Shown: piece after piece, positions 1 to 64,000 of the stretch
How the letters are laid out: each line of letters opens with the position of its first letter
Position numbering within the stretch: position 1 is the stretch's first letter
Origin: Odontesthes bonariensis
Taxonomy: Eukaryota > Chordata > Actinopteri > Atheriniformes > Atherinopsidae
NCBI RefSeq assembly: GCF_027942865.1
Contig: NC_134526.1
Location: forward strand, 8,784,784 to 8,848,783
Direction: 5' to 3'
Length of the DNA stretch: 64,000 nucleotides
Program-made: the position numbers and the translations under genes
Notes under the pieces: generated by a model
The model's database searches: none
Told to the model about the DNA's origin: nothing
The model's input: the letters and a program-made list of their open reading frames with translations, nothing else

Positions 1-44
1 CCTTCGTCCTTCGGTGCAGGTAAAAGTATTTCTTGTGTTTGCAG

Positions 45-3000
45 AGAGGGAGTTGGTGACTCCTCCTCTGGACGGCATTATTCTCCCAGGAGTGACCAGA
101 CAGTCCCTGCTGGACCTGGGCAGAGCCTGGGTAAGACGACCAAACCAACCGCCACACAGTGATGCGTGCAAGTTCCAATTTAAGAAATGTAGCCCTGGAT
201 GTGCAGCAGCTGTGAGCAGTGGCTTCGCAGAATGAGCACTAAGCTATTTATCAGGCATGCAAACTTGCCACCTTTCGGCGAAATTCGCCGTTTTGAAATC
301 AAAATGGGTCATTCTTCTGAATCGCGTAGATCCGAGGAGAAAAAAAAATGGGGGGGGGGGGGGGGGGGGGGGTGAGCATGTCAACTAGCGAGTGGAACTG
401 TGAACCTCAAAACTACACTAGACCTATGTGACAACAAATGACTGACAAGAGTGGCGTGTGAGAGAACCACTATCACCAATCAGAAGTGAGGAGGGCGAAC
501 CCCTATTCACACCCCCCCCCCCCCCCGGACCACCCCCCTGCTACAATTTGACTGATGTCCTGAAATAGTCTTCATAACGAATTGTGTCGTTAGATCAATT
601 AATGTGCTTTTAATAGTGTCTTTGATACAAGTGTCAGCTAAATGTCTTGATAACAGACTTGAAATAGTCTACAATTCCTCGATATTTCACCGCCTCACAG
701 AACGCTGTTTGTGTTAGTGCTACTCGAGGTAACTGTAGAGTGGCTAACTAGCGCCTTCCACACAAGTTCAGGGCTTTGCTAATACTTTTAGCCAACGTCA
801 ATGGAGACCTTAATTGTCGCCGGACTTGGCTTTTTAACGAGGTATGCCCCTTCATAATACCCTCCGATAATCACGGAAAGGGAACATTTTGCCCATTTGA
901 GGAGGTCGTTTCATTCGTCGTGAGTTTATCAATGCAGAGTCCGGAGAGCTCTGCCACAGGTCGTATTTGAGAGTGCGACCCCCATCCCCTCGCTGTTCGC
1001 CCACACCCCCGTTGATACCCCCGTTGATGATGACAGCCTACAGGTGCACTCGTGTTCATCCAGTATGATGCACCATCAATCGAAGTTAAAAGGGGGCACA
1101 ATGTAGGATTACGTAGTGCTCGTGGCATGCATGTCTCAAAACTTACACTGTCATGAAAAAATGCCGTTTAACTAAGCTTGCCGCGAGAATGTTTTTCATG
1201 TTAGAGTGCCAGCTGTCGATACAAATTTGTCTCTGGCGGTACGTCAAGTGAATTGCTGATATAAGTTTTTCCCGTGGAGCTCGTTTGGCTCGGCATGCCA
1301 AACGTTCACTTTCGTGGTTTAATGACAGCGGACCGCGAAAGTGGTCGGGAGAGTCATCGTTCAGGCTATTACTAAGCATAGGCTGTCTTGGGGCAGTAAT
1401 TAATTAAACGTTTAATCCTACATACTTGTAGTATCCCTTTAAGGACCATGGGACTAAATTTTTCGTTAAATTTAATGTAATTAAATGTATGATACTACAG
1501 TTAAATGCTTTTGAAGACCTGTGATGTTATATATCAAACACATAATAGTACAGTAAATGCAATTGATAGGCCTACTGTACCTATAAATTCATCTTTTATG
1601 CTGCACAGCTGTTCTCTACTTAATGCAAATGGGACATACTGTATATTTTATAATATATATTTTGTATAATTTACAACTTAATGCGTCTCATGTTTCCGCT
1701 TTTCCGCGCGTGCCGTGTGTCCGTGTACCCTTCTCACCTTTTTCACCCCTGACCAGTTTGCATGCCTGATTTATTAGTCCTTTCTGCATTTATCTGTGAA
1801 ATGCTGGAGAATGTTACATATTCATCCCTCCACTCTGAATTCCTTGATGTGTGGAGGAGTCGTTAACGGCTATAAGGGTCATGTTCTCCTCTCCACGTCC
1901 TTCTCTGTCTGCTCTGTCAGGGGGAGTTTAAAGTGACGGAGCGTACGATGGACATGAAGGAGCTGCTCGGGGCTCTGGATGCTGGAAGAGTCCTGGAGGT
2001 GTTTGGAGCAGGGACGGCCTGCGTCGTCTGTCCGGTCGGCAGCCTCCTCTACAGAGGAAAGGTAGCACCTCATCCTTTTGGTCGTGTAGCTTGTTTGCTT
2101 AAATTCTCGATACTGTTCCGTACTTAATTGCGTTGTTGATTTTCCCACGAAAACCTGCTGCTTTGTTGAGCCTTTAAGTCTGTGAGACCAGCTTTTTCCT
2201 ACTGCAACAAATTTTCCATTACGTACCGGTACAGAGCGGCTCGACTTGGCACGTCTTTTCCATGCTTTGTTTTTCATTGCATACATGCTCTCACTGTGCA
2301 CAACTTTGCTTTGTGTTAAAATCTGCGACACTACTTCTATTAAGCAGACACTTTAATCCGAATCGACTTATAAGTGAGGAGCAAAGAGTCGTTATTGAGA
2401 CAGGCTGCTTGTTCTGAAGGGTTTGAATATCTTTTGGGAGATATTAGCAATGACTGAGAGCCACGGAGCTCTGATCCTGTCAGCAGAGAAATAAAGTGTA
2501 CTTATGTGCACAAATGAGATTATTTATGTTGCAAATTGTCTGCTGAACTTTCAAACACTCTTGCTGGTTTACAGCTAAGAGTTAAATAATATCAGGGTCA
2601 TGGGTTGGGATCACATGATGCTAAAACTAAAACTCTGAGCACCATTTAGAAATAAAGTGTCTGGCATACAGTTAGCCTCGTTCACAGAACTGAAACTGAA
2701 CTTTGTGATGTGTTACCTTGGCAGGGTGTGTTTAATCCATCCTTCTAAACGCCACTCTATCCACGTGTTGTAATGAGCTTTCTAGAGTTTGATATATTTG
2801 TTCTCATGGTCTTTTATGACATCTCGAACACTGTTGACCGTAAGCACTCTCCTTTTTCTTTTTACTCAGACGTACCAAATCCCGACCATGCAGCACGGTC
2901 CAGATCTGGCAAAGAAGTTCTACAAAGAGCTTACTGATATTCAGGTGAGCACCATGGTTCACTCTGCAGCACCTTACACTGTGAATGGTACAGCTTCCTT

Positions 3001-5163
3001 GAGTCTACGTTAACAGAATTTCACTTCTGGTTGCTCAGATTGGCAGGAAAAGGGAAGTGACTGGATTAGAGTACCCGGTCATTTTTATACTTTTTATACT
3101 ACAGAGAAATAGCAAGCGCACCCGACAGAATAAAGATCTGATGTTGATGAAGTCAGGATTTTTCTTCATGATTCAGTGGATGACATGAGATTGTGTTTCG
3201 TGTCCTTTTTGTATTTTCTTTTTCTGACCAACAATCCAAACACATTCAGCTTACTGTTATATACATAGCTATATACATATGTTATATACAGCTGTGAACT
3301 AGAAAAACACAACTTCCTGCAGGAGAACCTGGAACTTAAGTTTTTGTTTGCACTTATGTTCTTTTTCTATATCAAAATGATTGCAGGTCTATATATAAAT
3401 TCCACTTTTTGAAGCTCTAGCTCCTGTTGATACGAACGCTCATCTCTACAGAAAACTGAGAATGCACCTTTTTTTTTTCTTGTTAAATGATAACTGAATA
3501 CATCTTGTCTGAAGAAAACAAAGGCGGATATCTTGAGATTGTGTCATAGATGAACTATCTATAAAATAATGAGGTCAAATGAGATTTTGGTTCATTTGAT
3601 GTGTCAGGAAGGGTCCATGAGTACATACTAAGGTCCCGTTCACACTAGCAGTTATTTTGCTAAACAAACGTTTTCTTCTGTGTTTGCACAGTAAAACGTG
3701 GACTTTTAAAAACATTTTCCAAAGTAAAGATTATAAAACTCATGGCATCTGTGTGTACAAGACAAACGGAGCTTTTGGGCGTCTCTGCTTACTTAGCACG
3801 TGATCACTGTTGCTTCGTGTGAAGATCGTACTCCTGGAAACCGTGACAACAGTGAGGCCTACATGCTGTTTTTTTCCAAAGTTCTCTTTGGCTTTTGTTA
3901 CTTCTCACTGAGAATCCACTTAGTCTGTCCACACAAACAAAAAGCATCCTTTGGCCAACTGAAAATCCAAGTGACTGGGCACCGGACGAACATCTTTTCA
4001 AATGGTAGGAAAAATAAAAAAATATCTCATGAGAAATCCCTGCTTCTCCTCACGATGATAAAAGTTATTAAAGTCTGAGTAAAGCACAAATACATCTGTA
4101 TTTTGAGTTTATCATCAAAGAAAAATGTCATTAACCGTTCTTGTCTAATTTAAATGATTAAAACAGTCACCATTTAAGTCAAATTAAGCTTCCAGATCAT
4201 GAGAAAGTGAGCAGTGGTCTCTGCTGTCAGATAAGCGGACTCACGGCCCTCAAATCAGTTCAAATGAATTGTACTAACGGGGCAAACGGAGCCAAGTTCT
4301 TTGGTGATATGAAACATTTTTGGTCAGCTTCCAGCTTTGTTGCAAACATTGTTTAATCATGCAGTTTTCACATGGTGGGTGTGACAGGAGGATGGTAGAA
4401 GGGGGGATGAGAGTCGGCTCGGTCAGCACAGCAGTGCATCAGTGTGTGCTGATCCACTCTTGTAACAACGGCAGTACAAAAGTGTTTACTTTGCCCTTCA
4501 ATCTTCTGATGATAAATCGGATTCTCTGAGCTTGGTGTCAGATCCTCCAACATCTGTTTGATTGAACTCGTCTCTTCATCTCCTTCCTCACCAGTTTGAG
4601 TAAGCTCCCCGAGTGCTGTGCTGCTCCTCTGATTAAAGGAGAACTAAGTAGCTTGTTGTATGATGGTTGGCTCATCCCGGTCTGATGTGGGCTCATTGTG
4701 TTGCTCAGGGTGGGCTCGCTGTCATCACTGCAGCATCATGACGTTGGGATCGCACACCTGAAGTCCGTCTATTAACATGTTTTAAGCGCTTAATTTTTAG
4801 CTCACGTTACAGGCTAATCTTTGACTTTGCTTTACTCAGATTTTAACTTTTAAACTAAAACAAGCCTTCTTATCTCAAGTTAATGAATAACGTTAAGCTG
4901 GGCTGTTCAACAATAAATCAATATAATGAGATGGTTTCTGATTATATTGACTTGCATAACCATTTGTTTTTCATCACTGTGGTGAAAACGGGCCTCTGGA
5001 CACAGTAAGTGCCAGCTGGATTTTTATGGTTAACCTTCTTCCAGTGCTCCTTTAACTTTCCCACATTTTCTGCTTGTTGACTGATTTCTATTCTCTTCTC
5101 TTGTTCCTGTGCTTCACCCAGTATGGACGCAAACCCAGCGAATGGGCGCCGCTGGTTGCTTAG
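45..5163 (+). CDS. bcat2: Branched-chain amino acid aminotransferase, C-terminal exons (5'-partial gene)
   Basis: Four exons are visible: 45-130, 1921-2061, 2870-2944 and 5122-5163 (stop TAG). All have AG/GT borders and compatible phases; the gene starts upstream of the window. They encode the last 113 residues of a class IV PLP-dependent transaminase, which moves the amino group of Leu, Ile and Val to 2-oxoglutarate. Seen: [23 protein letters not shown] and [10 protein letters not shown], all hallmark BCAT segments. The redox CxxC motif (CVVC) is intact. BCAT1 (cytosolic) and BCAT2 (mitochondrial) are hard to separate here. ELVTPPL, RQSLLD and the C-terminal EW resemble BCAT2, while KELTDIQYGR resembles BCAT1. 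I favour bcat2 at about 60 percent; family membership is near certain. An AATAAA at 6534-6539 may end a 3' UTR of about 1.4 kb. Confidence 0.92.
131..1920 (+). other. Intron of the aminotransferase gene, with G and C homopolymer runs
   Basis: No coding signal is seen. A run of 23 G lies at 350-372 and a run of 15 C at 512-526 on the same strand. The rest is unremarkable AT-rich intron; open frames such as 871-1128 and 1143-1379 (minus) show no family resemblance. Confidence 0.6.
2945..5121 (+). other. Last intron of the aminotransferase gene
   Basis: A 2.2-kb intron between GT at 2945 and AG at 5120-5121. I see no exon, RNA gene or clear mobile element in it. Confidence 0.6.
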
Positions 5164-6533
5164 ACAGCCATTTCTGCACATGTGGGTTGTTTCAACAGTA
5201 GCCCAGTAATTCCATTTCGGACGACCAGCACCACCACCACCCCCCTCCCTCTCAGCCCACTAATGCACTCCTGCTGAACTCACCGGCCCGAGGAGACGGA
5301 CGGCTGTCCCCGTCGGTCTGCTCGGGCAGCGCTAACAGACGTCCTCTTCTGTGAGGACGAGTAGAAAACTGCTTTGTGGTTTGAATGCTTGCTTTGGAAA
5401 GCAAAAATAACAACGATATGCAATGTTCTAACACGTCAAGCAGGAGAGAAAATTAGATAATCCAAGAAACTAGATGATAACATTTGAAGAAAATGTAAAG
5501 ATCCAACTTTCAAAGCATTCAAACGTTATTAACTATGAGCAGCTCCTTCTGAGGAATGCGCTCGTTAACAGCACAAAGATTCTTTCTCATCATTCTGACA
5601 TGATGTAAGTGGGATATTCACAAAGCAGCTACATATTTGGTGTTTAGGACTTTGATATTAGACAGTTAGCCTCTTGGCAGCATGCACCTTAAGTAGTTTC
5701 TCATCAACAAATGTATTCAGATGTGTTTCACAGCAAGAAAATTAACAATGACCTGTAGAACAACTTGTTGTTTTCTCCAAAACCTTTAACTGTTACATGT
5801 CAGTAGACGTTGAATAGGAAACCTGTGTGGGTGTTTTGTTACTGTTGTGTACATAATGACCAGAGCGAGTACTGCTGGAGATCTCATGGGGCCACGTCAG
5901 TTCGACACCAGACTTTGCACTGACCTCGGTTAACGTCGGCTTTGGTGGAGAGGAAACACGAACGGCTTTTATGTTTGACAGTTTTGTTTATGACGAACGC
6001 ACAAAAACTAAAACTACACCTCCGAAAGTGAACGGCAGCGCGCACAAATGGTAGGACGGAAAGACTACACGCTGTGGAAGAGAAATGACTGTTAGATGCC
6101 GGCAGTTACTGCACTAGTTTGTGTATTATCACGAGAACAATGTATAGTAACAGATAAATTGTTATTTTAGAGGCTTTTAAATTATTATTTTATCCCTGTG
6201 TTGATGTGGATTTGGCCAACTGTCTTCCAAAGTACTTGTCACCAGTGTTTTGCTATATTCTCACTTTATGTCCTCTTCTAACTCTTTTTTCCCTGTCTTT
6301 GGATGTATTTTATTGGTACACTCACTGTACACCTGTCTGTACACCTCTCTCCCTTATCTAAGTGCCTGACCCGTCTGTTAGCTCGTCCTTCTGTGGATGA
6401 ACAGACACGAATGTGTTTGTTCCAGTTCGTGCACTAGCAGATGTAGCTGGATATGAGAATCAATTTAGAGTTGTGGTTTTTTTTTTTCTATTTTGAATGT
6501 GCTGTTACTTTTATTCCTCTGTTACGTTTTTAC

Positions 6534-6539
6534 AATAAA
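6534..6539 (+). terminator. Possible poly(A) signal of the aminotransferase gene
   Basis: AATAAA followed within 30 bases by a GT-rich stretch (GTGATCTGAG, then GTGTCGC). It is the first well-placed signal after the stop at 5163. Inference only. Confidence 0.4.
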
Positions 6540-6939
6540 TGTGATCTGAGTTCAGTGTCGCTTTGTTTTTTTAGTTCCTCACACACTGTAAGGTGTGTCC
6601 ACCGCTGCTGCACAAAGGCATCTTTGTGTTTGTGGTGCTATTGGTTTTATTTAGTTCTTAAATGAGGAGACAACAATTAAGCGCTGCAGTGACGAGGTTT
6701 AGAAGCCTAATACAAACATTGGAAAATAATTATAAACTCTGAAAGTTGAGCCTCCTAAAATCAGAGGGTTGCCATTTTTTACTCAGTCCTTTATTTCAAA
6801 TCTTTTGGAGGGAAAAAAAACCTTTAGCTTTTAGTTAGTGCCTCAATAGATATATATCTATGAAGAGATTGTGTACATTTTGACAGCCCTAATAAATATA
6901 TATATGTCAAAATTAACGTGTGAATAATAAAAAAATATA

Positions 6940-7621
6940 TATAAACATAATATACGTAGACGCCTCATTGAGTGCTGGTACGTAACAGCGTCGTCGCCAC
7001 CAGTTTACGGTTGCAATAACCGGCGCAGTATTGATACCAGATCGAGTGGGATTACCGTTCACATGTAAGATTAAACAAAAATTTGGGTTATTTTACCATT
7101 TATAATGTCATCGTAATTAACGTTACTTACGTGTAACGCTATTACAGCGGGGACTGGTACTCTCTCTCAATGTCTCTTGCTGTTTTTTGTTTCTTCTTCA
7201 TATTTTGAAGGTTTCCCAGTGATACAGGCTTGAGGAGGCAATGGGAAGTTGCTATAAGATGTTGTTGCGACTGAGTCGTCAAAGCTCTGTAGTGAGCACT
7301 TCAAGCCTGGTCATTTTGACAGGACGGGTGAGATTGTCAGGCTTGGAGATGATGCTTGTCAGTTGTGGTGTCTGTATTTCACAAAGTAAGGCTGCACCAC
7401 ATCGCAAAAATAACTACCCTGAAGTTACAGAGAGCCAGCATATGTAAGAAGCTGTGCAAAACAGTTATTTTTCAAGGGTTTCAGCTCCCCAGCCCTTACT
7501 TTATTCATTGTTGGTTTTTTGTCTGTTTTTCTTGAGTGCCAACAAAATTTTGTTGTTGGAATACAAATAAAAAAAATCCTTGAATCTCTATGGGAGCTTG
7601 TATGTATGTTTTACAGAAGTG

Positions 7622-7660
<39 letters not shown>

Positions 7661-8078
7661 AGAGAGAAGTAAATTCAAATGAACAATCAAACTGGTTTCT
7701 TTATTAAAATATCAAATTTATATTTAAATTAATTTATAATTTTATCAATATGCCATAGCCTACCATATGTCTTTGTTAAAGAGCATCATACATAGTCTAC
7801 AGAGTTTTTCAGCATGAAAGCACATATTTTTTATGTGTGACAGCGTCCTGTATCATAACTAAATTGCCGCCGTTTGTAACAAACCAAACCGTGTGAAAAT
7901 CCTGTAAATATTCGGGAGGTTATGATTATTGTAGTTGGGGATATACACCGTCCTCAGTCGAAATAAATGCAATGTGGGGGCATTGGAGACCCAGCCAAGA
8001 TGGCGGCCGCGCTGATACGTCAGCTCCAATAGGCAGCGTCAGTCTATGAGGCGTCTACCTATATTTATGTCTATGGTC
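6940..8078. mobile_element. Inverted-repeat element (MITE-like), about 1.1 kb
   Basis: The left end carries GTAGACGCCTCATTGAG at 6956-6972. The right end carries the near-complement CTATGAGGCGTCTACC at 8044-8059, followed by a sequence reading CATAGACATAAATATAG on the minus strand. The right arm also includes a GC-rich tract with GCGGCCGC (8005-8012). The two ends point at each other, as in a DNA-transposon derivative. No transposase frame is visible, and the exact borders and target duplication were not resolved. Confidence 0.4.
7623..7657. repeat. (GT)n microsatellite
   Basis: About 17 uninterrupted TG/GT dinucleotides in the spacer between the aminotransferase gene and ifi35. Confidence 0.95.
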
Positions 8079-8097
8079 AAGACAACCTTCTGAAGTT

Positions 8098-8428
8098 CAA
8101 ACAGAGCACCAGAATAGGGACGAAAGGGGATCTAAGTGACTTTGAAACGTGGCATGGTTGTTGGTGCCCGCGGGCTGGTCTGAGTGTTTCAGAAACTGCT
8201 GATCTGCTGGGATTTTCACCCACAACCATCTCTAAGGTTTACAGAGAATGGTCCAAAAAGAGAAAATATCCAGTGAGCGGCAGTTGTGGAGATAAATGTC
8301 CTGTTGGTGTGAGAGGCCAGAGGAGAATGGGCAGACTGGTTCGAGATGATGGGAAGGCAACAGGAACTCAAATAAGCTCTCTTTACAACCAAGGAATGCA
8401 GAATACCATCTCGATCTAGTCTCGATTT
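8098..8428 (+). pseudogene. Tc1-like transposase relic, 5' part with internal deletion
   Basis: This stretch matches, from memory, the helix-turn-helix half of a very common teleost Tc1/mariner transposase. The reading continues through GAAACTGCTGATCTGCTGGG, ACAACCATCTCTAAGGTTTA and GTTCGAGATGATGGGAAGGC. At about 8412 it jumps from the N-terminal region (ending ATGCAGAATACCATCTC) to TCTCGATTTC, which in intact copies lies several hundred bases further on, so an internal deletion is likely. Frameshifts are present and it is not functional. It differs from the Tc1 relics at 37.4 and 56.7 kb. Confidence 0.75.
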
Positions 8429-9244
8429 CAAACAAGTGGCATAAACTGAATTAAACTGAACTAGTTCCGTTAACGGGGTAATTTGCGGTAATTTTGAGAG
8501 CCTGCATTTTAACGCAAAGTCAGCTTTTTAGGCAAGATTAACGTGCGCAACTTCTTTAAATATGTCAAATTTAATGCGTTAACGGATATATTTATGTATA
8601 TAAATAAATACAAAGATATATATATACATATATAGTTATACAGATGAATGCCAGGATGTATGAAATAAAAAGCTGAATAAAACCAAAGTCAAAAAAAATT
8701 CTCTGACTAAAGCACTCCCAATTAAAATGTCTTTATTACTTGACAAGTCCTACTTGGACATTAAAAACAAGGCCCACGCGTAGCGGCATGAGTGCCTTCT
8801 TCAGGGCAGTAACACCAAAGTCATTAGGAAAATGTACCAGGTTCACAAATTAAATGAGAAATCACATCCATCGTGTAATTTTATTGTCCCGTGATAAATT
8901 AATGTTACAGCAGATCATCGGTTTGTATTTCCGTCATTAAACTATTAGTTTTCTCAAGGATGTAAATGTTGAACACACCAATATTCACTGAGGTAAATGC
9001 CTCATCATTGAAGTCACACTCAGGTTAAAGACTTCCCTCATCCAAAAACATTTTGGTTTTATTAATATAGATTTTGTTAAAGAAAAATCACCCACCTATT
9101 TACTGATGCCAAAACAAGAGGTTAATTATATTTTATGCTTAGTTTTACTGACCTCGGTCAGAGAAAGTTTTCTAGATTTTTTTGGCTTTTTTGGCTGCTG
9201 CATTTGCTTTTCCCAGTTTTTACTGAGCCGAGGTGAATCCTCAG

Positions 9245-12200
9245 CTACTCCTCTGTGTTTGGGGAGATGCCGCCAAACACTGCCTCGGCGTGCTGACCCA
9301 GCGGGTTGTAGAGGAAGGCTTCGATCTCTCCTCCGCCGTTGCCGTTTTTTTGGAAGTGGATTTCTATTATATCCTGCAAAGTTTCCTGCTCCATGACGTC
9401 TGGTATTCCCGTCAGCAGCACCGTCCGCGGACACATCGTCATCTTGGTCTGACGAGGAAAAGACAAAAATCTGATTTCCAGAGAAGGCGTCACAGATTTA
9501 AAACAGTGGGACTTTTTTTTTTTCTCCTGACAAGTGCGCTCACCTGTAGATTTGTGATCTTTCCATTCAGAAACGGAGTCACTCTCACTCTGTGCTTTGT
9601 TTGTTGTAGCTGCACTTCATGATACTCTGTTCCTGTCAAACCTTTGGCAACTGATGGGAGAAAAACACAGTAACGTGTAATAAATATTCACAAATGTTTC
9701 AACTTAAAAAGAAGCCGTGGGCCTACAGTATATTAGTAACTCTAATGCTCACTGTTGTTCTCCACAAACGCAACGACCACAGTCCCGGAGTCGGACAGGA
9801 ATTCACAGGAGTCCACCTCGCCGCCTCCGTTCTTCCTTTTGGAGAAGTGGATCTCCAGCTTGTTCACCAGGGTCTCTGTGTCCATCTTGGGCAGGTTGGA
9901 GATTAAAACGCGGTGAGAACAAACCTCGGAGTCGATCTGCAGGACGGGAGCAGCACCGATCACTTACAGGCTTCACTTAAAAGCTCGATTTCACACATTA
10001 GTTTGTGTTGCTTTACCTCCACCAGACTGGGAACCATCAGGTGAACTGGCCTGGCCTCCACAGAGATGCTGCACTCTCCTCCCAGATCCAGTTTATGTGT
10101 CTCTATCTTCAGAATATTACTCGCAACTGATGGCAAAACAGAAGCATTATTAATAACCAAAGTGAAAGTCGATGAGCAGGCACGTCTACATTTCAACAGA
10201 AACATCTGAGCAGCGACGTCTGCAGAGGCTGAAACGTTTAGCTCCTTTTTGCCCTCTAGTGGCTTGTTGTGACACTGCAGCAAAAACATTTACAACAAAA
10301 CATAGTCTGTTTATCTGTTTTAGGAAAAAAATAAGTTATTACATCAGCAAATTTAGACAAGAATAAAACCGGCGACATCAAAAAATATTTTCTACATGCA
10401 CGTACAGTTCTACAGTTGGAAAAGAGTGCTAAATGTAAGAATAAATTTGAGATAAATGCGTCCTATTATTTGTATTTCCTGTTACAAATCTAAGAACAAT
10501 GAAAAGGGGCAGTGACTTTCTTTTAGTCACAACAAATAATAATAATAATAAGAGGCTGGCCCAGCACTTCCTGACTTTAGGTATCGGTGAGGTCATCATT
10601 GGGTGAAACCAAGTGGAGGGTTTTTCTCTGAGTGGTAATTTGTTTTGTGTGTTTGATTTATTTTGAAGTTAAGTGTTAGAACTGGTTATCTTTTTTTTTT
10701 CCAACCATTTAATTTGTGTATGAGTTTTTGCTTTGGCGTGCCGTTTGATTTTTCTGAGGTAAGACAGCTGTGTACGTTCCTTTTTTGGTTTCTGGAACAG
10801 ACTAAAGCAGAACAGGTGTCCTCCCAGTTCTGCATAAAGGCTGTTGGATTTTTGGACTCTGGGGGCTTGAGAGTTGACATCATGCGTCGCCGTCTCTATT
10901 GTGACCAACGTTCAATAGAAAAGGTCAACTCAAAGAAGTACAAAGGACTGCTGAGTTTGCCTACTTACCATCTTTCTTCTTACACGACAGCAAGTCATAA
11001 GAATTCAATTCAAAATGAGCAAATGTTGAAACTTCTCAGTATCAACATGTTCTCTTTGTACAACTTTAAATGAAAAATTTGTTTGAAATGGTTAGCATCC
11101 CAACCTGTTTGATAGTTTGGTTGTAATTATCATCCTTAAATCTTGTCCCAAGTTTTTATGCAGCTGTAAGTAAAAACCTGACTTGCTCATCCATGCCTGA
11201 GCACAAACTCACCTTCCTCCTCCTCGAACGTGATCAGTGCCGTTCCTCCCTCCATCGGGTAAGTTATGTGCGGCTTCATCTCAAAAGTCTTCCAGTCGTC
11301 TGCGTCTCCCGTCAGACCGTTGAAGACGAACTTCCTCTCCGGCATGGCGGAGAACACCTGAAATGGACAGACCCCACGGGGTTCAGCAGAGAAACGCGAT
11401 GCACGTGGAGGTGCGAACTCTCTGATTAACGTACGTCCGTCTGCGCTCTCAGGTAGGCGTTCTGAGCCTCCTCTTCCTTTATAGCAGCCTGGATGTTCTG
11501 GATCTCCCTCGTCAGATCGCTCCCCTCCTGCTTCACCACATCCAGCCTCAACTAGAAACCCAAAACAGCCCGATAACATCTGCTCAACTGTCCAGTGTTC
11601 ACACAGTCAGGCTCAAACATCAGAGAGAACACACACCTTTTCATCTGCAGTCTGCTCTCTGTACGTGCGCTCATCTTCTTTCAGAATCTGGGTGATTTTC
11701 TCAGTTCGCTGCCTGAACTGCTTGATCATGTCCAGCTGGTCATTCTTGCTGTCGACCAGCTCCTTGTGCTCCTCCAGCAGCATCTCGTACTGTTTCTGTG
11801 GATGCAGCAGCATCAGAGGCTCTCCGTTATTCTACTTATTTCAATCTATCGAGATTTGTTCCAGCAGCCTAAAACCTATAAATATTTACAGCTGTGGAGA
11901 AAATATTCTGCTACTTTTTCTTGTTGACTTTAAAAGAAAGTGCTGCTCCTTAAAAACATTTAAACATTTAATTTTGTCATTTTTTCTCATAAAAGCTTCA
12001 CATTTTACTTCTCGTTTTGTTCCAAGGTGCTATCTAAAGCACACACTGAGGCTTAAACTTATAATATCACCATAAAGGGTTCATGGTGACATTTTGGGGT
12101 AAATATTTACAGTATTTTGCATTTTCTGACCATAAGTGGGTGGCTTTTAATCACTGTACAAATGTAGATCAATGACATTTAACTGTTGAAGGTTGTGTGG

Positions 12201-12477
12201 ATTGTGGAAGGGTTTTTATGGACCTTGCAGTTGTTAATCAAAGCCTGGACTCCCTCCAAGGTGTCCTCTGAGGGCTGGGTGTCTGTCACCAGGGAGAAAT
12301 CCTGAAACACAAGTTGAAAAACATTAAAATGAAGAAATAAAACCGATTAACTCAATTTCATCGATATTTCTATTAGAATGTAGCGAATATGTCATTATCT
12401 GCCTCAGTGAAAGTTGTGCTACTCAAATTAAAACAACAGGAAGAAGCATAACGACGTCTCACCTCGTCTGATGACAT
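9245..12477 (-). CDS. ifi35: Interferon-induced 35 kDa protein homologue (NMI/IFI35 family)
   Basis: Nine coding exons on the minus strand: 12463-12477 (MSSDE), 12224-12301, 11637-11795, 11435-11551, 11213-11357, 10017-10126, 9753-9936, 9544-9650 and 9245-9448 (stop). All phases join, giving about 372 residues. Residues 32-120 form a charged coiled coil (KQYEMLLEEHKELVDSKNDQ). It is followed by two tandem NMI/IFP35 domains, recognisable by HRVLISNLPKMDTETLVNKL and the parallel PRTVLLTGIPDVMEQETLQD, each with IHF, then NGGGE. IFI35 and NMI are interferon-induced, hetero-oligomerise and modulate innate signalling; extracellular forms act as danger signals in mammals. The adjacent rpl27 and rundc1 on the same strand match human IFI35 synteny, so I prefer ifi35 over nmi. 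It is longer than human IFI35 (about 286 aa). Confidence 0.9.
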
Positions 12478-12830
12478 TGTGAAAGTGACCTGAAATGTTT
12501 GAGAAAACATAACCGCTTTAGCTTGTTGTCAGTCAATAAGTAATAAACGGAATAATAACTAAGACTCGGTGTCAACAAGAAAAAAAGGAACTGAAGAAAA
12601 CTTTAGAACAATAAATCTGTCGAGGGCCTGGTCTCAGGTTCAGGCACAGCCCAACAACTACTTCAATCTTATGTCACGAAAGCAAATTTAATAATAAAAT
12701 AAATAAAAAAAACAAAGGGGGAAAAGCAGCGATATCTGATTTTATATCAAAGTGTTTCATTTAACGTAATGACTTAAGTTTCTTAGTAAAAACATTTTAA
12801 AAAGCAGCTCAGGGAGTACTTACGTCTTAT

Positions 12831-12880
12831 TTTCGATGTGCTGTAAGTGATATTTATTCTTTCAGTTTCATTTTTCAGAA
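12831..12880 (-). promoter_or_regulatory. IRF/ISRE-like element near the ifi35 upstream exon
   Basis: On the minus strand, 12859-12870 reads TGAAACTGAAAG, a GAAANNGAAA core typical of interferon-stimulated genes. A plausible splice donor (GTAAGT) at 12823-12830 suggests an upstream noncoding exon here, so the motif would lie at or just upstream of the transcription start. This supports interferon control of ifi35. Confidence 0.55.
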
Positions 12881-13164
12881 ACAGCGAACGTGCTACGTCA
12901 AGAGGCGTTTAGGTGCTGTCGGAAATCTGTCGCTTTACGTGAAAACATGCGTGAAGCACCGCAGGAGGAAAATTATTCATATTACCATATTTAGACGATG
13001 TATATCACGCTTGTAATGTTTCAGTTTAGTCATATATTCTTTTAATGCTATGTGATTGCTCTAACTACTTTATATTCACTAATTCTACATATTGCTTTGT
13101 GATAATGTAGCTACCGCAACTTTTTCCTATATTTAAATCAACGGTTGTAACTACGTCGTCTTCT

Positions 13165-13440
13165 TTGGGCTACAGCGAATCGTCCATCTCACTCTGTCCC
13201 GACTCCTTTACATCCTCTGCTGTCACACCAACGCTCTTCATGCCCTCCTTCACAAAGCCCCCTCTGAGGTCTTCTTTTCCTCCAGCCTGGCAGCTCCATC
13301 TTCAACATCATGTGTCCAATATATCCTCTATCCCTCCTCTGCGCATGTCCAAATCATCTCAAACTTAGTCTCCAAACCGCTCATCCTGAAGTGTCCCTCT
13401 CATGGAATCACTTCTAATCTTTTAATTTCTTGGGTTGTAT
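13165..13440. repeat. Non-LTR retrotransposon-like fragment
   Basis: A C/T-rich block including TATCCTCTATCCCTCCTCTG and CATGTCCAAATCATCTCAAA. It resembles, from memory, a widespread teleost LINE-derived repeat. It is heavily decayed and has no coding potential; family assignment is uncertain. Confidence 0.35.
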
Positions 13441-13781
13441 TTGAATGTACATTTTTTTCCCCGTGTGTGCAAGTGAGCAAGTAATTTAGCTCAAAAGTCG
13501 TATTTGACCGTCACAAGATGGTTTACTTCAGTAGAAGCAGCAATATTTTTGAGAGGGGTCTGGCTGCAGACCTGCACTGTCAGGACCCTTAGTTGCAGAC
13601 ATGCACTGTGACGTCACCTGCACTGTGAGGACCCGAAGCGACAAGTGAGGAGCACGTATTTTTCGTTCCCCATTTGAACTGTGGAGACGACGAGGTGAGT
13701 AAAAGTCGAGTGAAAACTACTCTTTCTTTCATACGAAGAAACAGAAACAGTCTTTATTCACTGGAACGTTACGTTGCACAC

Positions 13782-14077
13782 TATATACTCTAAAGTTATA
13801 TTAATTTTAAAGAATCAGGGTTTTTTTTAAACTTTTGGCTAGTCTTCAGCGTTGTTATCCTATCGATAGTGCTCACTTAAATGTGCCATTTTTCGTATCG
13901 ATAGTGCTGACTTGTATAATTTTGTTTGACTTATTACGACATTATTTGTCTCTTACAGATGCATATTTCAATAACTATATACTGTAAAGTTATATTAATT
14001 TTAAAGAATCAGGTTTATTTACTTTTGGCTAGTCTTTAGCGTTGTTATCGTATCGATAGTGCTCACTTAAATGCGCC

Positions 14078-14112
<35 letters not shown>

Positions 14113-14160
14113 AGTTTTACTTATTACGACATTATTTGTCTCTTACAGATGCACATTTCA
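13782..14160 (+). repeat. 190-bp tandem duplication covering a splice acceptor and start codon
   Basis: The block from about 13782 recurs 190 bases later. Both copies contain AATTTTAAAGAATCAGG, TATCGATAGTGCTCACTTAA and TTATTTGTCTCTTACAGATG. Each therefore has its own acceptor AG and ATG, at 13959 and 14149. Only the second continues into an open frame; the first meets a stop after a few codons. Confidence 0.85.
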
Positions 14161-15680
14161 ATAACAACCGCCGGCACTACGCCAAAAATCGAACGCTGCA
14201 CGTCATGTTGCAAACTGTTTCACTGCCCTCTGTGCCTACAATTTAAACCAACAAAATTGTCCAAGCTGCAGAGCCACTTAGAGGCACATACAAAAGGTGG
14301 CATTTTATTTAAAGGTAAGCATAATGTATTTGTTTGTTTGTTTGTACTCATAAGTATTAGCCAACGCTTCTAACTTCTGGCAGGTTGTGGTTTGGTTTGT
14401 AAAAGGGTAAAAGGAAAATGAAGGGAATGTAGGTTGCAGTGAAGAACATCTGACACCTCACTTTCTGTCTTTTAGAAACCTATCCCAGTCACTAAATCCT
14501 GGCAACTGGACAGAGAAAACTGGACTACAAATTCAGGTAAGAGTATAAAGTATGTATAATGCATGTATTCATATTAATAGTTGAGTACTCAGGAAGAAGA
14601 GCAGCAGGCAGAGGTCTCCAAGAGAGCCAGACTTGCTGATGTGGACACACCAGTGGAAGGCGTAAGCTTTTGCACAGTATCTATTGGTCAGATACTGTTG
14701 GTGTGGCAGGTATAGGACAGACATCTTTCTTTCTGTCTTTTCCATAGGACTCGGTTGAAGATCGCATTCTTCAAAATTGCAGACATGCAGCAGAGTGGGC
14801 TGAGGCCAACAAACCACTGTTGTCTGCCCGAGTGGACCTGCCTGACGTTCTGGGCATGGGGGAAGAGGAACAGGCAGAGGCTGCTCTACAGTATGGGAGG
14901 TTGTACCCAGGCTCCGCCCTCGCAGTGACGCAACACCTTCGGCTCTGCTACACTTACTCAGGCAAACTGCTCATTCAGGTGGATTCGAGTTCCCGAAAAA
15001 ATGGGAACTCCACCCACTTTGTCGGGAAGCAATCAACTTTGAGCAGCGCCAACGGCCCAGGGTAGAGGCGTGTTCAAGGTAGTGACGTGGTTGAACTGCC
15101 ACTCAACCCATGGATTGTACACGGAAGCGCTTCATTCAATATCAACATGGAGCAGCGTCAAGCTTTTGACACTGCTGTAGATGCTGCAATGAAAGTGTTC
15201 GACGGGAGATTCTCGTTAAAAATCGAGCAAAGAACAGCCCTTGAATCATTTCTTGACAGGAAAGACGTTTTCGCCTTGCTCCCTACTGGCTTTGGTAAGA
15301 GTTTAATCTACCAGTTAGCCGGGCCCCGCTGGTAGCTAAATCATACGTCAGAGGAAAGAGTGGTGTGATTGGCTTAAGCTTAGGCACAGCCTTTTCTGGC
15401 CACAACCAGTAGCAACCCGAGGGAGGCGGGTTGACCAGGCCATTTCGAATCGTATTCGTTATGGTCTTGGTCAGACCAGAATCTCGAAGAGATTTGAAAG
15501 TCTATGTTAATCAGGCTAGGGAGGTTGTGGAACGAAGAACTGGACGAGGATGAAAGAGAAGCGATCCTGGAGCCTTTCAAAATGATATTTCACAATATTA
15601 ACGACATGTTGATATTTTGTGAACAGGTAGTCGACAAAAACAAAGATTTTTTGTCATATTGTGAATGTTTGACTGAATAA
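14149..15680 (+). pseudogene. Transposon-borne zinc-finger protein gene, interrupted by an insertion
   Basis: Exons read as 14149-14314, 14476-14536, 14593-14661 and 14748-15680, with good AG/GT borders. Exon 1 encodes HCPLCLQF...LQSHLEAH, a C2H2 finger (C-x2-C-x13-H-x3-H) after a CxxCC. Exon 3 encodes EEEQQAEVSKRARLADVDTP; exon 4 begins DSVEDRILQNCRHAAEWAEA. Exon 4 is broken after ALQYGRL by the insert at 14905-15518. Skipping the insert and one 10-bp duplicate continues in frame to the stop at 15678-15680 (ending DKNKDFLSYCECLTE). An AATAAA overlaps the stop. The phase between exons 1 and 2 is off by one base, so another lesion or a different splice site is likely. I do not recognise the family. 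Confidence 0.6.
14905..15518 (+). mobile_element. Nested 614-bp insert with a RecQ-like helicase fragment
   Basis: GGGAGGTTGT flanks it exactly at 14895-14904 and 15519-15528, a 10-bp target-site duplication inside a coding exon. From the ATG at 15147 it encodes about 62 residues: MEQRQAFDTAVDAAMKVFDG, a motif-0-like stretch (SLKIEQRTALESFL), and LLPTGFGKSLIYQLA. The last matches RecQ helicase motif I (Walker A, GKS). Directly after it the frame shifts: LVAKSYVRGKSGVI continues in another frame before a stop. So this is a truncated, frameshifted 5' part of an SF2 helicase gene carried by a repeat. Its ends show no clear inverted repeat. Confidence 0.6.
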
Positions 15681-16950
15681 ACACTACAGAACATTTGATC
15701 ATGTTGTGACTTGGTGTGCTTTTTATGTTTTCTCATTGATCCCTTAATAATTTGACTAAGATTATACTGTAGATATCAAGAGTTAGGGTACTATTTAGTG
15801 GTACTAAGGTGTTCCAGCAGCACAAGAACATAATTGGCATAGACATAGAACCAAACATGAAATTTATGGTGGTTAAGGATAAAAATACAGAATAATACAA
15901 CAGAAAAACTAATTGAAACAAATACATATATATATATAAAGAGCAGTGCGATAAAGTCAAAATGAAATGATAATGAAATAGCAGTGACTTACTCTATAGT
16001 ATACAATAAAATGTACAGTATAGGCCTATGGCATCTTGTGAGATGTTGGCTTATGAATATGAGCCTAAGAGAAAATGTGTGCAGTGACCAAACAAAAGTT
16101 TACAATACAAATAAAAACAATAGACCGGGAATACTGTTAACTAATTAATTCATTTGTGAGGACCTCTTGAAAAATATAGCGTTTAAAATAGTTTAAAAAT
16201 ACGTGCTTCCGATACACACGCTTTTATTTTGAAAGGCTTCGAATCAACTTCCGGTCCTCACAGTGCACTTCCGGTCCTCACAGTGCAGGTGACGGTCTGC
16301 AACAGGGTCCTGACAGTGCAGGTCTGTGGGTCCTGACAGTGCAGGTCTGCAGCCAGACTCTCTTGATATTTTTGGCTGTATAAGTACCACAGAAAAGTCT
16401 ACCATGTAAATAATATGCCTAAACACATCTTTTATATATATATATATATATATATTCAGGTATATACTCACGTCATGGCTGATCACAATAGAAACTTAGC
16501 TGCAGTTTATAGCAAATTTTCAATCATTTTTGTGAATTTACTGTTAAGAGCAGTTAGAAAATGTTAAAAGCACAAGTGACAAATTATAACTGTGCTCTTA
16601 TTCAACTATTCACTTGATATTTTTCCTTGATTTTGCATCGCTTTCATTTATCTTATAATCTTCATATAATGATGACCCACAAACGTGTATGGAAATAAAA
16701 AAAAAAAGTCTTCATTACTTAAATCAAAATTATAGTCATGTCCCTCACAGGCAGAAGTAAGTTGTGTACGTATAAATTAACAAAAATGTCAGCTTTCAAG
16801 GTTCCAGTCTTGGAAATCTGTTTTAAGACTTTACAAACACCCCGATTAATGTTAAAAGGAAGCAATTCCCTCAGCACCTTAATTAAAGTGAAAGAAGTCA
16901 ACAGCCAAAACTCATTTTTAAACATTTATTTGTGAAACCAAGTGAACAAG

Positions 16951-18991
<2,041 letters not shown>

Positions 18992-19463
18992 TCAACTCCC
19001 CTGTCGTTGTACCAAATTCAGAGACAAAACAGATGTTACTTCACACGAGTCAAACACTAAAAGTTTCAAGTTTTAGCCTTGTTGCTGCGTTAGCTTCCGG
19101 CCAAGGAGCAGCAACAACAACCGTCTTTTACACATATATTCAACTCTCGTGTATGCTCGGTACATTTCAGAGGCTCATTAGGTTCAAATGAAAACAAAAA
19201 GGCTCGATATGTAGTGTGAAAATGCCTCCGGAGAAGGTTCAATGGGAGACTGCGCGTCCACATCAAGGGAGCTGCCATGTTGAAATCAGCGCAGCGCCGA
19301 ATTAACTGCTCGTTTTTATCAAATAATCATTCACAAATTTACAAAATAACAGACACAGTTTAGAAAGGGGGATGCTTGTCGTTGATTTGTTGTGATAAAA
19401 TCAACAGATTAAGGCAGATTTGGAGCGATGGATGAAGATTGTTCAAAGAGAAATCTCACTCAC

Positions 19464-19565
19464 TGATGCTGTTCTACGGCCACCGCTAACAGGAAAGGAA
19501 GCCCAGAAGGTTTTCGTCACCTTTGACCCGCGCATTTCTATACGTCACTTCCGTAATAGATTCTC
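19464..19565 (-). promoter_or_regulatory. Likely rpl27 noncoding first exon and promoter
   Basis: On the minus strand CTTCCTTTCCTG, a 5'-TOP-like pyrimidine start, begins at about 19501. It is followed by 38 bases and a donor GTGAGTGAG at 19455-19463. The splice partner would be the acceptor just 5' of the ATG exon (AG at 18961-18962). Upstream, 19540-19557 contains ACGTCACTTCCG (ETS plus CRE-like), typical of ribosomal protein promoters. Inferred from motifs only. Confidence 0.5.
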
Positions 19566-20142
19566 TGCTTTGACACGTCGTAATATTCTTCAAATATCTT
19601 TATTATTCAGTCTATTTATTTTATGTTGAAAAATAAAAAAGCCAAAACGAGCATTTGTTTATACATATCTATATTAATTTTGCATCTTGACTGTTTTCAC
19701 AGGGAAAAAAAACAGCTCTTTTGCTTGAATAATGTCAGTTTTTAAAATCTCAAAAAACAAACATGAGTATTAGCAGCACAATAAACCTAAACAAATGTAA
19801 CGAACCATGCTTGCAAAGGTGTATATTACTATATTTATGTCTGGCTTTTAAAAAAGAAAGCAAACTGGAACTTAATATTTTATGATTATCCAGTAAAACT
19901 TTGATCCCGATGTAAAGCTGTGAAGAAAAGGAACGCATAATAAATTGTATTAGGTAAAGTCATCAAAGCTTAATCTCTCCTCTATTTAAAAACAAAATGT
20001 GATGATTGAATCTGTGAATTAAGAATCTCTTTATTATTCTGATATGTAAAATAGCACAACCTTGATATCAGAAATAATGTATTTATTGAGTTACATGCAG
20101 TTGATTATGTTCGTACTAGTGAACACAGCAGTGGCATTATCA

Positions 20143-20174
<32 letters not shown>
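20143..20174. repeat. (AT)n microsatellite
   Basis: About 16 AT dinucleotides between rpl27 and the L2-type tail. Confidence 0.9.
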
Positions 20175-20177
<3 letters not shown>

Positions 20178-20239
20178 ATTAATTAATGATTATTTTAATG
20201 AGTTTTAAATTTCTTTCTTTTTTAAATTTCTTTCTTTAA

Positions 20240-20366
20240 TTTTTTTTATTAATTTTTAATGGTTTTATTGCCTTCTTGTGATTTTATGTAGCTGTAAAGC
20301 ACTTTGAATTGCCCTGTGTATGAATTGTGCTCTATAAATAAAATTGCCTTGCCTTGCCTTGCCTAT
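20240..20366 (+). repeat. L2/CR1-type LINE 3' tail
   Basis: Contains GTAAAGCACTTTGAATTGCC and TGTGCTCTATAAATAAA, ending in a TTGCC microsatellite tail. This is the usual 3' end of L2-clade non-LTR elements in fish. No reverse transcriptase remains. Confidence 0.7.
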
Positions 20367-20645
20367 ATATATATGTGTGTGTATGTATAAATTGCAAAAA
20401 CTTGTCATTCAAAACTGATTTCCTGCATTTTCAAACCTCCTGCCCTCTTGGCTAATGTAAGAATTAGTTAAAAGTGAAGATGTTATGAAAACCTAGAAGA
20501 CATCTCTATGATGTTTAGATGAGGAAATGCTCATTTAAAACAGCGCTATTTATTCAGGTGAAATGTTATCTTATCAAAACAATCTGTAGCTTTTGATGAC
20601 AACAATTAGAAAAAATTTAAATAATGAGTTAAAGGCCTACATTAA

Positions 20646-21193
20646 AGGCCTACATCAAGCCGCTCTGCCGGCTGATTTCCACTCTCCACCTGGCGGAGAG
20701 TGTGTCCGCTCTCCGCCAGGTGGATTCCCCCTGAGCGTCCACACCGCAGGGAGCTGAACACGGCGGGATGCGCTCCGGCTGATTTCACCAGAGAGGAGGC
20801 AGGCGAACAGGGAGACACAGAGTTCCGACCGCAGGTCTCTCTGCTTCCTCTGTCCCCGGTGGTGTGAGCTGCTGAGGGGAACACACGCATCCACAGCACT
20901 TCGTAAATCTACTCGCAATAAAAACTGCACTGAACCCAACGTTTTATTGCCTTCACCACTCAACAAGCATACTACAATAGCGGCAGCCAGAAAAAACCAT
21001 GGCACATGTGACGTCGCACGGAAGCCCCGCCCCCAGTCTGGAATTCCACGAAGGATTTCCAAGCGGCAAATTCAAAATCGCAAATTTCATGCGTTTATGA
21101 AATGTTTTGGTGTAGGGTCCAATGATCATTATTGTTCCTCTGTGTATGTATTATCATTATGTATTGGGTGTAGTGTCAGCTTTCTGTAGGCCT
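20646..21193. mobile_element. TTAA-flanked inverted-repeat element with an internal hairpin
   Basis: The left end AGGCCTACA and right end TGTAGGCCT are complementary, and both are flanked by TTAA (20642-20645 and 21194-21197). This fits a piggyBac- or Kolobok-type target site. A second copy of TTAAAGGCCTACA sits just outside at 20629-20641. The interior is GC-rich and contains CCACCTGGCGGAGAG and its exact complement separated by a short loop (about 20686-20723). No transposase is seen. Confidence 0.6.
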
Positions 21194-22871
21194 TTAATTA
21201 TCCAAATATTATGATGAACACTGTCAGATTTAGAGCTGCTTTCTCAACACTCCAACATTAAGGTTGGCTCTGAAGTCGAATAAATCCAACAAAGTACTCT
21301 GGATGGGTGAACCTACAACTACGAGCTCTCAAACTCACCAGTTAATTTCACCATCTGAAACTTGTGAGACTTCCTTTAGACTTTTAAAGGATGCTAATCT
21401 CCATTTTTAATTTTCTCAAAAACTAAATGAATAAATAAAAAAAAAACCTAAGCAGCACAGCCATTCTTTCAGGGTTTAATGTGTTTACAGGTACACCTTA
21501 AATATAATAAAACCAAAACAAACACAGTTCATACATCCCAATATATTATCTTTGATTCATGATTAAATAAGAGTAACATAAATGTGATCATCTAAATGAT
21601 CGAGTGAGTCTTGTTCCCCCCAAAAAACTGCTCCAGTTACAGTACAGCAGCTACTTTTAGCATTTTGATGTGTTCCACTTACTTCACTAACAAGCTATTA
21701 AAATAAATAAACAACTGAACAAAACAACAGGGAAAATATGACATTACACATACTAAATGTAGCCCAAACAGAAACAGAGGTTTGACAAAATGCATTACAA
21801 AGGAATCAGGTTTTCATCACAGGAAATACAAATACAGCCAGTGGTTTGATACATACACGTTGGTCACAGGAACACTGAGGGTTCAACGCCATAAACGGTA
21901 AGAAAACCTACAGCAGATATAAACTAACCTCAGTTTAACAGCATCTATGGTTTATACATTCAGTTATTAAGGGTACGATCGGTGCCGTTTCTGGAAGATA
22001 AAAAGAAAATCTGGAATAAAACTTTTACATCCATGTTGAGTATGAGATATATTCATACCATATTAGATCACTCTCGAAAGAGGAGAAAAGCAGCAGCTCA
22101 TACAGGGTCGAAATGCTCACACAACAACAGCTTCGATGGTTTAAAACAGAGTCGAGACAAAAGCCGAAAGCTGCATATTTGTGGGAAATCTTTCGCAACA
22201 CCTTGGCCTGTCCTGTGGAAACTAAAAGCTACTTTTCAAGTTGACCTGAGTGCTTTTGTTTACCTCTGCGATCAACCAATTTGCTACACACGGTTTACCT
22301 GCTGAATGATTCCTTCTGTAACAGCAGTCAGTGCATTTTCTTGCTAAGCTCCTGGTTACTGTGTAAAAGTCACAGTAGTTGGAAAGTTTCTGCCCACTCA
22401 TTTTCTTCTTGTACCATCCAAGAGAAAACACTTACAGTACCGACTACTGTACGAGTGTTGCTTCTCCCACAGTGTTTGGCATAGTCAGAGCACGATTGGG
22501 TACAACAGAGGATGATACTGTATGCTGAGCACAGGTCACAAAGATCAGGAAGGCTTTACTAAAGGTGAGGTAATCTCAGTGTCCACTATAAGGCATGATT
22601 ACAGTACAAGTAGCGCTGTTTTCTTGTCAGTTTTGCATTTTTTAAACGTGTTGCGATATGCTGACTAACACAACATCCATGCATGTACTGTCGACATCAC
22701 ATACTTGCACTTCACTTCAAATGGGTCGATGCTTAAATAACCGTTAAAGGGTTACATACTCAGAGACTTTGGTCCTGAATGCTAACAGGTAACAGCAGTG
22801 TGGTTTAAACTGATAAAATGCTTTAACGCTGCCATTCGTGTTGGTTTAATTTTCGCTGAATCATTTCCTCG

Positions 22872-27267
<4,396 letters not shown>

Positions 27268-29019
27268 TTTGGCCGACAAGATTCACTCCAGCTCTTTATT
27301 AACCGTCTCCAGTTTACAAACACTGAGTTCCAGGTGGTTAATACTCAATGTTGCGCAGATAACCAGAAAGATAATCGCCAGTCAAACAGGTGCATCGCCA
27401 TTTTGGGAAGGATGATTCATACGTCAGGGTGCGTAAGCACGTAAAGTTAATGAGACGTAAAGGAGAAATACCGGAAGTTTAGAACGTTTGCCTTTAAAAT
27501 TAAAGCGTTAAGTCCAACTGAAAGGAAGTGTCAGTGGCAGAAAAATAATACATACTACTACAGTATAATCATTTTTCAAAACCTATTTTTGATTATATCT
27601 CTATGAGCATACAGTAAACATTTCAAAATTATCAGAGTTCACCACCTATGCTTTGAGTTATCTAATACAGCTGATTTATATAGCATTATATTTTGTATTT
27701 ATATACGCCTTGCATCTTTTTACTGTCTTTTTTTTTTAAATCTTTTTTTTTACCTGCTCCTATACTCTTCCTCCACATAAGTTTAACTCTCAGGAATAAG
27801 TCCTATTGTTTTCTGTCTTATGTTCAATCACGAAACGTTGCCCTTTGTATAAGTTTTTTTTATTTTCAAATAAGTAATGGCAAGTTTGTTTTTATTTCAG
27901 CACCTATCAACTGATACAAACCCAAACTGTTACCATTAAAACGTCAGTGGTTTGAAATAAAAAAAGGGGAAAAACCTTGCAAGCATAGGGAAGTAAAGCA
28001 ATTTCTTGCCACATGTCTGTAACTGCTTATTACTTTACAGATTCACCACTTCCTGAATGTAACAGATGTTCTCTTCTCAGCTTTATGACTACAGCTTATT
28101 GTTTTATACAACCTTGGAATAGACACAGCTATTTTCATGAAAAAAATACATGTATGTTTTATCTAATATTCTAAGTTATAAAAACTGTCGGAACATGAGC
28201 TCTGAAGACCTGGTGTTATATAACGGCTGTTTTCTGTGACAGAATCTTCACTCTTACACCAGCCGGAGTGATATGATACGTTTTAATGTTTTCATTTCTT
28301 CACTTGAAAATATAGAGACCTCTTCAGTCCTGAGAGGTTAAGCGGCACCAAGCAGGCAATAATGGTACGATGAATACCATAAAATTACAGGTGGATGATT
28401 TATTAACCAATTAGAAATTATACCACAAGCAGATTCACACATTCAAACCAAGTGATGTGGTTTTAGTAATGGGTAAAGGTGAAACACAGATCAACAATCA
28501 ACATCACTGTTCCTTCAACATGAATTGGAATAAGACAGCTGTCTAAGTTTGTCACATTCAAAATCATAGCAGTATGTAATTCATTCCAGAATGTAGGAGC
28601 AATCATTGATAAAGAAGTGCATTTTTTTAATCATCGGGCAGTTGCAGCAGTACACACAGAAACAGATTATTGACAGTGGGTAAAATAATATTGCCTCTGG
28701 AGCGTTTCAGTTGTAGTCTTCTTGATGGAGTAGAGTTTCAAGTAACAAATTGTGTGTGCTTACAATGACAAGTATCTATCTTGATTTTAAAATGATATAA
28801 CTTCACGTTCACTGATGACCGATGTGAATCGGATGCATGTAGATAGAAACATGCACACAACAGAACCCCTTAAGTGCAATTCAGTTTTACAGTGTTGCCA
28901 TTTACCACACGTCTCTAAGAACAAAGCATTTAAAAACATTTTTCCCTTATCAATCCCTTATCTTAACTCCTATTAGTGAATTGCATTAAAAAATGTATGA
29001 CAATGCATCGGGGTTATTT

Positions 29020-32000
29020 TCACACAATTAGAGCTCTTTTCTTGTTGGCGAGGAACACGTGCCAGTTGTGCCAGTTGAGCCCCACGTTCTGGGTGCAGGA
29101 GCCAGCGTCGGTGCAGGAGTAGCCATCGGGACAGCAGTGCTTCATGTCGCTGCAGCACACCGCCTACAGGAAGGACACAGGGAGCTTTAGTTATCCACTC
29201 GCAACTCACCTGCACATTCTGAATGGTTATTAAAGGCTGAACCCTCACAAATCATATGGTGGGAATCATTGTAGAATAGCTGCAGCAACAAATCCAAACT
29301 TTGTAATAAGAATGTAAAAATTTACTTTTCTGACTTACTTCTTAATTTACTATGTGTCAGACACATTTACTACTGTATATGGTAGTGCATCGTAAAATAA
29401 CTTTCATTAGGAGGGATGTAGCTGGAGGGGACGCACTGGAATTATCGCTGTACTATGTGACATACCTTAGGAGATGGACAGCAGCCCCAGGTAGTGTCAG
29501 ACATTCTGCAGCAGGTTTCATCATCATTGCAACTAATCTGGTCATCACATTTGATGACCGTGTTCTTTAATGGAGTGAAGGGGAGCTTGTACTCTGGTAG
29601 ATACACTGGCGTGAGTGGGACCGTCTCCAGCTGCAACATGATGAGCTTGTGACACGACATGGAGGCAATGTCACAGGTGTAACCCTGCGGGCAGCAGTGC
29701 TCCTTATCTGGGCAGCACACAGCCTGCACACAACAAATGACACCTCTTATTTTACATAGGTAAACCCTGATGAAGCTAACGTATACTGATACAGCACCTT
29801 ATATTTTCATGTCAAAGCTTCTTTGTCCAATCTCACGCACACAGAAAACCCGCACAGCACTCACATTTTGCAGCGGGCAGCAGCCCCACTGGCCCGTGAA
29901 CAGTCTGCAGCAAGAGGTGTGTTCAGGACAACGATTCCCATCGTCGCACTGCACAGAGCTGGAATCAGCCTGGACGCTCGTGGTAGCTGTAATCTTGGTG
30001 TACCATGGAATCACCACTTCTCCTTTGATGCACGAGGTCTGGCTCTCATCGCACTTGTAGTTATTGGGACAACAGTGGTCTCCATCAGCACAGCACACCG
30101 CCTGGTGAGAGGAAGTATGACTTTCACTTCATTCATTCTGTTTTCAGTTCTGCTTTCACCTGTTTTGAAGTGCAAAAGTTAGTCATGGAAAAATTTTGTG
30201 CAACAGCTATGGTCTGCTACCGATCTAAAAATTCAAAGTGCCAACAAAAGGATTTACATTCCCTTGGGTGATTTCAGCCTGTAGTTGATTATTTTTGATG
30301 TTAACAACAGAAATGAGAAGCAAAATAATTAAATGTATTGTAATGCAAAGTAGGGTCAAAACTGATTTCCAATCAATCCTCTGGGGCTTGAGAAACATAT
30401 AATTAGCTGTTTGCAGCTGAATGCATGACTACAGTGTGGGCGGATCTTTTCCATCAAGCAGAAACAGTATTGAAAGAACCTTTAAAAGTAACAAATGTCA
30501 GCTGGCTATCTAACTGCTGAGATATCTGTGTGGTTTTTCCCCGCGCATGAGAACTAGCTTCTTCTGTAGGAAAGAATTTAGTTTTGCCTATTGTGTGTGG
30601 TTTGTGTGCAGAGGAGGTTTCTGTCAACCATGTCATAAAAGTGCTCCACGTTTCTTCTCATCTATTCTCCCCAGTTTGTACTAGTTTCTCCAGATTGAAA
30701 TGTCATCCATTGTTAACTATTGTTATCTGTGTTCCCTCTTTCAACAGAATCAGAGTCAGTAAAGCTGTGAGGAAGAAGAGCGCACCTTCGGCAGAGGACA
30801 ACAGCCCCACTTTTTGGACGAGGCCATGAAGCAGCAGGTGGTGTGCTGAGGGCAGCTGGTGTGGGCGTCACACTGAATCCCGCCCTCTACTTCTGTATTC
30901 TTCTCATCCTCCTCGTCATCAACATCTTCTTCCTCCTCATCCTCAACATCTTCTTCCTCCTCGTCGTAATCTGCCTCCTGTGCGGTCATCTCTTCACCCG
31001 TTTCAGCAGAAGGAAATGCAGGAATCTTCTGTTTCATGGGCGTTGAGCCTAACGCGCTGTTACAGGTGAGGGTGGCCAGGTCACAGGTGGTGCCAGTTGG
31101 GCAGCAGTGTTCATGGTCTTCGCAACATACCGCCTTTTATACAAAATGACAGCAAAGCTTTCAGTCGCAAACATTTTTAGGACACATTTACAGCATCTAT
31201 GAGTATCTGTAAAGCTCACATGTTTATTGAATCTAAACCAATAGAAAAAGCCATGTTTCCACTATTTGTATTTAGCTAAGATAGCTCCTGGTGCTAATCT
31301 TAGCTGAATGGCTTCCACTGATAGCCTCATATCAATAACAGACACGACAGATGCCAATTGTTTAATTTGTCATTCTATTTCCTTAAATGTGACACCGTTC
31401 CTTTAAAAGACTGAAGTATGACAGTTTACTATGGACTTAAAACAAAGCTGTTTTCATGTGCTACAGTACATTTTGTCATTCTAAAGATTTAAAACCTCAA
31501 AGATCTGTCTGGAAGATCCTTGTTGAGAGGGTTTTTTGGGTGTCTTTAGTGCAAATTGTAAAAACCATCAAACCAAATAAATCTGGGAAATGTTGTCTAC
31601 AAACTGTCTCATTCATCAGTGGTACATGTTGGTTTGCTAACCTGAGGCAGAGGACAACAGGCCCAGCCACCCTCTTTGGTTTTACAGCAGGTGGTGCCAT
31701 CAGGACAAGAAGAGCTGCTGTCACATGACACATTCTGCATCTGCGCTCCAAGCCTGGGGATTGAAGGTATCTTCTCCACCCAGGGCAGAGAGAACAGGCC
31801 ATCCTCACATTTCTGTGCCGCCACGTTACATTTTTTACCCTTTGGACAGCAGTGTGTAAAGTCTTCACAACAAACAGCCTGGGGAGGATATAATCGGACA
31901 GATGGACGACAATTAATACACTATTAGCACCTTTAACTCCAAAGTTTTATACAGTTTAATTAGAACTTATAGCATTTATTATCTCACCTCTGGTAGAGGA

Positions 32001-35000
32001 CAACAGGCCCAGCCACCCTCTTTGGTTTTACAGCAGGTGGTGCCATCAGGACAACCGGTGGTGTCGTCACAGGGAACATCCTTTAGTTGAACCTGAACAC
32101 TCTGCCTGGGGATTGAAGGTATCTTCTCCACCCAGGGCAGAGAGAACAGGCCATCCTCACATTTCTGTGCCGCCACGTTACATTTTTTACCTTTTGGACA
32201 GCAGTGTGTAAAGTCTTCACAACAAACAGCCTGGGGAGGATATAATCGGACAGATGGACGACAATTAATACACGATTAGCGCCTTTAACTCCAAAGTTTT
32301 ATACAGTTTAATTAGAACTTATAGCATTTATTATCTCACCTCTGGTAGAGGACAACAGGCCCAGCCACCCTCTTTGGTTTTACAGCAGGTGGTGCCATCA
32401 GGACAACCGGTGGTGTCGTCACAGGGAACATCCTTTAGTTGAACCTGAACACTCTGCCTGGGGATTGAAGGTATCTTTTCCACCCAGGGCAGAGAGATCA
32501 GGCCATCTTCACATTTCTGTGCCGCCACGTTACATTTTTTACCTTTTGGACAGCAGTGTGTAAAGTCTTCACAACAAACAGCCTGGGGATGATATAATTG
32601 GACAGATGGACGACCATTTATACACGATTAGCACCTTTATACGGAAGCCCAGAGCGGACGTGGTACGTATAAACTTTTTTTTGATGGTTTTCTCGAGATA
32701 ACGAGTTAATTTACCGATGGTTTTCAAGGCCACTTTTTCTCCCCAGTCCGCCCCTGTTTATATGTGTTTATATGTATTTCTGGCAAAGGTGTACCCATTT
32801 TTACCCCCCTTTCATTGAAAACTGAATAAAGTAGCCTATGAATCAAACATGGAATGTGGAGCGTTTGTATAACAATTCTTCTTGTGAAAATGCACAAAGC
32901 AAATCCCGCTGGTGTGACAAGCATTTAGTATTCTCGAGAGAACGAGTTATTTGTCTCGTTATCTCGAGAAAACGATAACGGCACCTCTCGTGCATCATTC
33001 GGTAACCATGGAGACGGCCTGGTCCCCTCAGCTGGTCACTGATGAAGTTGACCATATCAGCAGGATCACTTAGGTGTAAACGCCTATTGAGCTGCAGTCG
33101 AGCCAGCCGTCTCCTTAAATGACGCGGGCTGATATGAAAGTTATCTCTACAAGACAAACAAATTGCGAACACATAAAACACATATAAACACATATAAACA
33201 GGGGCGGACTGGGGAGAAAAAGTGGCCTCGAAAACCATTGGTAAATTAACTCGTTATCTCGAGAAAACGATCATTGTTTTGTCGAGATAACGACATAATT
33301 ATCTTGTTATCTCGAGAAAACCATCAAAAAAAAGTTTATACGTACCACGTCCGCTCTGGGCTTCCGTACCTTTAACTCCAAAGTTTTATACAGTTTAATT
33401 AGAACTTATAGCATTTGTTATCTCACCTCTGGTAGAGGACAACAGGCCCAGCCACCCTCTTTGGTTTTACAGCAGGTGGTGCCATCAGGACAACCGGTGG
33501 TGTCGTCACAGGGAACATCCTTTAGTTGAACCTGAACACTCTGCCTGGGGATTGAAGGTATCTTTTCCACCCAGGGCAGAGAGAACAGGCCATCTTCACA
33601 TTTCTGTGCCGCCACGTTACATTTTTTACCTTTTGGACAGCAGTGTGTAAAGTCTTCACAACAAACAGCCTGGGGATGATATAATCGGACAGATGGACGA
33701 CCATTTATACACGATTAGCACCTTTATACGGAAGCCCAGAGCGGACGTGGTACGTATAAACTTTTTTTTGATGGTTTTCTCGAGATAACGAGTTAATTTA
33801 CCGATGGTTTTCAAGGCCACTTTTTCTCCCCAGTCCGCCCCTGTTTATATGTGTTTATATGTATTTCTGGCAAAGGTGTACCCATTTTTACCCCCCTTTC
33901 ATTGAAAACTGAATAAAGTAGCCTATGAATCAAACATGGAATGTGGAGCGTTTGTGTAACAATTCTTCTTGTGAAAATGCACACAGCAAATCCCGCTGGT
34001 GTGACAAGCATTTAGTATTCTCGAGAGACCGAGTTATTTATCTCGTTATCTCGAGAAAATGATAACGGCACCTCTCGTGCATCATTTGGTAACCATGGAG
34101 ACGGCCTGGTCCCCTCAGCTGGTCACTGATGAAGTTGACCATATCAGCAGGATCACTTAGGTGTAAAGGGCCGTGTATACTCTCGCAGCAGTGTGTCGCA
34201 GTGAGCTTGTCGCAGACATGACGCAGTTATTTTTGATTTATGCCCACTTTTGAAGCGCGATCTGCGCTATGTTAATCCCCCGCCACAATGCAAGAGGGAC
34301 AATCACGAACAAGGTAGGATTGTGGGTGTGGTAGGTGGCGTGTTTCTCTTCCGGTTACGGAGGTCATTCAACAACCATGGTGACTGGACGAATGCGCACT
34401 TTGATTGAGATGCAGCTGATCGATCTAGAAATAGAAGAAATATTGCTACTACTGGAGCTGGCAGAGAGGCGAAAGAATCGTCACGGTTAGCGTCACCATT
34501 ACCCGGTTAGCAAACAGGAAATACGCATAGTGTAGAGCGGATGTAGAGTTGACCAATCAGAGGCCTCCTTTCTCTCCTCCCTGCGGCGATGTCTGCGGCA
34601 CTGTCTGCGGTGAATTACAATTTTGGGGAGGTGCACCAGAGTGTCTGCGTTAACTGCGACACACACGCAGACAACCTGGTTTCCGAACATAAACCGTCCT
34701 TAAACGCCTATTGAGCTGCAGTCGAGTCAGCCGTCTCCTTAAATGACGCGGGCTGATATGAAAGTTATCTCTACAAGACAAACAAATTGCGAACACATAA
34801 AACACATATAAACACATATAAACAGGGGCGGACTGGGGAGAAAAAGTGGCCTCAAAAACCATTGGTAAATTAACTCGTTATCTCGAGAAAACGATCATTG
34901 TTTTGTCGAGATAACGACATAATTATCTTGTTATCTCGAGAAAACCATCAAAAAAAAGTTTATACGTACCACGTCCGCTCTGGGCTTCCGTACCTTTAAC

Positions 35001-38000
35001 TCCAAAGTTTTATACAGTTTAATTAGAACTTATAGCATTTGTTATCTCACCTCTGGTAGAGGACAACAGGCCCAGCCACCCTCTTTGGTTTTACAGCAGG
35101 TGGTGCCATCAGGACAACCGGTGGTGTCGTCACAGGGAACATCCTTTAGTTGAACCTGAACACTCTGCCTGGGGATTGAAGGTATCTTTTCCACCCAGGG
35201 CAGAGAGAACAGGCCATCTTCACATTTCTGTGCCGCCACGTTACATTTTTTACCTTTTGGACAGCAGTGTGTAAAGTCTTCACAACAAACAGCCTGGGGA
35301 GGATATAATCGGACAGATGGACGACCATTAATACACGATTAGCACCTTTAACTCCAAAGTTTTATACAGTTTAATTAGAACTTATAGCATTTGTTATCTC
35401 ACCTCTGGTAGAGGACAACAGGCCCAGCCACCCTCTTTGGTTTTACAGCAGGTGGTGCCATCAGAACAACCGGTGGTGTCGTCACAGGGAACATCCTTTA
35501 GTTGAACCTGAACACTCTGCCTGGGGATTGAAGGTATCTTTTCCACCCAGGGCAGAGAGAACAGGCCATCTTCACATTTCTGTGCCGCCACGTTACATTT
35601 TTTACCTTTTGGACAGCAGTGTGTAAAGTCTTCACAACAAACAGCCTGGGGAGGATATAATCGGACAGATGGACGACCATTAATACACAATTAGCACCTT
35701 TAACTCCAAAGTTTTATACAGTTTAATTAGAACTTATAGCATTTGTTATCTCACCTCTGGTAGAGGACAACAGGCCCAGCCACCCTCTTTGGTTTTACAG
35801 CAGGTGGTGCCATCAGGACAACCGGTGGTGTCGTCACAGGGAACATCCTTTAGTTGAACCTGAACACTCTGCCTGGGGATTGAAGGTATCTTTTCCACCC
35901 AGGGCAGAGAGAACAGGCCATCCTCACATTTCTGTGCCGCCACGTTACATTTTTTACCTTTTGGACAGCAGTGTGTAAAGTCTTCACAACAAACAGCCTG
36001 GGGAGGATATAATCAGACAGATGGACGACCATTAATACACTATTAGCGCCTTAAACTCCAAAGTTTTATACAGTTTAATTAGAACTTATAGCATTTATTA
36101 TCTCACCTCTGGTAGAGGACAACAGGCCCAGCCACCCTCTTTGGTTTTACAGCAGGTGGTGCCATCAGGACAACCGGTGGTGTCGTCACAGGGAACATCC
36201 TTTAGTTGTACCTGAACACTCTGCCTTAGTATTGTTGGTACTTTCTCTACCCATGGGATGGAGCATGTGTTGTCATCACAGGTCCGTTCAGCCAGGTTAC
36301 ATGTTTTACCTTTTGGACAGCAGTGTGTAAAGTCTTCACAACAAACAGCCTGGGGATGATAAGATGCAACAGATGGGAAACTATCAGAGCTTTACAGATT
36401 AAAAGAAGGACGATGGAAGATGACGAATGTATACCTCAGGTAGAGGACAGCATGCCCAGCCACCCTCTTTGGTTTTACAGCAGCTGGTGCCATCTGGACA
36501 GGCGGCTGTATCATTGCAAGGGACATCATTGACTGAAAGAAAAACCAGCAGGAAAAGAAACCCTTAGTAACATTGGGGAAAAAAAATGAACAGTTTCTTC
36601 CTCTTATGAAAGCTGCGTCTTTGTGATACAAAGCAAAACAGAAGTAAAGACTTTCGAAATATTAAAGTAATCCATCTTAATGGTCAATTTTTGTGGAGTA
36701 ACACATTTCACTGAAATATTCAGGCATTGGCCACATTTAGGGTATTTGGTCAAGAACAGGTGAGCAAGTGCACGTCAGGGCCATTAGTGTTGTACACTGT
36801 GGCTTCTGGGGCAGGACTGGAACAGGGCTGACCCTAACCCTGAACCTCAACAGACCTGCTCTGCAGCATCAGTTTAGTCTAAACAGGAAATACTGTAAGT
36901 TGTAACAACTTTAAGCTGAGTCATTTCATCATGTATGCACTGACACAGCAACAAATTGTACAACATAAAACCCTTGACTTCTGCATGGAAGGGATCTGGT
37001 GTGGCTTTGTTATTCTTCAGTGGGACATTGGTTTGGGTCCGCATGTTTCTTAAAGGAAAAAGACCCCATAAATCAACACAAAGTTGCTCTGAGTAATCAC
37101 CTGTATCTCAAGATGAAACATTTCTATCCTTAAGGGAGTGGTCTTCTCCGGGATGACCACATTCATAACACACTCAGGGTCCCTGAATAGTTTAATAATG
37201 TAATTGTATAGTGTGGCCCTCGCAGTCATAGATTTCAGCCTTGTGACATATCTATGGGAAATGGTGGACTGGAGCTCTGTCACACCAGGAAACATGTAAG
37301 TGTGTTTGTCAACATCTCATGTCACATCTGAAAAGGGGTGTCCTTGGAAAAAATCCAGCAAAGAGATGCATCTGGACCTCCATCGGCTGTTGGCCCAAGC
37401 CTCATCAGAAATGGTCTCCATGGAAGGGTGGCTGTCAGGAAGACGTTCTTAAGGAAGGGAAACAGGGAGAAAAGGCTGAGCTGTGCCAAATGACACAAGA
37501 AGTGGACTGAAAATCAGTGGCAGCAGGTCTGATGGAGGGATGAATCCTCCCCAGAGCCCGGAGCTCAACATTACTGAAGCAGTGTGGGATCATGCTGACA
37601 GAGAACGGTCAACAAAAGGCAGCCCACATCCAAAGAAGAGCTTTGGGATGTCCTTCAAGAAGCCTGGAGAACTAATAGGGTTCAGACTGTGTCAAAGAAT
37701 AAAGGTGATCAGCCAAAACGTTGACTTTGAAGCTTATTAGAAATGTGCCAACCTTGTTGTATTGTACTATATTTACATCTATGTTTACATCTACATGTTT
37801 TAAAAACTTGCACAGTGCTATATGTCCACTAATGCCTACATTGTAATCATTTATGGCCAGATCGACCGTGTGGAATATGTATAGTACATTGTCATGTAGC
37901 CTCGGGTATGTGATAACTGATGTAGCGAGATGTCAAGTTGGTAACTGGTCATTGTTGGTACAGTTGTGCCTTAAACTTTGAGAAACTACACAACATTTTG

Positions 38001-41000
38001 GTATACATTGTCGTTTTTATTTTTATGTATACTTTCTCAAATACTGTGATGCATGATTAAGATCTCACCTGCTTCTGCCTCAGCAACAGATGACACGGGT
38101 ACTTCCTCCTTGGAGAGAGGAACTGGATTGGCTGTGGTGACGTCTGGGTTTTTTTCTTTTTCGGTATCCTCAACTGCTATAGCAGTCACTTCTATCTCAC
38201 TATCTACATTACATACACAGAGTTTTAGACAATGATTGCTCAGTATGAGGAAGTATTTTAGGCATTATGCGCACCACAAACAGGCTGACCTTTCTGGTTC
38301 TCCCAGTCTTCTCTTATCCTGGCAGGGAACTTGGCCCACATTGGTAATTCTTTTTTGGTATACGGGGAAACACATTTCATGTGTCCAATGTCACATGTGG
38401 TGCCTTCAGGGCAGCAGTGTTGCTTATCATTGCAGCACACAGCCTATTTAGACAATAGAATCACATGGAGTATCACCTCAGAACCGTGCAGGATAAGGCA
38501 CAATAAAGACATGATAACTGCACTCAGAGACACCACATGCAAACCCTCCATTTGACTTTTACCTAATTCATAATCTCACTTATGGTATGGAGTGGTATTA
38601 GCATGTAAACCTGTCTGATATGTATGTGTGTAGGATGCTGTACCTTTGGCATTGGACAGCATCCCCACTTGCCCTCTGGAGTTTCACAGCAAGTTGTATC
38701 ATCTGGACACTCCGACACTCCGTCATTGCACAGAACTGTAGTCACAAGCTCTGTAACAATATAACAGGAACAGAAACATTTTAAAAACTGGACAAATGGT
38801 GATTCTAAGCGAGTTTAAGATGAAAAAAACTGGTAGGATTTCAACCTTTCTTGATGCAGGAACGGCTGTCGATGCTGCACTGGTGGCCCTCAGGACAGCA
38901 GTGTTTTCCATCAGAACAGGAGACTCCCTGATGAAAGGATAAGAAGTAAAGTAAGTGAAAGTAAGTGAAAATGTATGAGTGTATTCAGTGATGTGAAACA
39001 AACAAAGATGCTTTCAGACAGGAAGTATGTAACATCTAACTGCACAAACTAAAGGTTGAAAGGTCTTGTGCTAATTAATCAGGAAATTCAAAACCACATG
39101 TAAAGCTGGTCAGTACTTATATTAGACAGATGTGGAGAAATTTTCTGTTTTTTTAAGCCAGAGGCTTCTTCAATAATATAATATACCCATTAAACCAATA
39201 ATAATGGATTACTTTAAACTCATTCAAAAGGGTGAGATACAACACTGTGCAAAGTGTAGAGCCACCCCTCATCTCTTAATATATTGCCAGGAAAACAGGA
39301 AATAGACAGTGATTTATTGAAATATGTGCAAACATAAATGGAAATAAAGTATATAAGGCTCCTTAAAGATAAGCCAGAGTAAATAGAGATAAATTATTGT
39401 GCTACACAGCGTCCAGGTGTGGCATTTTGGAGTGATTTCAAATGTACCTCAAGAATAAAAGATGTTGGCTAAAGTGGAGGGTTTCCACATTCAGATTCTG
39501 GTTGTAAATATGTTTAAGGAAATTTAGAAAATACTTCAAATCTGGTACAAAATATCACTTGTTGGGAGAGACATTATAGCTGTCAAAAAAAGAATTAAAC
39601 AAAATAGTGTCTTGAATATAACTGGTTCAGTAAAGTGCAACAACAAAAATGAAATTCTTCAGGTTTCTTTGATCATCGTCTCAGGAACAACACATTAAAA
39701 TACTTCCTGAAAGGCTGCATGTCTATAAGAGCTGGTTAGGTTACCTTGGCTAGAGGGCAACAGCCAAACTTCGTCAAAGCCTTCAAGCAGGAAAACTCAG
39801 CAGGGCAACGTGACAGATCGGGACAGATGTTATCATCATCCTCACCCATATATGTCTTGATCATCCTGAAAGACTGTGGGAACGAAGAATGATAGAGAAT
39901 CTGAACATTTAATCTTGGTTCATGAACTGTTTGGTATTCTGTCTGTCACGCTTACTTTGGAGAAAGTGGGTTCATCAGCAGAGGTCCTTTCCATCCATGG
40001 GATGGACACAGTGGCATTCACACAGCTGGATGTGGCTGTATTACATAGTGTGTCTGCAGGACAGCAATGGATGTGATCCTCACAGCACTCAGCCTGTGGA
40101 GGCAGCAGCAGTACAGACACTTTGACTACCAAAGTTTCTGAAGGACTATCACACAAGCTGAGTGGGGCTTGTGCTTTTATCTGGTTTGTAAAGTAGTAAA
40201 ACACTACTGACGATGAATAGCACAATTGTTAAATAACTTTTCATTTAGAGTACGAGAGAATAGTTATCTTAGATGTCAATTTTACTATTATATGACTGAG
40301 GAACGAATGATTAACAAGCTGAAGCTGAAGTCTATGAAGACACAACAGCTGGACAACTTAGTTTATGATGAATCACAATAATAAACTAAAATCTAAAGTA
40401 ATCTAAATTAAACTAAAAGCAGCTGACACACAAATTCACAACTGAATACTTGTTAAAAATCTAATCTGAGCCCAGCTAATGCTAGTTTCCTTTTTTGCAT
40501 GCTAATAGCTTTAGCTCTTTATAGTTTGTATGACTGAAGTGAACGTATCTATGTTTGTGGAGATAATAATCAGTATGTTTTTGTTATTTAACTAAATTTA
40601 AGTATCTAAATAAAAACATTAGGTTACTTTAGCTTTAGTTTATGCAAGCTGCAGCTCTTTCAAGCTAACTTTAGCTAGATTTGGCTCTGTAATAGCTCAG
40701 TAGTTGACTGTTAGTTTGAGCTATTTCAAGCTTCAAGTGCTGAGTGACATTTATATTTCTTTGAATAAACATTAAATGGCAGAATAAATGGTGTAAAGAT
40801 CTTCGTATAATTAGTAGGGACTTCTTTTTGGGTTTTGTATGAAAAATGTTTAAAACAAATTTAATAAGCTGATGCACATTTTTTCATGAAAATGCACCTT
40901 TAAGTTATCTACAGGAAACAATTACGGATATAAAACGACTATCGAAACGGTTTGGCCACATAAAAGCACCATTCCAGCTTGCCTGAAGAAGCAACTTGAC

Positions 41001-41450
41001 CCTGGTAAAGTAAAAATGGACTTCTTTGAAGTGCCCCAAAAATGGCTCAAGTCTGGCACGAGTATAGAAACTGAGCCAGGACTTCAACAATTTAAGGTCA
41101 CTGCACATAGTTCATAGTTAGGCCAAATGTGACAAAAAAAATGTGCCAAATCTCTGTCCAAAATGGAGCAAATTCACACACCAAAATCTGACCAAATATA
41201 GCAACTTTTACTGACAGTGAAACTTACGACAGGTATTTATGATTTCTTTGTCGAGAAAAACAGTCACTTTGGGTATTTGGGTATTTGGGTTGTGTGCGGT
41301 GGCATCTACCTGATCAAATAGGCAACAACCATAGCCATTAGTTGGGCTGTTGCAGCAGGTGTGTCCCTCGTGACATCTCCCTCCATCTGGACACTCTTCA
41401 GCACCCACCAGGGCCAGCAGAGCCCAACAGATCACAACCCACCTCTGCAT
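29020..41450 (-). CDS. grn: Progranulin with about 15 granulin modules
   Basis: Minus-strand coding exons: 41310-41450, 39956-40093, 39745-39873, 38846-38927, 38644-38750, 38290-38443, 38069-38203, 36435-36532, 36107-36349, 35755-35997, 35403-35645, 35051-35293, 33427-33669, 32340-32582, 31988-32230, 31642-31878, 30786-31133, 29865-30101, 29466-29723 and 29020-29163. All phases join. A signal peptide ([17 protein letters not shown]) precedes the first module. Each granulin (CC-rich, e.g. [20 protein letters not shown] plus [17 protein letters not shown]) is split across two exons, as in other granulin genes. Progranulin is a secreted and lysosomal glycoprotein cleaved to granulins. Oddities: a near-identical tandem array, an extremely acidic linker (exon 30786-31133), a linker exon without granulin (38069-38203), and a second module lacking two cysteines. 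A noncoding first exon probably ends at 42067 (donor GTAAGG). Confidence 0.95.
32640..33368 (-). mobile_element. Inverted-repeat DNA transposon in a grn intron, copy 1 (IS3EU-like)
   Basis: The element begins TACGGAAGCCCAGAGCGG and ends with its complement, flanked by the 6-bp duplication CCTTTA (32634-32639 and 33369-33374). The first 62 bases match perfectly between the ends; the arms continue with palindromic CTCGTTATCTCGAG-type repeats. On the minus strand 32985-33146 looks like a transposase exon (acceptor TTGTCTTGTAG, donor GAGAG/GTGCC). It encodes [20 protein letters not shown], then [20 protein letters not shown], which resembles the N-terminal part of integrase-core transposases common in fish. 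The TAYGGAAG ends with 6-bp duplications suggest the IS3EU superfamily; that name is an inference. Confidence 0.75.
33727..34992 (-). mobile_element. Inverted-repeat DNA transposon in a grn intron, copy 2 (with nested insert)
   Basis: It has the same ends, the same CCTTTA duplications (33721-33726 and 34993-34998) and the same intron position as copy 1. It is 537 bases longer, because another element sits at 34167-34700. The transposase-like segment of copy 1 is split by that insert. Sharing the exact insertion point means the pair arose by duplication of an already occupied repeat unit, not by two insertions. Confidence 0.8.
34167..34700. mobile_element. Nested 534-bp element with 3-bp TAA duplication
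   Basis: Copy 1 reads GGTGTAAACGCC at the equivalent place. Here the text is GGTG-TAA, 534 bases, TAA-ACGCC. The ends are AGGGCCGTGTAT and, reversed, AGGACGGTTTAT, an imperfect inverted repeat; both ends also carry TGTGTGTCGCAG-like motifs. A 3-bp TAA target fits PIF/Harbinger-type MITEs. No coding capacity. Confidence 0.65.
36533..38068 (-). other. grn intron holding a Tc1-like relic
   Basis: Apart from the relic at 37360-37735, nothing coding is seen. The minus-strand open frame at 37050-37295 is not recognisable. Confidence 0.6.
37360..37735 (+). pseudogene. Tc1-like transposase relic, copy A (3' part)
   Basis: Contains CCCAGAGCCCGGAGCTCAAC and GAAGAGCTTTGGGATGTCCT, decayed from a Tc1-like transposase C-terminus (the [11 protein letters not shown] region), then GTGTCAAAGAATAAAGGTG near the end. 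Many frameshifts and a missing segment before the end. It shares a long alignment with copy B at 56655-57060. Confidence 0.75.
40094..41309 (-). other. First coding intron of grn
   Basis: AT-rich, with many GCTAA/TTTAGCT words around 40460-40740, and no exon or RNA signal recognised. Confidence 0.5.
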
Positions 41451-42066
41451 CTGCAGGCAGAAGGAACAACACACATGCAGAGGATGTGAAAAATGGAAAG
41501 TGAAACCTATGCATGCCTAAGCCCCCCTTTTTAGTGAACATCTAAAATGATGTTTTTTTCCTCAAAAAGTTGTTGAAACTTTTGAATCCAAAGAGCAAAA
41601 ATGATGCTATGGTATTTTCACATGCCAACGGATTATTCTTGACCTTTTCACTGTGACTATGTCAAATATTTTGTTTTATTATAACATTAAGAGGGACAAA
41701 CAAAAAAACAACCCAAACACTGTCTGACACCAACACTTTTTGTTTATTTCCTGATAGACTGACAGTTCCTTTAATGAATGAATAAGCAAACCAAACACAA
41801 TAAGAATTAATATAAAATAACTTTCACTTTCGTTTATCTTACACTTAGATTCCGAATAAACTGGATATTTGTCAAAAGAAACTGATGATACATCATAAAG
41901 ATTAAACCACCGTAATGAAAGCAAGTTAAAACCTAACATTGTTGTTCAAATGTGTGAATCATCAAGTCTTTACAGTTCAGTGACAGTTCAGTGACAGGTA
42001 TTCTTTATTAAGAAAACATTTTGTCAGATAGTTAAGGGTAAAAGAAGAAGATTAGATTGGCCTTAC

Positions 42067-42707
42067 CTTTGTAAAAGACTAAAGAGCTGTTGCGAGCTGC
42101 CAGGTGTTTCACAAACGTATCACCGCAACTCAGCCAAAGTGGCAGACCAACATTGGCTTTAACCCGCCCACAAATGGGAGGGTTAGGAAATAGGTGGTTT
42201 CCAGTTACTCTAAGAAGCCAAACTTCCTGCTTTACGTTTGATCTCTCCTATGAATTTAAGTTTTTAATTATACGGCTGGTCTAAATACGATTTATTTTGT
42301 GTCTACGGAGAAGCTGCGTGCTTCATTATGAAGCAAAGGACACTTGTTTACACGCTGCGGCGCACTGCAGCTTCGACTCCACTAGGCGGCGCCACAGCAA
42401 AGCAGCCACAGGAGCAAACCGAATCCAAGCGCTGATCTACAAATCATATGCGCAGGCCGCTTCCGGTTAATCGTCATAGCTGTCTTCGGGTGCACATGCT
42501 TGTGAAATCCGTGTGAATAGTACGTCAGCGTTTTGTGACATATTCCCACCGAACAGCCTTGGCTGCAAGTTTAGGCCGACTCCGATAACATATTGACGGG
42601 CTCTCTGTTATGAGACTTCCGAAAAAGCTGAGGCACAGCAGACTGGCTCCGAATAACATGGGTGAAGACACCTGTGTTTCACAAAGAGTCTGGCAGCCAA
42701 AGTAGAG
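42067..42707. promoter_or_regulatory. Divergent grn / slc25a39 promoter region
   Basis: A probable grn noncoding exon ends (minus strand) with donor GTAAGG at 42061-42066. A probable slc25a39 noncoding exon ends at 42707 with donor GTGAGT. Between them about 500 bases include an ETS-type CCGGAAG (minus, near 42463-42469) and a CRE-like TACGTCAG (near 42520). The head-to-head arrangement with a short spacer fits a bidirectional housekeeping promoter. Transcription starts are not resolved. Confidence 0.5.
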
Positions 42708-43773
42708 GTGAGTGATGTTAGCTAAAAAAAGGTAAGTGGAGGACGAAAACCGCTCGCTCGGTTTGTCAGCTCAGCTAATCTGGGTTCTAATGCTGGCGGT
42801 TTAAATATTGCACATTTTTAACGACTTTGTGCTCGTCCATTTGATAAATTAGTCGATTTTATCTGAAGCCAAAGTGTTCCTGCTCACCCCTAGAGTGGCC
42901 TAAAATGTACACGTTTTGTTAAAAATTGGAGTTAGCAAGCTAACACTGAAAAAGAACACAGTGTACCAACGCTGGGTTTCATGTACCGTCTATAGGCTGT
43001 GAGGTGTTTCTAAACTTAAAGCCTTAATCTAATGTAAACTGAAGATAGCCTTTGCGTATTCTCCTTTTATCTTGTATTCGGTGTCCATGAGGTGTCATGT
43101 TTGTTCGGGGTTACGTGACAACTCCCCCTGACGCTTTGTGTAACGGTGAAGGACCTTCTCATGTCAGGGCGCACGTTCACAGACGCATGTTTAAGGGCCA
43201 TGTGGCTGTAACCGCCACACTAAAACTGCGATTAAACTCCCGAAACTGGACAAGTCAGGGGAAACAAAAGGCAACCATACTGTCTGTAGGACTAATTTGA
43301 GGCGGCTGATCGTTTTTGAAGGAGTGGATCAGGAGGCGAGGCTGCCACTGGCTGCGTGGTGAGATTTGAGACGCGCATGGAAAAGATAAGCTATCAGAAC
43401 ATTTCAAGCCTTCAAGGACCTTGTTTTACCAACTCCACCTAGACACATCCCGCTCAGTTCAATGAGAAACTAGCCTAGACTTTATTACATGGTAATAATT
43501 GGCTTACTCCTCCAGCTTTGCCTGATTTCCTTTTGGCACTAATTTGGGCATTTATGCAGCACTCACCTTTGATACATAACAGGACTCTGACTCAGCCAAA
43601 AACTCGGAAAATAAGGTTGCTCATCCTTCATAACGCCTCTTGAATTGTTGTTTATAACAGTGGGACTTGGATACTGTTGACAGAATCAGAAGACACCTCA
43701 GAAGTTTTGTGACCGTGCATGACATTCTAAGCGTGACCTGTTATATTTTTCTTTGGTCTGACAGGTGGGCAGG

Positions 43774-46700
43774 ATGGGGGAGCGGACCGTTGGCAGCCCT
43801 GTGGCTGCGATCTCTCCAGTGCAGCAGATGCTGGCCTCTGGCACTGGAGCCCTCCTCACATCTCTATTTGGTTAGATTATAGAAACAAAAAAAATAGAAG
43901 AAAAAAAACAGGATTTATTTCTTTTTAACAGAATTTTTAGATCGTTTTTTTCTTCTTCTTTTTTTAACATTTGCTCCCCGTTTTGCTTGTTGTTATGCAG
44001 CTTGTTTACAGTTAAATTTGTTTTCAGTCACACCGCTGGACGTTGTGAAGATAAGGCTGCAGGCTCAACAGACTCCCTTTAACCAGGGTAGGAAAACACG
44101 TCCTCTGTGGAATCACTGAGTTTGCTTTTATCTCAATGCTTTGCTCTTGATACTTACCTCACTTCACCTCTCTGCTCTGTCTTCATGCCCTGCCTGTCAT
44201 CTGCCCCCCCCCTTTTGCTTCGTGCCCCAGCTTTAGCCCGTGAATCTGCACCATGGGGTGGTGTGAGCCGTGCTCCCAAGTGTGAGTATTGACCGGCCGC
44301 TGCAGCTCGCTGAAACAGCACATTTTCTCTGTGCGTGGCCATATGCTAGAATAACAACCAGAAGAAGAAAAAGTCCCTTCTGCATAAAGATGATCATGAA
44401 CGCAGACAGTGGAGCCCAAGCTTTTCTTTTGGGAGATCGATCACTCACTCGTGATCCTGACCTTGTTTAAATGTTTTCTATGTGTAAAACCTGTAGGGCT
44501 GGTTGGGAAATGATGCTTTTTTTAGTCTTTTCAATAGTTAGTTAGTCAATCATCAGCCTTAAATAAGTAAACAGAGTAAGCAGTACCAAGGATGGCCCTG
44601 ATGTTATCTTGAGTGGCTCTGCGGTCAGTGCCTTTGCCTGTATTATTAATGACTTTTCTCTCCCTTTTGTGAAGGCTTGTATAACTTAGGTTGCTGGTTC
44701 ATATTCCTACTGTCAGACACGAATTGTCTGAAAAATATCTTTATTCATAGATCGACTGCTGGAAATCTTGGTCAGCTGGGGTTCATACAGTCAGTGCCTG
44801 CTTAGCGTTGGGTGCTATCTGTTTCTTTGACCGCTGTTTGTCCTCCTGTACAGGGAAGTGCTTCCTGTATTGCAATGGACTGATGGACCACATCTACGTT
44901 TGTCAGAATGGAACCAGTTGCACCAGCTGGTACAAGACACCGACACATTTCAGCGGGACTCTTGTGAGTGGCACCACATTGGCGGCTGTGTTTTTGTGTC
45001 GGTCTTTTACCCCAACAGAAAATGATCCAGGATGTCCGTCTTGTTTTTATTTGTGCGACAGGATGCGTTTGTGAAAATCACACGCCATGAAGGAGTCCGG
45101 TCTCTGTGGAGTGGGCTGCCACCAACACTGTGAGTGTCACCTGGAAAATGCAGAACTTATAACACAGAGGGCAGTCTTTATAAAAGGTGGTAGAATTCTC
45201 TGAGTACTAAGGAAAGCAGCGTCACTGCTTCCTTTCCCATCTGAAACACCAGACCATACTTTATGAGGGAAAAAAACAGATGCTCATGAACAGATCTCTG
45301 AGTGTGAATGGGCAGAATCTTCAGACGAGGAACAAAAATGGATCCATGCATGTAAACAGCTGTGGAGAACAAAAAACACATTGGCTGAAATGGAAAAACC
45401 TGAAACCCGTGATCTGTTTTTCTGTGACAGTTTTGCTCCTTTATAAGCTTCTTTTTTTTTTTTTTTGTTTATTAAATGTATTTTATTTATCTTCTGTCAA
45501 ACAATGACTGATGCTCAGAACAGGAGGTTAGGAAGTCTGCAGGCTCTGCTTGAAGCCTACAAATATGGCTGTTTCCCTCAGAGGCAGTCATCAGATCAGG
45601 GGTCTTCAGTATGGAAGTTTTTCTGTGCCATCAGAGTTTGAATACGAATTTCTAATATTGAATTTTTACAGCATCAAAATCAGACTTTGAATTTGAGAAA
45701 CCAACAGTGTAAAAAAAAATTCAACATCTAAAAAAAAAATTCAGTGGAAAAAGAACCAGATTTTTAACATCCGGGTAAACAGGGAGAAGCAATCGATCCC
45801 TGTCTCAATTCATCAGATCTTCTCCCTGTTTACCCGGATGTTAAAAATCTGGTTCTTTTTCCACTGAATTTTTTGAAGTTGAATTTTTTTCCACTGATTT
45901 TTTTTTTTTTTGTTTTTGTTTTTAGAAATTGCTTCTTTTTTTTTTTTTTACACTGTTGGTTTTTCAAATTCAAAGTCTGATTTTGATGCTGTAAAAATTC
46001 AATATTAGAAATTTGTATTCAAACTCTGATGGCACAGAAAAACTTCCATACTTCAGTCTGAGACGGTCAGCCTCCATTCAGATCAAGTTTGGGGAAAAAT
46101 CACCACAGTCTTGTTTTCTGGACGCCGCAATAATCGTGATTTTGTTGTTTAATCCCGTACGCGCTTCGAAAGTGAACCAAAGCAAGAACCAAATATTGGT
46201 GTTTAACATTTCCAGACAAAACAAAACGCATAAATAGTCTGTCCTGACATTAAAAAGAAAAAGAAAAGTCAATAATCTCAGAATTAATGTATCTGACTCT
46301 TCTGGTTTGACATGCCTGGACATGCCTTACTGTGCCTGTGTTTCCTGGTTGTTTCTACCACCACTATTAAAAAGACAAATGTCAAGAATTCTCTGTATTA
46401 AAAGAAAAAAACAAAACAAATCCACCCAAATTTCAACAGCATTTCTTATTAATTAATTAATTGATGCACGTACACTCCCAAAAATAACCGGACGAAGGTA
46501 ACACTTCATGAATGTGGTTTTTCTGCAGCTTTTAGAGCAGAAGAAATGTGTTGAACACTTCTGACTGTGAAGTATTTAGTTGTTTTTATTCAAAGAGCAG
46601 TACGCAGTTTCTGTTTTTACATTTCAAAGCTTTGCATGAATGGTGCGTGCAGCAGCACCGATTTCCAACGCTGTTCTTTTGTTTGTGTGCGCAGGGTCAT

Positions 46701-48815
46701 GGCCGTACCAGCCACGGTCATCTACTTCACATGCTACGACCAGCTGCGGGACTTCCTGAGGTTCGGCATGGGAATGCAGGGCAGCCACGTCCCTCTTCTC
46801 GCTGGCGGCCTTGCCAGATGTAAGTGCATGAGAATCCCACACCGACGCCCCAGCTGTGAGCAGTTTGCTGTAACTCGTGTGTGCGTTTGGGTTTATTGCA
46901 GTGGGGGCTGTGACGGTGATCAGCCCTCTGGAGCTGGTTCGGACCAAGATGCAGTCCAGACGTTTGACGTACAGCGAGCTGCGGGTGTGTATCCGCTCTG
47001 CGGTGGCCCAGGATGGCCTGCTGTCGCTGTGGAGGGGCTGGGGACCCACTGTTCTCAGAGATGTGCCCTTTTCTGGTGAGATACGTGAACACATAGAGGG
47101 GAAATATACTGTACTTAAGGGCCGCTGTAGAGACACAAAGTCAATCCAGTTTTTTTTTTTGTTTTTTTTTAAACTACACGTCATGTTGGGAAAAGGTGTC
47201 GAACCAGTCCTGGAGCATTTTACACTCTTGTTATTATTCAATCTTTTCAACGTGTTCAAAACATGAACTCTTAGACCTAAGTTTGGTTTGTTTTGGCCTC
47301 ACATTTGCGGGTTTGGGGGTGGTTTGGTTAGTATTTGAGAAATAAGGAATGGGGGACGGGGGGGAACAACCGAAATGGGCTGTTGTTTCTTGTTGATTGG
47401 CAAAGCAACAAATTTAGATTCCCAACTATCTCTGTTTGTGTATATCTGTAGCGCTGTACTGGTTCAACTATGAACTGGTGAAGGCCCAGCTCTGTGAACA
47501 GCATGGACTGCCTGAGGCCAACTTTTCCATCAGCTTTACTGCAGGAGCCGTCTCTGGAGCTGTGAGTACCCATCAGCAGCGCTAACACACACACTTCTCC
47601 TCTGCTGCTGTTGCTGCAGTGAAGCAATGCTTAAAGTAGCACGTTTTCATGAATAATTATCAGTTATTTTTCTATGAAACCTGAAAACTGTGCTGAGGAG
47701 ATGACACGAATAAGTCGCTTACTAGATTTCCATCCAAATGTATTCTGAAATCTAATGTTTGCACGTGTGCATACATGACTGTTCCACTAACCCAATTTTT
47801 TTGTTAAGAGAGGGTTCATCAAGATAGGTTCAAGGTGATCCAAAGTGTTGTGTAACAGTTGTTTATGGAGTGTTTAAGAAGAGCTGTAGAACAGGGTAAA
47901 GGAAGTAAATGAGTGCCAGTCAAACCATGGACAAAGGGCAAAAAACTAATGTGATGGAACATCTGGTTACAGGGAACTGAAACTGAATGAATACAACTGT
48001 ACTGGAATGATGACAGCTAAATTATCTGCGTCAACCATTAAGAAACAGCGTTTCATTACAATTTTTAAGGTTATTAAGGGACTGGGAAGCTCCTTTGGGA
48101 AAATGGATTTAATGCCGTCTGTGTTTATGACCTCGGCTTATCTGATATTGAGGTCTTGAACAATGTGTTAAAATCACGAATGTTTTAATTAGGACAGTGT
48201 TTGACGCACATGCAGGTTGTAATGTTCGAGTTAATAATTAAACAGCATTCTTATATAAACGGTTATCCTTTAAGATCGTTATTATTGAGGGGTGTGAGGT
48301 GTAACTCGTAGTATTGCTCAGGTAATGAGGGTTGGTGTCTGTTACACTCATTGTAGATTGCTGCAGTCCTGACGCTGCCATTCGATGTCGTAAAAACTCG
48401 CAGGCAGATCCAGCTCGGAGAGATGGATACTCTCGGAGGTCAGTGCTTGTATATAAACTTAACGTGGACATATATGTCGTAGGAATGTGCTTACAGTGAC
48501 TCATCATTATTCCCTTTTGTTATTACTCAGTTTCCGTAAAGAAGACCGCATCCACCTGGCACATAATGAAGGAAATCTGGTCTGAGTTGGGCTACAGGGG
48601 CCTCTTTGCAGGTACGCTTCAATTCTGACTTAGGTTCAGTAAAAATGTGCTGTTTTACCATCCAAAAAAAGTGAAATTATATTTGTTTTTTTTCAGGTTT
48701 CATGCCCAGGGTGATCAAAGTTGCCCCGGCCTGTGCTGTTATGATAAGCAGCTATGAGTTTGGGAAGACCTTCTTCCAAAAGATGAACCTTGATCGACAG
48801 CAGCTGGCAACCTGA
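43774..48815 (+). CDS. slc25a39: Mitochondrial glutathione carrier, solute carrier family 25 member 39
   Basis: Coding exons: 43774-43870, 44028-44087, 44231-44281, 44854-44963, 45062-45129, 46695-46819, 46902-47075, 47452-47561, 48357-48438, 48531-48611 and 48697-48815 (stop TGA). Phases join to 358 residues; human SLC25A39 has 359. Three carrier signatures are visible: [20 protein letters not shown] and [13 protein letters not shown]25A39 imports glutathione across the inner mitochondrial membrane. The first matrix loop (WKCFLYCNG ... YVCQNGTSC) keeps four cysteines, the set reported in the human protein to bind an iron-sulfur cluster and control stability. It lies beside grn as in human. 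Poly(A) signal AATAAA at 49267-49272. Confidence 0.96.
45610..46050. mobile_element. 441-bp near-perfect palindrome (foldback element) in an slc25a39 intron
   Basis: The sequence from TATGGAAGTTTTTCTGTGCC is mirrored as its complement, ending GGCACAGAAAAACTTCCATA. The arms are about 200 bases, the centre is near 45800-45815 (around ATCGATCCCTGTCTC), and a few T-run length differences break the symmetry. It is flanked by a 6-bp direct repeat CTTCAG (45604-45609 and 46051-46056). Its ends (TATGGAAG) resemble TACGGAAG of the grn-intron transposons, which also make 6-bp duplications. It would form a long hairpin in the pre-mRNA. Confidence 0.85.
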
Positions 48816-50230
48816 AGGCTGTTGGAAAACATGAAGGTTTTGTTATGAGGACAGATAGAGATTAAGACTTCTCAGAGAAAAAGCTCTGAGGATGGACTTG
48901 TGCTTCTGGGACAAGCCTACAACCAGGGCCACAAAAAGGAGCCTCAGCAAACCTGAACACTGAGGGACCACAGACTTTTATGTGTGTTTGAGCTGATTCT
49001 TCATAGGTTTAAAAGCAGAATTCAGTGTGTATGTGTGTGTGTGTGTGTGTGTGTGAAGGAACACAAGTTATTCCAAAAGTGTTGGTGAAGAAGTCACAGA
49101 TTCAGTCTGACCACAATCACCCATGATGACAAACCTGAGCCCACTCACCCGCTGTGCATGACAGTGGTGGAAACTTAATGACTGCAACTTCATCTGTACT
49201 GTGGCATGGATTGTAGATGTTTCAAGATAAGCTGCTCCCACTTGCATCACTGCATAAACTGAAAGGAATAAAGCATGACAATTTTGGGTAATTATCTGCT
49301 ATGTAGATGACTTACAAATTTTTTTTTGTATGCAGGATAGATATGTTTGGATTTTGAGTTGCAACAGGAGAGCTGTGAAATTAAATGAAAACAATAGTTT
49401 CTCGTGTTTTGCGGACGTTTGCCTCTGCTTTGTGGTCCTAGTTCTCGTAAAAAGACACTTTACTTCATGCAAGCTCTTACTTTATGAGGATACAGTCTCC
49501 ATGTCTTCATTTGTGCACGATGCATTTAGCAGTTAATACTACAGTTACATCAATTTCTGTGAAAAATCAGGATTTGCTAAGAAGTTTCAGGTGATGGTTG
49601 ATGGACAAAAGCAACAAAGGGTTTTTAAAAAATGTACCTAGCAGCATTCTGGTGATTAAAATGCTTTAGTGTTCCTATCCACACACACAAAAAGATAAAA
49701 ACTAAAAAACACTGGATCATAAAACAAGTTATTTCTGCCTTAATTTGCTGATGTAAATGTGTGTCTTGTTTTATATGAATAAAATCATTGAAAGGCGCTA
49801 CAACCTGATTTTTTTTTTTTTTATGAAAGAAATCATATATTTCATAAGTATGCTGGTTTAAATGACAAAAAAACATTGTCTACATTAGTCATGATAGTGA
49901 CATGGATGTGATATTGGACATTAAAAGATTAAAAATGTACACTAATTTAAATTCAGCTTTAATAAAAAGGGTAAGACAAAGTTAAATTCAAGTCAAACTA
50001 AAGAAAATGTTCATTTTTTTTTTATTATGTCTCTTAGATCTCAGACATATAAGAACAAATAAGGGAGTCATAATTATTCTATTATCAAAAGTTATATTGT
50101 GTTGTACAGTATTTAACTTACAAGCAGACAGCGGCATCTAGTGGTTAGAACGTTTAATACCGTTAGGACCGGAAATGTCATGGGCGGGACTTCTCGGAGG
50201 ATAATCACGCCGGCTCTCGCGATTTTTGCT
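48816..50230 (+). other. slc25a39 3' UTR and spacer to rpl3
   Basis: The 3' UTR runs to about 49290, after AATAAA at 49267-49272, and contains a (GT)n tract at 49025-49055. The rest, to the rpl3 promoter, is AT-rich with no supported gene. Confidence 0.6.
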
Positions 50231-50289
50231 CAAGTATATAGAGGCAGTTAGCCCCTCGATAGTTCTCTTTCATTCGGACTGGAGACAAA
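50160..50289 (+). promoter_or_regulatory. rpl3 core promoter and 5' UTR
   Basis: Motifs in order: ACCGGAAATG (ETS) near 50167, GGGCGGGAC (GC box), CTCTCGCGAT (TCTCGCGA-type element) near 50214, a TATA-like AGTATATAG near 50234, then CTCTTTC at about 50265 as a likely 5'-TOP start. The ATG follows at 50290. This is the usual layout of a teleost ribosomal protein promoter. Confidence 0.6.
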
Positions 50290-53503
<3,214 letters not shown>

Positions 53504-53579
53504 AGTCCCCGCCTTCAGATGTTGTCTCTGCAGGGTTGAATATCACCATCACTACAGCTGTGCAGAGTTGTTTAATAAA

Positions 53580-54790
53580 ATATAAAAACCAAAGAATGTC
53601 TTTGTATCAGTTTATTTGATATGGTGTTGAGTGACTGATGGTGCGTTTTAAGTTGACTAGAGAAAGAATTGGATATCATTATTGGGAACACTGGTTAAAA
53701 TAATGCTTCATTTAGTCACTTGAAAACCTTTTGAAAGCTCACTATTAATGGAAAATGCCACTTAAAGATGGGGCAAAGTTCTCCAAATCCTTGAGATAAA
53801 TGCAGGTAGTCTGATTAAGAGGAAAAGGTTTTTTTTTTTTTAAATAGTAGACATGATTGTTTTGAGTTGTGTTCTCTTAGGAGTATAAAATTTCCATCGA
53901 GTGGCCTTGACTAGTTTAGTTGCATTGAGCTAACCCTAAATGTTTCCAGTTCTGCACCTCGGCTGAAAAGGTTGACGTCAGCTGGGATGAGAGCTGCCGC
54001 CTATGCAGAACTGATGGACAGCAAGTCACTGCATTTAGCCAACATTGCATGTTTTTAACTGGCTATATGTGTCCTTGAGCTGTAAGGTTTGCATTTGGCT
54101 GACACGCACAGCTCCAGCAGTCGCAGGATAATTAAGCCCCGGCATCATCTATTCTGAGTCATCAGTGCCAAATCTGAGACCTTCGCTTCAGCGGGTAATG
54201 AGAAAGACCCTGAGAGGGCTCTACAGACAGTTTAGATATCCCGTGAAACACCTTTCTGAGACCTCTGCATAATATTCAGCTCTCTTAGCAGAAATGTGGA
54301 TTTACTGTAAGGCTTTTCAAGGTCCCACCCAGCACACCTGGAGCTGCGGGGGTTGAAGGACGGCTGTTCTCTGGAGCAGCATTTTAGCTATTGGACATTT
54401 CCTCTATCAAAGCAGTTCTGCCTTAGAGATACTCTGGTGCTAAAAGTGAGCCTGCTGCACATGTTGAAAGCAGGTTGAAGCCCTGTGTCGCTGTGGCCAG
54501 AGGACAGTCATGGAGATGATTCTGCTGTTGCATAATCACCTCCAGAGGCTTTGACCCCTGACCCTCTGCTCGGCTTTACATAACACCCCCATCCCTGCTG
54601 AATGTGGCCATTAATTGCTCCCTCGGCCCCGTTCAGGTGAGGTCAGGTGTCGGGGCAGGTGCATCTACTCAAAGAGCATGTTTGTGAACCTTTCACGTGA
54701 GCACCATTTCACCCCATTAGTCCAGTCGTCCATCATCCTGTGAGCTCTGCTCAGAATCAGGCTGATGACTTCATAGACTTCTGAGGAGGT
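53580..54790. other. Spacer after rpl3, no supported gene
   Basis: Mixed-composition, non-repetitive sequence without long frames. I see no RNA gene. Confidence 0.5.
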
Positions 54791-54879
54791 GACGGATTTG
54801 GAAGATTATCTAGAAACTTATTGTTACTATTTAGACATTTTACATCAGTCTGGTCAGTGTCTATTTCTTTGTGTTCATC

Positions 54880-55860
54880 TGTGGTTTTGGTTGTTTTATT
54901 GTTCTTTTTCATCAGTCTGGTTATTTTTTAGTGATTTGTCATATTTCCATGTCAGTATGTTAAGTGCCAGTTTGTGGCTGCTTTGCGGGAACTTGTTAAA
55001 TTTAACGGTTCTTTGTCCCTCTTTTTGGTTCTTGTGCATCAGTTTGTGACCCTACAATATCTCAATGTGTATTAATTGGTAGTTCTGCCTCCCCTTTGTG
55101 CACGACTTTTTAGTTATCTTGTGTTTGGTCTCTCTGCTCTCATCGTCAGCTTTTAGATCTTTTGCATCAGTCTGTGGCTGTTTTGATTGTCTGTGGTAGT
55201 TTCAGTCTGCGTTTGTTATAGTTTTGTGGTGGTTTGCACCTCTGTGATTATTTTGTGTCTCTTTTTAACGTTCTCCTGCTGACTTTTTGGGTTACTTTAA
55301 GTCACTTTTATTGACCGTTTCGTATCTGCTCATTTTGTGTGAGCTTGTCGATGCTTTGAATGAATTTATTCATCATTCTGTTGAATGCCATTTCCAGGTT
55401 GTTTGTGCTGTTCGCTTTACTTCTCAATCATTTAGAATATGGGAATCTGCTTAACGTATTTGTGGGTTTTTTTATTGGTTCGCAGACTTTTTGTACATTT
55501 TGCATGTATTTATGGTCATTTTGAGACACATTGTGGTCATTTTAGTTATTTTGTGCGTTTGCGGTTATTTTGCATGGAATGCTTTGCCTTTTGTTTCGCT
55601 TTGTTATTGCTGTTAATCAGTTCAGCTAAACTTTGTGGCACTTTTTTACATCTTAATTAACATTCACTGTCTGTATTTACCTTTTGTTTTACTTTGTGGT
55701 CACATTGCATCCTGATTATGTGCCACTTTTTGATCCTTTTGTCAATATTGTGTCATATTTTTATTTGATTCTGGATGGACTTTCATAGATTTGCCTCAGT
55801 CTTTGTTTTTGAGTCTCTGTAGTTGTTTTGCATCACTTTGTGGTAATTTTCTGATAATTA
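54880..55860 (+). repeat. T/G-rich degenerate tandem repeat
   Basis: Repeated variants of a unit like TTTTGTGTCTCTTTGTGGT / ATTTTGCATCAGTTTGTGG recur throughout, strongly T- and G-biased and nearly free of A-runs. This looks like a decayed minisatellite. Open frames in it are compositional artefacts. Confidence 0.65.
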
Positions 55861-56654
55861 TTGGTTGGTTTGTGTGGTTATGTGCGGTTCAACACCGCCA
55901 GTTTCCATTCACATGGCTCTGCACCTGATCATTTCAGTCCTTTATCATTTGAAATGACTTCTCTTAAAGGGAAGCACAAAAGGATTCTGTATTGTTTGTG
56001 GCTCTTTAAAAAAAAAAAAAAAAAAATCATAAGCCAGTCCATATGCATGTATGTGTGTGCTACCATGCAGTGGAACCTCCAGTGCAGTGCTGTGGTAGCA
56101 GCTGTTGTTAGTGGGACAGCAGCCAGGTAACCAAAGTGCATGCTGGGACAGCAGAGCGGATGGCCAAGCGTTTGATTTATGTGAGTATGTGTGAGTGTGC
56201 AGTTGCCTGCACATGTATGTAGGCGTGTGCATCTGTGTGTTGGTGTTCTTCCTGGCATTGTCGACATCCGGCTGGCACAGAGTCAGCAGCGTACCATCCT
56301 GCTGAGTGAGGGTAGTGGCTGGGTGGTGTCGTGGCGTGGAGTCTGACAGGAGGACAGACTGTTGGAGGGGACGACCACACACTCAGGACCATTATTACAC
56401 ACGAAGGAGGCTACAGGCGACAACTGGTCCAACAGTGACCATCTCACAGCTTGACGAGTGTAAGGGACAGTTTCGTGGCTAAAATCCCCGGAATTTAGGT
56501 CTGAAATAATTTCCTCTTCAGGATGTAGTTAATCTACAACAAAATTGTTCTCTGAATAATCATTTAAATTAAAAAATGCAGTGTGTCCTTACAATCTTTG
56601 AGGAAATGTGGAGGACAAAAGAAGAAGAGGACCCAAGACCTGACACAGGAGCTG

Positions 56655-57060
56655 AGAGATGCATCTGGACCTTCAGCTGATCCATCTGCTGTTGGCCCAA
56701 GCCTCATCAGAAATGGTCTCCATTGAAGGGTGGCTGTCAAGAAGCCGTTCTTAAGGAAGGGAAACAGGGAGAAAAGGCTGAGCTGTGCCAAAGGACACAA
56801 GAAGTGGGCTGAAAATCAGTGGCAGCAGGTCTTATGGAGGGATGAATCCTCCCCAGAGCCCGGAGCTCAACATTACTGAAGCAGGGTGGGATCATGTTGG
56901 CAGAGAACGGAACAAAAGGTAGCCCACATCCAAAGAAGAGCTTTGGGATGTCCTTCAAGAAGCCTGGAGAACTATTCCTGAAGACTCCTTAAAGAAATAA
57001 CAGAAAGCTTTTCTAAGAGGGTTCAGGCTGTGTTGAAGAATAAAGGCTGTTCAATCAAAT
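56655..57060 (+). pseudogene. Tc1-like transposase relic, copy B (3' part)
   Basis: It shares with copy A (37360-37735) GTTGGCCCAAGCCTCATCAG, AAGGGAAACAGGGAGAAAAG and CATCCAAAGAAGAGCTTTGG. It runs further at the 3' end (AACTATTCCTGAAGACTCCT, then TTCAGGCTGTGTTGAAGAAT), which encodes the usual Tc1 C-terminus region. Frameshifted and nonfunctional. Confidence 0.75.
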
Positions 57061-57141
57061 GCATCAACCCTGTTCACGTTCATGTTCGCACATGTTTTAA
57101 TAATTTGCTGCACCTGTATCCTGTTTTTCTGGTAATACACA

Positions 57142-57142
<1 letters not shown>

Positions 57143-57201
<59 letters not shown>
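57143..57201. repeat. (AT)n microsatellite, about 59 bp
   Basis: A long pure AT/TA run directly after the Tc1 relic, with further TATA-rich text to about 57270. Confidence 0.95.
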
Positions 57202-57209
<8 letters not shown>

Positions 57210-57597
57210 ATACATACTTATATGTATGTATGTAGGTAGTATATATTTATATATACACACACACACATATATACATAAGTTGCATTTATCAAAATGGCCA
57301 GGATGTCTCCTTTCACATAGCCTAAGAATGTGTTCTTGAAGCTTGTATTTATCACACCTCTCTTGGCGAAACTCCCAACATGAAGACTGGGAAATGTATC
57401 TATATTTCATGCTTCTTTTAGTGTGAAGAAGTCAAGATGTAATGAGATAGATTCACTTACATTCTTCCTGCCAGACCTGATAAAATATTAGTGTAAATGT
57501 CTTCATCCATCTTTTTAACGTACATGGACCTCACTGACTAATTCTGCATGGCTTTACAAGTCAGCGGTTCTCTTCTTCTCATTCTGTGTCTGTGCAG

Positions 57598-57785
57598 GCG
57601 ACACTGAATCTGAGTCTTTCTCTGGGGCCTTACAGACTGCAGCTCCTACACCCCTGCACCGTGGCATCAGTATTCCAGGCCCGTTCATGGACACGGCGTT
57701 CCCTGAGCCGAAGGAGGCAGCAGCAGCCCCGCAACTCATCTCCCATCCCACCAGCAGAGGGCAGAGCATGGCTCCATTTGGTTAA
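57598..57785 (+). CDS. Candidate terminal coding exon of an unknown gene
   Basis: An acceptor (TCTGTGTCTGTGCAG) precedes a GC-rich open frame of 62 codons ending TAA. It begins (x)GC then DTESESFSGALQTAAPTP, continues HRGISIPGPFMDTAFPEP and ends TSRGQSMAPFG. Composition and base use contrast with the AT-rich surroundings, and the product looks like a disordered C-terminal tail. I do not recognise the family and see no partner exon within the window. The opposite strand is also open, so this is tentative. Confidence 0.3.
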
Positions 57786-60019
57786 AGCATCCAAGAGCAC
57801 TTTGTGTGCTATTGCTTTGGTTCCTCCTCTTTATGTCTCTTTTTAAACTGTCCTCCATTCAGAGCTGGATTTGAAAGTTTCATATGCTTTAAAACAGCAA
57901 TGACACAGCTCAGACTGTTCTCTGCTCCCTAAAGTTTCTCTCGTGGGAGATGATAGCACTTCTTTGCTGCTTGTATCAACAATAGTGGTGATGCAAATAT
58001 GTTGTTTGACTACTTTTTGCTCAAATATCTTTTTTTTTTTTTTTTTTTTCACCTGGAGGACTGAGCTTATAGCTCTCTGTTGCCACTCCACTTTACATGA
58101 CCCAAAAATAACCTGCAGTGAGCGCAGTCAGCAACTGTTCCGGTCAGCAGAAACAACAGGCAGACACTCGGGTTTGCACATGCAGATTCAGTGTTTGCAT
58201 GAAAAGGAAAGAAAAAAAAAACCCACATCTGCACAGATGTCCTCACACACGCACATTTCAGGTAGCGTTTGGTTTCCAGAGCTATCATCCTCAGAGAGTG
58301 AATGTTTGGGGTCTGGAGCCTCTTCTTACCAACGTAGAGTTGGCGGTGGATTTGGAGGCACGGCGCCCGCAGGTTCCAGCCTCTCTGGCCCAAAACCTTA
58401 TCCAGTAAGGTCACAGAGAGGGCACTGGAAGGTCTGATGTGAGGTTATGTAACCTTGCAGCCTGCCAGAGATGCAAAGCCAAGCTTGGGCAGTGACAGAG
58501 CCTGTGAGTTTTCTCCTAATATTCCTAACCAAGGCAGCGGGGGAGGCCTCATCTTGATAACCCCCCCATCTGTCTCTGATCACACAGCACTGTAGAGACA
58601 CTTTGATTGCCACAGCAGAAAGGAAGGGAGGGAAGGAGAAAACTGGAGGGAAGGAGAATAGCATGACTTAAATGCTGAAGAGACCTGATGATGTAGGCTA
58701 ATTAGCAATCTAAGTTATAAAGGGGGGTCAAATTTGAGGAAGTTTTAATAACTTTGTCTTTTGTTTGCAGATGTTTAGGACAAAAAAACTATTTTTTTTG
58801 GGATCAATTTATGCAAAATCCTTGTCAAATGATTAATTTGCTACTATATTTCCGATAACAGTCTCATGGAGAGGATGTTCAGGGTTGTCCATAATTATAT
58901 CATAATTATATATGGTAACAAGCAAAAGTTTAGCTGAATTAAACAAGCTAAAATAACCTAGTCTCCTACCTCTGATGATCGATACTGCGCTCCAGAAAAT
59001 CTAGTCAATGTGGTCTCACTGTACGCCTCACGTCTCAGTCTTATGTGACCTCATCAGTCAGGTCGCTGTGCCCTGAGCCAATCGAACTTGAACATAAGGA
59101 AACAGATTTGACTATAGGAATAGACTAAACTTATTTCACCTTGATGTTTTTCTAGAGGTGAGAAGTAAGAAGTGTAGTTGCCTTATTTTGATTCATATTA
59201 GAGCCATGAGGCCTCAGTTCAAATTTTGGTCCAAGTTGTCATGAGGAAATCACTCAACTGCACATCCTGGTTAACGTAACATCTTTCCGCCTTTATTCAA
59301 CATCACCTACATTGCAAACTTTTCCAAGTGTAACGTTCAACAAAGCTGTGAAGTTGTAGTAGCTCCGGACATAGTGTGTGTTTCTTGCATCTTCTTGAGA
59401 TTTTCTACTGCTCTTTTCTGAGAAAACAGATTTCTGAGACATTTTTTTTATGCTGGCAAGTTTTTACATCTGTTGTGATGCGCAACCATGGCAACAGGAA
59501 AGTTGTTAGCCTGTTGGAGCCAACTGAGCTTTCCAAAGCCCGAGTAATGCCTGGAAAGAGGAGACGTCTATAATGCAGAGCAGCAACTAAATGGAGAAAA
59601 AGATCATTGCTGGAAATATGAGCTCAATGGAAAATAAAGTGGACAAAGTTGGATCCCTGATGAGGACACAGCAGGAATATCAGGAAAGGAATATTCTTTT
59701 TCCCTTATCGAGACATGGGAGCAGGAACTCCAACATCTTTCTACTCAGCCTTAAGACTATATGACAGACAGAGACTGCAGACAGAGGTAACAGTGAAGGA
59801 GGGATTACAGAGCTTGTTTACAACAGATGGTGTAATCCTGGACATGATACTGAGAAGGAGCATCTCTGCTCCCCAGTTGATGATCTGTTGGCTGTGAGTT
59901 CCTCTCCATGTTGCCTCCTGAGAGAGTTCTCCTGTAGTACCTGCCGATGCTGCAAATGTACTCATCAGCTAAGTTGTTGGCAAGCTTCAAAGCTACTATT
60001 TTTATATTTGGGACATACA

Positions 60020-60058
<39 letters not shown>

Positions 60059-60336
60059 TGGTTAGATTACAATATTTGGCCTTGTGCACATGTAAGATAG
60101 TAAAACTATATAAAGTGCATCATCTAAAACAGCTGTGACAAACGGTAGCCAGAGTTAACAGGCCACTAATCCAAAATGCTGCATACAAAGGAGCAAGAGT
60201 AAAACTGTTGTCTTTTAACAGGCATTGTGCAGTATATCTTTGTTGTTATTTGTGTTTGTACATAACAGCTTCGTGAAATGTTTGTAAATTCTTGAAGTAG
60301 AGCTTATTGCACTTGTTCTTCATCCTTTTCATTAGT
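57786..60336. other. Stretch without a supported gene
   Basis: Contains a T-run at 58031-58049 and an (AT)n run at 60020-60054. No coding, RNA or clear mobile element recognised. Confidence 0.5.
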
Positions 60337-60344
60337 GTTTTTTT

Positions 60345-61150
60345 TAGGGCTGGGCTAGTTAACTCGTTATTATCGTGTTAACGCATGGATTATTTAACGC
60401 CGATAATTATTTAATCGGGCATTAAGGCATGTTTTTTTTTAAATATATTTTTGGGGGGGCTTTTGTGTCTTTAATGGATGGGAAAGTTCAGAGAGACAGG
60501 AAGCAGGGGGCAGAGAGAAGGGGAACGACACGCAGCACAGGACTGTCTGATGTGGGACTTGAACCGGGGCCAGCTGTAGCGAGGAGGACTATATCCTCTT
60601 GTACATGGGGTGTCTGCTCAACCCACTACGCCACAAACCACCCCTGTTTTATAGGGTTTTATTTTGTAAAAGTCTGTCCGGAAAAGAAAGTAATTGGCGG
60701 ATCCACCAAACATGGAGAAGGGTACGGAACTTTTACTCGGCCATTTTCATTTTAAAGTTCTTCCAGACGGCGGAGTCGACAGAACCAAAGTCATCTGTAA
60801 ACACTGCCAAGTTGAATTGTCTTCTCAGCGTAGTAGTTCCAGTCTAAAATATCACTTAAAGGCAAAACGCACAACTGATACCAGCGAGTCATTCAAGGAA
60901 ACAGACAGTGGAGCGAGGCTTCTACATAAAAACTACAGAAAGATGCTGATGTTAAAAGTGTGTTTGCACAACAAATGTTATGGCACTTTCATTCATATGG
61001 CAGCACATTTAAAATAAAACTAAATGCTAAAGGCTATACACTACTTTTGAATTCATTTTTGGATTTTGCGTACAAATGCGATGAATCGTGATTAATCAGG
61101 GAAATCATGTGATTAATTAGATTAAAAATTTTAATCGTTGCCCAGCCTTT
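60345..61150 (+). mobile_element. hAT-type nonautonomous DNA transposon with BED-finger remnant
   Basis: The left end has GGGCTGGGC and the right end, reversed, GGCTGGGCAACGATTAAAA; AT-rich subterminal stretches (TTATTTAATC, GATTAATC) follow. GTTTTTTT flanks both sides (60337-60344 and 61151-61158), an 8-bp duplication as for hAT. Inside, 60711-60900 encodes MEKGTELLLGHFHFKVLPDG, then VICKHCQVELSSQRSSSSLK and YHLKAK, the N-terminal BED zinc finger of hAT transposases. The rest of the transposase is missing. Confidence 0.75.
60436..60646 (-). mobile_element. tRNA-derived SINE nested in the hAT element
   Basis: Read on the minus strand it begins GGGGTGGTTTGTGGCGTAGT and contains pol III promoter boxes: A box TGGCGTAGTGG and B box GGTTCAAGTCC, spaced as in tRNA. 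A pyrimidine-rich body (CTTCCTGTCTCTCTGAAC) and AAAGACACAAAAGCCCCCC follow. A common teleost SINE type; it interrupts the left part of the hAT element. Confidence 0.75.
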
Positions 61151-62235
61151 GTTTTTTTACAATCAAAATTAGTTTGTGTTTGATATCCCTATGTGCTCAT
61201 CATTACCATATCTACATCTAGTACCTGTCTGCAAATATGGCCACACAACCCAGAAAGCACTAAGCCATAACATAGTTCCCCAGTCTTCATGGTACTATGA
61301 TAACACCCAAAAGGCCACTACATCAATCTGTACAGGACACAACATCAGTCCGAAATGTAGTACATTCCATGATGATATCTCAGGTATTGTGATAATCTGC
61401 CTACCATTGTGTGTTACGTTTTTGTACCATAGTGCCATATCTATTCAGGCTGCTATCAAAAAACACTGAGAATACTAACATAAAAGCATAAAGTCTGTCT
61501 TTCATAAGGCAGCGTTTAACCATCTAATGTTTGATACAAATAATCCCTTTTTTTATTACATATATACTGTATTACTGTAAGTGATTCATACTGAGCCTTT
61601 TAAAGGCATTTTTTGTCATAAATTGAATCATTCTAACATTGCATCTCAAGGAATTGTAATGTTATCATAAGATTAATCTCGCTGTCTCTAACTGCTACAA
61701 CACCAGTACAGTCTGATGGCAGCTCGTTAAACAGTCACCAAATGTGAAAGCTTCACAAAAGATGTTCTTGTTGATTTGTATTATTGGGCACGGCTTCCTT
61801 TTTACAGAGAGGAATGCTGTTTTAGCATTCCAAAACATTCATAACACGAGTTTTTACCTGTTTTAACAGCTGGAAGAGTCGAGATGTGGAAGTTTGAAGG
61901 GTGTCGTTCACGTGACCCAAGTTTGTCTTACTAAAAGTGAATTTATTGCTTTCAAACTTGTGCTTGAATAAAATAACTTTAGTTTTTATGCCTATTACAT
62001 AATTTGCCCTGAGCAGCTTTTGTCTGAGCAGATTAAATCCGCTATTTGCTGGAAACCTGAGATGGAAACCAGCTTTTGTTTGTCTGTGTGAAAGTGAAGA
62101 CCTGCTTTCAATAAAAAAACTACTGACAATTTTAGAAGCATTTCGTGGATGCCTTGTCAGGACAGGAGTGTCACTTCTCACATATTACAGGTCAGTCCAT
62201 TCAGAATGAACAATTCAGTATCATAAGTCAAAAGG

Positions 62236-62580
62236 AGGGGGCTGTGGTGGTTTTGCACCGTCACCTCATAGTGAGAGAGTTCCAGGTTAAACTCCTGGCT
62301 GGGGCCTTTCTATGTGGAGTTTGCATGTTCTCCCCGTGTATGCGCGGGTTCTCTCCGGGTACTCCGGCTTCCTCCCAAAAACATGCATGTTAGGTTAATT
62401 GGTGACTCTAAAATTGTCCTTAGGACTGTGTGTGGTTGTTTGTCTCGTTTGTCTCTGTGATGGACTGGCGGCCTGTCCAGGGTGTCCCGCCTCACGTCTG
62501 ATGATCGCTGGGATAGGCTCCAGCCCCCCCGCGGCCCGACCGACGGATTAAGCGGGTATAGAAAATGGATGGATGGATGT
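62236..62580 (+). mobile_element. tRNA-derived SINE with L2-type 3' region
   Basis: A degenerate tRNA-like head (GTGGTGGTTTTGCACCGTCA, B-box-like GGTTAAACTCC) is followed by the very common fish core GTGGAGTTTGCATGTTCTCC, GTTAGGTTAATTGGTGACTC and GGGATAGGCTCCAGC, ending in (GGAT)n at 62563-62579. Confidence 0.8.
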
Positions 62581-62599
62581 CAAAAGGAGAATACTCTGT

Positions 62600-64000
62600 T
62601 TTAAAAAGTAATTTCTGACAGCCTTCTGAAACGCTTGACACCCCTGAACCTGTGATGCCCATGAGTGTTTCTCTGACATTTGCAGCCGTCCACCTGCTGT
62701 CTGGAAATTCAATCTTTCAGCAAACGTGCAACACGTCAAGATATTTGCCTTCAAAAAGTGTAAGTCAGAGAAAGACAAAATGGAGATGCTATTCCTAAGA
62801 GAAGGAAAAAAGACAGAGGAAAAAAAGGAGACTTATTCAGTCTGAGAACACATTAAAAATGTGACATTCAAACAGCTGCACCGAGGCAGCTGCTGCTTTG
62901 TGAGGAAGCCAGTATCTCTGAGCCTTACCTCAAACACACGCACACTTTCTCTTTAATGTAGTCCAGGCCTGTAAAATTACTTCTGCTTATGAATTCTGAA
63001 TAAGGAGGGCTATACATAATAAAAAGCCGTATTCATTTCGACTGCTACGTTAACACATTTTTCCCCTCAACTTTATGGAGAGTGTCAGTTTGTGTCCGTG
63101 AACCTGCAGAGTGGCAAACAGGATCACCTTTCCACATCATTCGTGTTTCACTTTCTAAATACATCCACTGGAGTTTTGTAGATTTTTCTGGGATCACCGC
63201 TAAGCTCAACGCACTTCCTTGACCACATATACTCGAAACACATTGTGAAGAACAAACCTGTTTTGTCTCACTTTGTCTATCAGCATACAGTATGTCAGTG
63301 CTTCACACACTCACATACACTCTTAGATAAGGATGTAAAGTCCTGAAAGCAATGCTTTTAGTTTGGAGGGGCTGGACATTCTCTTCGTAGGTAAACCTCC
63401 TGTAGAAAAAAAAAAACTAGCAGTGTTATTACGAAAGCCACGTCCAAGCAAGATGCCACTATGGTGGGTGTCTTCCATGAAGTCTTCTCTGAGACTTTTC
63501 AGCGAGGTAGAGAAATAAAATATCCTCACTGGTTCAAAGAATAGCTGTCCTTTGGCACCAGATGTCAAAAGTACCACGAAGCTTCTTCTGCAGACATAAA
63601 TTTGAATAAATTTTTGGCTTGAGCTGCTTTCTATTAAGTAGAGGTGCAAATATTCTCATTCGGCACATGTAGTAAACTCAGATATTTGATGGCCAGTACT
63701 GATATTTCTGGATTACAGCTCCCAGTGGTCGATTACAGCGTGTTATCACCATTTTACAACAGCAGGCTGAAGCTGTGATTTCAGCAGAGCACACAAGGTT
63801 TTATGTCTGACAGCTCAGCTTTTATTTTTATGGGTGTATGAAGGCTGATGCCAATATCTGTTGGAATGAACTTGCCAAAAAGCCGATATTTTGTGTTGAC
63901 ATCCAGTGTCTGAAAAATAAGCCTTTTTCAAAATTCTAAGAGCCTCTCCTCTCTCAATGTCCTTGTCTGGGTTCAACACACTCAGTATTTGTTGGATTTG
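62600..64000. other. Right end of window, no supported gene
   Basis: AT-rich sequence without recognisable exons. The 108-codon minus frame at 63323-63649 shows no family features. Confidence 0.5.

Follow-up and report, generated by a model that had tools for sequence, protein, structure and literature searches.

A probable recent amplification of a single granulin module within the progranulin-A gene of the teleost Odontesthes bonariensis

Results

The stretch of Odontesthes bonariensis DNA analysed here (64,000 nucleotides in full, hereafter the window) carries on its minus strand the coding region of a progranulin gene (29020..41450), for which a hand-built model gives 20 coding exons, 1302 amino acids and 15 granulin modules, with GT-AG borders at 19 of 19 introns, a single open frame and a stop at 29020-29022. 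In this model the exons follow, from 5' to 3', the order sn-c-n-c*-n-c-y-n-(cn x11)-c. One core exon of the array described below and the first 514 residues of the protein both match the Pfam Granulin family (PF00396) above its cut-off, and the twelve-cysteine pattern was found in the model translation in 14 of the 15 modules, which together place the gene in the progranulin family. The sole exception is module 2 (exons 3 and 4), where ten cysteines were counted by eye; with it, the original prediction of about 15 granulin modules holds.

Three features identify the gene as the teleost progranulin-A (GrnA). A ten-cysteine second module is the hallmark of GrnA according to the legend of Fig 4 in PMC4527844, and the 5' exon order sn-c-n-c*-n-c-y-n is that of zebrafish GrnA in Table 2 of the same paper. 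The flanking genes are also conserved, as judged from the legend of its S1 Fig rather than from the figure itself, where a RUN-domain protein, an SLC25-type carrier and ribosomal protein L3 are named among the neighbours of GrnA: Pfam recognises a RUN domain frame at 22875-23843, a mitochondrial carrier frame at 46874-47263 and a ribosomal L3 frame at 50689-50979, while the frames 11190-11606 and 26848-27282 of the same window have no Pfam match. Across the 945-Mb assembly (187 contigs) granulin matches occur at three loci, namely on contig C26, which holds the gene described here, and on contigs C28 and C23; under the GrnA/GrnB/GrnC scheme this set points to a teleost host. A 24-bp coding tandem repeat in exon 17 (30907-30965, minus strand) is part of an Asp/Glu run in an inter-module linker of the protein.

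Within the gene, a tandem array extends over 31752..36226 on the minus strand, with each end, as placed by the mosaic described below and by unit lengths, uncertain by about 4 bases. Its six core CN exons, 243 bp each, are exon 10 (35755..35997), exon 11 (35403..35645), exon 12 (35051..35293), exon 13 (33427..33669), exon 14 (32340..32582) and exon 15 (31988..32230), all on the minus strand. They differ pairwise by 0 to 3 bases, exons 12 and 13 being identical in DNA, and just two amino-acid changes occur in total, each in one exon: a P>S private to exon 11 and an F>I, located in the linker, private to exon 14. Six 243-base exons encoding the same 81 residues with two substitutions had been predicted, and this proved accurate; these are the exons lying fully inside the array. 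Two border exons on the same strand complete it. Exon 9 (36107..36349, 243 bp) has its N-half in the array and a divergent C-half, with 28-30 base differences from the core exons, and exon 16 (31642..31878, 237 bp) has its C-half in the array and a divergent later part with a 6-bp gap. The predicted interval, 31988..36349, thus contains the six exons but takes in exon 9 as well, a seventh 243-bp exon that differs from them as stated.

The exon spacings are 352, 352, 352, 1624, 1087, 352 and 352 bp, so that the exact 352-bp period proposed originally is found in five of the seven steps and fails in the other two, and as a period for the whole array it was rejected. The seven introns within the array belong to one family, and two of them are long (844 and 1381 bp) because both carry a 729-bp element at one and the same site, in one case with a further insertion nested in it. 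The first copy (32640..33368) has terminal inverted repeats, perfect over 63 bp at the ends, and an apparent target duplication CCTTTA. The second copy (33727..34992) lies at the same base position of its intron, is likewise flanked by CCTTTA and differs at 8 of 729 bases; it is interrupted at 34164..34700 by 537 bp that the other copy does not have, with an apparent target duplication of 3-4 bp and a placement ambiguous by a few bases. By its features, this nested insertion may be Harbinger-like. By local comparison, neither the 729-bp element nor the nested one has further copies in the rest of the window or in the segments L009-L012. The 729-bp element contains a 136-aa open frame on the strand of the gene (32846-33253), which has no Pfam match and could be what is left of an element protein, and each of its copies includes a short AACACATATA repeat (33168-33200 and 34792-34824).

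Once the insertions are set aside, seven 352-bp units remain, each composed of an N-half, a 109-bp intron and a C-half, with borders in the inter-module linker. These borders follow from the core exon, which is a mosaic of exons 16 and 9 that changes source once, in the linker. The distinguishing sites fit this pattern in 47 of 50 cases (3 of 50 do not), the core agreeing with exon 16 through base 122 and with exon 9 from base 127 onwards, and none of 20000 shuffles equalled this one-switch fit. Correspondingly, 28 of the 29 differences between exon 9 and the majority core sequence lie at or before base 122, and 22 of the 25 base differences of exon 16, which has in addition the 6-bp gap, lie at or after base 127. 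Such a one-switch mosaic means that what is repeated is an entire granulin module together with the intron inside it. The exon, which the original prediction took as the repeated unit while missing the insertions, is ruled out in this role by the mosaic, and seven copies of a module fit instead. Self-similarity runs out below exon 16 at about 31629 and above exon 9 at about 36376. Over its first ~30 bases the intron preceding exon 9 is similar to those of the array, and it is divergent beyond, so older duplications were also involved.

Aligning the units to estimate their divergence, a check put forward together with the original prediction, gives 15 variable positions and pairwise differences of 2 to 11 bases. 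Seven adjacent modules are near-identical in tandem, with one substitution inside the modules. The mean pairwise difference is 3.7% for the six introns 5' of the core exons (element insertions excluded) against 0.63% for the six exons. By class of site, 2 of 190 non-synonymous, 4 of 53 synonymous and 9 of 109 intronic sites vary among the seven units. The synonymous and intronic proportions are indistinguishable (p 1.0), and non-synonymous variation is lower than synonymous (p 0.02) and lower than synonymous and intronic together (2/190 against 13/162, p 0.002); for the six core exons alone, the comparison of 2/53 synonymous against 9/109 intronic sites (p 0.51) does not discriminate. As silent sites vary like introns and non-synonymous ones less, the protein looks constrained, and its uniformity calls for youth and selection and not for conversion limited to exons. 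Exon uniformity was therefore rejected as proof of gene conversion.

An old array, held uniform by continuing gene conversion among its units, is the strongest alternative, and we consider it improbable. In its favour, 2 of the 21 informative pairs of sites are incompatible under the four-gamete test, a result that allows for some conversion and that recurrent mutation could also explain, and the end units share variants that are missing from the middle. On the other hand, these incompatible pairs are few, the elements present in two of the seven introns have neither spread nor been erased, and exons are not specially homogenised, given that synonymous and intron sites vary alike. Ongoing gene conversion, which had also been proposed originally, is thus faintly suggested by the two site pairs and is not needed to account for the uniformity of the exons.

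That the array is an assembly artefact, in which one or two real units were falsely duplicated or misassembled, is less probable still. The data come from one assembly, in which exons 12 and 13 are identical; yet the seven units differ from one another at the 15 positions given above, the nested insertion marks a single unit, and a search of the 945-Mb assembly with one unit placed all 11 of its 11 matching pieces in the array or in exons 8 and 9 of progranulin-A, with no stray copies on other contigs among the best candidates, which were the ones scored (3 of 3 from the first look). The array is real and sits in the teleost progranulin-A gene.

The two element copies give the order of events and a relative clock. 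Positions 8 and 37 of the intron carry variants exclusive to the two element-bearing introns and absent from the other five of the array; these variants, the presence of one element at one site in both introns and the nested insertion in one copy indicate an insertion, then duplication of the unit, then the second insertion. Some mobile elements have target preferences, and the 729-bp element could in principle have entered one intron site twice independently, in which case it would be uninformative on the order of duplications, but the identical base position and target duplication, and the variants limited to these two of the seven introns, make this the least credible of the alternatives.

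For dating, a mean fish mutation rate of 5.97e-9 per site per generation (PMC9995274) converts the 8 differences in 729 bases to 0.92 million generations (0.40-1.81, counting error alone), and the rate of 2.0e-9 for herring (PMC5524536) to 2.74 million (1.18-5.41, counting error alone). The duplication of the element-bearing unit would then have taken place about one million generations ago at the mean fish rate. Since another pair of neighbouring units is equally close (2/352), it need not be the latest duplication, and the founding of the array should be older, as the introns of core units differ at up to 8 of 109 bases. Adjacent units are more alike than others by one measure, the sum of differences between neighbours being 26, a value as low being reached in 82 of 5040 orders, but not clearly by another, the correlation of distance with position being weak (Mantel r 0.35, p 0.08, seven units).

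Discussion

From our analysis, the locus is very probably a recent amplification of a single granulin module within the progranulin-A gene of a teleost. Recent unequal exchange, as predicted originally, is well supported by the shared element site, the shared intron variants and the one-switch mosaic of the core exon. The founding event may have been a mispairing of today's exons 9 and 16, at that time neighbouring and related CN exons, with the crossover point in the linker, at or beside an AGGC common to both. The resulting hybrid exon would combine the C-half of exon 16 with the N-half of exon 9 and so provide the module in a second copy, lying between the two exons. Repeated unequal exchange among identical units could then have brought the number to seven. 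Since the 243-bp core exon starts and ends in phase 0, every exchange of this kind gains or loses exactly one complete twelve-cysteine module in frame. A mobile element entered one intron, the unit was duplicated along with it, and another element then entered one of the two copies. The result would be seven doses of nearly the same granulin peptide per precursor. Identity stops at the borders of any tandem array, so the mosaic fixes the unit borders more firmly than it does the founding crossover, and the 3 of 50 sites off the single switch and the 2 of 21 site pairs in conflict with a simple duplication tree speak against the simplest form of this origin.

Tandem near-identical granulin modules have been described for Aplysia, oyster, sea urchin, amphioxus, lamprey, Xenopus and zebrafish GrnA (PMC4527844), where variation of module content is attributed to exon duplication or loss; in vertebrate Grn the runs often lie toward the C-terminal part, and they occur to a lesser extent in ray-finned GrnA and GrnB. 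The present locus is thus a well-resolved new case of a phenomenon already reported as recurrent in progranulins. Like those arrays, it has several nearly identical modules in a single Grn gene; here the copies number seven and their protein sequences show one change within the module and another in the linker, and the unit borders, the order of insertions and an estimated date are resolved. The origins of such repeated modules were still called unclear in the conclusions of that 2015 survey, and the base-level anatomy of this locus, with the relative clock provided by nested insertions, displays the unit of change as a whole module plus intron with borders in the linker.

The closest comparison is zebrafish GrnA, which shares the start sn-c-n-c*-n-c-y-n, the ten-cysteine second module and a run of near-identical modules in the middle of the protein (modules 4 to 7). 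It has 12 modules (Table 2 of PMC4527844) against 15 here, and its run after y consists mostly of separate n and c exons (same table) where ours has cn exons, which suggests independent amplification. For this orthologue 10 modules were reported at first (PMC1310530), and a transcript with 12 was isolated later (PMC4365039), a difference which fits copy-number variation and is not proof of it. Human GRN, orthologous by the GrnA scheme, has 7.5 modules and no near-identical run, mammalian modules being described as non-identical (PMC1310530); the core module found here matches the PDB entries for granulin-5 (E 2.8e-15) and granulin A (1e-14).

Progranulin dose matters in human dementia, and the locus may be regarded as a natural test of module number versus granulin output. 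Granulin dose and copy-number polymorphism are predictions of the amplification reading, and it is plausible, as originally proposed, that copy number varies between individuals and changes the dose. In the titles and abstract openings surveyed, copy-number variation of granulin modules does not appear, which is no proof of its absence. We may even suggest, as a rather doubtful extension, that the array is still active as a coding repeat of polymorphic copy number, with individuals of this species making progranulins that contain differing numbers of one granulin peptide, and, at the same time, that duplication of whole modules by crossover within the exonic linker, and not intron-to-intron exon shuffling, is a general route by which progranulins acquire modules.

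Of the two other granulin loci, the short gene on C23 was covered by motif listing, and the GrnB-like gene on C28 shows no run of near-identical modules, its best self-match, read as granulin exons, being 80% over 90 bases. With the repeat unit confined to progranulin-A, the amplification looks special to GrnA in this genome. A pattern scan of the GrnB-like locus gave 10 C-half motifs. Near this gene (C28:5480001-5490000 and 5500001-5508000) a stretch of ~655 bp can be aligned with its own reverse complement at 93% and has partial copies elsewhere in the locus; it is likely a mobile element.
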